A stretch of DNA of 43,546 bases from a virus, in the IMG/VR virus record IMGVR_UViG_3300035198_000124, positions 1 through 43,546 of that record; one strand, given 5' to 3'. A model generated the notes under the pieces. The model searched no databases. It was not told the DNA's origin and was given only the letters and a program-made list of their open reading frames with translations. The position numbers and the translations under genes were made by a program. Positions 1-43,546 of this stretch are shown in pieces. Position 1 is the stretch's first letter. The number at the start of each line of letters is the position of its first letter.

Positions 1-127
1 CCTCGCTGCGTCTGAGGCCACGTTCCTCGAAAGCAGTCTGACGTACTCCTTTACGTCCCAGCGGATTTTCCTGCCGAGCAAGGACTACGGCGAGCTAGAC
101 ATTTACTTGAAAGAGCTTCGCTTCGCG
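1..127. repeat. 127-bp terminal overlap, left copy (circular contig)
   Basis: Bases 1-127 are identical to 43420-43546. The tail-protein reading frame continues unbroken from the right end through this copy. This is the signature of a circular or circularly permuted genome assembled as a linear contig with a k-mer overlap. A genuine short direct terminal repeat cannot be excluded, but a repeat of exactly 127 inside a coding frame argues for an assembly overlap. Confidence 0.95.
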
Positions 128-364
128 TACTACACGTTGCCGGATGCAGCAACTGTAACAGTCTCTATTTCCGTTGACGATGGAGAGACATTCCCTGAGT
201 CGTACACGCTGACCTTCGCGTCAGGGTCTACTCCCGAGCTTCGCTACGCTACGGCGTACTTCTTCATCAAGACGAGTGTTTTCGTGTTCAAGGTTACAAG
301 CAGCAGTCCCTTCGACATTCAAGGGGTAACCGCCGTGTATGCGGCAGGGGGTGAGCCGCGATGA
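2..364 (+). CDS. C-terminal part of the tail protein begun at 42176 (split by window ends)
   Basis: This is the end of the gene starting at 42176. Position 2 is the first base of a codon in the same frame as the right-end copy, and the frame closes with TGA at 362-364. Joined through the 127-bp overlap the protein is 535 aa. The C-terminal portion is beta-rich, with alternating hydrophobic strands such as VTVSISVDDG and a final AVYAAGGEPR. An apparent ATG at 107 lies inside this frame and should not be taken as a separate gene. The stop overlaps the next gene as ATGA. See the entry at 42176 for function. Confidence 0.9.
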   Translation, partial: LAASEATFLESSLTYSFTSQRIFLPSKDYGELDIYLKELRFAYYTLPDAATVTVSISVDDGETFPESYTLTFASGSTPELRYATAYFFIKTSVFVFKVTSSSPFDIQGVTAVYAAGGEPR

Positions 365-570
365 TCGTTCGGGACAAGACTCCGGCACTGCCAGCGGTTC
401 CGCCTGCCAGGAGACTGGAAGACCCTGAAGTGTTGCGTTCCTTCTTGACGGAACTGGTGGACCGCCTTACGGACATTCTGGACGACCTCCTGTTGGACCA
501 CTTTGAGCGTAACAGTGTCAAGGACAGTAGACTGAGGGTATCGGCATGGAAGGTAGCAACGAAACAGTAG
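361..570 (+). CDS. Small hypothetical virion-block protein, 69 aa
   Basis: ATG at 361 overlaps the stop of the tail protein (ATGA), the usual sign of translational coupling. The protein is short with a Pro-rich start (TPALPAVPPAR) followed by a predicted amphipathic helix (residues about 25-50, LTELVDRLTDILDDLLLDHF). It overlaps the start of the downstream acetyltransferase-like gene by 25 nt. No family is recognised. Its place between a tail protein and the ejection-protein block suggests a small virion component or chaperone, which is inference from position only. Confidence 0.6.
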   Translation: MIVRDKTPALPAVPPARRLEDPEVLRSFLTELVDRLTDILDDLLLDHFERNSVKDSRLRVSAWKVATKQ

Positions 571-1265
571 TCCCCATAGTTCCGGAAGGGCTGGAACTGT
601 TGACCATGGACGCAGCGACGATCGAGAACCTGTGGAAGCAGTTTAACCGTTTCCCCAAGCTGTTTCTCGATCACGAACGGGGAAAGCAGGACTTGTTCGT
701 GAAACAGTTGCTTTCCCCTACCAGCGTGTACTTCGGCTATAATAACCTTGGGGTGATCTACTATACTGACATACTGTTGCCGTACGTGGCAAAGTTTCAT
801 GTGATGTTCTGGGACAAGAAGCTGCGTGACAAGCGTGAGGTTTGCCTCAATGCTCTTGATTGGGGATTCAACGTGCTCAAGGTAAACCGCATCTGGACTT
901 CAGTGCCTTCGTTCGCAAAGCACCAGAAGGCGTTTGCTGAGAGTCTGGGGTTCAAGCGGGAGGGTTACCTCCGTGCGGTTTACCCGTGTCAGGGCGTCAA
1001 CTACGATGCCTACGTATTCGGTATTCTCCGAGAGGAGTGGGATCATGGGAAGTCTGCTGTTTCCGACGAGCGGGGCCGAGGGCGAGGCGTGGGAACGAGC
1101 GAAGTACGGTCCGGGGTCGATATGGCAACTACTGAGCGGCCTGGGCAAGTGGTGGCAGAGCGGAGCCTTGGAGAAGGGAGCGGAGGCCTATCCGGGACCG
1201 TCGGTGTCGCCGCTGCAGGAAGCGACAGCAACAGCACTGGGTGGAGCGGAGCAGAAGCTAGCTGA
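546..1265 (+). CDS. GNAT-fold acetyltransferase-like protein
   Basis: Residues about 60-165 read as a GNAT domain: the segment VNRIWTSVPSFAKHQKAFAE, then SLGFKREGYLR and an ending YVFGILREEW match the C-terminal half of GNAT acetyltransferases (late helix, LGF-x-EG-x-R strand, final G-x-L-x-x-EW strand). GNAT-like proteins occur near the internal virion proteins of many podoviruses, where they are often non-catalytic. The frame stays open for another 72 codons after the domain, giving a Gly/Ser/Arg-rich tail that overlaps the next gene by 221 nt in another frame. The tail looks like an out-of-frame reading of that gene, but no earlier stop exists, so either the overlap is real or an assembly indel removed a stop near 1045. 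Confidence 0.75.
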   Translation: MEGSNETVVPIVPEGLELLTMDAATIENLWKQFNRFPKLFLDHERGKQDLFVKQLLSPTSVYFGYNNLGVIYYTDILLPYVAKFHVMFWDKKLRDKREVCLNALDWGFNVLKVNRIWTSVPSFAKHQKAFAESLGFKREGYLRAVYPCQGVNYDAYVFGILREEWDHGKSAVSDERGRGRGVGTSEVRSGVDMATTERPGQVVAERSLGEGSGGLSGTVGVAAAGSDSNSTGWSGAEAS

Positions 1266-2010
1266 AGCTATCGGCAGCGGGGGGCTTCAGCAGAAGGTCA
1301 CCGAGTACTACCAATCCCTGCTGCCGCAACTCCAGCGGCAGTATGCACAGACTGCCGAGCAGTTTGGGATGGCTCCCGGCGGGAGGCACAGTTCCGGGGT
1401 GCTTCAGGCACTCGGTAACGTCACTGGCGATTACTACTCTAACTACCTCGCCGCGCTGGCCAATGCCGCACAGGCAGAGCTTACCGCAATTCCGCAGGCA
1501 CTGGCTGGTCTTGCTACACCGGCGACAAAGGTAGGCGAGGACATCTGGGCCCAGCCATATCAAGAATGGGTCCGTCAAGCAGAGTACCCGATGCGCTTGA
1601 TGACTCCGGCGGCAGCCCTGCTGGGGGCGATGCGGCCTACCAAGCAGAAGAGTCGCTCCAAGTCCGAGGCGGAAACTGGAGGCTGTTGCTTCATCTTCAT
1701 CGAGGCGGCTAACGGAACACTGGACCCTGTTGTCAGGCGCTACCGCGATGAACACCTCACAGTGCGTAACCGCCGCGGTTACTACTGGCTATCCGACAGA
1801 CTCGTTCCGCTTATGCGAAAGTGGCGTTTTCTCAAGGAAGTTGTCAGGAAGGTGATGACTCAGCCGATGACCGCTTATGGACGATACGTCTACGGGGGCC
1901 CACGGAGCGGGGCATTGTTCGCACCCGTTGCGGCGGCGTGGTTACTCGTGTTCCGAATCCTTGGACTTCGCCCGCCTTATAGACGACACTCCACTGGGGA
2001 GGTTGTGTGA
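1045..2010 (+). CDS. Internal-virion-like protein with C-terminal CFI-box domain, 321 aa
   Basis: The start is ATG 1045 with GAGGAG seven bases upstream. Residues 80-150 are a helical, Ala/Gln-rich region (YYQSLLPQLQRQYAQ ... GVLQALGNVTGDYYSNYL) resembling podovirus ejection proteins. Residues about 213-282 carry a CFI-box: GCCFIFIEA, then LDPVVRRYRDEHL, then GYYWLSDRLVPLMRK and KVMTQPMTAYG, the known order Cys-Phe-Ile / RDxxL / YY-x-(S)P / C-terminal helix. A likely membrane helix follows at about 290-306 (LFAPVAAAWLLVFRILG). The N-terminal 70 codons overlap the GNAT tail. Role in DNA ejection or membrane insertion is inferred from position and the hydrophobic C terminus. Confidence 0.75.
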   Translation: MGSLLFPTSGAEGEAWERAKYGPGSIWQLLSGLGKWWQSGALEKGAEAYPGPSVSPLQEATATALGGAEQKLAEAIGSGGLQQKVTEYYQSLLPQLQRQYAQTAEQFGMAPGGRHSSGVLQALGNVTGDYYSNYLAALANAAQAELTAIPQALAGLATPATKVGEDIWAQPYQEWVRQAEYPMRLMTPAAALLGAMRPTKQKSRSKSEAETGGCCFIFIEAANGTLDPVVRRYRDEHLTVRNRRGYYWLSDRLVPLMRKWRFLKEVVRKVMTQPMTAYGRYVYGGPRSGALFAPVAAAWLLVFRILGLRPPYRRHSTGEVV

Positions 2011-3425
2011 TGCCTGAATACATCCGACCACCGGAACCACGTTCGGTAATTCAAGCCCTCGGACCGTTGGTGCATGACCTGGCCAGTGCGTGGTCCACAG
2101 TGCAACTTGCGAAGGCTCAGCAACTGCATGCAGACACGGAACGCCGTGGGCAAGAGGCAGAGCATGCATTCAAAATGCTGAGTCTGTGGGGATCAAAAGC
2201 GCTTGGTGACCCTGCCGTAGTGGCAGGCCTTGAAGCGGGAGGAATCAGAGTTCCACGTGGCCCTGACGGGAAACCAATTATCCCGAGCAAGCTTCAATTG
2301 CAGGAGCTGATGGAAGAAACGCAGGCGAATCTTCTCAGGGACAAAAAAACAGCTGAAATGCTTGCGTGGGGAGCGTTAGGTGGCTATAAGGCAGCGAAGG
2401 AGGAAGCAGAGACACGGCGCGCTGAAGCGCAAGAGCGGAAAGCAGATATAGAAGCTTTAAAGACGAAACTGTTGATACCGTACGAGATTAGGTACAAGGA
2501 AGCTCTAGCAGGAAAAACGGAGGGAGAAGCAAAGCTTGTGCCGGCAAAGGGAGAAGAGTTGCAGGCGAAAATTAGAGCGTTGAATGCACAGGCGCAAAGA
2601 CTAACTCAAGGAGAGATTCAGGCAACTAATCTGATAACAAAGGACGAGCAGGGAAGACCTTGCGTGGTGTTTATTAACAAGAGGACTGGAGAAACGTATT
2701 TGGGCCCAGCGGACGCTCTGCCAGAGACACTGCTCGGCAAAGAGTCTAAAGGTCCTGGAACAACGTACCACATTACCGGGTGGTTGCACAAGGAAATGAG
2801 TAACAAGGAAAGCCCACTACGTAAGAAAGTAAAACTAGAGGGAATGGACCAGAAAGATGCTGAGGAGATAGCCCAATTTATAGTGGCGAGTGGAGGCGCT
2901 CCTTCAGATACTGTGCGAGTTGTCCCGCTTGAACCGCGACGTGGCTTTCTTGGAACAAGTCAGAAGTATCGTGTTGAAATCATCCCGAAAGACGGTTTTC
3001 CTCCGATACGGGTAGGCGGGCTGTTTCAACGTGCTGCCCAGCCGGTAGGACCAGCTCAGCCAGCAAAGTCAGGGGAAGGGACATGGGTAATAAAAGGTCC
3101 TCCAGCCTCGCCAGCAGGCACAGAGGGCAAGGTCCCGACAACACCTCTCCGCTTTGGTGCTGTCCCAAAAGAAAAGCTTGACGAGTGGGCGCAAAAGCTC
3201 AGGGAGCTGACAAGCAGCGGTATCGGTGTAGATCCGTGGGCGTACTCCAACTCAGCTATGGTTCAGGGACTGCACGGACTGGAAGACGACCTGCGTGCAG
3301 AGCTCGGAGAAGCATCTAAGGAGGAGTCTTCTCAGGAGCTAGAAGTACCTGACTGGTTTGAAGGTTACTTCTTCCGTTCAGGGAAAGCTGAAGAAGAGGA
3401 AGAGGAAGAACCTGAAACGGAGTAA
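2010..3425 (+). CDS. Coiled-coil internal virion (ejection) protein candidate, 471 aa
   Basis: ATG 2010 overlaps the TGA of the preceding gene (TGATG) and has GGGGAGG just upstream; the in-frame GTG at 2007 is less well spaced. Residues 25-210 are highly charged, Ala/Glu/Lys/Gln-rich and helical (AKEEAETRRAEAQERKADIE), compatible with a long coiled coil. A central beta-prone segment (about 215-245) and a Pro/Gly-rich linker (about 350-390) lead to a very acidic end (EEEEEEEPETE). Codons between about 2280 and 2900 are visibly richer in A/T (AGA, ATA, AAA) than in the neighbours. No family is recognised; the position next to the 880-aa protein suggests an ejected virion protein. Confidence 0.65.
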   Translation: MPEYIRPPEPRSVIQALGPLVHDLASAWSTVQLAKAQQLHADTERRGQEAEHAFKMLSLWGSKALGDPAVVAGLEAGGIRVPRGPDGKPIIPSKLQLQELMEETQANLLRDKKTAEMLAWGALGGYKAAKEEAETRRAEAQERKADIEALKTKLLIPYEIRYKEALAGKTEGEAKLVPAKGEELQAKIRALNAQAQRLTQGEIQATNLITKDEQGRPCVVFINKRTGETYLGPADALPETLLGKESKGPGTTYHITGWLHKEMSNKESPLRKKVKLEGMDQKDAEEIAQFIVASGGAPSDTVRVVPLEPRRGFLGTSQKYRVEIIPKDGFPPIRVGGLFQRAAQPVGPAQPAKSGEGTWVIKGPPASPAGTEGKVPTTPLRFGAVPKEKLDEWAQKLRELTSSGIGVDPWAYSNSAMVQGLHGLEDDLRAELGEASKEESSQELEVPDWFEGYFFRSGKAEEEEEEEPETE

Positions 3426-3427
3426 TC

Positions 3428-6070
3428 ATGCCTCTTGCAGAAGAACAGTCTCTCAGGAAAGGACCACCGCTAAGGCCTTATCGCAGACCGTCGATCGAGT
3501 CAATCCGTCCGTGGGAAGAGATCGAGCAATCGGACTTCTTCAAGAACGCGGACTTCTCGACTCGCAACGCGATACGTGCGAAGTACCTTCAAGTTGTCGC
3601 CAGCATAGACCCTGCTGAATACGAGAAGCGTGCACCGAAGGTGTTCGGGAAGGATGACACTGACACCGCTCTGAACTCGGCAGAACAGGCACAGCAGATC
3701 ATGGAGCAGCGGGAAGCGCGAGAACCTTGGTTGGCGAAGGCTGCCAAGAGTGTCGCGGAGCTTTTCGTGCCCGGAGGTGAGTACCTCACCGACCCTGCTG
3801 TGCGTGAACGCTTTATGAAGCTGCCTGCTGCACAGCAGATGTTCGAGATTGGGAAGGTAACTGCGGAAGCGGAGCTTGCACTTGGCGGGGGTTACATTCT
3901 CAAGGGCTTGGGATGGGCTGGAAATAAAGCACTGCAGTTCATAACCAGGAACCCCGCGTTCAATCTCGGAGAGTGGTTCCGCGGAACGAAGGCTGGGCAG
4001 GCGTTCGTTCGAGCGAGCACTCATCTTGGTGACGACCCCGCAGGGAAAGAACTGCTCACCTCGGAGATGCGCATTGCCGCCGACGGTGCCAGCAAAGCTG
4101 CGGCGATGGTAAAGGTTCTCAAGGACGCGGGAATCAAAAAGCTGACCAAGAAGGAAAGCGAGATCCTTGCGGAGTTGATGTTCTCCAACGAGGGAGCGAC
4201 CCGTGCTGAGATGCTTCGCAAGATCGAAGCGCTCTCACTTAAAGAGGACCGCAAAACACTGCTGCAATCCGTCTATAGCGGGTGGAGTGATGTGGCTGAG
4301 ACGATCGGCAAGGATGCTGTAGCGGCAGGCGTGCAGATGCGGATGCCCAACGGAAAACTGGTTCCGATCAAGCTCATCCCCAACTACTTTCCCCGCATGA
4401 TGGCAGGAGAGTTCGAGCACGCTATCAAGAAGGATGTGATGCTCTTCCGTAAAGCAGTGCACCAGGTAGTAGGCGGGGCAAGCGCTGATGAGGCACTGGA
4501 AGCAGCAATCAGTGCGGGGAAGGACGAACTGTTCAAACAGGCGTATCGTGTGTTCCAGCAGGCAAAGAAAAAGCTCAACCCGCTCACCGAACGACTTGTT
4601 CGAGGGATGGTCCAAGGAGGCATTGTGCCCTCGGAGCCACACGCACTTGCACGACTGGCCCTTAAATACGATTCCGACCTTGTCGGGTTCTACGGGCACC
4701 TAGACCGCCCGCGCCTTGCGAAGGCCCTCCCTTCGTTCGCTTACAACAAGGACTTCTCCGATGTGGCTACCAAGTACGTCCTTGACGCCACTGCGCGTAT
4801 AGCACAGGTGGCAGAGTGGGGTCTAAGGGCGGAACGTCTGATGGCTACACTGAGCAAGATTCAGGACCCTGAGAAGTACGCCTTGGCGGAGAAGGTTGTC
4901 CGGTCGTTCACTGGGAGGTGGCCTGTCAAGGAACGGTTGAATCCTTCGACACAACAGTTCCTCCGCCAGTACACCGCGTTTAACGTTCTGACCCGAATCG
5001 GAATGGGCTTTGCCACAATCCCGAACCTGTTCCAGCCTGTAATCTCCACGCTCATGGAAGCTGGTTACACACGCGGTACCGCAGCAGCGTTCCGCTACCT
5101 GACGTCTCCTGCGTTTCGTGAAGAGATACGGGCGACAGGTGCCACCATCGGGATGGACGCAATGAAACTCCTGACCGGACATGGCGCAGGATCCTCCTTG
5201 TTGGACACCGCTGCCCAAGTGTCACTGAAACTCAATGGGTTCACTCCAATGAACAGAGCATGGAACGTGTTTGGAGCAGCGACCGGAGTCCACTATGTTA
5301 CAGACTTAGCAAAGATGGTTGCCAAAGGCAAGTTCCAAAAGGGGTTTCCCACTGCTGAAGTGTCATCTCAGGCACGTCTTGCTGAAGCTAAGCTCTCTGA
5401 GCTTGGGGTTAATGTGGCGAAGATCGGACCAACAGGGAAACTTCCGCAGGAGGAACTGCGAAGGGGAGCCTTTCACTTCGCGATGAGATCTCAGCTTCAA
5501 CACACTCCGTGGGACGAGCCCATTCTTATGAACCATCCGAAATACAAAGAGTTTTGGCTGTTCAAGCGGTTCGGTTACAAACAGGCGGCCTACATATATG
5601 ATGTGGCGGTAAAGCGCTTCCTCCAGGACCCAATGCCGCTCCTCAGGTTGGCGGCAGGAGGGATCCTGGGAGGAGAGTTGGTAGCACCGGCACGCTTCTA
5701 CGCCGGGCAGCTTGCCAGACACGTCTTGCGTGGAGAGCCGATCGAGTCATGGGCTGACCAGCATAAAGATGAACCGTTCATCCAAAGGATACTGCAAGAC
5801 TTCGCAGCTATCGGTTCATTCGGAATGATCAGTGACTGGTTCTGGGGTGTCCGCAGAGCGGGAGAAGAAGAGATAACGCCGTTCTCTATCGCGGCGAACG
5901 TGCTTCGCACTCCTATGCCGGTACAGGTAAGCGATGTCACCGACATCATGCACACACTGTCACAGATACGGCAGGTCCCGAGTGACGAGCCGCTGAAGGC
6001 GGTCGGAATAGGACTGAAGCACATCGGCCGGTACTCCCCAGTGATCGGTCAAGTGCTGAAGGAAGAGTAG
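3428..6070 (+). CDS. Large internal virion / ejection protein candidate, 880 aa
   Basis: ATG 3428 starts two bases after the preceding stop. The protein is mostly helical and ends the rightward block. It contains a motif like those of large phage polyvalent or PLxRFG-type proteins: FWLFKRFGYKQAAYIYD at about residues 703-719, preceded by an AxxxxPNLFQPVISTLMEAG segment (about 522-545) resembling a membrane-interacting helix. A hydrophobic Gly-rich stretch (LRLAAGGILGGELVAP) lies near residue 740. Size, position and helical content parallel T7 gp15/gp16 or P22 gp16/gp20 ejection proteins. No lytic transglycosylase catalytic motif was identified. It is the last rightward gene before the convergent hairpin. 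Confidence 0.65.
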   Translation: MPLAEEQSLRKGPPLRPYRRPSIESIRPWEEIEQSDFFKNADFSTRNAIRAKYLQVVASIDPAEYEKRAPKVFGKDDTDTALNSAEQAQQIMEQREAREPWLAKAAKSVAELFVPGGEYLTDPAVRERFMKLPAAQQMFEIGKVTAEAELALGGGYILKGLGWAGNKALQFITRNPAFNLGEWFRGTKAGQAFVRASTHLGDDPAGKELLTSEMRIAADGASKAAAMVKVLKDAGIKKLTKKESEILAELMFSNEGATRAEMLRKIEALSLKEDRKTLLQSVYSGWSDVAETIGKDAVAAGVQMRMPNGKLVPIKLIPNYFPRMMAGEFEHAIKKDVMLFRKAVHQVVGGASADEALEAAISAGKDELFKQAYRVFQQAKKKLNPLTERLVRGMVQGGIVPSEPHALARLALKYDSDLVGFYGHLDRPRLAKALPSFAYNKDFSDVATKYVLDATARIAQVAEWGLRAERLMATLSKIQDPEKYALAEKVVRSFTGRWPVKERLNPSTQQFLRQYTAFNVLTRIGMGFATIPNLFQPVISTLMEAGYTRGTAAAFRYLTSPAFREEIRATGATIGMDAMKLLTGHGAGSSLLDTAAQVSLKLNGFTPMNRAWNVFGAATGVHYVTDLAKMVAKGKFQKGFPTAEVSSQARLAEAKLSELGVNVAKIGPTGKLPQEELRRGAFHFAMRSQLQHTPWDEPILMNHPKYKEFWLFKRFGYKQAAYIYDVAVKRFLQDPMPLLRLAAGGILGGELVAPARFYAGQLARHVLRGEPIESWADQHKDEPFIQRILQDFAAIGSFGMISDWFWGVRRAGEEEITPFSIAANVLRTPMPVQVSDVTDIMHTLSQIRQVPSDEPLKAVGIGLKHIGRYSPVIGQVLKEE

Positions 6071-6112
6071 TGCGCCGAAAGAGAATAAAGACCTTCACAC
6101 AGTTGGTGAAAA

Positions 6113-6146
6113 AGTGGGCGGCCCTCTCGAGGAAGGCCGACCCACT
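6113..6146 (-). terminator. Convergent-gene terminator hairpin
   Basis: AGTGGGCGGCC (6113-6123) pairs with GGCCG-A-CCCACT (6135-6146), an 11-bp GC-rich stem with one bulged A and a loop of 11. On the leftward transcript the stem is followed by a short U run (complement of AAAAA at 6109-6113), so it fits an intrinsic terminator for the leftward block. There is no T run on the rightward side, so rightward termination is less certain. It sits between the last rightward gene (ends 6070) and the last leftward gene (ends 6186). Confidence 0.6.
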
Positions 6147-6185
6147 CCCCTTCAATCGGCGACGGCGGAGTCGACGGACTGTGGC

Positions 6186-6752
6186 CTAGCAGGCGTTCTT
6201 CTCGAACCTCGTTACGATGAACCGACCGAAAGGACCGCCCTTAGCAGGGCGGAAATCACCAATTCCAACCCTCTGCCCCCCGTAAACGAGAAGCTCGTAG
6301 AGCACCTCGTTGGGGATTTCTTCAACCTCGTATTCAAGCTGGAACGACAACGCCCAGCGCTGGAAAAGCGGTCTGGATCTCACAATCCGCTGGCGCTGGA
6401 CAACAACAGCACGCCTGTCCACAGTGTACTCCTGGTACTCGTGCGGTATCGCATCGGGAATCACGATGACCGCGCCGGACCCCACAAGGTTTTTATAGGT
6501 CTGCTTCCCTCTGCCGGGAATCTGAAACTTCGCCCCAGCGTTTTGAAGCATCCCGATGATGTGGCTGGACGGTTCATAGATGATGCCGTCCTGCGTTTTG
6601 TAGAGATAGTTCTCTACGTCGTCCATAGTCTGGGTGATGTCCTTTTTCTTGGACTTCTTGTCGCTTCCGAGGACGACGTCGAAGCGGTGCATAAGAAGTC
6701 CAGGGTTGATTCCTTCGATCCTGACGTTTACGGTTTCCAGTTTTGCCATCAT
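6186..6752 (-). CDS. Unknown protein with RAMP-like motifs, last leftward gene, 188 aa
   Basis: Two tandem ATGs (6752 and 6749) follow GGGAGG; the first is nine bases from GGAGG. The protein starts with a strand-like segment (VNVRIEGINPGLLMHRFDV). It contains EPSSHIIGML (residues 60-69), similar in place and form to the PxSSxKGxLR motif of Cas7-type RAMP proteins, and a C-terminal GIGDFRPAKGGPFGRF (163-178), similar to the glycine-rich RAMP loop. Homologues of this type occur as hypothetical proteins in other phages as far as I recall. RAMP membership is an inference from two short motifs. An alternative is a phage-specific nucleic-acid-binding protein; the replication-block context suits either. 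It lies downstream of the pentamer array on the same transcript. Confidence 0.7.
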   Translation of the reverse strand: MMAKLETVNVRIEGINPGLLMHRFDVVLGSDKKSKKKDITQTMDDVENYLYKTQDGIIYEPSSHIIGMLQNAGAKFQIPGRGKQTYKNLVGSGAVIVIPDAIPHEYQEYTVDRRAVVVQRQRIVRSRPLFQRWALSFQLEYEVEEIPNEVLYELLVYGGQRVGIGDFRPAKGGPFGRFIVTRFEKNAC

Positions 6753-6776
6753 GGTAATGCACCTCCCATTGGTATT

Positions 6777-6798
6777 ACCAAGGACTAAACGCCTTGGT
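6777..6798 (-). other. Leader hairpin between pentamer array and last leftward gene
   Basis: ACCAAGG (6777-6783) and CCTTGGT (6792-6798) form a perfect 7-bp stem with an 8-base loop. It lies 25 bases upstream of the ATG of the 188-aa gene and directly after the pentamer array. It may define the 5' end of a processed message or shield the ribosome binding site; there is no U run to make it a terminator. Confidence 0.4.
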
Positions 6799-6800
6799 TA

Positions 6801-7320
6801 CTGCACCGTGCCCTGCCGTGCCGCGAAAACCTTACCTTGCCTTGCCCTGCCGTGCCTTGCCGGACCCCGCCACGCCGTGCCAAGCCGCGCCACACCAAGC
6901 CGAGCCCTGCCGAGCCCAGAATGCCTTGCCTTGCCCTGCTCTGCCCTGCTAAGCCCGGCCATGCCATGCCGAGCCCAACCTCGCCAAACCTCGCCAGGCC
7001 GCACCCCGCCATACCACGCCCCGCCGGGCCTCGCCCCACCTTGCTGCACCGCACCCAGAAGACCTTGCCTCGCCGTGCCAGGCCAGGCCCCGCCCGACCG
7101 GACCAAACCGCACCAGACCCCACCCCACCGCGCCAAGCCTCGCCCTACCCAGCCTAGCCATGCCGCACCACGCCTGGCTGAACCGTGCCCAGAATACCTC
7201 GCCCTGCCGAGCCGAGCCGAGCCGTGTCGCGCCGAGCCTGACCATGCCAGGCCTCACCCGACCAGACCCGACCTAACCAGGCCCTGCTCAACCAAACCCG
7301 ACCCAACCAAACCCTGCCCT
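6801..7320. repeat. Degenerate pentanucleotide (CCNNG)n array, about 520 bp
   Basis: The + strand is a near-continuous run of 5-base units of the form CCNNG (CCTTG, CCGTG, CCCTG, CCGAG, CCACG...), with occasional units drifting to CCNNA or broken by AGAAnn. The + strand is C-rich and the leftward RNA would be G-rich, with GG recurring every five bases. Because units are five bases and stop codons are rare in this composition, long Pro/Ala/Arg-rich frames stay open on both strands; none has a convincing start site or natural composition, so the region is treated as non-coding. A motif CCCAGAA recurs at 6915, 7054 and 7188, showing a longer repeat of about 134-139 bp. Function unknown. Confidence 0.9.
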
Positions 7321-7386
7321 TTTGTTGTTAGCTGTGTCACAGCTCCTTCTTTCCTTCACTCTGTAAAGTCAGCGAACCCCCACTGA

Positions 7387-7584
7387 CTACCCCATATCCA
7401 ATTCCTCTCCTGCTTTACCTCTTCCCCCTCTAACCACCTGTCCGCACTTCGGGCAGCGGGGACACCGCTGTGCTGCCATCTCTTCCAACTGCTCAATCCT
7501 CTTCGGCAGTCCCTCTAGATACCTCTGGAGCCACGGGGGACTCTTCCTCGATTGGGTAGAACGTCGATCTTCCTTTTGCATCAT
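7387..7584 (-). CDS. Small zinc-ribbon-like protein, 65 aa
   Basis: Tandem ATGs at 7584 and 7581 follow AGGGAGG, an excellent ribosome binding site. The protein is basic with a helix (PPWLQRYLEGLPKRIEQLEE) and a Cys cluster CPRCPKCGQ (residues about 41-49), like half a zinc ribbon. It overlaps the end of the helicase-like gene by 92 nt in the +1 frame. The strong ribosome site and Cys motif support it as real despite the overlap. Role unknown; a nucleic-acid-binding accessory of the replication block is possible. Confidence 0.6.
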   Translation of the reverse strand: MMQKEDRRSTQSRKSPPWLQRYLEGLPKRIEQLEEMAAQRCPRCPKCGQVVRGGRGKAGEELDMG

Positions 7585-8728
7585 GTACCTCCCTGATATA
7601 ACCAGCAGTCTGCAACATGTCCAAGACCTCCCTCAGGGTCTTGTCCGTCAGGTCATACCAGTTCCGGCGCATAAGTTGGGTGAACGTGGCACGACCCTTT
7701 TGCCGAATTTGCTCGAGCACTTTGTCGGAGTGCTCCAAAAGCGTATGTCCTCCGACATACTTATATGCTTCCTCGTACGACTGCTTTGTCTTGTGTGTCA
7801 GGCCCATCGCTCGTTCGATGTGCTTCTTCCCGATGACATAACCACACCCGTCCGCCGCCGCGAAAACCATTCCCAGCTTCATGACAAAGTCGTGTTCCCG
7901 TTCCTCGAAACCTTCCACCCGTCTGTCCGGTGTCAACGGACGGCTCTCGTACCATTCCGCCAGCAGTAAGCGAGCGTCTCGCTCCAGCGTCATCGGACCG
8001 GTCATGCAAGCGATTTCACGCAGACGGTCCACGAGAACAGGGCGCATTTGCTCACGCTTCTTGTGAACCTCCGGGGAATGGAAGAGAGGGCGTTTCCGTT
8101 TCTGTCTTCCCAAGACGATAATGAGCCGTGCCGCGAACCCCGTTGCGAGAACGTCCGATGTTATTATGGTGTTGAAATCCTTCGGTGTCGTGGCACCAAT
8201 GATGTTTGGGCAGGCATTATAAAGGTAGTGAACTCCCTGTGTCTTCGTTTTATAAGGCCACTCCGCTGGGCAGTCATACAGCGACGTAAGGTCTGCAATG
8301 AGTCCGGACGTCACAGCGTCTCGCCGTAGGAAAACGGAGAGTTCCGGTGCAACAAGCACTGCGCTGGCGGATGTGTTCACTTCATTCTCCTCGACGATTC
8401 CTGCGGAAATCATCCGCTTGGAGCGTTCAGCACCGGCACGCTGAAGATCCACCAGGAACATTGCGCCGGTGATCCGCTCCTGCACTATCACAATCTGCGG
8501 AACCTCTGCCATCAGGTCAACTGCCTGTCTGATTGCGGAACTCTTTCGCAGACCGGACCGCCCGACCAGAACGATGTAGAAGTTGGGGAACAACTGGTAA
8601 TGCTCGCAGTCAAGCCACACACTCCTTCCTAATGACGAAGCGATTGCGGAAATCCCGACCCACGTGTGGAAAGCCTCCGGTGCTTCGTGGTGGGCAGTAT
8701 ACTCCAGATAGTCGTCCAGCCACCCCAT
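7493..8728 (-). CDS. DUF3987-like replicative helicase / P-loop ATPase, 411 aa
   Basis: The N terminus (WLDDYLEYTAHHEAPEAFHT, then LFPNFYIVLVGRSGLRKSS) matches DUF3987-type phage and plasmid helicase-like ATPases; the Walker A is GRSGLRKSS at residues 56-64. A Walker B-like strand is VLVAPELSVF near residue 125. The segment NIIGATTPKDFNTIITSDVL resembles the sensor region, and the last 90 residues look like a winged helix (KVLEQIRQKGRATFTQLMRR). It sits 9 bases downstream of the DNA polymerase gene, so it is probably the replicative or primase-associated helicase. No separate primase domain was recognised. The final 30 codons are overlapped by the 65-aa zinc-ribbon gene. Confidence 0.8.
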   Translation of the reverse strand: MGWLDDYLEYTAHHEAPEAFHTWVGISAIASSLGRSVWLDCEHYQLFPNFYIVLVGRSGLRKSSAIRQAVDLMAEVPQIVIVQERITGAMFLVDLQRAGAERSKRMISAGIVEENEVNTSASAVLVAPELSVFLRRDAVTSGLIADLTSLYDCPAEWPYKTKTQGVHYLYNACPNIIGATTPKDFNTIITSDVLATGFAARLIIVLGRQKRKRPLFHSPEVHKKREQMRPVLVDRLREIACMTGPMTLERDARLLLAEWYESRPLTPDRRVEGFEEREHDFVMKLGMVFAAADGCGYVIGKKHIERAMGLTHKTKQSYEEAYKYVGGHTLLEHSDKVLEQIRQKGRATFTQLMRRNWYDLTDKTLREVLDMLQTAGYIREVHDAKGRSTFYPIEEESPVAPEVSRGTAEED

Positions 8729-8737
8729 AATGCGACC

Positions 8738-11086
8738 TCACACAGGACGTAAGCTTCCCCATGACTTCCCTACCGCAAACTCCGCCGGGATCACCAGCGC
8801 CCTGCCGTCAACTACAACGGGTTGTTCCATCTCTTCACGAATAATGTCGACCAACTCCATTTCCCGCCCTTCAGGTGCCTCCGCCACAATCGAGTCGTGC
8901 ACTTGCATCAGGAGAATGAAGTCAGTCTCCTTGATTCGCCAGTAAATTCGGAGCAGTGCAAGGTTCAGCATATCAGCGACCATGGACTGAGGAACATGTG
9001 CTATGGCGCGACGCACGAGACGTGAATCAAACCGTCCCAGAAACTGACGGTGTCTTCCTATCGGCGTGACCAGTTTCCTGGTCTTGCGGACTGCCTCCTC
9101 GACAGACTGCTGCCACTTCCGGATGTTCGGGAACTCCTGATAATACCGGCCAAGTGTCCGTTCCGCTTCCGCAAGCGTCAGCCCTGTGATTTCGGCAAAA
9201 GTCCTTGCACCCACTCCGTAGTTCCCACTATGAACACAGCGCTTGGCGATCTCGTAGAAGGTGTCCCCTTTTTGCACCTTTTCCTCCGGGACCCCGAAAA
9301 TGCGGGAAGCGACAAGCGCATGAATCTTGCGTCCTTCTTCGAAGTAACGAATCAAGATTTCCTCATTGGCAAGCCATGCAACAGCACGGGCCTCCGCCTG
9401 GCTGTAGTCGGCTTCCACGAGGACATATCCAGGATCCGCAATGAAGATGCCTCGCAGTGCCGCACCAACTTTCGCCTCTTGATGAGGCTTCGTAACGTGT
9501 TTTGTCGGAATGTTCTGGAGGTTTGCGCCGTATCCGTAGACGTCTTTAGACGACGAGATCCGTCCTGTCACCACGCCGCTGGAAGTGCTCCCCGCCTGGT
9601 TGTAGGAAGTGACAATCCTTCCCTTGAAAAGACGAATATCCAGATAAGTGGAGAGGATTTTTTGCACTTTGCGCAGCTCAATGACCTTTTCTGCTAACGG
9701 GAACCGGTAACGCTTCGCGATCCTGACCAAGGCCTCCTCGTCCAACGTTGGGCGGCCGGTGTGTCGGGAAATATGAGGACGTGCCTTGAGCGTTTCATAG
9801 AACAGCTTCCGCAACTGTTGTGGGGAATTCACGTTTATAGGACGCCCCGCCAGTTGGTTCAGTTCTTCCTGGAGCTGTTCTGCACGCGCCTTCAGCTCAG
9901 CTGTAAGTGCTCCTATTTTGCCCTCGTCCGCTAGGACACCACGTGTCCCCATGTCATGAAGCACCCGGATCAGTGGAATTTGGTAGGTCTCAATGAAGTC
10001 ACGAAGTCCCGTTTCATCAACCTCTTGTTGTTGGCGTTCCCAAATCTCGTACGTCACTGCACAATCTTTGCAATTGTACAGATACAACTGCTTTGCAGAG
10101 TCCTTCCCAGGAACCCATGTCCGTCCCTCCTCCTTGTAGAAGGGTTCCCGTGTGTAGACCGAAGTGTAGAAAGCAAGGGACTTAGGAAGTTCAGGATAGA
10201 GGCAGTGTCCCACAATCATTGTGTCCCACACGAGGCCTCGGAGAACTCCCGGTCCCCCGAGCACCCGCATCTCGAACGCGGCGTTGTGGCAGCATTTCGG
10301 CACTGTATCGTCCTGAAGCACCTCGTAGACCAGCTTCCAGACTTCAGCTTCTTCGAAGGCGGTTGGCCAGTAAGAACCGAATCCCGTGTCAAACGGAACA
10401 CAGATGGCGTTCACTGCCGACCAGGCAAAACCGATGCAGGCAATGTGCCCACGAAGGGTTTCTATGTCCACTACCACAGGGAGGTGCTCCTGCACAATGC
10501 AGCAAAGCGCTTCACGAACACGCTCGAATGTCGGCGTCGGGTTAAGAAAGCGTTGGGGCAACGAGATCACTGGGGTTTCTGACTCCACCTTGATGCGTGC
10601 GAAATCCTTCTTGAGGACGGGAAGCCATTCATACATTCGCAAAACAGCGGCAGGATGGTACGTCGGGATTGTCTTGATTCCCCCGGGGCCCTCCAGGATT
10701 GAGCCTCTCCACTTCGTGACTCCCTTCAGGCCGGTGAGTGCATAAAGCGCTGTGTCTCCTAGGGCGACAATGACGTTGGGACGCATACGCTCGAGCTTCT
10801 CACGAAGCTGGGGAAGGAACACGTAAGGATTGGAAAACCCCAATTGTGTAATGTGTTTCAAGTTGTTTCTAGGTGGACGGTAGGGAAACACATTGTCGAT
10901 GTAACACTCCGACCAGCGAATGCCAACAGCGCTCAGCACCCCGTTGAGAAGCCTCCCCGCACCGCCTACAAAAGGAGTGAGTGCTTTTTCTTCCTGAGCA
11001 CCAGGTGCCTCCCCAATGAGAGCAATTTTCGCGTCAGCGGGTCCTACACCCGGCACCCGTGGACCGTGCACTGTCTCACCAGTCAT
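8738..11086 (-). CDS. Family-A DNA polymerase with N-terminal uracil-DNA-glycosylase domain and 3'-5' exonuclease, 782 aa
   Basis: The start is ATG 11086, eight bases from AGGAGG; the in-frame GTG at 11095 overlaps that site and is rejected. Residues about 18-165 are a family-4/5-type UDG domain: IGEAPGAQEE (24-33), PFVGGAGRLL (38-47), TYHPAAVLR (142-150). The Cys residues that bind the iron-sulfur cluster in family 4 are not kept (NVFPYRPP where NVVKCRPP is typical). Residues about 200-350 are a DEDDy exonuclease: VDIET (206-210), CHNAAFE (266-272), YNCKD (337-341). Residues about 375-782 are the polymerase: TGRISSS, NLQNIPT, motif A EADYSQAEAR (558-567), motif B AKRCVHSGNYG, motif C MQVHDS (727-732), where HDE is more usual. 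The fusion would couple uracil recognition to replication. Confidence 0.92.
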   Translation of the reverse strand: MTGETVHGPRVPGVGPADAKIALIGEAPGAQEEKALTPFVGGAGRLLNGVLSAVGIRWSECYIDNVFPYRPPRNNLKHITQLGFSNPYVFLPQLREKLERMRPNVIVALGDTALYALTGLKGVTKWRGSILEGPGGIKTIPTYHPAAVLRMYEWLPVLKKDFARIKVESETPVISLPQRFLNPTPTFERVREALCCIVQEHLPVVVDIETLRGHIACIGFAWSAVNAICVPFDTGFGSYWPTAFEEAEVWKLVYEVLQDDTVPKCCHNAAFEMRVLGGPGVLRGLVWDTMIVGHCLYPELPKSLAFYTSVYTREPFYKEEGRTWVPGKDSAKQLYLYNCKDCAVTYEIWERQQQEVDETGLRDFIETYQIPLIRVLHDMGTRGVLADEGKIGALTAELKARAEQLQEELNQLAGRPINVNSPQQLRKLFYETLKARPHISRHTGRPTLDEEALVRIAKRYRFPLAEKVIELRKVQKILSTYLDIRLFKGRIVTSYNQAGSTSSGVVTGRISSSKDVYGYGANLQNIPTKHVTKPHQEAKVGAALRGIFIADPGYVLVEADYSQAEARAVAWLANEEILIRYFEEGRKIHALVASRIFGVPEEKVQKGDTFYEIAKRCVHSGNYGVGARTFAEITGLTLAEAERTLGRYYQEFPNIRKWQQSVEEAVRKTRKLVTPIGRHRQFLGRFDSRLVRRAIAHVPQSMVADMLNLALLRIYWRIKETDFILLMQVHDSIVAEAPEGREMELVDIIREEMEQPVVVDGRALVIPAEFAVGKSWGSLRPV

Positions 11087-11612
11087 CCCGGTCACCTCCT
11101 CGCTCCAAAGCCAGGAGCGCTTCCTTTTTCCTCCACAGCGCCAGCTCCGGATTTTCCTCCAGTGCGTCGGCTAACTGAAGGTTGATAGACACCGTTGTCG
11201 TCGACACGTTGAGCAGTCTCGCCACTGCACGCACCCGCGCCGAACGCTTCCTTTCCTTCCTCGCCTCCACGAGGCGTTTATATGCCAAGGCTTCCTCTGC
11301 CCACGTCAACGGCTTGTGGTGGAGGTTTTCCATCAACTCAACCTCGAGGGCTTTGCTCTCAGACACGTCTCCCAGGTCATGAGCAGGGATTGTTTCCCAC
11401 CCCAGCAGTCGGCATGCTTCATAGCGCCTGAATCCTGAGAGCAGCCGGTTCCCACTCACTACGATCGGGTGAAGAAGGCCGTGCTTCCGGATGTCTTCCG
11501 CCAGCTCTATTATGTCACCAGGGTCAATCTTGTGTCTGTGACGAGGACCGATCACGATCTCAGAGATCGGAATGTGCCGCACAGTGAAAAGGACAGTTCC
11601 GTACGCGTCCAT
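11076..11612 (-). CDS. ParB/Srx-fold nuclease-domain protein, 178 aa
   Basis: Residues about 12-90 carry the ParB N-terminal signature: HIPISEIVIGPRHR, then LAEDIRKHGLLHPIVVSG (the ExIxxxGLLxPIvV element), then LLSGFRRYEACRLLGW (GxRRxxAxxxLG). A second helical part (MENLHHKPLTWAEEALAYKR, then ARLLNVSTTTVSINLQLA) is the ParB-type central HTH. Family knowledge: ParB-type proteins bind palindromic sites and many have CTPase activity; phage copies can be nickase-like or regulators. No ParA partner was found. The inverted repeats at 21.2-21.6 kb are obvious candidate targets (inference). It overlaps the polymerase start by 11 nt. A GGAGAG site precedes the ATG. Confidence 0.85.
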   Translation of the reverse strand: MDAYGTVLFTVRHIPISEIVIGPRHRHKIDPGDIIELAEDIRKHGLLHPIVVSGNRLLSGFRRYEACRLLGWETIPAHDLGDVSESKALEVELMENLHHKPLTWAEEALAYKRLVEARKERKRSARVRAVARLLNVSTTTVSINLQLADALEENPELALWRKKEALLALERGGDRDDW

Positions 11613-11633
11613 CAGGCGTCTCTCCGACGGCGT

Positions 11634-11657
11634 TGGGGGTGGACAGTACCACCCCCA
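11634..11657 (-). other. Intercistronic hairpin upstream of the ParB-like gene
   Basis: TGGGGGTGG (11634-11642) and CCACCCCCA (11649-11657) form a perfect 9-bp GC-rich stem with a 6-base loop. It lies between the SSB-like gene and the ParB-like gene, immediately upstream of the latter's ribosome binding site. There is no U run after it on the leftward transcript, so a role as RNA stabiliser, processing site or partial attenuator is more likely than full termination. Confidence 0.5.
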
Positions 11658-11666
11658 CAGCCGAGG

Positions 11667-12077
11667 TTAAAACGGAATGTCGTCCAGCTGTGCCTTTGAT
11701 CCTCCCTGTCGCTGGAGGATTCGCTGGACTTTCGACATGGGTCCCCGTTGACCTTCGACAATGCCGACCTCGGCCCAAAAGTCGAGGCCCACAATGTCTT
11801 CGGCATTGAAGCTGGTGCCGGTCCACCGGAACCCAGTCGCGCGGCAGAAGTCACGGAATGAAAAGGTTCCCACAACCAGCCAGTGAAGAATCGACCGGCC
11901 GGCGTGGTCAGGGTCGTCTTCGACGAGCAGACGCACAGGAATCACCCAGTTTCCCTTTTCGCTTACGTGAGGCCGATCGTGCAGAGATTCCACCCGGAGG
12001 TGAAAGGTTCCCTCGATCGGCTTATCCGCCGCCTTCTCCTCCATTTCCTCAAAGGTCACCCCAACGTCAATTTCCAT
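11667..12077 (-). CDS. Single-stranded-DNA-binding-like protein (DUF669-type), 136 aa
   Basis: The protein is OB-fold-like in pattern (EGTFHLRVESLHDRPH ... NWVIPVRLLVEDDP ... SILHWLVVGTFSF) and includes the FRDFCRATGF segment typical of DUF669-like phage proteins. It ends with LDDIPF, the acidic, Phe-terminated tip by which SSBs recruit partner proteins. Neighbours are the Sak4-like annealing ATPase upstream and the ParB-like and polymerase genes downstream, consistent with a phage SSB. ATG 12077 is preceded by AGGAGG-like bases. Confidence is high for SSB function by context and tail, moderate for the exact family. Confidence 0.8.
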   Translation of the reverse strand: MEIDVGVTFEEMEEKAADKPIEGTFHLRVESLHDRPHVSEKGNWVIPVRLLVEDDPDHAGRSILHWLVVGTFSFRDFCRATGFRWTGTSFNAEDIVGLDFWAEVGIVEGQRGPMSKVQRILQRQGGSKAQLDDIPF

Positions 12078-12100
12078 GATACCCCTCCTGGAAACTAGAA

Positions 12101-13006
12101 TTAGTCTGCATCAGCAGACTTGCTCTGCGAGGGCCCTAATTCATCACCTCCTTCGGAGGCCCTCATTTCCTGCCATTTTTCCACTCGCGCCAGAATCATA
12201 GAGACGCCTGCGTCGGGTGGGATTCCCTTCCAAGGTTCCGTCACAGTGACGTCTTCGACCGGCCTCAACACACCGAGGCGTGCAAGACGGCTCTTCGCTG
12301 TGTAGAGTCGATCGGCCATCGTTGTTACGACGTATCGACTTTTCCCTTCAATGTTTTCCACCGAAGTGTGCCATACCTCGTCGAACAACCCCGGAAGCTG
12401 GAATTTCAGTTTTCCCGTTACTAAAGGGGTCACCCACCCGCGTCCAGTCCCTTCCTCACGCTCGAAGTCTTCATGTGCCGTCACGGCCACGTGCTTCCGA
12501 CTCCCAAACAGCATCATGATGGTCTGACGAAGAACGTCCATCTGGCGCTGATACTCTGGCTGAGTCGGAGAACTCCCAACATGGTTGTTAAGCCAGAGGA
12601 CGTAGGTCATGATCAGTTCACTAAGAGCCGTCACGTCATCTAATGCGATGGACTGGACCCGATCGTCACGTGCAAACGCGCGCATCGCCTCAGCAACCAG
12701 CTCCCAAGCCTGGGGCTGGAGTGCTCCCTCCTCATTACGAACCCGAATCTGCGCAAGAAGAATCCCATGTTCCCCCGCAAGCGTGAGGCTTCCTCCTGCT
12801 ATGTCAATAACACCCAGCGGGCGTGGGAGTGTTCCCAACAGGAACGTTTTTCCCGTTCCGGAACGTCCGTAAAGAAGCAGGCGGAGCTTCACATTCTCTC
12901 CCGGGTTCAAATCGGAAGCACGTTGGATCACCAAAGATGGGCGCTCTTTTGAGACAGTCCCAACAGTAATCGGTTTTGGACGAAAGTCTTTCTCCTTCGG
13001 TTCCAT
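12101..13006 (-). CDS. Sak4-like RecA-fold annealing ATPase (AAA_24 type), 301 aa
   Basis: Walker A is YGRSGTGKT (about residues 46-54). A Walker B-like strand is VQSIALDDVTALSEL (about 117-131), followed by the family hallmark HVAVTAHEDFEREEG and GKLKFQLPGLFDEVWH. The final part (DRLYTAKSRLARLG) matches the C terminus of phage AAA_24/Sak4 proteins. Known members support single-strand annealing together with a phage SSB, and an SSB-like gene follows 23 bases downstream. ATG 13006 sits after GGGAGG; the GTG two codons upstream is not favoured. Confidence 0.88.
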   Translation of the reverse strand: MEPKEKDFRPKPITVGTVSKERPSLVIQRASDLNPGENVKLRLLLYGRSGTGKTFLLGTLPRPLGVIDIAGGSLTLAGEHGILLAQIRVRNEEGALQPQAWELVAEAMRAFARDDRVQSIALDDVTALSELIMTYVLWLNNHVGSSPTQPEYQRQMDVLRQTIMMLFGSRKHVAVTAHEDFEREEGTGRGWVTPLVTGKLKFQLPGLFDEVWHTSVENIEGKSRYVVTTMADRLYTAKSRLARLGVLRPVEDVTVTEPWKGIPPDAGVSMILARVEKWQEMRASEGGDELGPSQSKSADAD

Positions 13007-13030
13007 TTGCACCTCCCGGCCTGCGGCTGT

Positions 13031-13210
13031 CTATAGACCGAAATAGCCTAGAACTTCTGCCACGTTGAAAGTGGCAACCCACTCAATCAGTTTCAAGGTT
13101 CCGTAAATAGAGGTGACAACCACCCACCATTCCCAGACGGAGCCTCGTCGAGAACGCTCCTTGAGGTCCTTGTGACACCTCCAGAGTGACACTTTCAGCG
13201 CAGTGTTCAT
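13031..13210 (-). CDS. Small Trp-rich probable membrane protein, 59 aa
   Basis: This gene is just under common length cut-offs. ATG 13210 overlaps the stop of the Cas4-like gene (ATGA) and is preceded by GGAGGAAGG. The first 25 residues are basic (MNTALKVSLWRCHKDLKERS), followed by an aromatic hydrophobic stretch (VWEWWVVVTSIYGTLKLIEW) and a second (NVAEVLGYFGL). It looks like a single-pass or hairpin membrane protein. No family is recognised. The coupling to a nuclease gene suggests co-expression with the recombination module. Confidence 0.7.
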   Translation of the reverse strand: MNTALKVSLWRCHKDLKERSRRGSVWEWWVVVTSIYGTLKLIEWVATFNVAEVLGYFGL

Positions 13211-14067
13211 TGTCCTTCCTCCAATGCAACACCAACAGCTGGACCTTCAGGTCCAGGACGCCAGGGGCGCACTTCGTAGAGACTCTCAATCACAGCGTCT
13301 TCCGCTTCCCGCGTTTCACACACGCAAAGTGCGTGGTAACTGCAAGCACCGAACACATAACAGGCAATCGTGTTCCGCGGGAAATAGTTGGTGTCAAGAT
13401 AGTGTGCAATCAAATCAGACTTGATCGACAAGTCTTGAAGGAATGCATTGCGTCTCTCTGGAGACCAGGTGGTAAACTTCCGGTCAATGTCCCACGTGCC
13501 ATTTGATCGTTTCGTCAACGTATCTAAGATGGCACCGTCAAGCCACACTCCAAGCGTGGTCTGGCAACCGTAAAGATAACAGTCCAGTTGAAAATTGGGG
13601 TTCACCATGTAGGACCACGGCCGGCTGGTTGTCTTATAGTCACGAATCCAGTAGCGACCGTTGCACTGATCGACTTTGTCGATCCGTCCTATAAGCGTGA
13701 ACCGTCCCCGCGGGATTGCGAAGGTCACTTCAACATGTGCGGTCTGGAATTGATCCGACTCTCGAGGAAACCGCTGCACATAGCACTCAAGTGCAGTGCG
13801 CAGATCAGCCAGATTGTAAGGGACTTTGTCAACAGCCCCATACGCTTCACGCAATGCGGCAGCGTATTCCCCCTGACCAAGATCAACTGCCTCACCAAGA
13901 TCGAAACCCTTGAAATAATGCGCAAGCGCTGTGTGCACCGCGCGCCCAAAGTCCGCATAGAGCATCATCTGCCCCGCCGCCACCAGGTGCTTCACATAGC
14001 GGTAGTAATAGCGACGTGGACACTCCGAGAACGTGTTGAGACTGCTTGCATCAAGAACGATCTCCAT
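13207..14067 (-). CDS. Cas4/RecB-like PD-(D/E)XK exonuclease, 286 aa
   Basis: The N terminus has the RecB-family signature SSLNTFSECPRRYYYRYV. The catalytic core is GRIDKVD (about residues 126-132) and YWIRDYKTT (about 137-145), followed by NFQLDCYLYG (the QxxxY helix). A C-terminal Cys set, CYVFGACSYHALCVC, together with the first CPRR Cys, fits the four-Cys iron-sulfur cluster of Cas4/AddB-type nucleases. In the phage setting, with Sak4-like and SSB-like partners next door, it likely resects DNA ends for recombination or replication. No CRISPR array is present, so a role in adaptation is not implied. Confidence 0.88.
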   Translation of the reverse strand: MEIVLDASSLNTFSECPRRYYYRYVKHLVAAGQMMLYADFGRAVHTALAHYFKGFDLGEAVDLGQGEYAAALREAYGAVDKVPYNLADLRTALECYVQRFPRESDQFQTAHVEVTFAIPRGRFTLIGRIDKVDQCNGRYWIRDYKTTSRPWSYMVNPNFQLDCYLYGCQTTLGVWLDGAILDTLTKRSNGTWDIDRKFTTWSPERRNAFLQDLSIKSDLIAHYLDTNYFPRNTIACYVFGACSYHALCVCETREAEDAVIESLYEVRPWRPGPEGPAVGVALEEGQ

Positions 14068-14084
14068 GGCCTAAGTCCCCCTTT

Positions 14085-14279
14085 CTAAGATTTTCCCGCT
14101 TTGCGGGCACGTCTTTGGCGCGGCGGGCTTAAGGTCAGCTTGCGCTGCCGTGCGGCACGCAACGCTTCAACGTCCACTGTCACACGGGACGGAGCGTCTT
14201 CGACGTCAAGAACAAGACGAACCGGACCCCGTGGCCTTCCTAAAGAGACCCCACCGGACTGCAGAATGAATACTTTCAT
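14085..14279 (-). CDS. Small basic protein, 64 aa
   Basis: ATG 14279 follows AAGGAGG by seven bases and overlaps the preceding stop (TGATG). The sequence begins MKVFILQSGG, has a beta-like middle (GPVRLVLDVEDAPSRVTVDV) and ends in a very basic tail (PPRQRRARKAGKS). Its MKV start and strand-rich first half resemble the small-protein array upstream, but no clear alignment could be made. The basic tail suggests nucleic-acid contact (inference). Confidence 0.6.
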   Translation of the reverse strand: MKVFILQSGGVSLGRPRGPVRLVLDVEDAPSRVTVDVEALRAARQRKLTLSPPRQRRARKAGKS

Positions 14280-14653
14280 CAAAGCGCCTCCTTGACTGCC
14301 TTCTTGAGCGCTCCCCACCCGACGGAGTTTGCCCACCTGCTGTGCAGGGAACGCTCCGTCACGTGGAAGGAATAATGCATCTCCTTCTGACGTGGTGGAT
14401 AAGTCATGACCACTGGTGGATCACCGTGAAGCCACACCAGCGCAACTGTACCGGGTTCGACCGTCCCGGTTACCGTCCACCGCAGTCTTGTTCCACGCGG
14501 CCCGATAATCTTACGTGGATACGCCTGTATCACTCGCACGACCACCTTTGAAGGGTGCAGCATCAAGAGATTTCCCTTTGGAATCAGCCGCGTGACCGTC
14601 TGACCCGTGCGCTGTTCTATCTGCGTCACGATTTCGCTGTCTTCCTTGATCAT
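14279..14653 (-). CDS. Hypothetical protein, 124 aa
   Basis: ATG 14653 follows GGGGGAAG; the longer frame upstream to 14776 lies inside the sigma-like gene and has unnatural composition. The protein (MIKEDSEIVTQIEQRTGQTV ... VVVRVIQAYPRKIIGPRGTR) is beta-rich in the middle and helical at both ends, ending GWGALKKAVKEAL. No family is recognised. It overlaps the sigma-like gene by 143 nt in the +1 frame. Confidence 0.55.
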   Translation of the reverse strand: MIKEDSEIVTQIEQRTGQTVTRLIPKGNLLMLHPSKVVVRVIQAYPRKIIGPRGTRLRWTVTGTVEPGTVALVWLHGDPPVVMTYPPRQKEMHYSFHVTERSLHSRWANSVGWGALKKAVKEAL

Positions 14654-15038
14654 GTTGCCACTTCCCCCGTGCAAGTTCTCTCTGCTTTGTTCGGTGGTGT
14701 TCCTTACGGTTTTTAAGCTCCCAATACAAAGCGACCATCCCAGGATCAACAGGATCTTTTTCAGCCTGCATCCCAACCAGATGCAAAATGTATTTAAGCA
14801 GTGCAGTCTCCTCGATCTGCCTCACGCGTTCCCGCGAGAAACCCCAAACTTGAGCGATTTCTTCAAGGGTCCATGGGTCCTGGATCAGAAACTGGCAACC
14901 TCGGTCACGCCGCAACGCGTCATTCGTCTGTCGACGGCGCCGCCCCAAGCGCACTGCCGGGTTCAGCAGATGCGCAGGACAGGCAAACTGTAAACAAACC
15001 TCACCTCGGCGAGGGACACAACTCGAGAACCGCGTCAC
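14511..15038 (-). CDS. Sigma-70 region-4-like HTH regulator, 175 aa
   Basis: GTG 15038 is chosen because AAGGAG precedes it by six bases. Residues about 62-97 read WTLEEIAQVWGFSRERVRQ then IEETALLKYILHLVG, a clear sigma region 4.2 helix-turn-helix. Upstream is a Cys-containing segment (VCLQFACPAHLLNP) and RRDRGCQFLIQDP, the arrangement seen in small phage 'sigma-like' regulators that carry only region 4. It lacks region 2, so it is unlikely to act as a complete sigma factor; a transcription regulator that contacts -35-like DNA is more likely. The last 50 codons are basic and overlap the next gene; they may be a by-product of the overlap. Confidence 0.75.
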   Translation of the reverse strand: MTRFSSCVPRRGEVCLQFACPAHLLNPAVRLGRRRRQTNDALRRDRGCQFLIQDPWTLEEIAQVWGFSRERVRQIEETALLKYILHLVGMQAEKDPVDPGMVALYWELKNRKEHHRTKQRELARGKWQHDQGRQRNRDADRTAHGSDGHAADSKGKSLDAAPFKGGRASDTGVST

Positions 15039-15279
15039 GGTAATCTCCTTTGCGCCAAGGAAGATAGACTGCCACCACTTCGTATTTCGCTGGGTCGAAC
15101 GTCTCCGGGTCGTCGTAAAAGAAAGCGTCTTCACCCTCACGCCATAACGAGTATTGGGGCGTCACGGTATCTCTGCGCTTCAAGATCCAGCACGCGACAC
15201 CTCGCGCAACGAAGTGGCTGAACCAACTCAGCAACTCCGTTGGCCTCTCGACTGAAACGCTGAACTTAAAGACGTTCAT
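15001..15279 (-). CDS. Hypothetical protein, 92 aa
   Basis: ATG 15279 lies 14 nt inside the upstream gene. The protein starts MNVFKFSVSVERPTELLSWF and contains an acidic-aromatic stretch (DAFFYDDPETFDPAKYEVVA) followed by VYLPWRKGDYRDAVLEL. It is soluble-looking, mixed alpha/beta. No family is recognised. It overlaps the sigma-like gene start by 38 nt, so the two are probably translationally coupled. Confidence 0.6.
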   Translation of the reverse strand: MNVFKFSVSVERPTELLSWFSHFVARGVACWILKRRDTVTPQYSLWREGEDAFFYDDPETFDPAKYEVVAVYLPWRKGDYRDAVLELCPSPR

Positions 15280-15499
15280 CGTCAGCCTCCCAGACAATGT
15301 AAACAGCTTCAGGGTCCACCGACGTCGCGAGGACGTACGGGGCATAGCCCGGGCTTTCCATCACGTTGCCGTACTTGCTGGAAACGAACCATCTCGGTAC
15401 GGGATGATCTGGAAAAGGGCGGGTGTAAAGGAAATATTCGCCCTGCGCGTTATCTACAAGACGGATACGCGTCCGGTTATAAGACACAGATATCCTCAT
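15266..15499 (-). CDS. Small MRI-type array protein, 77 aa
   Basis: Starts MRISVSYNRTRIRLVDNAQG; ATGA-type overlap with the upstream gene. Beta-rich (GEYFLYTRPFP ... RWFVSSKYGNVMES ... AVYIVWEADDE). It shares the MRI/MKI start, small size and strand-heavy pattern with its upstream neighbours, including a FVxxxGxV element in the middle (WFVSSKYGNVM versus GFVVEPDGKVV in the gene at 16740). A distant member of the array is plausible. Function unknown. Confidence 0.65.
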   Translation of the reverse strand: MRISVSYNRTRIRLVDNAQGEYFLYTRPFPDHPVPRWFVSSKYGNVMESPGYAPYVLATSVDPEAVYIVWEADDERL

Positions 15500-15831
15500 G
15501 ACAGGTCCTCCACTTCGCCGTCCTCCTGATCGTAAGCTTCCATACCTGGGGCATTCCAGTCTTCTTCAAACAACTTTAATCTATATCTTGTCTCCCTGGC
15601 TTGTTCAGTACTCAGCTCAGTTGTTTCCCTCTCGCACTCACATTCATCACGGACTATCACGGCACGATGAAGCAGTGCACTGCTATTGTGGCGAGGCACC
15701 CTCATCACCCTGCCGTACATGTTCACAGTGTAACGTGGAGCGGAAGAGCCACCTGTCACGAGAAGCCTTAGTAGGCCAGGAGCCAGTTCTTCGACACAAA
15801 CCGGGGAGTATCGTCCGAGATGAATGCGCAT
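15496..15831 (-). CDS. Small MRI-type array protein with acidic tail, 111 aa
   Basis: Starts MRIHLGRYSPVCVEELAPGL. The first 55 residues are strand-rich with YTVNMYGRVMRVP in the position of the FVVExxGKVxR element of the clearer array members. The second half is charged and helical (ECERETTELSTEQARETRYR) and ends acidic (DQEDGEVEDLS). The start overlaps the preceding stop by one base and the end overlaps the next gene by 4 nt. No family is recognised. Confidence 0.65.
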   Translation of the reverse strand: MRIHLGRYSPVCVEELAPGLLRLLVTGGSSAPRYTVNMYGRVMRVPRHNSSALLHRAVIVRDECECERETTELSTEQARETRYRLKLFEEDWNAPGMEAYDQEDGEVEDLS

Positions 15832-16046
15832 CAGCCCTCCTCACATATGTCGGAATCGTCAGCATCGATGGAAAGAGGCGCGAAGGCCCAAGCTTCCAGT
15901 GCCACATACTGGCCTAGATAGCGATCACCTTTCGCCCCGTTGGGCCAGTAGGTTGCAAACGGCCGATGCGCGGACCAGCGCACACGCAATGAAAGATATG
16001 AATCGCCGTTTACAATCCTGACGGGGCCTTGTCTGCTGATTTTCAT
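15831..16046 (-). CDS. Small MKI-type array protein, 71 aa
   Basis: Starts MKISRQGPVRIVNGDSYLSL, with a beta-rich body (LRVRWSAHRPFATYWPNGAK) and an acidic end (SIDADDSDICEEG). It contains a central Gly-Asp turn (AKGDRYLGQYVALEAWAF) comparable with TGKxxRxxxxxLDSY of the core members. It begins nine bases after the upstream gene. Function unknown. Confidence 0.65.
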   Translation of the reverse strand: MKISRQGPVRIVNGDSYLSLRVRWSAHRPFATYWPNGAKGDRYLGQYVALEAWAFAPLSIDADDSDICEEG

Positions 16047-16055
16047 TCTGCCACC

Positions 16056-16313
16056 TTATGAATCAACCTCGTCCTTCACCTCGACGAGCACCGAGTATGG
16101 CGACTCGGCGGCCGCCAGCAAGAGTCTCCGGGCGAGCCCCCTTGTGCCGGAACGGCACATCTGCCTGCCGCGGGCGTCCACCTGGCGGATTAGGCACTCG
16201 TCGGGGAGGTCAATGCTCAGGTGAGGCAGATGGATGCCCCTCACCATCGATACACGATAGTATCGATTCTCGATGCCTGGAGTGTCAAACAAGTCAACAA
16301 GACGGATCTTCAT
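16056..16313 (-). CDS. Small MKI-type array protein, 85 aa
   Basis: Starts MKIRLVDLFDTPGIENRYYR, similar to the first residues of the paralogue at 17244 (MKIHLLDPFG). ATGA overlap with the upstream gene. The middle is HLSIDLPDECLIRQVDARGR and the end is strand-like (SPYSVLVEVKDEVDS). Arg-rich helix GTRGLARRLLLAAAE lies between. Probably a divergent array member; no known family. Confidence 0.65.
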   Translation of the reverse strand: MKIRLVDLFDTPGIENRYYRVSMVRGIHLPHLSIDLPDECLIRQVDARGRQMCRSGTRGLARRLLLAAAESPYSVLVEVKDEVDS

Positions 16314-16522
16314 CCTGGCGCCCCCGAAATTGTGACGGTGTCGGAATCAACACCGACTCGAAGGTAATACACATCAGCCTCGAACACCCGACGATCTCCG
16401 GTTGCGTTAACTTCCGCCTCTGGCATGCGACTTCTTTTCGTGTAAATAAACAGCCAGGCGGACTCGTAGCCAAGCCTTACAGAGGGGCAGCTAACCGATT
16501 GCCTATCGGTAGTTATCTTCAC
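16310..16522 (-). CDS. Small MKI-type array protein, GTG start, 70 aa
   Basis: GTG 16522 gives the MKI start shared with neighbours (MKITTDRQSVSCPSV) and lies after AGGAGGAAGG; the upstream ATGs at 16546/16543 would overlap that ribosome site. The C-terminal half has ATGDRRVFEADVYYLRVGVD, matching the TGKxxR...LDSY...LRVGV signature of the core paralogues. It is therefore a divergent but convincing member of the array. Confidence 0.7.
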   Translation of the reverse strand: MKITTDRQSVSCPSVRLGYESAWLFIYTKRSRMPEAEVNATGDRRVFEADVYYLRVGVDSDTVTISGAPG

Positions 16523-16542
16523 TGCCCTTCCTCCTACTGTCA

Positions 16543-16743
16543 TCACTCATTGGTGACTCCAACAGAGAGCTGTAAAGTTGCTCCAACGTAACTGTTCAGC
16601 ACTGGGAAGATACGGGAGATCTTCCCAGTTGGTTCCACGACAAAGCCAGGCCTGGCAGCCTGGCGCGCAACCTGCAAGACCGCCCTGCTCACAATAACAG
16701 CACTGCCGATATTATCGGCAGGCACTCTCTGGCGAACTCTCAT
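16543..16743 (-). CDS. Core paralogue A of the small-protein array, 66 aa
   Basis: Starts MRVRQRVPADNIGSAVIVSR and carries the full signature GFVVEPTGKISR, then LNSYVGATLQLSVGVTNE. It aligns across its whole length with the gene at 16740 (about half the residues similar by eye), so the two are duplicates. ATGA overlap with that gene. Short all-beta protein expected. Function unknown. Confidence 0.75.
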   Translation of the reverse strand: MRVRQRVPADNIGSAVIVSRAVLQVARQAARPGFVVEPTGKISRIFPVLNSYVGATLQLSVGVTNE

Positions 16744-16979
16744 GACTCCGCGCCCTCCCCCCTGTCTACAAGCGCACCAGGATTAGTGACTCCTACGCGG
16801 AGCTGAGCAGTTACCGCAGCAAGGTAACTGTCCAGGCGCGCTGAGGGAAAGTGAACGACTTTGCCGTCTGGTTCAACGACAAAGCCGCCCGCCGGAAGAC
16901 GGTTGGGAACTTGAAGGCTGACGCTGGTGACAGCGACAGTGCGGGCGGGCGTATTTATAAGGAGCTGGCGGATTTTCAT
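16740..16979 (-). CDS. Core paralogue B of the small-protein array, 79 aa
   Basis: Starts MKIRQLLINTPARTVAVTSV, then SLQVPNRLPAGGFVVEPDGK, then LDSYLAAVTAQLRVGVTNPG. It has the clearest form of the array signature and a short acidic extension (RGEGAES). Its ATG follows GAGGAGGCAGA and overlaps the stop of an 8-codon mini-ORF. Beta-rich; no known family. Confidence 0.75.
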   Translation of the reverse strand: MKIRQLLINTPARTVAVTSVSLQVPNRLPAGGFVVEPDGKVVHFPSARLDSYLAAVTAQLRVGVTNPGALVDRGEGAES

Positions 16980-17002
16980 TCTGCCTCCTCACCGACCTTC
17001 AT
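16976..17002 (-). other. 8-codon mini-ORF coupled on both sides
   Basis: ATG 17002 overlaps the stop of the 82-aa gene (ATGA), and its own TGA overlaps the ATG of paralogue B (ATGA). The peptide is MKVGEEAE. It begins like the array genes (MKV) and contains the GAGGAGG ribosome site of the next gene. It may keep ribosomes on the message between two genes or be the remnant of a deleted array member. Confidence 0.45.
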
Positions 17003-17247
17003 TTTTCCACCTCGGCGGTTTTCAATTCCCCTAGCCCGCCAACAATCCACACTGCGGTGTCGGGCATTTCATCGCACCTGACGCGTAATTTTAGCGTTCT
17101 CGACCGACCAGCCATATTACTCATCCTTCCCTTCGTGCTAACTTGCTTATTCGCACGAAGGGATCTACGCTCAAGCGTGAGACAGACCGCGGAAGAATCG
17201 CGGTCTACGCTGAGCAACGAGTGTAGGCCGTTCGTGCTGATCCTCAT
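16999..17247 (-). CDS. Small MRI-type array protein, 82 aa
   Basis: Starts MRISTNGLHSLLSVDRDSSA, ATGA overlap with the upstream paralogue. It has a basic middle (ERRSLRANKQVSTKGRMSNM) and a beta-rich second half (TLKLRVRCDEMPDTAVWIVG). It ends AEVEK, the same last residues and nearly the same DNA (GAGGTGGAAAAATGA) as the upstream gene at 17244, direct evidence of shared ancestry or a repeated coupling element. Confidence 0.65.
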   Translation of the reverse strand: MRISTNGLHSLLSVDRDSSAVCLTLERRSLRANKQVSTKGRMSNMAGRSRTLKLRVRCDEMPDTAVWIVGGLGELKTAEVEK

Positions 17248-17456
17248 TTTTCCACCTCGTCCGCGAGTCCGACACGCATCGCAAAGACCGCTGAAACATA
17301 TGCGTCCAGCGGCGCCAGTGCGAGACGTCTGACCTCACCGGTCGGCGCAACAATGGAACCATGCACGTTCCGGTTTCGGGTCGGGGTCTGAAGCCTTGCC
17401 TCCCCAACTACAACGCCACTGTTGCTGCCGAACGGGTCGAGCAGGTGAATCTTCAC
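17244..17456 (-). CDS. Core paralogue C of the small-protein array, GTG start, 70 aa
   Basis: GTG 17456 overlaps the TGA of the VWA gene (GTGA) and is preceded by GAGGAG. The sequence reads MKIHLLDPFGSNSGVVVGEA, then RLQTPTRNRN, then GSIVAPTGEVRRLALAPLDA, then AMRVGLADE, matching the array signature (LQxPxR, VxPxGxVxR, LDxYV, LRVGL). It sits directly downstream of the metallopeptidase/VWA gene, mirroring paralogue D directly upstream of it. Function unknown. Confidence 0.75.
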   Translation of the reverse strand: MKIHLLDPFGSNSGVVVGEARLQTPTRNRNVHGSIVAPTGEVRRLALAPLDAYVSAVFAMRVGLADEVEK

Positions 17457-18604
17457 TGTGACTTCTCCTCGGGCCAGGCCAAGGCCCGGCCGAAACTGGC
17501 AGGTCTGCGCCCACCTGGCGTGATGAGCCAGACCACCTCGACTCCGCCGATGGCATCGACAGAGTCGAAGAAATAGCCATCGGTCGCCACGATGACTTTG
17601 TCGAACCGACCAGCAGCGTGCTCTCGAACCGGCTGCCACGTGGTGCCGCCGCCGGCGCGCAACGGAGACACGCAATCCCAGTCGCGCACGCCATCGTCGA
17701 AGACGTAGACCTCGACACCGTCGCGGCGGAGACCGCGAGCAATCGCGGCGAGGTCTGACCAGTGACTACTGGTTGAACCGCTGACGTCTAGATACAGTCC
17801 GACGGACGGACGCGGCAGACGCGAAACACCGCGGAGAAGCGGAAGGCGTCCCTCCCAACGCCAGGAGCGCACGGGTTCTCTGCGCTTCGTGGACTTGGCC
17901 ACCTCAGCACGCAGATCAACTGCGAGACGCAGGGCGGCGCGTTTGTCAGGAGTCCAAACGGTAGGACCTTCGCCCTTGCCGGCCTGCCGCGGCTGAGGCC
18001 GGCGAGAGGCTGGGAAATCCTTGGCGGGATCAAGACCGTCGGCCTTGGCGGCCTTCTCGAGCTCGCCCTTCTCTCGGGCGTGATCGACCGGATCGCCGGA
18101 CGGGACGACATCGTTTTCGAGCGGCCGATCAGCATTTTCGGCGGTACCTTGCCCGGAACGATCGGAATCCGAATCCTGCGACGTGGATTGCGCAAGAGCT
18201 TGGGCAATGTGGTAGGCGGTGTACCACGTCACCGCCGGGTTCAGACCGGCTCGCTCACAGGTGTCTTCGTACCGCACGCCCGGGGGCAGCTCGCCGAGCG
18301 TGCGGTTGATCACGGCATCGGTGGCGACGTTCCACGTCTGGGGCGGAATCTGCCCGCTCTGCGCCAGCTCCAGGCCACGGGGGCAATCCCCACGCCAGAC
18401 GTGGGCGATTTCGTGGAGCAAGACACTTCGCCGCTGCTCCACGGTGAGGCCGGACCACCACTCCGGATTGATCCGGAGGGTATAAGTCCTGCCAAGCTCC
18501 ACCTGCGCGGTTTGGCAGTTGGTGGAGTCCCACGCAAGCCGTTGGAGTACCCAAGAGCGCGTGCTCTTGGGTAGCGGGAGCAATTGTCTGATGTCATCGC
18601 TCAT
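17453..18604 (-). CDS. DUF2201-type metallopeptidase-like / VWA protein, 383 aa
   Basis: The N-terminal half has RRSVLLHEIAHVWRGDCPRG (about residues 58-77), a zincin HExxH motif of the kind found in DUF2201-type proteins. A Pro/Asp-rich linker follows (about 145-215). The C-terminal half is a VWA domain with an intact MIDAS: LDVSGSTSS (D-x-S-x-S), GGGTTWQPV (Thr) and VIVATDGYF (Asp). Such proteins pair with MoxR AAA+ ATPases, and one lies two genes upstream. Known MoxR/VWA pairs act as chaperones that remodel or metallate target complexes; the virus ATV also encodes one. Both flanking genes are paralogous small proteins, which may be clients or regulators (inference). ATG 18604 overlaps paralogue D by 11 nt. 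Confidence 0.88.
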   Translation of the reverse strand: MSDDIRQLLPLPKSTRSWVLQRLAWDSTNCQTAQVELGRTYTLRINPEWWSGLTVEQRRSVLLHEIAHVWRGDCPRGLELAQSGQIPPQTWNVATDAVINRTLGELPPGVRYEDTCERAGLNPAVTWYTAYHIAQALAQSTSQDSDSDRSGQGTAENADRPLENDVVPSGDPVDHAREKGELEKAAKADGLDPAKDFPASRRPQPRQAGKGEGPTVWTPDKRAALRLAVDLRAEVAKSTKRREPVRSWRWEGRLPLLRGVSRLPRPSVGLYLDVSGSTSSHWSDLAAIARGLRRDGVEVYVFDDGVRDWDCVSPLRAGGGTTWQPVREHAAGRFDKVIVATDGYFFDSVDAIGGVEVVWLITPGGRRPASFGRALAWPEEKSQ

Positions 18605-18824
18605 TGCTGACTCCTACACGGAGACCGCAAAGCGTCGAAACATATGTATCCACCGGCCCTCGGCGGACAGACGCGGTCTCGCCGTTTGTTTCTACGACGA
18701 AACCGCCTTTATCGCGGTCGCGGGCGGGAACTTGGATACTCGTTTCGCCAATGAGCACGGCACCGGTGTGGGCAGGCACCTTCACTGTGCCGTAAATGAA
18801 ACCTTTGAGAAGCCGGATGTTCAT
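18594..18824 (-). CDS. Core paralogue D of the small-protein array, 76 aa
   Basis: Starts MNIRLLKGFIYGTVKVPAHT, then SIQVPARDRDKGGFVVETNG, then VDTYVSTLCGLRVGVSNER. It aligns with paralogues B and C over their full length. It is located between the MoxR ATPase and VWA genes and overlaps both by a few bases (ATGA with MoxR). The repeated placement of this family at each border of the MoxR/VWA pair suggests a functional link. Confidence 0.78.
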   Translation of the reverse strand: MNIRLLKGFIYGTVKVPAHTGAVLIGETSIQVPARDRDKGGFVVETNGETASVRRGPVDTYVSTLCGLRVGVSNER

Positions 18825-20002
18825 TCTGCTTCGTCCTCCGGAAAAGACTCCTTGACCGCGTCAATGAGCGGCCGCAGAGTATCCATGGTGTCTACTCGTG
18901 CGCCGCCATCGGCGGGTGCATCAGCGGAGACCGTTGGGGCTTTCCCTCTCTCGACCCACGCCCGCGCCACGCGACGCAGGGCAGTCTCGAGGAGGTCAGC
19001 TCCCTCCTCCTCCGACAAACCGTCGGGAATCTCAAGGGTTCCACCCGCGGCCTCTACCGCGGCGTGAAAGCTGGACAGGAACGACCGCATCGCGGCGGTC
19101 GCAGCGTCCGGGTCGAGCTCGACCAAGACGCGTTCAATGGCCGCGACAGTGGCGGGCCAGTCATGCTTGGCGCAGTCGATCAGGTGGGGCACGAGCTCCC
19201 CGGCTGGCGCAGCGGCAGCCCACTCCCGTAGACGGCCCTCGGCCGCGAGGCGGTCAAACGGGTCGTACAGATCGGACGACTTGACCTCATCCAGGAGTTC
19301 AGCCGCGAAGTGCGGCTCAAGGCAGCCGCGCAGGGTAGACAAGATCTCTTCGTCGGAGACGCCAGCAGTAAGCATCTCTCTGGCGAGATTAAGCGCGTAT
19401 TCGATGACGCGCGGGGAAGGTTTTGGCAAAATCGGAAGAACGGGGGTCTCGGTCTCGGGGAGGAATTTAAGGGAAAGACCGTAGCGGTCTCGCAAGTGAG
19501 ACCACGCCTCACCTGCCGTACACGGGATAAAAAGTAGACGGGCAGCGAGGGCTTCGCCCGTCTTGCTCGCAAGCCACACAGCCGGTTCGACCGGTTGCAT
19601 GGCCGCGACAATGACGCTGCCGGGATGGAGCGTCAGATTACGGACTCTGCGCTCCGCGAAGAGCGTCAAAAGCGCGGAGAGGGTTTCCTCTCGCGCTTTG
19701 TCCAGCTCATCGACCAAGAGCACCAAAGGCTCTTGGACTGCGCGGTGTAACTCCTCCCGGGGCAGCGGTTGGACTACCCACGTGCCATCTCCAGAGCGGA
19801 TAGCACGTGGGTAACCGAGTAAGTCCTCCGGGGTCTCCGTGCCTGGCAGGACACGGAGCACCGGGAGACCAAGGACCGCAGCGAGCTGAGCAACTCGCGA
19901 GGTTTTGCCAACCCCTGTCTCACCGATGAGACAGGGGATGAGCGATTGGACGCCCGCCGCGAGAATGCGGGCGTTGAGTGTCACAAGATCTCTCAGTTGC
20001 AT
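18821..20002 (-). CDS. MoxR-type AAA+ ATPase, 393 aa
   Basis: ATG 20002 follows GGGAGG by six bases; the longer frame to 20116 runs through untranslated leader. Walker A is IGETGVGKTS (about residues 27-36), Walker B is LVLLVDELDKA (about 92-102), sensor 1 is VIVAAMQPVE. The segment GTETPEDLLGYPRAI is the MoxR-typical loop after the first strand. The C-terminal 180 residues are helical and Ala/Glu-rich. MoxR ATPases work with VWA proteins to remodel substrates; the partner is at 17453. This is the start of a tightly coupled set with paralogue D and VWA. Confidence 0.9.
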   Translation of the reverse strand: MQLRDLVTLNARILAAGVQSLIPCLIGETGVGKTSRVAQLAAVLGLPVLRVLPGTETPEDLLGYPRAIRSGDGTWVVQPLPREELHRAVQEPLVLLVDELDKAREETLSALLTLFAERRVRNLTLHPGSVIVAAMQPVEPAVWLASKTGEALAARLLFIPCTAGEAWSHLRDRYGLSLKFLPETETPVLPILPKPSPRVIEYALNLAREMLTAGVSDEEILSTLRGCLEPHFAAELLDEVKSSDLYDPFDRLAAEGRLREWAAAAPAGELVPHLIDCAKHDWPATVAAIERVLVELDPDAATAAMRSFLSSFHAAVEAAGGTLEIPDGLSEEEGADLLETALRRVARAWVERGKAPTVSADAPADGGARVDTMDTLRPLIDAVKESFPEDEAE

Positions 20003-20050
20003 GGGGCACCTCCCGTTAGGTTTCTCTCTGGGCTCCTTCCCAGGCCGGAA

Positions 20051-20063
20051 CTCCCGTCGGGAG
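20051..20063 (-). other. Leader palindrome upstream of the MoxR gene
   Basis: CTCCCG-T-CGGGAG is a perfect 6-bp inverted repeat in the 110-base gap between the Csx-like gene and the MoxR gene. No U run follows on the leftward strand. It may be a small regulatory or processing hairpin. Confidence 0.3.
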
Positions 20064-20112
20064 CTCTGGTCTAGGAAGCCCCGGCAGTCATGTGACTGGC
20101 AGGGCTGTGAAA

Positions 20113-20508
20113 TCATATCGCCAGATACTCTCGGAACCGCACGAAGCGGAACCGCGATATCTTCGCGCCATCTGGTTGCTCCACCACCTCCCGCTCGGTG
20201 GTGGAGTAAACTGTACGAATGTCTCGAAGGTGCAGGAGCTTGTTGAGATAATCAACAAACCCCGCCTCACCCACGAGGTGCACGAAGCACTCCGTGCACC
20301 CCGTCTCCACGCGATGCTTGTCACGAGCGGAGACGATCTGTGCGAGCACCTGCCACGCTAACTGAGCCACCACGTACCCGGAGGCGGCCGGATCGACGAC
20401 CGGATGCGGTATATCGATGACGATACCGCATTCCGCAAGCTCCCGAGCAGCGTGGAACTGCTCGCGAGACCAGCCGGCAGACGGATGATTGGAGACGTTA
20501 ATTATCAT
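20113..20508 (-). CDS. Csx15/CARF-like small protein (CRISPR-associated-like family), 131 aa
   Basis: ATG 20508 follows GGGAGG by seven bases and overlaps the upstream gene (ATGA). The protein has MIINVSNHPSAGWSREQF (1-18), IDIPHPVVDP (31-40), FVHLVGE (75-81), YSTTER (101-106) and FRFVRFREY (120-128). From memory this matches a small Rossmann-like family often labelled CRISPR-associated, in the same style as Csx15/Csx16/Csx20 proteins (N-x-S-H-P start, D-x-P strand, middle VHLxGE strand). Some relatives cleave cyclic oligoadenylates. A phage copy could be an anti-defence ring nuclease or have an unrelated role; this is inference. It is an early gene right after the leftward promoter, the usual place for anti-defence genes. 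Confidence 0.65.
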   Translation of the reverse strand: MIINVSNHPSAGWSREQFHAARELAECGIVIDIPHPVVDPAASGYVVAQLAWQVLAQIVSARDKHRVETGCTECFVHLVGEAGFVDYLNKLLHLRDIRTVYSTTEREVVEQPDGAKISRFRFVRFREYLAI

Positions 20509-20702
20509 TGGTACACCTCCCTGTACTGGAGTTGGTAAACCCCCCGGCTTACCCTGCGCAAACAGCGCGCAGGGTAAATTCCACTTCCTGCGAACACTGC
20601 CGTAGTGGCAGCGTTCGTTGCGAGGAAGCAGTGCAGGGCTTGAGTACTTGTGACTAAATAAAGCTGACCGGTATTCGTTCTGAAACTCAACAGGGACTTC
20701 AT
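20505..20702 (-). CDS. First gene of the main leftward operon, 65 aa, unknown
   Basis: ATG 20702 follows GGGAGG by seven bases, 34 bases after the -10 box of the leftward promoter. The sequence starts MKSLLSFRTNTGQLYLVTST and is small, beta-like and slightly basic (PARCLRRVSRGVYQLQYREV). The TNTGQLYLVTS pattern recalls the array proteins but no alignment is convincing. As the first early gene it is a candidate host-takeover or regulatory protein. Confidence 0.65.
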   Translation of the reverse strand: MKSLLSFRTNTGQLYLVTSTQALHCFLATNAATTAVFAGSGIYPARCLRRVSRGVYQLQYREVYQ

Positions 20703-20735
20703 TTTGGCACCTCCCTCGATGGTATGTTTGACACC

Positions 20736-20765
20736 ACCTTACCCTAAGCCGTTCCGACTTGTCAA
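20736..20765 (-). promoter_or_regulatory. Leftward promoter PL1
   Basis: Read leftward, TTGACA (20765-20760), an 18-base spacer and TAAGGT (20741-20736). An A-run (complement of TTTTTTT at 20770-20776) lies just upstream as a possible UP element. The same layout, including GCTTGACA after an A-run and GGTA(A/C)G(G/C)T at identical spacing, recurs at 22117-22088. Confidence 0.65.
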
Positions 20766-20819
20766 GCGCTTTTTTTGACTCACAAAACCACAGTATCTCG
20801 TGGTCGGTGTTCGACACCG

Positions 20820-20833
20820 CACAAGATATTGTG
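20820..20833. promoter_or_regulatory. Palindromic site CACAAGATATTGTG
   Basis: CACAA-GATA-TTGTG, upstream of PL1. A near-identical site (CACAACATATTGTG within a longer palindrome) lies upstream of the second leftward promoter. A shared regulator is likely. CGGTGT-TCG-ACACCG (20804-20818) abuts it. Confidence 0.5.
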
Positions 20834-20852
20834 TCGATGGTGGAACTGGTAA

Positions 20853-20936
20853 CTCACCGGGACGGTGAGGGGAGATTCAAGATGTCTTCCTTATATATAA
20901 GGTGGCCGCTCCGCAGTAACGCGGTGGCCGCTCCGC
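20853..20936. repeat. Palindromes and 14-bp direct repeat in control region
   Basis: CTCACC-GGGAC-GGTGAG (20853-20869), a perfect 14-bp palindrome CCTTATATATAAGG (20889-20902), and GGTGGCCGCTCCGC repeated at 20901-20914 and 20923-20936. Non-coding. Farther on, GTCACGCGACGGTC is tandemly duplicated at 21045-21058 and 21059-21072. Confidence 0.6.
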
Positions 20937-21082
20937 GGAAGTCATCCCGTCGCCATGCGCTATCTCGACAATTTTTCTCGTAATTAAGGTGGGAGCTAGG
21001 CGTCATCTCGGTGCCCGCCGCGTTGCGGCGGAGGCAATCTCGTCGTCACGCGACGGTCGTCACGCGACGGTCGCCTCAATTC

Positions 21083-21176
21083 CTACCACGACAGTGGGAG
21101 TATCACAGTGTGATACCGACCGGCCGCTGGAGGGGTATCACGGTGTGATCCGAAATCTCTACCACGACAGTGGTAG
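21083..21176. promoter_or_regulatory. Mirror-arranged operator cluster (CTACCAC and GTATCACA palindromes)
   Basis: CTACCACGACAGTGGGAG (21083-21100) overlaps GTATCACA-G-TGTGATAC (21100-21116, perfect). Then comes GTATCACGGTGTGATCC (21135-21151) and CTACCAC-GACA-GTGGTAG (21159-21176, perfect). The order A-B-B-A is symmetric. The GTATCACA element is found again, as half-sites, on the rightward promoter at 23135-23163, so one protein probably reads both places. Confidence 0.65.
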
Positions 21177-21187
21177 CGGAGCTGAGG

Positions 21188-21603
21188 TGCTAAGTGCTTA
21201 GTAGCACTAAATCCCCGAAACGCTTAGTGTTTCCGCGCAGCGGAAATCGCGCAAAGTGCTAAGTCGCTTAGCACTTGTAACCCCTTGAAATCACGGGAGC
21301 GAATCGCGCAAAGTGCTAAGTGACTTAGCATATTTAAGTCGGGGAAAGGATTGGGGAATCGGGAGAAAGTTAAAGTAATCCCTTATCTCCTCGCGCGCGA
21401 AGAGATGAAATATAATTTTAATTTTTATTATTTATTTTTTATTATTTAAATAAAAAGGTTCAATTTGCTGACGGAGGGAGGCATTTCTTTACTTTTTCCG
21501 ATTCCCGAATCGTTTCGGACGGTTAGATATGCTAAGTCACTTAGCACTGGACAAAATTGTAACATGTGATTTCAACAAGTTAGATGTGCTAAGTAGCTTA
21601 GCA
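21188..21603. repeat. Origin/centromere candidate: TGCTAAG-N3-CTTAGCA inverted repeats around an A/T tract
   Basis: Four exact copies of TGCTAAG-N3-CTTAGCA at 21257-21273, 21314-21330, 21530-21546 and 21587-21603, plus an imperfect one at 21188-21206. The second copy is extended to 10-bp arms (21254-21276). In all four the spacer starts with T. The two left copies are each preceded by ATCGCGCAAAG, the two right ones by GTTAGAT. TTTCCGC-GCA-GCGGAAA (21230-21246) lies between. The copies flank the A/T tract at 21408-21456. The layout suits iterons beside an unwinding element; a ParB-like gene is encoded at 11076. Confidence 0.65.
21408..21456. other. 49-bp pure A/T tract, putative DNA unwinding element
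   Basis: Forty-nine consecutive A/T bases in a genome that is otherwise moderately GC-rich, centred between two pairs of the TGCTAAG inverted repeats. The best candidate for origin melting; it could also be a bend or upstream element. Confidence 0.6.
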
Positions 21604-21611
21604 TCAAGGGT

Positions 21612-21631
21612 AAATTACCATTTGGTAATTT
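21612..21631. promoter_or_regulatory. Perfect 20-bp palindrome
   Basis: AAATTACCA-TT-TGGTAATTT, nine-base arms, directly after the last TGCTAAG site. Typical of a dimeric regulator site; no second copy seen. Confidence 0.45.
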
Positions 21632-21825
21632 GGTGTACAAAATTGGACACCTCCATCCGAAACAACGGACCCGCAGTTTCTGCGGTGCACGGATTCTGGG
21701 TCAAGTTGGTGGTGGACTATGCCATTTTTGGCCCTTCACAGGCCCGCCACGGCCCGATCACCTCAGACCCTATAGGGGGGTATTGGCCTGAAGGAGATCG
21801 CCTCTCCAGCGAGGCGCTGGAGGCC

Positions 21826-21871
21826 AAAATCAGGCATGTTGGAGGAAAAAAATCAGGCATGTTGGAGGAAA
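21826..21871. repeat. Two tandem 23-bp repeats
   Basis: AAAATCAGGCATGTTGGAGG and three more A's, present twice head to tail (21826-21848, 21849-21871), ending seven bases from the stop of the 60-aa leftward gene. A hairpin CTCCAGC-GAGGC-GCTGGAG (21804-21822) lies just beyond. The pair may be a 3' regulatory or termination region for that gene. Confidence 0.6.
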
Positions 21872-21877
21872 AACAGC

Positions 21878-22060
21878 TTATTCGAAGAGGCGTTTGGCGA
21901 TTGTGGCCGCCTCGGCTTCCCTGTCTGCATAGACAGTGCCAAGCGGTACTCTGTTGACGGTTTTTCCGTCTATGCACTCCCGCGTGGGGAGTGCGAACCA
22001 ACTTGTCTCAATGTAGCTTTTTTCGCCTTCGGTCGCTCGGTAGACGTACCACTCTTCCAT
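21878..22060 (-). CDS. Isolated early leftward gene, 60 aa, unknown
   Basis: ATG 22060 follows GGGGGG by five bases and lies about 28 bases from the -10 of promoter PL2; the longer frame to 22231 covers the promoter and is rejected. The protein starts MEEWYVYRATEGEKSYIETS, then WFALPTRECIDGKTVNRVPL, and ends in a helix (ADREAEAATIAKRLFE). It is the only gene in the control region and has its own promoter, which suggests an early regulator or host-interaction protein. No family is recognised. Confidence 0.65.
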   Translation of the reverse strand: MEEWYVYRATEGEKSYIETSWFALPTRECIDGKTVNRVPLGTVYADREAEAATIAKRLFE

Positions 22061-22087
22061 GAGTACCCCCCTTTTAGATTTGTCCTG

Positions 22088-22117
22088 AGCGTACCATACA
22101 GCGCCAGGCCCTGTCAA
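22088..22117 (-). promoter_or_regulatory. Leftward promoter PL2
   Basis: Read leftward, TTGACA (22117-22112), 18-base spacer, TACGCT (22093-22088), with an A-run just upstream (complement of TTTTT at 22122-22126). Same architecture as PL1, including GGTA-x-G-x-T at the -10. It drives the 60-aa gene and perhaps further leftward transcription. Confidence 0.65.
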
Positions 22118-22136
22118 GCACTTTTTGTGCGCCTCC

Positions 22137-22156
22137 GACCACAACATATTGTGGTC
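22137..22156. promoter_or_regulatory. 20-bp palindromic site upstream of PL2
   Basis: GACCACAA-CATA-TTGTGGTC, perfect 8-base arms, 20 bases upstream of the PL2 -35. Its core matches the site at 20820-20833 upstream of PL1. Confidence 0.55.
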
Positions 22157-22406
22157 TGCCGTCGTCCGACCACAAGACAGCGCTCTGTGCTGACGCACCA
22201 GCAGGCCCGTAGAGACACGATCTCCCGCCAACGCGGTCTAATGATTTCAAGCACTTAGCTGCCCCTGGCTACTATACCCTTAGCCCGTTTCGCCCCAGGA
22301 CGAAAAGTCCAATGATGTCGCGAGGTTAGCTCAACAAGGCATCTGAGGGACTGAGGGCGAAATCGAGGCGCCTAGAGCGTCCTAGTGTGCCACTTCGTGG
22401 CGCGCT

Positions 22407-22467
22407 GACTCAGTCTAACTTTAGACGGCGTCGAGGAAGTGGACTCAGTCTAACTTTGGGCGGAGTC
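22407..22467. repeat. Direct repeat pair, about 26 bp, 35 bp apart
   Basis: GACTCAGTCTAACTTT followed by (A/G)G(A/G)CGG(C/A)GTC occurs at 22407-22432 and 22442-22467. Non-coding. It borders the 9-bp tandem array on the left. The stretch 22232-22406 shows no gene or clear repeat. Confidence 0.6.
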
Positions 22468-22493
22468 TAGGGATTGGGCAGGGATGGGTTGGT

Positions 22494-22646
22494 TGATCAG
22501 GATGATCAGGATGATCAGGTTGGTCAAATTGATCAATTTGTGCAAAGTGATCAAATTGATCAACTTGGTCAAAGTGGTCAAGGTGATCAGATTGATCAAA
22601 GCGGTCAGATTGATCGTGATGGTCAAGTTGATCGGATTGATCAGGA
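22494..22646. repeat. Tandem array of 17 nonamers (TGATCAnnn)
   Basis: Seventeen head-to-tail 9-bp units with no indels, consensus TGRTCARRN; eleven units start with TGATC and nine carry the full TGATCA palindrome. The array is rich in GATC sites. Both strands have open frames through it (repeating Asp-Gln or Leu-Ile/Asn patterns), but without plausible starts. It ends in a hairpin GGACCCC-AG-GGGGTCC (22644-22659). Iteron-like; possible origin or regulator-binding array. Confidence 0.85.
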
Positions 22647-22664
22647 CCCCAGGGGGTCCGCACC

Positions 22665-22712
22665 GCGGCCGTGACAACGATGACAGGGTCTGCATTGCGG
22701 CCGTGACAACGA
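22665..22712. repeat. 16-bp direct repeat pair
   Basis: GCGGCCGTGACAACGA at 22665-22680 and 22697-22712, 32 bp apart (three helical turns), directly after the nonamer array. Non-coding. Confidence 0.65.
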
Positions 22713-22750
22713 GGCACCAGGGGCCCAGGGGAACACCCCCACACGAGGCC

Positions 22751-22763
22751 CGCGCGCGCGCGC
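22751..22763. other. Alternating CG tract
   Basis: Thirteen bases of alternating C and G, a classical left-handed-DNA-prone sequence, in the non-coding control region. Confidence 0.5.
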
Positions 22764-22892
22764 AAACCCCCTCCCCCTTCCTCCTATCTCCCGAACTTAA
22801 TCTCTACCCTTTTGGTAGTGTTTCCTCCCGCCCCGCCTGAAGGCGAGACGGGCCCCCTCCGGGCGGTACCGGTCTCTCCGCCAGCCGGGACG

Positions 22893-22922
22893 GGTCTCTT
22901 CCAGAAACCTCTGAAAGAGACC
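22893..22922. other. Long hairpin in the rightward leader region
   Basis: GGTCTCTT-C-CAGA-AACC-TCTG-A-AAGAGACC: a 12-bp stem with a single C/A mismatch and a 4-base loop. It lies about 180 bp upstream of the rightward promoter, so it is not part of that promoter's transcript. No U run follows. Confidence 0.5.
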
Positions 22923-22973
22923 GTTGTCGAACTACCGCATGGCGACGGGCCCGGTTTCGCCGGAGGCGGCAAC

Positions 22974-23071
22974 GCGTTAACGCTGACCACCCACTTAATT
23001 ACGAAACCCGATGACGACCCGTCGCGTGGCGACGAGTTTGGTTCCGCGAAGCGGGCGTCGCGTTAACGCGA
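22974..23071. repeat. Duplicated GCGTTAACGC palindrome
   Basis: GCGTTAACGC followed by NNACCACCCAC occurs at 22974-22994 and 23060-23080. The second copy extends to a perfect 14-bp palindrome TCGCGTTAACGCGA (23058-23071), just 27 bp upstream of the rightward -35 box. Likely a regulator site pair. Confidence 0.6.
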
Positions 23072-23097
23072 ACCACCCACCTCCGGTGGATATTTTC

Positions 23098-23125
23098 TTG
23101 ACATTTGTTTCGAGTTGTGTATTGT
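23098..23125 (+). promoter_or_regulatory. Rightward promoter PR for the virion block
   Basis: TTGACA (23098-23103), 16-base spacer, TATTGT (23120-23125). The expected start of transcription, near 23132, falls at the edge of two GTATCACAGTGTG repeats. It is the only good promoter seen ahead of the rightward genes. Confidence 0.65.
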
Positions 23126-23134
23126 GTCTGTTAG

Positions 23135-23163
23135 GTATCACAGTGTGTCGGTATCACAGTGTG
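23135..23163. promoter_or_regulatory. Tandem operator half-sites on PR
   Basis: GTATCACAGTGTG at 23135-23147 and again at 23151-23163, 16 bp apart. They match 13 of the 17 bases of the perfect palindrome at 21100-21116. Their place at and after the transcription start suggests repression of the virion genes by a phage protein. Confidence 0.65.
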
Positions 23164-23170
23164 TAGTGTG

Positions 23171-23623
23171 ATGGAACCCGAGCGAAACTGTGAATTAGAC
23201 GAGTCCCAGGCGGTGCTCCGTCAGATCATGGAGCTTCAGCTTCACAATGTGGCTCCGAAGGACATCGCTATGATGTTGGGACTGTCTGTAGGACAGGTTC
23301 TGGCGGTTCAGTCTTCCGACCTCTACAAGTCGGTGTATGCTGAGCGCAAAGTGGAGTTAGCTGACCGGCTGGAGGAGGAGCGGAGCAGGCTTAATAGGAG
23401 ACTTCTGGAGGAGTCGGACAAAGCTATAGACACTCTTGCTGAGATTAGGGACCGTGGCTACAACGACATGGCTCGGCTGGCTGCTGCCAACTCGATTCTG
23501 GACCGTGCTGGGTTCGACCGAAAGACCACGTCGCGGAATCTTACGTTGACGCGTGTGTTTATCACGGAGCAGCAGTACCAGGCGCAGCAGGAGACTTATG
23601 AACTCATTGCAACGGCTCCGTGA
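23171..23623 (+). CDS. Small terminase subunit candidate, 150 aa
   Basis: ATG 23171 is taken as the start; a GTG four codons upstream lies inside the operator repeat. No Shine-Dalgarno is visible before either, unlike almost every other gene here. Residues 20-50 form a helix-turn-helix-like segment (VAPKDIAMMLGLSVGQVLAV). A long charged helix follows (ERKVELADRLEEERSRLNRR) and a second (DTLAEIRDRGYNDMARLAAA). This HTH plus coiled-coil layout is typical of TerS, and the next gene is the large terminase, which it overlaps by 26 nt. Confidence 0.75.
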   Translation: MEPERNCELDESQAVLRQIMELQLHNVAPKDIAMMLGLSVGQVLAVQSSDLYKSVYAERKVELADRLEEERSRLNRRLLEESDKAIDTLAEIRDRGYNDMARLAAANSILDRAGFDRKTTSRNLTLTRVFITEQQYQAQQETYELIATAP

Positions 23624-25235
23624 GCTTTCGCTGAGTGAGCAGGAGGAGTATATTGCGCGAGAGCGCGCGCTTTGCCGGAAGTCTCTTTTTTACTTTGCCC
23701 GAACGGTTCTGGGGTTCACAAAACTAACCTCATCGTTGCACCTCCCGGTTTGTGAGTTTCTCCAGAACCCTCGGGCTACCAGAAAGCTGATCCTCCTTCC
23801 ACGTGGGCATTACAAGACAAGTTGTGCCACCTTGGCTTACCCGATGTGGCTTCTCATCCAGGAGGACCTTGGTCGGGTTCCTGTGTCGGGGAAGTTATCC
23901 AACCCGGACGTTGCTCCTCTTATTGAAGACAAGTCCCTATACGGCCTCTCCGGTGCCAACCTCACCATGCTCATTGCCAACGAGACTGCCACCGGTGCGG
24001 AGCACTTCCTTTCCTGGATTGAGGTGGTGATTGACACCAACCCGTTGTTCCAGCTTCTTTTCCCTGAGCTGCTCCCTCCCAGCGGGGTAAGGAAGCGTTG
24101 GAACGCCCAGGAGATGTTGGTTCCGCGTCGCATAAACCGCCCCGAGGCGACCATTGAGACGATTGGTGTCGGCGGGGCCGTGCAGGGACGCCATTACAGG
24201 TTGCAGATCAAGGACGACCTTATCGGCAAAAAGGCGATGGAGTCGTCGGAGGTAATGGCGAAGACTATTGAGTGGGTCGATTATGCGGATTCTCTTTTCG
24301 TCAACCCTCATAAGGATCTCGACATAGTCGTAGGGACTCGGTGGGCGGAGGGTGACATTTACGGCCGTTACCTTAAAGACGATCGATACACAGTGTTCGA
24401 GCGCAAGGCCATTGAAGATGGAAAGCCCGTCTTTCCCGAGGAGTTCTCTCTTGAGTTCTTCAACACCATAGCGCAGCGCAACCCCTTCTATTTCCGTTCC
24501 CAGTATCAGAACGACCCCCGTGCGGCGGGTTCGGTCGAGTTGGACCCCGCCAATTTGAGGCGATACACCCAGCGGTGGAACGGTCCCAACGAGTTGTCGC
24601 TCGTCATTCATAACGAAGACGGGACCATCGAGGTGGTGCCGGTGAGTCGGTGTGTTGGTGTGATGGCCCTTGACCCGGCGCGCGAGGAGAACGTTCGCCA
24701 CGGGTCGCGCAAAGCGATCCTTGTGTGTTGTCGCGACTGGAAGGGAAGGACGTTTGTTCTTGACGGCTGGGCTTCTCGTGGGACTCATGACGAAATGTTT
24801 GATGCTGTTTTCCGGCTGGCGGGGTTCTGGAATTACCCTCTCGGGGTGGAGACGGTTGCGTTCCAGAAGTTCCTGATTTGGGTGTTCCGTAAGGAATGCC
24901 GGCGTCGCAGGCAATGGATCACTGTGCGGGAGCTTCGCACTTCCACGAGGAAGTCCAAGGTAGAGCGGATCCGTTCCGCGTTGCAGAATGATCTCAACCT
25001 TGGTTACATCTACCTTCCTAGCGAAGGCATTACCTCCCGTTTACGCGAGGTAATTACTCTGCTGGAGGATTCGATGGCGCGGTTTCCCGATGGGACTGAC
25101 ATGGACCTTCTGGACTGTCTTGGCTACTGTATGCAGATGCTTCAGTATGAGCCCTTCTCGGAAGAGGAGGAACGGATGTTCCGTGAAGAGGAGGACCAGC
25201 TTCTGAAGGAGCGTTCGGCCCTGACGGGTTATTGA
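23598..25235 (+). CDS. terL: Large terminase subunit, 545 aa
   Basis: ATG 23598 follows AGGAG. The ATPase half has a variant Walker [11 protein letters not shown] (about residues 64-73), a Walker B-like LQIKDDLI (about 200-207) and the coupling motif VVGTRW (about 239-244). The nuclease half has GVMALDPA (first catalytic Asp, about 355-362), the segment [11 protein letters not shown], and DLLDCLGY (late acidic cluster, about 507-514). Length and order match TerL proteins. It cuts and translocates DNA into the prohead with the portal. The first nuclease Asp is preserved, so the enzyme should be active. The packaging type cannot be read from this sequence alone. Confidence 0.93.
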
Positions 25236-25249
25236 CGGAGGTGACAGAG

Positions 25250-25414
25250 ATGCCGCTCAAGAAAGGTCGTTCCAAGAAAGTGATTTCGGAGAATGTCTCC
25301 GAGTTGCGCCGTTCCGGTTACCCGCAGCGCCAAGCCGTGGCGATAGCGTTGTCTCAGGCGCGGAAGTCTGGTGCCAGGATTCCGAAGCCGAAGCGTCGGA
25401 GAAAGGAGTCGTGA
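25250..25414 (+). CDS. Small basic DUF6496-like protein, 54 aa
   Basis: ATG 25250 follows GGAGG by eight bases. The sequence is [20 protein letters not shown] then [20 protein letters not shown], the pattern of a small phage family (basic start, S-x-N-(I/V), GxPQxQAVAIAL) found beside terminase or portal genes. Probably DNA- or virion-associated; exact function unknown. Confidence 0.8.
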
Positions 25415-25417
25415 CTC

Positions 25418-25945
25418 GTGTTTATTATTGACGATTTCCTGTTGGGTGCGGTTCTCCCTGCGATTGCTTCTGGTCTCGGGACGGCCGTCGGCGGTCTTGG
25501 TGGGATTGCGAGTTCCCTTGCCGGGGCGGTTCCGGGGTTGTCTTCGCTCATCGGCTCTTCCGCTGCACCGACCGCTCTTGCCAGACTCGGTATTGGTTCT
25601 GTTGCTGAGCCGGCGGCGGCGATTGCTGAAAGCGGTCTGTCTGCCTTCAGCCCAGCGATGTACACCGCCGGGGCGGAGGCGGTTGGGCTTCCCGGGGGAG
25701 GTGTTGTGGCTCCCCTTATAGAAAAAACCACCGCCTCAGCGGTCCCTGACCTGTCCAAGTTGTTCGGGACGGTGGGACGCTACGGTCTTCTTGGGAGTCT
25801 GTTGCTTCCCAGGAGACCTTCTCCCCCATTGCTCCCTGATACGCGTGGCGGGATTGCCACGGCGGGACCGTCTCAGGGCAACCCGGCTTATGACTTCGCC
25901 CTTACGTCTCTATTGCTTTCGGACATACTGCGGGGTGTGCGTTGA
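25418..25945 (+). CDS. Ala/Gly-rich hydrophobic protein, 175 aa
   Basis: GTG 25418 follows AAGGAG by nine bases. The first 65 residues are Gly/Ala/Leu-rich (GLGTAVGGLGGIASSLAGAV) and could insert into membranes. A second hydrophobic part is RYGLLGSLLLP, and the end (NPAYDFALTSLLLSDILRGV) is amphipathic. It lies between terminase and portal. Composition resembles the 202-aa Gly-rich protein at 39682. A minor virion or ejection component is plausible; no family is recognised. Confidence 0.65.
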   Translation: MFIIDDFLLGAVLPAIASGLGTAVGGLGGIASSLAGAVPGLSSLIGSSAAPTALARLGIGSVAEPAAAIAESGLSAFSPAMYTAGAEAVGLPGGGVVAPLIEKTTASAVPDLSKLFGTVGRYGLLGSLLLPRRPSPPLLPDTRGGIATAGPSQGNPAYDFALTSLLLSDILRGVR

Positions 25946-27819
25946 TCAACCTTACCACAGCGAATTTGGACCGTCTGTTCTCGGAGATCGAGGAGGAAGT
26001 CCGGTGGGCGGAGGAGGCCCTTGAGGAGTTTCGGGAACGTATCGCCCGTCATGAACAGTTGTATCTCGGTCAGCCGAAGCAGAAGGTGAAGAACTTCCCT
26101 TGGGAGAAGGCTTCCAACCTTGTTGTGCCTCTGGTGGGCACCTTTGTGGACGCGATCTTCGCACGACATCACAACACGTTGTTCAACGTCCCGAAGATCT
26201 GGTTTGTCGAGTATTTCAACGAGGCTTGGAAGGATGCGGCTCCTCTGTGGCGGGAGTTTATCGAGTTCGATTCTGTTCGCACTTGGAAACTCCATTCCGT
26301 GGCTACGGACTGGATCAATCAGGCCGTGAAGCACGGTCTGGGGGTGATTCGGGTCCCTTGGGAACAGCGTTTGCGCAAGGCGACTGTGTTCAATCCTACC
26401 TCTGGTGGGGAGATGGACGAGGTTTACGAAGCTCATGTGGGCCCGGCACCCCATTTCATCCCACTGGCGCGGTGTCTTTGGCCTTCCGATGCCACATCCG
26501 TGGAGAGTGCACGGTGGTTCGGTCGGAAGTACTGGGTTGCGAAGAGGCGTTTCGAGCTGGGGATAAAGCTTGGTTTTTACAGCAATGGGGAGGACTACCT
26601 GAAGACGGTGCGTAGGATTGAGCGCACTGCCGAAGAGGAGGCAAAGGACACTGCGGCCGGGACGCAGGCTCCTGTGATGCCTGAGGGAGTTGAGCTCTAT
26701 GAGATATCGTGGCTTCTCGATATTGATGGGGATGGTGTCGAGGAGGAGATAATTCTTGTTTTCAACCCGGCGGTGAGAAAGTTTGCTCGTGCCATTTACC
26801 ACCCTTACTGGCACGGACGTCGTTACTTCATCGGCATTCCTTACTGGCCTCTTGAGGGCCGTGTCGAGGGTCTCGGTCTTTGTGGGATGTTGGAACAGCT
26901 TGAGGAGGCCATTTCCACGGTTCACAACCAGGCTACCGACAACGCGACGGTGGCGAACACACGGATTTGGGCTGCTCGTCCCGGGAATCCGCAGATTCGC
27001 CCGGGGATGAAGCTTTATCCGGGGAAGGTTGTCCTTCTTGACGATCCTGCGAACGACCTAATCCCCAAGCAACTTGGGGAAATTTACCCTTCCATCGTAG
27101 AGCGTGAAGCGATATTGCGGGACTATGCGGAGCGCCGTGCCGGTGTCACCGACTACTCCCTCGGTCGCGAGTCTCCTGTTGTCGGGTGGCGTGCGACTGC
27201 CACATCCACTTTGTCCCTCCTTCAGGAAGCCGCGCGGCGCTTCGATCTCCCGCTTCGAAACATTCGGGTGGGGTTCAACGAGCTCGCCTTGCAGGCAACA
27301 GAGTTGTACCAGCAGTTCCGTCCCGTGAGGAAGTTGGCGGCGTTCTTTGGGGACCGTCTTCCTATGGTCCTGGCTTTCATGACACAACCGCCCACCCGCG
27401 TTCGAGACGGAATGGACATCAATTTACAGGCCACGACTGCGACGAAGAACATTGTCCAGGAGCGAGAGTCTTTTGTTCAGTTGTTCACTCTGATTACCCA
27501 GTACTACCAGATGGTGGTTCAGGCTACCACTGCTATAACGAACCCGCAGGTCCCGGCACTTACCCGGGCCGCTGTAGTTGCGGCGGCGGAGAAGGGTTCC
27601 GAGTTGATCAAGCGGATTCTCGAGGCGTGGCCTGTTCCGGATCCACGGACGTTTCTGCTGCGCAGTGAAGAGTTGATGGAGGTTGTCAATGCGCTACAGC
27701 AGACAGCACTTCCTCCCGGAAGGGGTGGAGTTGCGCCCAGAGGCGGAGGAGTTTCTCCGGCTCCCCCAGTGGGAGGACCTAGTGGACTACCTGCTGCAGG
27801 TGCGGGACCGGTCCCTTAA
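25942..27819 (+). CDS. Portal protein, 625 aa
   Basis: A TTG at 25942 overlapping the previous stop (TTGA) is the best start. The N terminus (WAEEALEEFRERIARHEQLY, then KNFPWEKASNLVVPLV) is typical of P22-like portals: charged helix, then W-x-x-ASN-x-x-P. Further hallmarks are EISWLLDIDGDGVEEEIILV (about 253-272), the adenine-style loop RRYFIGIPYWPLEGRVEGLG, and the long helix from about residue 400. The C-terminal 40 residues (PGRGGVAPRGGGVSPAP) are low complexity and overlap the next gene by 131 nt. Twelve copies would form the packaging and ejection channel. Confidence 0.9.
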   Translation: MINLTTANLDRLFSEIEEEVRWAEEALEEFRERIARHEQLYLGQPKQKVKNFPWEKASNLVVPLVGTFVDAIFARHHNTLFNVPKIWFVEYFNEAWKDAAPLWREFIEFDSVRTWKLHSVATDWINQAVKHGLGVIRVPWEQRLRKATVFNPTSGGEMDEVYEAHVGPAPHFIPLARCLWPSDATSVESARWFGRKYWVAKRRFELGIKLGFYSNGEDYLKTVRRIERTAEEEAKDTAAGTQAPVMPEGVELYEISWLLDIDGDGVEEEIILVFNPAVRKFARAIYHPYWHGRRYFIGIPYWPLEGRVEGLGLCGMLEQLEEAISTVHNQATDNATVANTRIWAARPGNPQIRPGMKLYPGKVVLLDDPANDLIPKQLGEIYPSIVEREAILRDYAERRAGVTDYSLGRESPVVGWRATATSTLSLLQEAARRFDLPLRNIRVGFNELALQATELYQQFRPVRKLAAFFGDRLPMVLAFMTQPPTRVRDGMDINLQATTATKNIVQERESFVQLFTLITQYYQMVVQATTAITNPQVPALTRAAVVAAAEKGSELIKRILEAWPVPDPRTFLLRSEELMEVVNALQQTALPPGRGGVAPRGGGVSPAPPVGGPSGLPAAGAGPVP

Positions 27820-27937
27820 CGCGTTTCGTACCGCAAAGACTCTTGAGGAGTTCATTGCGGCGCAGCAGTCGTTTCTTTGCGTAGAACAGGTGTTAGCCGC
27901 CCCGGCTCGGCTGTGGGTAAAATCTGAGGAGGAATAG
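27689..27937 (+). CDS. Small head-assembly-region protein, 82 aa
   Basis: ATG 27689 follows GGAGG by six bases. The protein reads MRYSRQHFLPEGVELRPEAE, then EFLRLPQWEDLVDYLLQVRD, then a helix (KTLEEFIAAQQSFLCVEQVL). Composition is natural and helical, unlike the overlapped portal tail. It overlaps the portal gene by 131 nt in the +1 frame. Probably a minor head protein; no family is recognised. Confidence 0.7.
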   Translation: MRYSRQHFLPEGVELRPEAEEFLRLPQWEDLVDYLLQVRDRSLNAFRTAKTLEEFIAAQQSFLCVEQVLAAPARLWVKSEEE

Positions 27938-27941
27938 ACGA

Positions 27942-28640
27942 ATGCCGATCACCCTAGACGAACTGAATGCTAAAATCGAAGCGTTAGCCAAACAACTTTC
28001 GTCCCTTGCGGAGAAAGGAGGCGGAAGCGGAGATGACCGTTTCGCGGCTGTCGAGGAGAAGCTGACGAAGCTTGCCGAGATGGCGGACTCCCTGCGGTCT
28101 CCCTCACCGCCCCCGACACCGCCTCCTTCAATACAAAACCAACCGACGCAGACGGAGCGGGAGCTGACACCAGACGAGTTGAGGGCGGCTCTTTTTGACC
28201 GCCCCGATGTCGTGCTGGATCGTCTTTTCCGTCAGAAGACGGCACCGGTCCTTGGTGTTGCGGCGCACTCTGCACGTCTTGCGCAGCGTCTTGCCGCACA
28301 GCAGCGATACAAGGACTGGGACCGTTTCGAGAAGGAGATTGCTGCACTTGAGGAGCAGGTTCCTCCTTATGCATTAGCGCATCCCGGTGCCTACGACCTT
28401 CTTTACAATGCAGTGAAAGGGTCGAAGGCTGATGCGCTAATCGAGGAGGAACGGAAGAAGGCCGTTGAGGTTGCCAAGAAGGAAACTGTAAAGTCATTCT
28501 CCGAAGGGAGTGGGACTCCGCCTCAGCCGAAGGAGTCGGAGGAGGTTGAGCTTTCTCCGGAGGAGGAGAAGGAGGCGGCTCGGTTCAAGATGAGTAAAGA
28601 GGAATGGCGTAAGTTCAGTGTTCCTAGACCTATTCCGTGA
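27942..28640 (+). CDS. Scaffolding protein candidate, 232 aa
   Basis: The first 45 residues are a coiled coil (LDELNAKIEALAKQLSSLAE). A Pro-rich linker follows (SPPPTPPPSI), then helical charged segments (RLAQRLAAQQRYKDWDRFEK). The end, FKMSKEEWRKFSVPRP, is a short basic helix-turn like those by which scaffolds bind coat protein. Position between portal and major capsid, size and high charge all agree with a scaffold. Confidence 0.8.
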   Translation: MPITLDELNAKIEALAKQLSSLAEKGGGSGDDRFAAVEEKLTKLAEMADSLRSPSPPPTPPPSIQNQPTQTERELTPDELRAALFDRPDVVLDRLFRQKTAPVLGVAAHSARLAQRLAAQQRYKDWDRFEKEIAALEEQVPPYALAHPGAYDLLYNAVKGSKADALIEEERKKAVEVAKKETVKSFSEGSGTPPQPKESEEVELSPEEEKEAARFKMSKEEWRKFSVPRPIP

Positions 28641-28648
28641 GGTGCGCT

Positions 28649-29140
28649 ATGGCGAAGGATAGAGACAGAGAGGCTACGGAGGTTATCCGGATTTCCCCTG
28701 GAGACGATATTACCGACTCACCGGCGGAGAAGCGGGCGCTCAAGGACTTCCTCAAGCGTTACCGTTCGGACGAGTTTCTTGCCGTCAAGGGCAAGAAGCC
28801 TGACAAGCATTACCTGTGGGTCAATAGCAAGTCGCGCAGCGTAGAGTTGTACAAGGAAATGGGGTTTAGTGTCTGCAAGGACCCCGACATTGTAGTGTGG
28901 CAGGCAGGTGGGTTAGATGCCATGAAACCGGATGGCTCCAAGGTGATAGGGGACGTTATCCTTATGGAAATTCCACGGAGTCGGTGGGAGTGGCTGGTAG
29001 AGTTTCGTGAAGAGCGTAGGCGTGAAGCTAGCAGGGCTGCCGCTAGGGCGAAGGAGACCTTCCATGAGGAGGGTCGAAAGATCGGTGTCGGTACCTTTGA
29101 GGACCGACGGGACTACGAGTCATTCCGGAAAGGAGTGTAA
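28649..29140 (+). CDS. Hypothetical head-block protein, 163 aa
   Basis: ATG 28649 follows GTGAGGTGCGCT. The protein is charged, with a segment KHYLWVNSKSRSVELYKEMG then FSVCKDPDIVV that is common in small phage proteins next to scaffolds ('xYxWVNxKxxxxxxxxxxGY'). A long Arg/Glu helix follows (WLVEFREERRREASRAAARA). Possibly an assembly or capsid-completion factor; function unknown. Confidence 0.7.
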   Translation: MAKDRDREATEVIRISPGDDITDSPAEKRALKDFLKRYRSDEFLAVKGKKPDKHYLWVNSKSRSVELYKEMGFSVCKDPDIVVWQAGGLDAMKPDGSKVIGDVILMEIPRSRWEWLVEFREERRREASRAAARAKETFHEEGRKIGVGTFEDRRDYESFRKGV

Positions 29141-29143
29141 CGC

Positions 29144-29692
29144 ATGGCGACAAAGGACTTCAGAAAGCTGGAAGTGGCGTTCACGATTTCCGGGAATTCA
29201 CCGATGCTGTTGGCATTTCCTGAGGCCGCTTCTCTGACGGCCAAGGCGGGGGAGGTTGTATATCTTGCCTCCGGTTACCTGACCGAAGCGGCCAACTCCT
29301 CCGGGGTGGTCACCACCAACCCGGTGCTCGGTGTGCTTGGGGATGACGGGCACAATGGGGCCTCGGCGGGTCTGTACAGTGCCGGGGTTTACATTGCCAA
29401 CTTTGATACGATCTTCAAGGGCACCTTGGTGAATTCCTCAGGAACGCGGATTGCCACGAACGTGGGGTATGTTGGGTGCGTGGCTGGACTGTATGCGGAT
29501 ACAACGAACAGCCGTGTGTATGTGGCTGGTACCGTTTTGCCCAGCAACAGGCTTGGTCCACCTAAGGCCACGAATGAGTATCCACTTGTCCAGATTGTTG
29601 CGCTGGACCCTGAGGATGACGTCGGCGACGTCGGCGGGCGTGTGCTGTTCAAGTTCCTCTCGCACGCGCAGCAGCTGATGACGACGTCGTGA
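29144..29692 (+). CDS. Capsid decoration / stabilising protein candidate, 182 aa
   Basis: The sequence is Gly/Ser/Thr/Val-rich and beta-predicted (AKAGEVVYLASGYLTEAANS, then GVVTTNPVLGVLGDDGHNGA). It sits directly upstream of the major capsid gene, the common place for decoration proteins. It starts four bases after the preceding stop with GGAGTG-type ribosome site. A head-fibre or cement role is inference from composition and place. Confidence 0.7.
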   Translation: MATKDFRKLEVAFTISGNSPMLLAFPEAASLTAKAGEVVYLASGYLTEAANSSGVVTTNPVLGVLGDDGHNGASAGLYSAGVYIANFDTIFKGTLVNSSGTRIATNVGYVGCVAGLYADTTNSRVYVAGTVLPSNRLGPPKATNEYPLVQIVALDPEDDVGDVGGRVLFKFLSHAQQLMTTS

Positions 29693-29709
29693 GAAAGGAG
29701 TGAGAAGTC

Positions 29710-30618
29710 ATGCCTATCAGAACAGGTCAGTTTTCACAGCTTCTTGCTCCGGGTCTAAGGAAGATCTTCTTTGACAAGTTCAACGGACTTCCGACGGAGT
29801 ACGACAAGGTTGCGAATGTTGACACCTCGAACCGTGCGTACGAGGAAGATTACCGTATGGCAGGGTTCGGGCTGTGGGGAACCAAGACTGAGGGTGCATC
29901 CACCACCTACAGCGACGCGCTGCCTGGTGGGACGGTGCGCTATACCCACGCGGCATTCGGGCTTGGTTACCGGATCACCAGAGAGATGTACGACGACGAT
30001 CTCTATGGTGTGATGGGCAAGCGGATGTCTGAGAAACTTGCCTGGGCAGGAAGGGAAACCGTGGAGAACGAGTTTGCTGCCGTTCTGAACGATGCTTTTA
30101 CGGGCAGTGTGTTCACCGGTTTCGATGGGCTTTGCCTGTGCAACACCAGCCACACCTTGCTTGCTGGCGGCACTTACGCGAACACCCCGTCGACTCAGGT
30201 AACCCTGTCTCTGACGGCGTTGCAGGCTGCGGTGAACTCTTTCGAGAACTGCCTCTCCGACGAGGGGCTCAAGATCACTGTCCGTCCGCGGCTGTTGATT
30301 GTGAGTCCGTCTTGGAAGTGGGTCGCTCGAGAGCTGTTGAACTCCGAGTACAAGCCCTACACGGCTAACAACGAGATCAACCCGCTCAAGGAAGAGGATC
30401 TCCAGTACATGGTTTATCATTACCTGACCAGTAGCGATGACTGGTTCCTCATTGCGGCCCCGGGGCAGCACGACATCAACTTTCTCTGGCGCACCAAGGC
30501 GGAGTTTCATAACTCTGACGACTTCGATACCGGGGATGCCAAGTACCGAGGCTACATGCGGTTCTCCTGTGGCTTTGGCGATTGGCGGGGAGTGTATGGC
30601 TCCTCTGGTGCAGCGTGA
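29710..30618 (+). CDS. Major capsid protein, Mu gpT-like HK97 fold, 302 aa
   Basis: The pattern follows Mu gpT-type coat proteins: YTHAAFGLGYRITREMYDDD (about 78-97), the segment LCLCNTSHTLLAGGTYANTP (about 139-158), then LSLTALQAAVNSFENCLSDE, RPRLLIVSPSWKWVARELLN, and the end DWFLIAAPGQHDINFLWRTK plus WRGVYGSSGA. Length is normal for the family. No long N-terminal delta domain is visible, consistent with a separate scaffold gene. Preceded by AAAGGAG. Confidence 0.92.
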   Translation: MPIRTGQFSQLLAPGLRKIFFDKFNGLPTEYDKVANVDTSNRAYEEDYRMAGFGLWGTKTEGASTTYSDALPGGTVRYTHAAFGLGYRITREMYDDDLYGVMGKRMSEKLAWAGRETVENEFAAVLNDAFTGSVFTGFDGLCLCNTSHTLLAGGTYANTPSTQVTLSLTALQAAVNSFENCLSDEGLKITVRPRLLIVSPSWKWVARELLNSEYKPYTANNEINPLKEEDLQYMVYHYLTSSDDWFLIAAPGQHDINFLWRTKAEFHNSDDFDTGDAKYRGYMRFSCGFGDWRGVYGSSGAA

Positions 30619-30630
30619 TGGGAGGTAGTG

Positions 30631-30879
30631 ATGGCAGCGATAGACAAGACGGCGGAAGGTGTCTCCACTCTGGCGAGTGTCGCTGGTATGACGGCTGGAG
30701 CTGGGTTCTTCACTGTGTCTGGCTCTGGCAAGGCTTTCACTGGGATCTATGTAGAGTCTGTTGATTCCAGTGGGACTGTGACAACGGCCTATATCTGGCC
30801 AAGTACGGCTGGTGCTCTCCGTGGTGGGACCACACAGCCGACGATTGCTACTCAGGACACTGCTGGAGCAGCGTTGTAG
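30631..30879 (+). CDS. Small Gly/Thr-rich structural protein, 82 aa
   Basis: ATG 30631 follows GGGAGG by five bases. The sequence is strand-like and rich in Gly, Ser, Thr (AGAGFFTVSGSGKAFTGIYV then ESVDSSGTVTTAYIW). It lies directly after the major capsid gene. A second capsid decoration protein or a neck component is likely; no family is recognised. Confidence 0.65.
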   Translation: MAAIDKTAEGVSTLASVAGMTAGAGFFTVSGSGKAFTGIYVESVDSSGTVTTAYIWPSTAGALRGGTTQPTIATQDTAGAAL

Positions 30880-30880
30880 A

Positions 30881-31837
30881 ATGCTTGATATTAGCATCGC
30901 GATACTTACGTATAGCGGTCATGAGCGCGAGAACTTGCCAGCAGGTCTTGCTGCTGTGCGGGTGGCAAACCTGCTGGCAAGCATTGCGAAGAACACTCTC
31001 ATTGAAATTCCCAGAATTGTGGTCTGCGACGACGGTTCGGACAACGCTGGCGCTCAGCAACTCGTTCGCTTGACTGCTCAGCAGTACGGTGCGGAGTATT
31101 TCGTAGCAGACTGTTGGGGAGGAGTGAGTGCGAACTACAATCAGGGTGTTCGCCGGTGCGGGACGAAATGGGTCATCTGCCTTTCCGACGATACGATTGT
31201 GACACGTAACTGGCTTCTTCCCATGATCCGGTTCCTTAAGTGGAACAGTCACCTTGACATCGGCCAGGCCGGTTGGCCCTGTGTGTTTGGTTACCAGCTT
31301 GTGGCTGCCAATATTCTTTCGAGTAAGGAGGATTTCTATTTCAGGGCGTTAGAGGACCTGGACCCGCTGGACGTCTACCCTCTGAACGAGGACCGGATGA
31401 CGTTTGCTCCGTTCCTCCGTGGGAACTGTACCGGTCCTGCGTTCGTCGTAAGACGGGACATTTGGGAACAGATGGGCGGGTTCCCGGAGGACCTGTATCA
31501 GCCCGACGAGTTCTATGCGTGGTGGGTCTGGACGCACACAGACGGGGTGTGTGTTCAGGTTCCTGCACCACCGATCTTTCATTACGGAGGGGCGTCCTCC
31601 TGGGGGTTTCATGCGGAGGAGGAATCGTCTCCGTACAAGACTTGTAATGCTGCTTGGGAGAGGCGCACTGGTGTGCCCTTTGAGGAACGGGGACGGGAGT
31701 TCCCTGACATTATAATGAGTCGTGCCTGGGTGCTGAGGAGTATGTCCTACGATGCCTGGTGGGATAGGGTTGGACGTGGGAAGCGGGAGGTACCGGATGC
31801 CTCTTCGCAATTGCGTTGCAGTGGACAAGTCGCTTGA
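30881..31837 (+). CDS. Glycosyltransferase family 2-like (GT-A fold), 318 aa
   Basis: ATG 30881 starts one base after the preceding stop. The N terminus (ISIAILTYSG ... RIVVCDDGSDNAGAQQL) is the GT2 nucleotide-binding strand and DDGS motif. SANYNQGVRRCGTKWVICLS then DDTIV is the Asn-x-Gly helix and DxD-like metal site. FVVRRDIWEQMGGFPEDLY is the GGF-(D/E) acceptor-side motif, and DEFYAWWVW resembles the catalytic ED-x-DxxxR region. It heads a sugar-modification cassette with the next two genes. Probable target is the virion or host envelope glycan; this cannot be decided from sequence. The end overlaps the methyltransferase gene by 86 nt. Confidence 0.85.
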   Translation: MLDISIAILTYSGHERENLPAGLAAVRVANLLASIAKNTLIEIPRIVVCDDGSDNAGAQQLVRLTAQQYGAEYFVADCWGGVSANYNQGVRRCGTKWVICLSDDTIVTRNWLLPMIRFLKWNSHLDIGQAGWPCVFGYQLVAANILSSKEDFYFRALEDLDPLDVYPLNEDRMTFAPFLRGNCTGPAFVVRRDIWEQMGGFPEDLYQPDEFYAWWVWTHTDGVCVQVPAPPIFHYGGASSWGFHAEEESSPYKTCNAAWERRTGVPFEERGREFPDIIMSRAWVLRSMSYDAWWDRVGRGKREVPDASSQLRCSGQVA

Positions 31838-32216
31838 TGTTCGCCCTGACGTCTGTGCGGACGCTCTTGCGCTTCCTTTTGCTTCTGCTTCGACGGAGTA
31901 CGTTTACTGTTCCCACCTCATAGAGCATTTTCCTCCTGCTGAGGGCCGTCAGCTTCTTCAAGAGCTGTTCCGTGTGCTTCGTCCAGGTGGAGTTCTCCAC
32001 CTTACGGTACCTTCCCTGGAGTGGGCGTGTCTCAACCTCGGGCTGGGCCCGGAGCCGATGAAGGTCCTCTACGGGGGACAGAAAGACGAAAGTGATTTCC
32101 ACAAGTGGGGCTATACGGCGGAAACATTGTTGGATGTCCTTGTGGACGTGGGGTTTGTGGTGCAGTCGATGCATTTTCAGTACTACCAGATCAACGTAGT
32201 TGCAACAAAGGGGTAG
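31752..32216 (+). CDS. SAM-dependent methyltransferase, class I, 154 aa
   Basis: Motif I is right at the start (GIGLDVGSGRYRMP, residues 4-17), so the protein lacks any N-terminal extension. Then come CADALALPF (motif II), STEYVYCSHLIEHF and LLQELFRVLRPGGVLHLTVP (motif III/IV, the LRPGG loop). This is the Methyltransf_11 pattern and is short for the family. It begins with ATG 31752 inside the GT2 gene. In such cassettes it likely methylates a sugar transferred by the neighbouring glycosyltransferases. Confidence 0.85.
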   Translation: MPGGIGLDVGSGRYRMPLRNCVAVDKSLDVRPDVCADALALPFASASTEYVYCSHLIEHFPPAEGRQLLQELFRVLRPGGVLHLTVPSLEWACLNLGLGPEPMKVLYGGQKDESDFHKWGYTAETLLDVLVDVGFVVQSMHFQYYQINVVATKG

Positions 32217-32219
32217 AAG

Positions 32220-33080
32220 ATGGTCATAGGAGTGCCGAGTGGGATAGGGGATATTTCGTGGGTGTACAGCAAGCTAAGCACTGTGGGAAAGCTGGAGTAC
32301 CAGATTGCCGATGGGTGGCCGTATAGGGCGGTGGACTACATGAAGCTTCTCCCGCAGGTGGAATCTGTACGCTACGGGGAATTTGAGTTCCAGGATATTG
32401 TGGCGTTTCAGTGTGTTCAGGAGCGCACTTTGGGCGAGCCTTTGACGTGGGAGGCGCTGCAACGCAGTGGTGCTTCCAGGGTTCTTCTTCAGCCGAACCA
32501 CCACTTGGAACGTGGGCACCCGTTGGCGCGGTGGCTTCCTGACTTACCGACGGATTACCACTACCCTATACACATACCGGTGCACTGTGAGGCGGAAGCG
32601 TCTATGCTGCTTGGTGAGGTCGTGGATCCTGCCCGTGCAGTGGGAATCACTTGTGCCAGTTACCGTGGGAGTGTCGCGTGGAAGACATGGGGTCTGGAAG
32701 AGTGGGTTGAGCTTTGCGGGTATCTCACTATAGGGGGCTGGACGCCGGTGTTTCTCGGTGCCGTGTGGGACGATCTTACTGCTGCTGTTTCCGCAGCGGT
32801 TTCCGGCGGTGTGGATCTTGTAGGGCGGACTTCATTCGGCACTGCCTGCGCAGTGCACCAAAAACTGGCTTTCTTTATCGGATTCTCCAGCGGTCTTGGT
32901 ATCATTCGATCGGTGCTCGGGCTACCGACATACATGCTGTGGCCCGCGCACCAGCAGGCATTGTCCACTTCGTGGGCGGATCCTGAAGACCTCAAGAGTC
33001 TGCGCTATTTGGCGACTGGGTACCTGTCGCCACGGGCGGTGTACCTGCTGTTCAGCAGACAGGTGGAGGCATTCCGTTGA
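32220..33080 (+). CDS. Glycosyltransferase family 9-like protein, 286 aa
   Basis: The N terminus VIGVPSGIGDISWVYSKL matches the Gly-Asp loop of heptosyltransferase-type GT9 enzymes. The second half (AVGITCASYRGSVAWKTWGL, then WTPVFLGAVWDD, then LVGRTSFGTACAVHQKLAFF and IGFSSGLG) is the GT-B C-terminal nucleotide-sugar site, with the late FSSGLGIIRSVLGLPTYMLW segment. Third member of the sugar cassette. Likely adds or modifies a sugar on a virion protein or a host surface glycan. Confidence 0.78.
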   Translation: MVIGVPSGIGDISWVYSKLSTVGKLEYQIADGWPYRAVDYMKLLPQVESVRYGEFEFQDIVAFQCVQERTLGEPLTWEALQRSGASRVLLQPNHHLERGHPLARWLPDLPTDYHYPIHIPVHCEAEASMLLGEVVDPARAVGITCASYRGSVAWKTWGLEEWVELCGYLTIGGWTPVFLGAVWDDLTAAVSAAVSGGVDLVGRTSFGTACAVHQKLAFFIGFSSGLGIIRSVLGLPTYMLWPAHQQALSTSWADPEDLKSLRYLATGYLSPRAVYLLFSRQVEAFR

Positions 33081-33095
33081 TGGAGGTATCAGAGT

Positions 33096-33419
33096 ATGGC
33101 TAACACAACTACACTGACTGGCTCCACGGTTACGATAACGCTTGACGGGAGCACGGATTGGGTTTGGAGCGACGCGCTGCCGTTTCCTGACGGGGTCAGG
33201 TTGAAGTGGATCATGTTTCACCCGAGTGCTGCAGGCGATACTTTGGTAATTCGTGAGGCAAGCACAAGTGGTGCAGAGATTTTCCGTGTGAAGTGCACTG
33301 GGAACGCAGACGACCGCGTGCTTTACTGCAAGGGTGCGTTTTTGCGTCCTGTTATCAAAGCGGCTGACTGCACACTTGGGACGGCTGCGGATGCTCGGGT
33401 GACTATGGAGTTGTGCTGA
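33096..33419 (+). CDS. Small beta-rich structural protein, 107 aa
   Basis: Starts MANTTTLTGSTVTITLDGST; strand-rich (DTLVIREASTSGAEIFRVKC). Found between the sugar cassette and a fibre-like gene, with a GGAGG ribosome site. Its pattern fits a small head or neck component. The stop overlaps the next start (TGATG). Family unknown. Confidence 0.65.
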   Translation: MANTTTLTGSTVTITLDGSTDWVWSDALPFPDGVRLKWIMFHPSAAGDTLVIREASTSGAEIFRVKCTGNADDRVLYCKGAFLRPVIKAADCTLGTAADARVTMELC

Positions 33420-34624
33420 TGAGTCTCGGGACTGGGTTAACCCTGAAGCCGCTTCTCGGCCCTGACAAGGTTGATTATCTCCTCCGTGACGAGTTCATCA
33501 CCGACCGTCCGGTGGGCTCGGTCAACGGGACGCCTTGCGAGCCGGGGCCGGGAACGAGAGACGTTGAGGATAATGGGACAGGGGTAAGTATCTCAGGAGG
33601 AGAGCTTGTCCTCATTGCTGTTGGCCAAAGTGGTTGCACAAGAATCGGGCAAGTTCCAGCTACGCCTGGACGGATGCTTAGGTTTCACATGCGTCCTTCC
33701 GCCCCTTATAACATCGGTGGGTTCAGCAACGTCGCGGATGGTGCGTTTGAGAATGGGATGGTTGACTTCTTTTCCTCTTCAAACATCATACTCTACGATG
33801 CTGGAATAGGGAACGTTAATCTTGCGGTTGGCTCTTTTGCTGCTTCAACTGATTACCACGTCGCGGTTGTGCTGGGTGCAGGCGGAAAGTTCTACGGGCT
33901 TCTGAAGGGTGGGGCATTCTCCAATTGGACACTACTCTATCCCGGGTATGGTAAGGATAACTGGATCAACCCTTATGTGGGCATAGCACCTTACGATGCT
34001 GCAGCTAGCTCCTACATTCGTGTTCCCTCCAATCTCTGGCTCCCTACCCCCATTGCTTACGATACTTTCACCCGTGCAAACGGCTCTCTTGGCAGCACCG
34101 AGACCACAGGGCCGGATGGGCAGTCGTGCGCCGCACGCACTTGGACCACCCAGCTTGGGACAGTCGCTATATCTGGCAACAAGGCCAAGGCGACGGCGCT
34201 TTCCGGCGGAAGGGCCATTGCCACAATAGAGGGGTCAAAGGCCGATGTGGTAGCGGCCTTAGCTTTGACCCGGGGGACGACTGGTGCCGGTCTCATTGTG
34301 CGCTATGTGGACAACAGCAACTACTGGTACTGGACCCACGACGGGACCAATGCCAAGCTCATTGAGCGTTTGGCTGACACGGAAACCACGAAGATAACCG
34401 CTGCTCAGACTTATTCGGCTGGAGCCTCGGGTGTGGTGGTAGCAGACGGTTCAGCTTGGAGGCTTCTCTACGACGATTGCACTGTCGGTACAGTAACAGA
34501 TTCCGACCTCAGCACCGCAACCAAGGCTGGGCTGATATTCTTCGACACGGATTCCACTGTCGATAATTTCCAACTGTTCGCCAGGGGAACTGGGGGAGAG
34601 TATGCCATACTCGATAACTTCTAG
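33419..34624 (+). CDS. Fibre / receptor-binding-like protein with LamG-type repeats, 401 aa
   Basis: ATG 33419 overlaps the preceding stop. Residues about 20-200 and 213-395 look like two jelly-roll (concanavalin A/LamG-like) domains. The second has the hallmark YDTFTRANGSLGSTETTGPD, then ATIEGSKADVVAALALTRGT, then AGLIVRYVDNSNYWYW and the end LIFFDTDSTVDNFQLFARG. Such domains bind carbohydrate in phage adhesins. It is probably displayed on the virion and may be a target of the upstream glycosyltransferases (inference). Confidence 0.75.
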   Translation: MSLGTGLTLKPLLGPDKVDYLLRDEFITDRPVGSVNGTPCEPGPGTRDVEDNGTGVSISGGELVLIAVGQSGCTRIGQVPATPGRMLRFHMRPSAPYNIGGFSNVADGAFENGMVDFFSSSNIILYDAGIGNVNLAVGSFAASTDYHVAVVLGAGGKFYGLLKGGAFSNWTLLYPGYGKDNWINPYVGIAPYDAAASSYIRVPSNLWLPTPIAYDTFTRANGSLGSTETTGPDGQSCAARTWTTQLGTVAISGNKAKATALSGGRAIATIEGSKADVVAALALTRGTTGAGLIVRYVDNSNYWYWTHDGTNAKLIERLADTETTKITAAQTYSAGASGVVVADGSAWRLLYDDCTVGTVTDSDLSTATKAGLIFFDTDSTVDNFQLFARGTGGEYAILDNF

Positions 34625-35093
34625 CCGGATGTATGCTATTGCGAAAATGTCCAACGGCATGCCGGATCTTGGAGGGCTTCCTTATTACGGTTTTGTCCAT
34701 ATCGGCCAAATAGGGGACCGAGGTGCTTATCTCTTCTCCGGCACTCCTGCTCAGCTCAGTGCCATAGCTGCTGCGGAGGGGGTGATTGTCCTTGCCGAGA
34801 GGACCGACACTGCAGGTGAACGGTGGACTGAGCGCGTCCAGGACATACTACGTGCCCGTGTGGTCAAAGTGAATGAGTGGCTCTCGAACGAGGGGAAGAC
34901 CCCTCTTGCCGTTGCACCGGTTATGGAGAACCAGAATGCCGTGAACGGAGAGACGATCGGCTACGACTTGGAAGCATTTCCTGACACGACAACTGGAGTG
35001 ACAGGTGAGGATGCTGTTACTCAGGTGTTCAGTGAATTCCGTCCCGGTTTTGACTGGACGACAGACTGGGTTCGTGGCCCGGAGGGTGACTGA
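34602..35093 (+). CDS. Hypothetical virion-region protein, 163 aa
   Basis: ATG 34602 overlaps the fibre gene by 23 nt; ATG 34629 is an alternative. The protein begins with a beta-like part (MPDLGGLPYYGFVHIGQIGD) and has a helix (ERWTERVQDILRARVVKVNE) near the middle, ending FSEFRPGFDWTTDWVRGPEG. No family is recognised. Possibly a fibre-associated chaperone or spike. Confidence 0.6.
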   Translation: MPYSITSSRMYAIAKMSNGMPDLGGLPYYGFVHIGQIGDRGAYLFSGTPAQLSAIAAAEGVIVLAERTDTAGERWTERVQDILRARVVKVNEWLSNEGKTPLAVAPVMENQNAVNGETIGYDLEAFPDTTTGVTGEDAVTQVFSEFRPGFDWTTDWVRGPEGD

Positions 35094-35884
35094 TGGCAAT
35101 TACATCCATAGATGATTACGTAGCCAGTAAGAAGGACCGGATCAACTGGTTTAAGACGGCAGTCCGCACTACCGTTGCTGGGGTTCCGTTTTCCCTCTTT
35201 GACCTAGCGGGAGTTCCCGGTGCAGGCACTCTGGCTGTTGGGGATACTACGAGCGGCCTTGTGCACACGGATGCCACTACCGGTTATCCACCTATAGCTT
35301 CCTTTGACCCCGGCGCTACCGGTTACCTGATGCGGGTCGGATACAACTGGTCGACGACCGGCCAGCTTCAACTTTTCGACCGATTGTTCGTTGCCGGGGC
35401 GTTCGCTTACAATGCTGATGTCACTCTCTCCAATCAACCCAGCTTTGCCTCCCGTGTCCCCGATGGGGACTACCGTAACCTGATGCTTTGCATTGAGACG
35501 GTTACTGGCTTCACAGGCAATCCCAGCTTTCAGATCAACTACTTGGACCAGGACGGCAATGCAGGGGACACCGGGGTTGTCGCTTCAGGTGCGGCTCTCA
35601 CGGTTGGTCGCTGCTTCCTGATGCCCCTTGCGTCAGGTGACTGTGGCATACGGCGAGTCGATCGGGTGCGTTGCACTGTTGCAACAGCGGGAACCTTTAA
35701 CGTGATGATCCTTCGTCTGCTCTGGCAGGGATACGTTGCAGTGGCGAGCATCGGGACGGTCCACAACTTCGTTAGCACTGGTATGCCGAGGGTCTATGAC
35801 GATAGTGCTCTCTATGTGCTCGTGACGACTACAAGTACAAGCAGTGGCAGCCCGCAACTTTGGCTGGAGATAGCAAACAAATGA
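35093..35884 (+). CDS. Hypothetical beta-rich structural protein, 263 aa
   Basis: ATG 35093 overlaps the preceding stop (ATGA-type: stop TGA at 35091-35093). Starts MAITSIDDYVASKKDRINWF, then Gly/Ala/Thr-rich strands (AGVPGAGTLAVGDTTSGLVH). The region ATGYLMRVGYNWSTTGQLQL and the end YVLVTTTSTSSGSPQLWLEI are beta-sandwich-like. Proteins of this type occur as minor capsid or head-spike proteins in other phages as far as I recall. Function not assigned. Confidence 0.65.
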   Translation: MAITSIDDYVASKKDRINWFKTAVRTTVAGVPFSLFDLAGVPGAGTLAVGDTTSGLVHTDATTGYPPIASFDPGATGYLMRVGYNWSTTGQLQLFDRLFVAGAFAYNADVTLSNQPSFASRVPDGDYRNLMLCIETVTGFTGNPSFQINYLDQDGNAGDTGVVASGAALTVGRCFLMPLASGDCGIRRVDRVRCTVATAGTFNVMILRLLWQGYVAVASIGTVHNFVSTGMPRVYDDSALYVLVTTTSTSSGSPQLWLEIANK

Positions 35885-36141
35885 AGATAGCTTACGTAGG
35901 CATCTATGACTTGCTAAATCGAATCCCACCGGACAAGCTGGTGGTATTGCTGAATGAACTTGGTTTCCCTTTAGTGAACACCAAGCGATACAGTCGAGGT
36001 GTGGACGGAGCATTCTATCTTTGGCCTGACGGAGAGTATATTGCACTTCGACGGGATACGGTGCTGGCTTGTCCAGACACAGGTGTCTTAGAAGACCCGT
36101 CTGGAATGTGCGAGGAGGAAGCAGTTTGGCTAGGAAAGTAG
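35881..36141 (+). CDS. Small hypothetical protein, 86 aa
   Basis: ATG 35881 overlaps the stop of the preceding gene (ATGA). Starts MKIAYVGIYDLLNRIPPDKL, then VVLLNELGFPLVNTKRYSRG, then DGAFYLWPDGEYIALRRDTV. It looks like a compact alpha/beta protein. The end overlaps the lipoprotein start by 16 nt. No family is recognised. Confidence 0.6.
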   Translation: MKIAYVGIYDLLNRIPPDKLVVLLNELGFPLVNTKRYSRGVDGAFYLWPDGEYIALRRDTVLACPDTGVLEDPSGMCEEEAVWLGK

Positions 36142-36398
36142 CTGTCCTTGCGGTTTTGCTTGTGCTTTGCGGTTGCAGCCCAACTGTCCCGATGGGGCGC
36201 TACTCCATCGTCTGGGATCTTAAGGTTGTTCCTAAGGAGCAGCTTGGGCCTTGGGAGATTAGATCGGACTGCCGGAAGACGGACAAAACTGGGGTGATCT
36301 CATGTGAGACGGTGGCTGACGAGGAGCTTTCCGGTTTGAGCGAGGAATGGATGGAGCTTCTTCGACGCCTTGGACCAACAACCCCCTCGGTGAGGTAG
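36126..36398 (+). CDS. Small lipoprotein, possible outer-membrane spanin, TTG start, 90 aa
   Basis: A TTG at 36126 follows GAGGAGGAAG and gives a signal peptide MARKVAVLAVLLVLCGC, with lipobox LCGC and the lipidated Cys at residue 17. The mature part is polar, with two Cys (DCRKTD, SCETV) and a helical end. Size and place, just ahead of the lysozyme-like gene, suit an Rz1-like outer-membrane subunit, but it is not Pro-rich as many are. A virion or superinfection-exclusion lipoprotein is an alternative. Confidence 0.65.
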   Translation: MARKVAVLAVLLVLCGCSPTVPMGRYSIVWDLKVVPKEQLGPWEIRSDCRKTDKTGVISCETVADEELSGLSEEWMELLRRLGPTTPSVR

Positions 36399-36400
36399 CG

Positions 36401-36622
36401 GTGACTCAAGACGTAGTATACGCTGTGGCCAAAGCGCTTCGTCGTGCGGTGCCACTAAACCGACCGTCCCGGTCAGTGGGGTCTCCTCGTATTGAGGACG
36501 CCATCATACAAGTTTTCGCGATGATCCACAAAGAACGGGGGCCTGATTCAACCCTGCCAGAGGACGGCTGGCAGGGTCTCTGTGTTGAGGCAGCACATGA
36601 CACTGGCGCAGAAGAACAATAA
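36401..36622 (+). CDS. Small hypothetical protein in lysis region, GTG start, 73 aa
   Basis: GTG 36401 follows GTGAGG and begins two bases after the lipoprotein stop. The protein is helical (VVYAVAKALRRAVPLNRPSR, then EDAIIQVFAMIHKERGPDST). No signal peptide or membrane segment. It overlaps the lysozyme-like gene by 26 nt. Function unknown. Confidence 0.6.
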   Translation: MTQDVVYAVAKALRRAVPLNRPSRSVGSPRIEDAIIQVFAMIHKERGPDSTLPEDGWQGLCVEAAHDTGAEEQ

Positions 36623-36935
36623 CCCGGGGAACCTGCGTTACGCAGGGCAGCGGGAAGCCGTTGGACAGGACGATCGAGGCTTTGCGAAGTTCGCCACTCC
36701 GTGGGCGGGTTGGCGTGCGCTGATCGCACAGATCCGGCTTGACCAGCGGAGGGGGCTTACTGTGCGCCAATTCGTATACAAGTACGCCCCTCCGCCGGAG
36801 AACGACTCTGCCGCCTACCTGGAGTTCGTCTGCGACAACCTCAACACGTGGGAGGACCAACTGCTGTCTGAAATTTCTCCCTTCGCTTTAGCGGGAGTAA
36901 TTGCTGCACGGGAGGGCTATTTTGCAACCGATTGA
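36597..36935 (+). CDS. Lysozyme-like endolysin of the NPGNLR type, 112 aa
   Basis: ATG 36597 follows TTGAGG. The sequence has NNNPGNLRYAG (residues 8-18), FAKFATPWAGWRALIAQIRL and KYAPPPENDSAAYLEFVCDN, the diagnostic order of a small lysozyme-fold family (NPGN-(I/L)R, F-x-x-P-x-x-GxRAL, W/Y-APPxENdTxxY). Known members are phage murein hydrolases, either lysis enzymes or virion-associated. Neighbouring lipoprotein and membrane genes suggest lysis. Confidence 0.85.
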   Translation: MTLAQKNNNPGNLRYAGQREAVGQDDRGFAKFATPWAGWRALIAQIRLDQRRGLTVRQFVYKYAPPPENDSAAYLEFVCDNLNTWEDQLLSEISPFALAGVIAAREGYFATD

Positions 36936-37140
36936 TGTCATCGGTGTTGGGGTCATGTCCTTTATGGGGGGAGCTATTGCGGGCACAGTGGCGGCGCTCC
37001 GACGCAGGGTTTCCGAACAGTCCTGTCATGACCGGCGTGCTGGGTGTCAGGCTGCGTCTACGATTGCATTAGACGACATCAAGCAGCGTCTTGCGCGGAT
37101 TGAGGCAAAGTTGGACCGTTTGAATGGTGGAGGTGGCTGA
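36922..37140 (+). CDS. Single-TM / coiled-coil protein (spanin- or holin-like), TTG start, 72 aa
   Basis: TTG 36922 follows GGGAGG by six bases. It begins MQPIDVIGVGVMSFMGGAIA with a membrane helix at about residues 5-27, a basic stretch (ALRRRVSEQ), and a C-terminal helix (LDDIKQRLARIEAKLDRLNG) with heptad pattern. This layout fits an inner-membrane spanin subunit or a small holin. It overlaps the endolysin end by 14 nt. Confidence 0.65.
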   Translation: MQPIDVIGVGVMSFMGGAIAGTVAALRRRVSEQSCHDRRAGCQAASTIALDDIKQRLARIEAKLDRLNGGGG

Positions 37141-37141
37141 A

Positions 37142-37519
37142 GTGCTTGGGGACCGGGGGATGCTTGTTGCAATGTCCTTTGTTCTCCCTCAAGGAGAGGC
37201 TCTCCTTGAAAGGGATATTACCTTCCTTGTTGACGACATAATTGCCTCCATCGGGGTGACTCCTGTTCATGCACACACAGTCTACCGGTACCCGGTGGAG
37301 GGTGATAAAGGCGGGGTTGGCTTCACCTACATTCAACCGTTTGTTGAATCGTTCATTGCGGTGGATTACTGGGAACCCTGTAAGGGAGCCTATCTGGTGA
37401 TATTCTCTTGCAAGCCTTTTTGGCTCCCGGACGTTATGGGTTGTATTCGTAAGCGTGGATTCAAGATAATGCACACGGTGCACCAGGATCTGTGGTTGAC
37501 TGATGAGTTTCTACAATAG
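37142..37519 (+). CDS. S-adenosylmethionine-decarboxylase-like protein, 125 aa
   Basis: GTG 37142 is eight bases after GGAGG; an ATG at 37124 is an alternative. The body resembles prokaryotic AdoMetDC (SpeD): a long first half, then FVESFIAVDYWEPCKGAYLV then IFSCKPFW. The Glu-Ser pair (E69-S70) at which SpeD self-cleaves to make its pyruvoyl group is present, as is the Cys of the FTC motif (C90). The nearby His of ES-H-x-x-x-H is replaced (VESFIAVD), so activity is uncertain. Phage SpeD homologues with altered decarboxylase activity are known. It overlaps an ATP-grasp gene. Confidence 0.6.
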   Translation: MLGDRGMLVAMSFVLPQGEALLERDITFLVDDIIASIGVTPVHAHTVYRYPVEGDKGGVGFTYIQPFVESFIAVDYWEPCKGAYLVIFSCKPFWLPDVMGCIRKRGFKIMHTVHQDLWLTDEFLQ

Positions 37520-38750
37520 CAAGGTCTGTCTGGTTGTAGACAACGGGCTCTTCGTTGAGTTGGCAGTGGAACTGTCCCGTTCCTTTGGAACGGTGTTGTA
37601 TTACAGTCCCTGGGTCACGGCGTTCCCGACTTCTAACGCACGGCTGGTCGGTGTCGGTGTCGAAGGGATCCAGAGGGTCTACGATCTGCACTCTGTGCTG
37701 GACCAAGTTGATCTGTTCGTGTTCCCGGATGTCTACTGGGCTGGCCTTCAGGTTTATCTGGAGTCTCAAGGAAAGCGGGTGTTCGGTTCCCGGGAAGCAG
37801 AGATTCTAGAGCTGAACAGGGAGTTTGCTCACCAGACACTTCCCACAATGGGGATTCCGGTTCCCGAATGGACTGCCGTGGTGGGGCTTGACGCACTTCG
37901 GGAGCACCTCCGGGAGCATCCCGATGTGTGGGTCAAGTTGTCAACGACCCGTGGGGACTTCGAGACTTTCCGCGTGGAGAACTACGATCTTGTGGAGCCG
38001 TTCCTTGACGAGCTTGAACACAAGTTGGGGGCGAAGAAGAAGATTGTGACATTCATCGTGGAGGAGAACATCCCCAACGCCACAGAGTGGGGATGCGATT
38101 CCGTCTCTATAGACGGACGTTTCCCGGAAGACGTAATCCTTGGTGTAGAGGCGAAAGACAAAGCGTATCTGGGAAAGCTGGTTCCTTATGCAAGCATTCC
38201 GGTACCTTTGCGTGAAGTCAACTCCAAGCTGGAGGGTTTCCTGCAGGGACACCGATACCGCAACTTCCTGTCTGTGGAGACACGGATTGTGTCAGACGAT
38301 GAGTATTATGTGATCGACCCTTGTTGTCGGTTCGGAAGTCCTCCCACGGAGGCTTTGCTTCCGCTGATTGAGAACTGGGCAGACATCGTTTGGTATGGAG
38401 CAGAAGGGGAACTGGTGGAGCCGGTTTACCGTGCCTCCTGGGTTGCAGAGATCATGCTTCACTCTGCGTGGGCAGACAAGAACTGGCAACCAATTCAGAT
38501 TCTTCCGGAGATCCGGGACCAGGTGCGCTTGCGGAACCTCACCGTTATAGACGGAACCTACTATGTGGTCCCGCAAGGTTACGGGCTTCCGGAGATAGGG
38601 GCCGTAGTCGGTCTGGGGAACACGGCTGATGAAGCCATTTCTGATGCTATGCGTGTTGCTGACTTGGTGAAAGGGTTTTACATTGACACGTTTAAGGAGT
38701 CTTTTACCGAGGCCCTGGAGACGTTCGGCTCTGCCGGTCTCAGAGACTGA
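37503..38750 (+). CDS. ATP-grasp ligase, PurD-like, 415 aa
   Basis: The order matches GARS/PurD-like ATP-grasp proteins: GKRVFGSREAEILELNREFA (about 90-109), MGIPVPEW, DVWVKLSTTRGDFETF (nucleotide-binding strand and loop, about 140-155), TFIVEENIPNATEWGCD (about 183-199), GVEAKDKAY, and the metal-binding end VETRIVSDDEYYVIDPCCRF then GSPPTEALLPL. Similar genes are often labelled phosphoribosylamine-glycine ligase in phages, but the rest of purine synthesis is absent, so peptide or amide ligation onto an unknown target is more likely. It overlaps the SpeD-like gene by 17 nt; the two may form one pathway. Confidence 0.8.
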   Translation: MSFYNSKVCLVVDNGLFVELAVELSRSFGTVLYYSPWVTAFPTSNARLVGVGVEGIQRVYDLHSVLDQVDLFVFPDVYWAGLQVYLESQGKRVFGSREAEILELNREFAHQTLPTMGIPVPEWTAVVGLDALREHLREHPDVWVKLSTTRGDFETFRVENYDLVEPFLDELEHKLGAKKKIVTFIVEENIPNATEWGCDSVSIDGRFPEDVILGVEAKDKAYLGKLVPYASIPVPLREVNSKLEGFLQGHRYRNFLSVETRIVSDDEYYVIDPCCRFGSPPTEALLPLIENWADIVWYGAEGELVEPVYRASWVAEIMLHSAWADKNWQPIQILPEIRDQVRLRNLTVIDGTYYVVPQGYGLPEIGAVVGLGNTADEAISDAMRVADLVKGFYIDTFKESFTEALETFGSAGLRD

Positions 38751-38754
38751 CCTG

Positions 38755-38910
38755 ATGCGTGAGCTTTTGGTGAGCCACGCTGCACAGTTGGAGCTGGAGA
38801 TACGCCAGTTGTTGCAGAAGCGCCTCGGGGACATGGAACGAGCGGTGTTGTTGCGTTGCGAGTATTGTAAGAAGAGGCACCGGTTGCCGTGGAGGTTTTT
38901 CGCCCGGTGA
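38755..38910 (+). CDS. Small zinc-knuckle-like protein, 51 aa
   Basis: ATG 38755 starts four bases after the ATP-grasp stop. The sequence has a helix (MRELLVSHAAQLELEIRQLL) then LRCEYCKKRHRLPW, a CxxC knuckle with a nearby His. Short but well placed. Function unknown. Confidence 0.5.
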   Translation: MRELLVSHAAQLELEIRQLLQKRLGDMERAVLLRCEYCKKRHRLPWRFFAR

Positions 38911-38949
38911 CCACGACCCTTTTAATAATGAAACCCGAAGGAGGACGAA

Positions 38950-39111
38950 ATGGACTGGAAAACGACAATCCCTGGGATCGTAGCTGCCCTGGTCGTAGTT
39001 GTCCGTACTATCATCGGAGTTGACATTCCGAGGGAAGTCGCCGATGCGATAGTCACGCTTTGCGTGTTCATGATCGGCGTCTTCAGCACGTCGAAGGGGG
39101 TGAAACAATGA
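38950..39111 (+). CDS. Small two-helix membrane protein, holin candidate, 53 aa
   Basis: ATG 38950 follows AAGGAGG. The gene is short. The protein reads MDWKTTIPGIVAALVVVVRT, then IIGVDIPREVADAIVTLCVF, then MIGVFSTSKGVKQ: two membrane helices (about 8-23 and 33-46) joined by a short polar turn, with a basic end, the usual class II holin design. Its TGA overlaps the ATG of the following lipoprotein (ATGA). Confidence 0.7.
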   Translation: MDWKTTIPGIVAALVVVVRTIIGVDIPREVADAIVTLCVFMIGVFSTSKGVKQ

Positions 39112-39494
39112 GGCCGCTTCGTGTCTTCGCAGCGTTTGCGCTCCTGCTTGTCTTCGTGACAGCGTGTGCTACCTTGCAGTCACAGTCCAAGGAAGAGCAG
39201 ATCTATCGGCTGATGGCCACATCCGCGCAGACCTACGACACTGGGATGCGGACTGTCGCACAGTTGTACAATGAAAAGGTCATCGGGCCGGATGAGGTTC
39301 GTACTGCTATACAAGTGGGGCAAGCCTTCTGGAGTGCCTGGCATGAGACGATGTTGTTCGTCCAGATCTGGATGGCGACCAAGGACTATCAGAACGAGCA
39401 GAAGCTGGCAGCGGTGATTGAGCAGTTCACTCAGCGCTACAATGAGTTTCTACAGTTCATTCAGCCCTTGCTGGAAAGGAAGGTGGTCAAATGA
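39108..39494 (+). CDS. Lipoprotein, helical, 128 aa
   Basis: ATG 39108 overlaps the upstream stop. Signal peptide MRPLRVFAAFALLLVFVTAC with lipobox VTAC, lipidated Cys at residue 20. The mature part is one long helical domain (KEEQIYRLMATSAQTYDTGM, later QKLAAVIEQFTQRYNEFLQF). Seen next to holin-like genes in other phages as far as I recall. It may be an outer-membrane spanin component or a protein that blocks superinfection. Confidence 0.75.
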   Translation: MRPLRVFAAFALLLVFVTACATLQSQSKEEQIYRLMATSAQTYDTGMRTVAQLYNEKVIGPDEVRTAIQVGQAFWSAWHETMLFVQIWMATKDYQNEQKLAAVIEQFTQRYNEFLQFIQPLLERKVVK

Positions 39495-39685
39495 GCAACG
39501 AGGAACTCATCAAATTGGCGGTTCAGATTTCCTTGACGGAAGTCCTTCCGGCAGTGATACGTCTTGTGGCGGAGTTCATGAAGCATGACATAACTCCCCA
39601 GCAGTTTGAGGACCTCAAGACACTGGTACAGCGTCCTGAGGATATTCTCAAGCAGTACGGGATTGACGTGGAGAACCTGAAATGA
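39491..39685 (+). CDS. Small helical protein, 64 aa
   Basis: ATGA overlaps at both ends. All-helical prediction: MSNEELIKLAVQISLTEVLP, then AVIRLVAEFMKHDITPQQFE, ending YGIDVENLK. No family is recognised. The position between a lipoprotein and a Gly-rich protein gives no function. Confidence 0.6.
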   Translation: MSNEELIKLAVQISLTEVLPAVIRLVAEFMKHDITPQQFEDLKTLVQRPEDILKQYGIDVENLK

Positions 39686-40290
39686 ACGGTGACGGTGGAC
39701 TTGGCTTCGGTGACGGTGGGTTTGGTGAGTCGATCGCTGGTGGTGAGTTCGGAGGCCTCGGCTACGGCGGAACTGGTCTGGGATTTGAGGGAGGCGGTGG
39801 GTACGGTGATCCTGGAACGTTGCTCGGTCCGGCAACAGATGCTGGGGAACCTGGGGACCTTGTCTCTCTCCTTGGTTCCCTCGGCTTCCCTATGGGAAAC
39901 CCGTCCGATGTAGCCTATGGATCTCTCGCTGCAAGCCTTCTCGGCTTTGTTCCCGGGGTCGGCGGGCTTCTCGCCGCAATGGCTCCGTCTGTTGCAAGCC
40001 TCGTGGCGCCGGGGTGGTCCAGTGCCCTCGGGCTTCCTGCGGTGACTGGAGGAGAGGTTCCCTCCTTTAGTGGAGACACCGGGGCAGGTGCAGCATTGAA
40101 CCTTGGCAGTGCTGGCATCTACAACCCGCTGGTGACCTACGCACAGAACTGGGTTCAGGGCCCTTATGGACAATACATGCCCTACGTCTCTGAGGGACTC
40201 TCCGGTGAAACTGTGGGTGGTGCCGCTATGCGCGAGATGGCCAAGGCGTGGATAGGGCGTGGCAAGGGCCGTGGAAAGCAACAGCCATGA
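39682..40290 (+). CDS. Gly-rich structural protein, 202 aa
   Basis: The first 50 residues are almost half Gly (DGGLGFGDGGFGESIAGGEF). The middle is hydrophobic and Ala/Gly/Leu-rich (SLAASLLGFVPGVGGLLAAM, then APSVASLVAPG). The end is basic (IGRGKGRGKQQP). Composition is like the 175-aa protein at 25418. A membrane-active or ejection-associated virion protein is plausible; no family is recognised. Confidence 0.6.
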   Translation: MNGDGGLGFGDGGFGESIAGGEFGGLGYGGTGLGFEGGGGYGDPGTLLGPATDAGEPGDLVSLLGSLGFPMGNPSDVAYGSLAASLLGFVPGVGGLLAAMAPSVASLVAPGWSSALGLPAVTGGEVPSFSGDTGAGAALNLGSAGIYNPLVTYAQNWVQGPYGQYMPYVSEGLSGETVGGAAMREMAKAWIGRGKGRGKQQP

Positions 40291-40511
40291 AGAAGTTTTA
40301 CAACAAGCGTCGGACTTTTGAGAAATGGATGGAGTGTCAGCGTTGCGGGTTCGATGTTCCTTACTCCAGTGTTGTGAAAGACCCTCTCAACGGGGCGCTG
40401 GTGTGTCCAGACTGTGCAGACGAGTTGGGGTTCGAGGAGTTGAGGGAACAGGTTCAACTGCCTGACGAGGGCAGGACAGAGATCCCAGGAGGAAGCCATG
40501 ACGCCCGCTGA
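40287..40511 (+). CDS. Zinc-ribbon protein, 74 aa
   Basis: ATG 40287 overlaps the preceding stop (ATGA). Two CxxC pairs form a zinc ribbon: ECQRCGFDVPYSSVV and LVCPDCADELGFEEL. Small ribbon proteins just upstream of the head-tail adaptor gene are common in podoviruses. The last 14 nt overlap the next gene. Confidence 0.7.
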   Translation: MKKFYNKRRTFEKWMECQRCGFDVPYSSVVKDPLNGALVCPDCADELGFEELREQVQLPDEGRTEIPGGSHDAR

Positions 40512-41139
40512 GGTGAAGAGCGAGCTTCTTCTTATGATGGGGGAACGGTCGGATTATTCCGACGCGAGGCAGTATCTTCACATTTCTCTTGCGGAGAAGG
40601 AATTGGCGTATGGCCTCCGGCTCCACGAAGTGCGTACCGAGGGAAACATCGTCTTAATTACAGACACACGGATCTACTCCCTAAAGGACAACTTCCCCGA
40701 CCTGTACGCTGTAACCGGGGTCTACTACCCTACTCTGGGGAGAAAACTGTCGAAGCGTGGTCCTGACTATTTTGACCGTATTGCTACCTTCCCTGCGGGA
40801 CCGCCTAACCTCTACATGCGATATGGCGACTACCTGTATCTTGACGCGTTGCCTACCTCGAACGAGAACAACACCAACTTGTATGTGCGATACCTCAAGC
40901 TTATCGACGATATAGACGGGGACAGCACAGCGTTTACACTGTCCGAGCCGTTTCATGAAGCAATCCTTCTTGGTGCGGCAGTTCGTGCTCACCGGGCATT
41001 CCGTGAGTACGAACAAGCTGAGTACATGAAGGCTGAGTATCTTGCGCTTGTGCGGTCCAGGCTCAATGCCCTCTACGAGGAGGGGATGTATGATGACTCC
41101 TTCCCACTGGCGCCTGATTTGACTCAGGGGGTGATCTAA
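40498..41139 (+). CDS. Head-tail adaptor, P22 gp4-like, 213 aa
   Basis: N-terminal helix MTPAEVKSELLLMMGERSD, then HISLAEKELAYGLRLHEVRT; a beta region with YYPTLGRKLSKRGPDYFDRI and PNLYMRYGDYLYLDALPTSN; a C-terminal helical pair (FHEAILLGAAVRAHRAFREY). This pattern is that of adaptor proteins that close the portal in P22-like podoviruses and related families. Its position before the tail genes agrees. Confidence 0.75.
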   Translation: MTPAEVKSELLLMMGERSDYSDARQYLHISLAEKELAYGLRLHEVRTEGNIVLITDTRIYSLKDNFPDLYAVTGVYYPTLGRKLSKRGPDYFDRIATFPAGPPNLYMRYGDYLYLDALPTSNENNTNLYVRYLKLIDDIDGDSTAFTLSEPFHEAILLGAAVRAHRAFREYEQAEYMKAEYLALVRSRLNALYEEGMYDDSFPLAPDLTQGVI

Positions 41140-42185
41140 TGCCTTTTACGAAAACTTGGAACGAAAACTCCCCTACTGGAAGCGACAATGCTTATGATCT
41201 TGACACTTTCATACAGGACTTCAAGTACGCGATTCGAGAGCGCCTTGCCGTAGGGCACAAGTTCTACAGCGACGAGACTGGGCACTCTGACGTGGGATAC
41301 CACCGTCCGGGGATTGTCGGAGTCAAGTACATCGGTACAAAGTCTGCAATCGATGGCCTTACAGGCATGGAACCAGGGGCTATTGCTTACGCAACAGACG
41401 AAAACAAGAGCTACTACTATTCTGGTTCCGCTTGGACGGCAGAGGGGGGAGCATCGGCGGGATTGACGGGACGGGACCAGTACCGTGGGCTGACATTGGT
41501 TACATCAGGTGCCGACATTGTCACAGTGCAAGCAGATGAAATTATTCTGCAACATAAGACTTCGTTTGCACCGTTGCGTGTTACAGCTGCTGGAGCAATT
41601 GGGATTTCTATGACCACCAGTGGTCTTAACGGAAGAGACACCGGCGTATCGGAGAGTGTCAGCACTTGGTATGCGATCTGGATTGTAAGCAATGGGACTA
41701 CCACAGGTGGGGTGTTCACTGCCATTGACGCTTCCGCGCCGGCACTGTCTGGATACAACTACGTTGCCCGTGTAGGGGCTATTTACAACAACGCTTCGTC
41801 CGACTTCAACGCAATTACACAGTACGGGAAACGGGTAATCTACGGAACACCTATTTCACTTGAAGGAACCTACCCTGATACGTATACATTGAAGGCTGTC
41901 GGCCCTTATAGTTACGCTTTAACTACGGCAGTTCCACCGCTTAGTGCGTATGTAATGCCGGTAGGCATTCTGAAGTGTGCTTACGAGTCTGCAACTGGTA
42001 CTGCTCGGCTTCGGCAAACTGCTGGTCCATCGTTAACAGCGGACTTGTTGCATCTTGAAGTTCGGGCTGCCAGCACACGACCAGCAGGCCAGTTTGTTGG
42101 TATCGGTTCTGAATCGCTTGCCCTCACTATAGGCACTGCGTCTGTAAACGTTATCCTTTGTATCACGGGGTGGATATGGACCTAG
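41139..42185 (+). CDS. Tail fibre / appendage protein, 348 aa
   Basis: The N terminus, TWNENSPTGSDNAYDLDTFI then QDFKYAIRERLAVGHKFYSD, is a widespread phage tail-appendage start (W-x-x-x-x-P-x-GS-x-x-x). A collagen-like or beta-rich body follows, with a Gly/Ser-rich junction near residue 105 and a beta-sandwich-like C-terminal half. Likely binds the next gene's tail protein; receptor contact is possible. The first base overlaps the adaptor stop (TAATG). Confidence 0.75.
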   Translation: MPFTKTWNENSPTGSDNAYDLDTFIQDFKYAIRERLAVGHKFYSDETGHSDVGYHRPGIVGVKYIGTKSAIDGLTGMEPGAIAYATDENKSYYYSGSAWTAEGGASAGLTGRDQYRGLTLVTSGADIVTVQADEIILQHKTSFAPLRVTAAGAIGISMTTSGLNGRDTGVSESVSTWYAIWIVSNGTTTGGVFTAIDASAPALSGYNYVARVGAIYNNASSDFNAITQYGKRVIYGTPISLEGTYPDTYTLKAVGPYSYALTTAVPPLSAYVMPVGILKCAYESATGTARLRQTAGPSLTADLLHLEVRAASTRPAGQFVGIGSESLALTIGTASVNVILCITGWIWT

Positions 42186-43546
42186 TACGCAACTACGCCG
42201 GAGTTGCTGCTCGTAGAGTGAATCCCAAAGGGATGCTTGTGGCCCAGCACTTGAAGCTTCCCTTTCCAGCTCGCGGCTTGGTTATCAACGCCTCCCTGGA
42301 GCAGTCTCCGGTTGAGTCGCTGAGGGAGGCGTCGTGTGTCCGTCTTTACAAGGGCCGGTTGAAGACCGCCGGAGGGGCGACTCAGCTTGGTTCTTCCCTG
42401 TCCGGGTCTGTGATGGGGATATTCGACTACAGAAAGACAGACGGCACATCGCACGTAGTAGCGGTTACTCCCACCAAGCTGTATTACTATAACGTCACAA
42501 CAGAGAACTGGGTTGCAGACACCGGTACGTTGAGCGGTTCCTCTACAGACCCAGCGTCTTGGTGCGTGATAGACGATGCACTTGTGTTCACCAACGGGAC
42601 TGACTTGAAACGATGGACCGGTGCGGGAACGCTTGCTGACCAAGTGACTACACTGCCAGCAGGGCTCACTTCGTTGAAGTGCACCTGCGTAGCAGCTTTC
42701 AGTGGACGGTTGCTTTTGGGAAACACGACTGAAAACGGCACTGCCTGTCCTCAGCGGGTGCGCTACAGTGCCATCAACTCAAACCGGGATTTCAACTCCG
42801 CCGGGTCCGGCTATTACGACTTTGACGACACACCTGACCCAGTGCAGTCCATAGTGACACTCGGTGACTATCTCTTCATCCTGAAGAGAGACATGATCTA
42901 CTACGGCCGTGCCACAGGTAACGAGGCTGCTCCGTTCAGTTTTCGCACCTTTGCGGAAGGAGTTGGGGCGTTCGCTGCCAACTGTGTCGGGAAGCTTCAG
43001 CAGACCGCCTGGATCATTGGGAGGGACTCTGTCTACACACTTACTCCATCAGGACTGCAGGATGCTGGGGCGGATATATCCGAGGAACTGTTCTCCCGGT
43101 TTTACGCTGAAGGTGCCTCCCGCGCGTGGTCAGTCCCTAACATAGAGTTCCATGAAGTGCTGTTAGGCATTCCTACTGGGAATGAACCTCCTTCGGAGAT
43201 CTGGATCTACAACTACAGACACGACGCATGGACTGTCTATGTGCTTCCCTCGGCAGTGAGGGCTACCTGTGCCGGGACTATTCAGCAGATTCCGAGGATT
43301 GTCCGAATTGACAGTCTTGTCGGGACCATAGACAGTCAGACGTGGAAGCTCGGCGCTGGTCTGCCTCTGGGGGCTACTCCTACAGTGCTCGTTGGGCTTT
43401 CCTCCGGGGCAATTGCACGCCTCGCTGCGTCTGAGGCCACGTTCCTCGAAAGCAGTCTGACGTACTCCTTTACGTCCCAGCGGATTTTCCTGCCGAGCAA
43501 GGACTACGGCGAGCTAGACATTTACTTGAAAGAGCTTCGCTTCGCG
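42176..43546 (+). CDS. Beta-propeller-like tail protein (P22 gp10-like candidate), 535 aa, runs off the right end
   Basis: ATG 42176 overlaps the fibre gene by 10 nt. The frame is open to the last base and finishes at 364 after the circular junction. Repeated strand motifs of the type SVMGIFDYRKTDGTSHVVAV, LYYYNVTTENW, WCVIDDALVFTNGTDLKRWT, CVAAFSGRLLLGN and TLGDYLFILKRDMIYYGR suggest a beta-propeller, as in tail hub proteins such as P22 gp10. It follows the adaptor and fibre genes, as expected for a tail-tube or hub protein. Confidence 0.8.
   Translation, partial: MDLVRNYAGVAARRVNPKGMLVAQHLKLPFPARGLVINASLEQSPVESLREASCVRLYKGRLKTAGGATQLGSSLSGSVMGIFDYRKTDGTSHVVAVTPTKLYYYNVTTENWVADTGTLSGSSTDPASWCVIDDALVFTNGTDLKRWTGAGTLADQVTTLPAGLTSLKCTCVAAFSGRLLLGNTTENGTACPQRVRYSAINSNRDFNSAGSGYYDFDDTPDPVQSIVTLGDYLFILKRDMIYYGRATGNEAAPFSFRTFAEGVGAFAANCVGKLQQTAWIIGRDSVYTLTPSGLQDAGADISEELFSRFYAEGASRAWSVPNIEFHEVLLGIPTGNEPPSEIWIYNYRHDAWTVYVLPSAVRATCAGTIQQIPRIVRIDSLVGTIDSQTWKLGAGLPLGATPTVLVGLSSGAIARLAASEATFLESSLTYSFTSQRIFLPSKDYGELDIYLKELRFA
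43420..43546. repeat. 127-bp terminal overlap, right copy
   Basis: Identical to 1-127. See the left copy. Removing one copy gives a 43,419-bp circle. Confidence 0.95.

Follow-up and report, generated by a model that had tools for sequence, protein, structure and literature searches.

A phage MoxR ATPase and metallopeptidase-VWA gene pair interleaved with a small family of orphan paralogues

Layout and setting of the locus

The window, by which we mean the whole stretch of DNA that was analysed, is a 43.5-kb IMG/VR virus record that we read as a bacterial virus (phage) contig. Terminase, portal and head proteins are carried on the plus strand. A minus-strand module, running from ~20.7 to 7.5 kb, contains small genes, a PD-(D/E)XK nuclease, a Sak4-like ATPase, a family-4 UDG/PolA fusion and a primase, and the MoxR/VWA locus lies near its start. 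The genes of the locus, in the order of the minus strand, are as follows.

20113-20508, minus strand: U1, 131 aa, Csx20-family ring-nuclease homologue, upstream of MoxR (PADLOC Csx20)
18821-20002, minus strand: MoxR/midasin-type AAA+ ATPase, 393 aa (Pfam AAA_5, phrog_1297, PDB Midasin)
18594-18824, minus strand: D, 76 aa, orphan paralogue 1 (paralogous to C, A1 and A2)
17453-18604, minus strand: metallopeptidase-like (HEIAH) plus VWA/MIDAS protein, 383 aa (DUF2201_N, phrog_1314, AlphaFold2 model)
17244-17456, minus strand: C, 70 aa, orphan paralogue 2, GTG start (closest to D)
16999-17247, minus strand: B1, 82 aa, between C and A1, outside the family (no significant similarity)
16740-16979, minus strand: A1, 79 aa, paralogue 3 (family comparison)
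16543-16743, minus strand: A2, 66 aa, paralogue 4 (closest to A1)
15001-16522, minus strand: A3-A8, six small genes outside the family (ORFs with short overlaps or gaps; family HMM not significant)

The order MoxR, D, VWA, C, with every gene overlapping the next, had been proposed in a sequence-only reading of this DNA and is borne out by the coordinates: the overlaps are 4 bp for MoxR/D, 11 bp for D/VWA and 4 bp for VWA/C. A purine-rich GGAG/GAGG-type motif is present upstream of each of these four starts. GC content by codon position, ribosome-binding-type motifs and the use of different codons by the paralogues at residues they share all fit real coding genes. The same reading placed MoxR directly after the promoter, but two genes, U2 and U1, come before it, and the region has no more promoter-like matches than shuffled sequence (3 versus 3.2).

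The neighbour of MoxR, U1, matches PADLOC Csx20 along its full length (2e-28, residues 1-128) and NCBIfam NF040559 at 1.8e-6, which is below the cut-off of that model. Ring nucleases of the Csx20 type act on cyclic tetra-adenylate and have been found in only 4 of 28,114 phage genomes (PMC12409355). Its sequence similarity to this family makes U1 a candidate for countering type III CRISPR; a scan of the viral collection for relatives of U1 was empty.

Other features of the window lie away from the locus. Approximately 16 near-copies of a 9-base TGATCA-containing unit occur between divergent gene modules (22494-22640), a possible origin or regulatory region, and degenerate C-rich tandem repeats with periods of 15-94 occur between convergent modules (6806-7317). 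The DNA polymerase I with an N-terminal family-4 uracil-DNA-glycosylase domain (8738-11095, minus strand) belongs to a widespread arrangement, with 418 matching IMG/VR stretches.

The MoxR and VWA proteins and their relatives in other phages

The MoxR protein matches Pfam AAA_5 (E = 1.2e-13) and the phrog_1297 ATPase family (3.7e-15), and the best PDB match of its family profile is Midasin (5e-28). Its Walker A (GETGVGKT) and Walker B (LLVDE) motifs are intact, and R155, the arginine finger, is kept in 25/25 aligned proteins. The sensor 1 position (residue 136) is Gln in the window and Asn in all 24 aligned phage relatives.

The partner protein matches DUF2201_N (3.4e-10), DUF2201 (1.3e-3, below its cut-off) and phrog_1314 (4.3e-31). 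The HEIAH motif and the MIDAS set DVSGS...T321...D342 are intact, so that the Walker and MIDAS motifs are indeed complete, as had been claimed. HExxH, D96 and the MIDAS Asp/Ser/Ser/Asp are present in 29/29 aligned VWA proteins and the MIDAS Thr in 28. An AlphaFold2 model (mean pLDDT 67.5) predicts two domains, with an N-terminal helical domain containing the HExxH helix joined by a low-confidence linker (150-222, 239-264) to a confident VWA domain that matches many VWA/I domains at Z scores of 10-11. Foldseek gave a single match below 1e-3 for the model, to the human MDN1-MIDAS/NLE1-UBL complex; third in rank, at E 0.02, was NorD of NorQD. The PHROG name of phrog_1314 is 'HNH endonuclease'; as its members here (window 17453-18604 and L107:4863-6002) carry HExxH and VWA/MIDAS, this suggests that the name is wrong.

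The two genes thus have the features of a phage MoxR plus metallopeptidase-vWA pair, namely an AAA+ domain with Walker A and B motifs and an arginine finger, an HExxH N-domain and a complete MIDAS. They run in one direction, with only D between the MoxR end (18821) and the VWA start (18604). The same pair is found in Roseobacter phage RD-1410W1-01, where it is annotated as N4 gp24-like and gp25-like, in Shigella virus Moo19, in Pseudomonas phage LP14 and in Lactococcus phage KSY1, whose VWA partner (gp028) is the most distant among the named phage records. Scans with the window VWA or MoxR protein alone found no relative and a five-protein alignment was too diverse as a query, but a three-protein VWA alignment gave matches at 34 IMG/VR loci. 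MoxR was near VWA in 30 of these, and two of the four loci without MoxR are cut just after VWA. At one locus with a UDG-PolA polymerase like that of the window (L096), the pair overlaps with nothing between. Judged from sequence, the pair is conserved across many phages and is widespread, N4-like phages included. The window proteins are only ~15-27% identical to these relatives.

A published proposal for homologous phage pairs is a role in virion assembly and processing (PMC7824862), a virion-assembly role having been put forward both in jumbo phages and for the Acidianus two-tailed virus tail. Applied here, the pair would be a virion-assembly chaperone with proteolytic processing, and the small proteins would be irrelevant to it. 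However, the window pair shares its minus-strand replication module with the primase, polymerase and nuclease genes, and portal and head proteins are encoded separately on the plus strand. The pair of N4-like phages is found among RNAP2, nucleotide-metabolism and replication genes. This placement weakens the virion-assembly idea, which we consider rather improbable for this virus.

The small paralogues and the genes around the pair

The claim that D and C are paralogous held up. The two proteins are 38% identical over 53 aa (1.6e-12), with a Smith-Waterman z of 17 against shuffles, and A1 and A2 are 44% identical (9e-10). Leave-one-out HMMs recovered every omitted member at E values of 2e-10 to 3e-13, with D-C and A1-A2 as the nearest pairs. 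D, C, A1 and A2 are true paralogues, well beyond chance, and their conservation spans the whole length of the protein. The family has only these four members. We considered and rejected a single family of all small genes with an 'MKI' start: B1 and A3-A8 are not significant against the family HMM and have only the M[KR]I-like start in common with it, a start that most other small genes share. The bases after A2, ATGAGTGATGACA, resemble the start of the VWA gene. A relic of the VWA gene was rejected as their source; since the first codons of VWA overlap the last codons of D, the resemblance is better explained by a tail common to D and A2.

Searches for relatives of this family were negative. 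D had no match in Pfam, PHROGs, NCBIfam, PADLOC, the PDB, phages or plasmids, in searches whose sensitivity is limited for 70-aa proteins. Family patterns in IMG/VR and GTDB genomes and tblastn of the family in phages and plasmids were empty or at noise level, and when all ORFs of the VWA loci and of 80 UDG-PolA loci were screened with the four-member HMM, nothing but the four window genes rose above noise. A profile search of 50 whole records also found nothing, a weak result as it had no positive control. As searched, and with limited sensitivity for proteins of 70 aa, the family appears to have no detectable relative outside this virus.

The distribution of the family bears directly on the proposal that motor, adaptor and a small client or specificity subunit form a three-part machine. 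The expectation was that the small family would co-occur with MoxR/VWA in other genomes, and that relatives with the pair but never the small proteins would refute the idea. No member was found in any other MoxR/VWA phage locus examined. In 11 of 22 representative loci the two genes are immediate neighbours or overlap, in either order. In one more they are 308 bases apart, with no ORF listed in the interval, and in 10 they are separated by one to four other genes. None of these between-genes is of the D family; they encode a 172-aa phrog_14291 protein, a 403-407-aa protein and various small proteins, and two of the products look, by eye, like GIY-YIG homing endonucleases. As unrelated genes lie between the pair in 10/22 loci, a small gene in this position does not by itself point to a third subunit. 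At the genomic level, therefore, the relatives examined have MoxR/VWA and never the small proteins, which is the outcome named in advance as refuting. The motor and adaptor parts of the machine stand, as a conserved MoxR/VWA pair, but the small client or specificity subunit is unsupported; judged on co-occurrence, the three-part machine is not supported and is a minority hypothesis.

The 403-407-aa protein belongs to no known family and lies between MoxR and VWA in several contigs (L107:3597-4820, L104:2684-3895); it is a better candidate than D or C for a conserved third component. Small paralogues of other families also occur upstream of the pair. L102:1-927 encodes a small zinc-ribbon-like family, unrelated to D/C, in four or more copies, and L112 and L110 have small paralogue groups of families other than D/C. 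Small paralogue pairs or arrays were present at 4/34 VWA loci versus 4/76, which is not a significant enrichment (Fisher p = 0.25).

It had also been claimed that each border of the pair carries a family member. In fact D and C flank the VWA gene, and the upstream neighbour of MoxR is the Csx20-like gene. This arrangement, in which the VWA gene is bordered on both sides by one family with overlaps of the translational-coupling type, counts against regarding the small proteins as bystanders, and as D and C are mutual closest relatives it could indicate a link to the VWA protein. D and C might then be dedicated clients or specificity subunits, with the MIDAS gripping an acidic residue of theirs in a lineage-specific three-part machine. 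Midasin, to which both MoxR and VWA point, uses its MIDAS to bind a small (UBL) domain, and D and C have four acidic positions in common (E27, E49, D59 and E75 in D numbering), of which E27 and E49 are not retained in A1/A2. The low identity of the pair to its relatives would also be consistent with a lineage that may have acquired its own partners. However, no acidic residue is invariant across the four proteins, A1 and A2 are located away from the pair, the family is missing from all other pair loci examined and the fold of D is not predicted (AlphaFold2 from the four-member alignment, pLDDT 44). We regard the client reading as unlikely, and a fuller version, in which these MIDAS-gripped subunits constitute an interchangeable, duplicating small-protein module of the machine, as likewise unlikely.

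A third possibility is that the HExxH domain processes the small proteins, which would be precursors of peptides. A zincin motif adjoins a multicopy small family here, and small variable precursors with a separate metallopeptidase occur beside some vWA-MoxR conflict systems (PMC7159879). The full-length conservation of D/C/A1/A2, which is not confined to a C-terminal peptide, and the presence of the same HExxH protein in phages without the D/C family make this explanation very improbable.

Proposed role and comparison with known systems

We think it fairly probable that the locus holds a known phage chaperone/co-chaperone pair, set in an early-gene array with a locally duplicated orphan family whose members are not its subunits. 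The pair would be expressed from the leftward early/replication gene module, probably early. NorQ/NorD and midasin suggest, by analogy, how the pair might work: the VWA protein would engage a MoxR ring, presumably a hexamer, and hold a client through an acidic residue bound to its MIDAS metal. ATP hydrolysis would remodel that client, which the N-terminal zincin-like domain may dock or cut. D, C, A1 and A2 would have multiplied by local duplication inside the small early-gene array and are probably separate host-takeover proteins on a shared transcript. D and C could act as clients or adaptors, but nothing found supports this. Should they prove to be clients, they would offer a first clue to the target of the pair; otherwise, the locus is one more conserved phage pair in an early region of fast-changing small genes.

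The combination had been thought undescribed. The pair itself is a member of a known, published phage kind (PMC7824862), and what is new is the small orphan family. Our literature search found no experimental function for a phage MoxR plus metallopeptidase-VWA pair. The pair described in group 2.2 jumbo phages (PMC7824862) is likewise a MoxR AAA+ ATPase with a vWA protein carrying an N-terminal metallopeptidase domain, whereas here the contig is 43.5 kb, the polymerase is of the UDG-PolA type, one small gene lies between the two and sensor 1 of MoxR is Gln. The N4 gp24/gp25-type pair of Schitoviridae (KU885989, MZ358387, MH356729) is, like that of the window, of the phrog_1297/phrog_1314 type with MoxR before VWA and has identical catalytic and MIDAS residues. 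Unlike the window it is without the D/C family; the pair is adjacent in two of the records, and an unrelated gene lies between in Litunavirus-like loci (L098, L012). In the ternary conflict systems of PMC7159879 a VMAP or inactive STAND protein is the third component; none was found beside the pair, and D, C, A1, A2 and U1 (66-131 aa) have no significant Pfam domain.

Among cellular systems, NorQ/NorD (PMC9976466, PMC13036017) resembles the phage pair in combining a MoxR AAA+ protein with a partner made of an N-domain, a disordered linker and VWA/MIDAS. In NorQD a finger of the VWA domain sits in the MoxR pore, and the NorD MIDAS, although dispensable for NorQ binding, is required to activate nitric oxide reductase (PMC9976466); a twisting mechanism has been proposed (PMC13036017). 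NorD, however, is a 70-kDa protein serving nitric oxide reductase, and no such client was seen in the window; the N-domain of the phage partner, in turn, carries HExxH. Midasin (Rea1/MDN1) is the best match of both phage proteins, of the MoxR family in the PDB and of the VWA model in Foldseek, but it is a single giant eukaryotic chain acting in ribosome assembly, whereas the window encodes two separate phage proteins.
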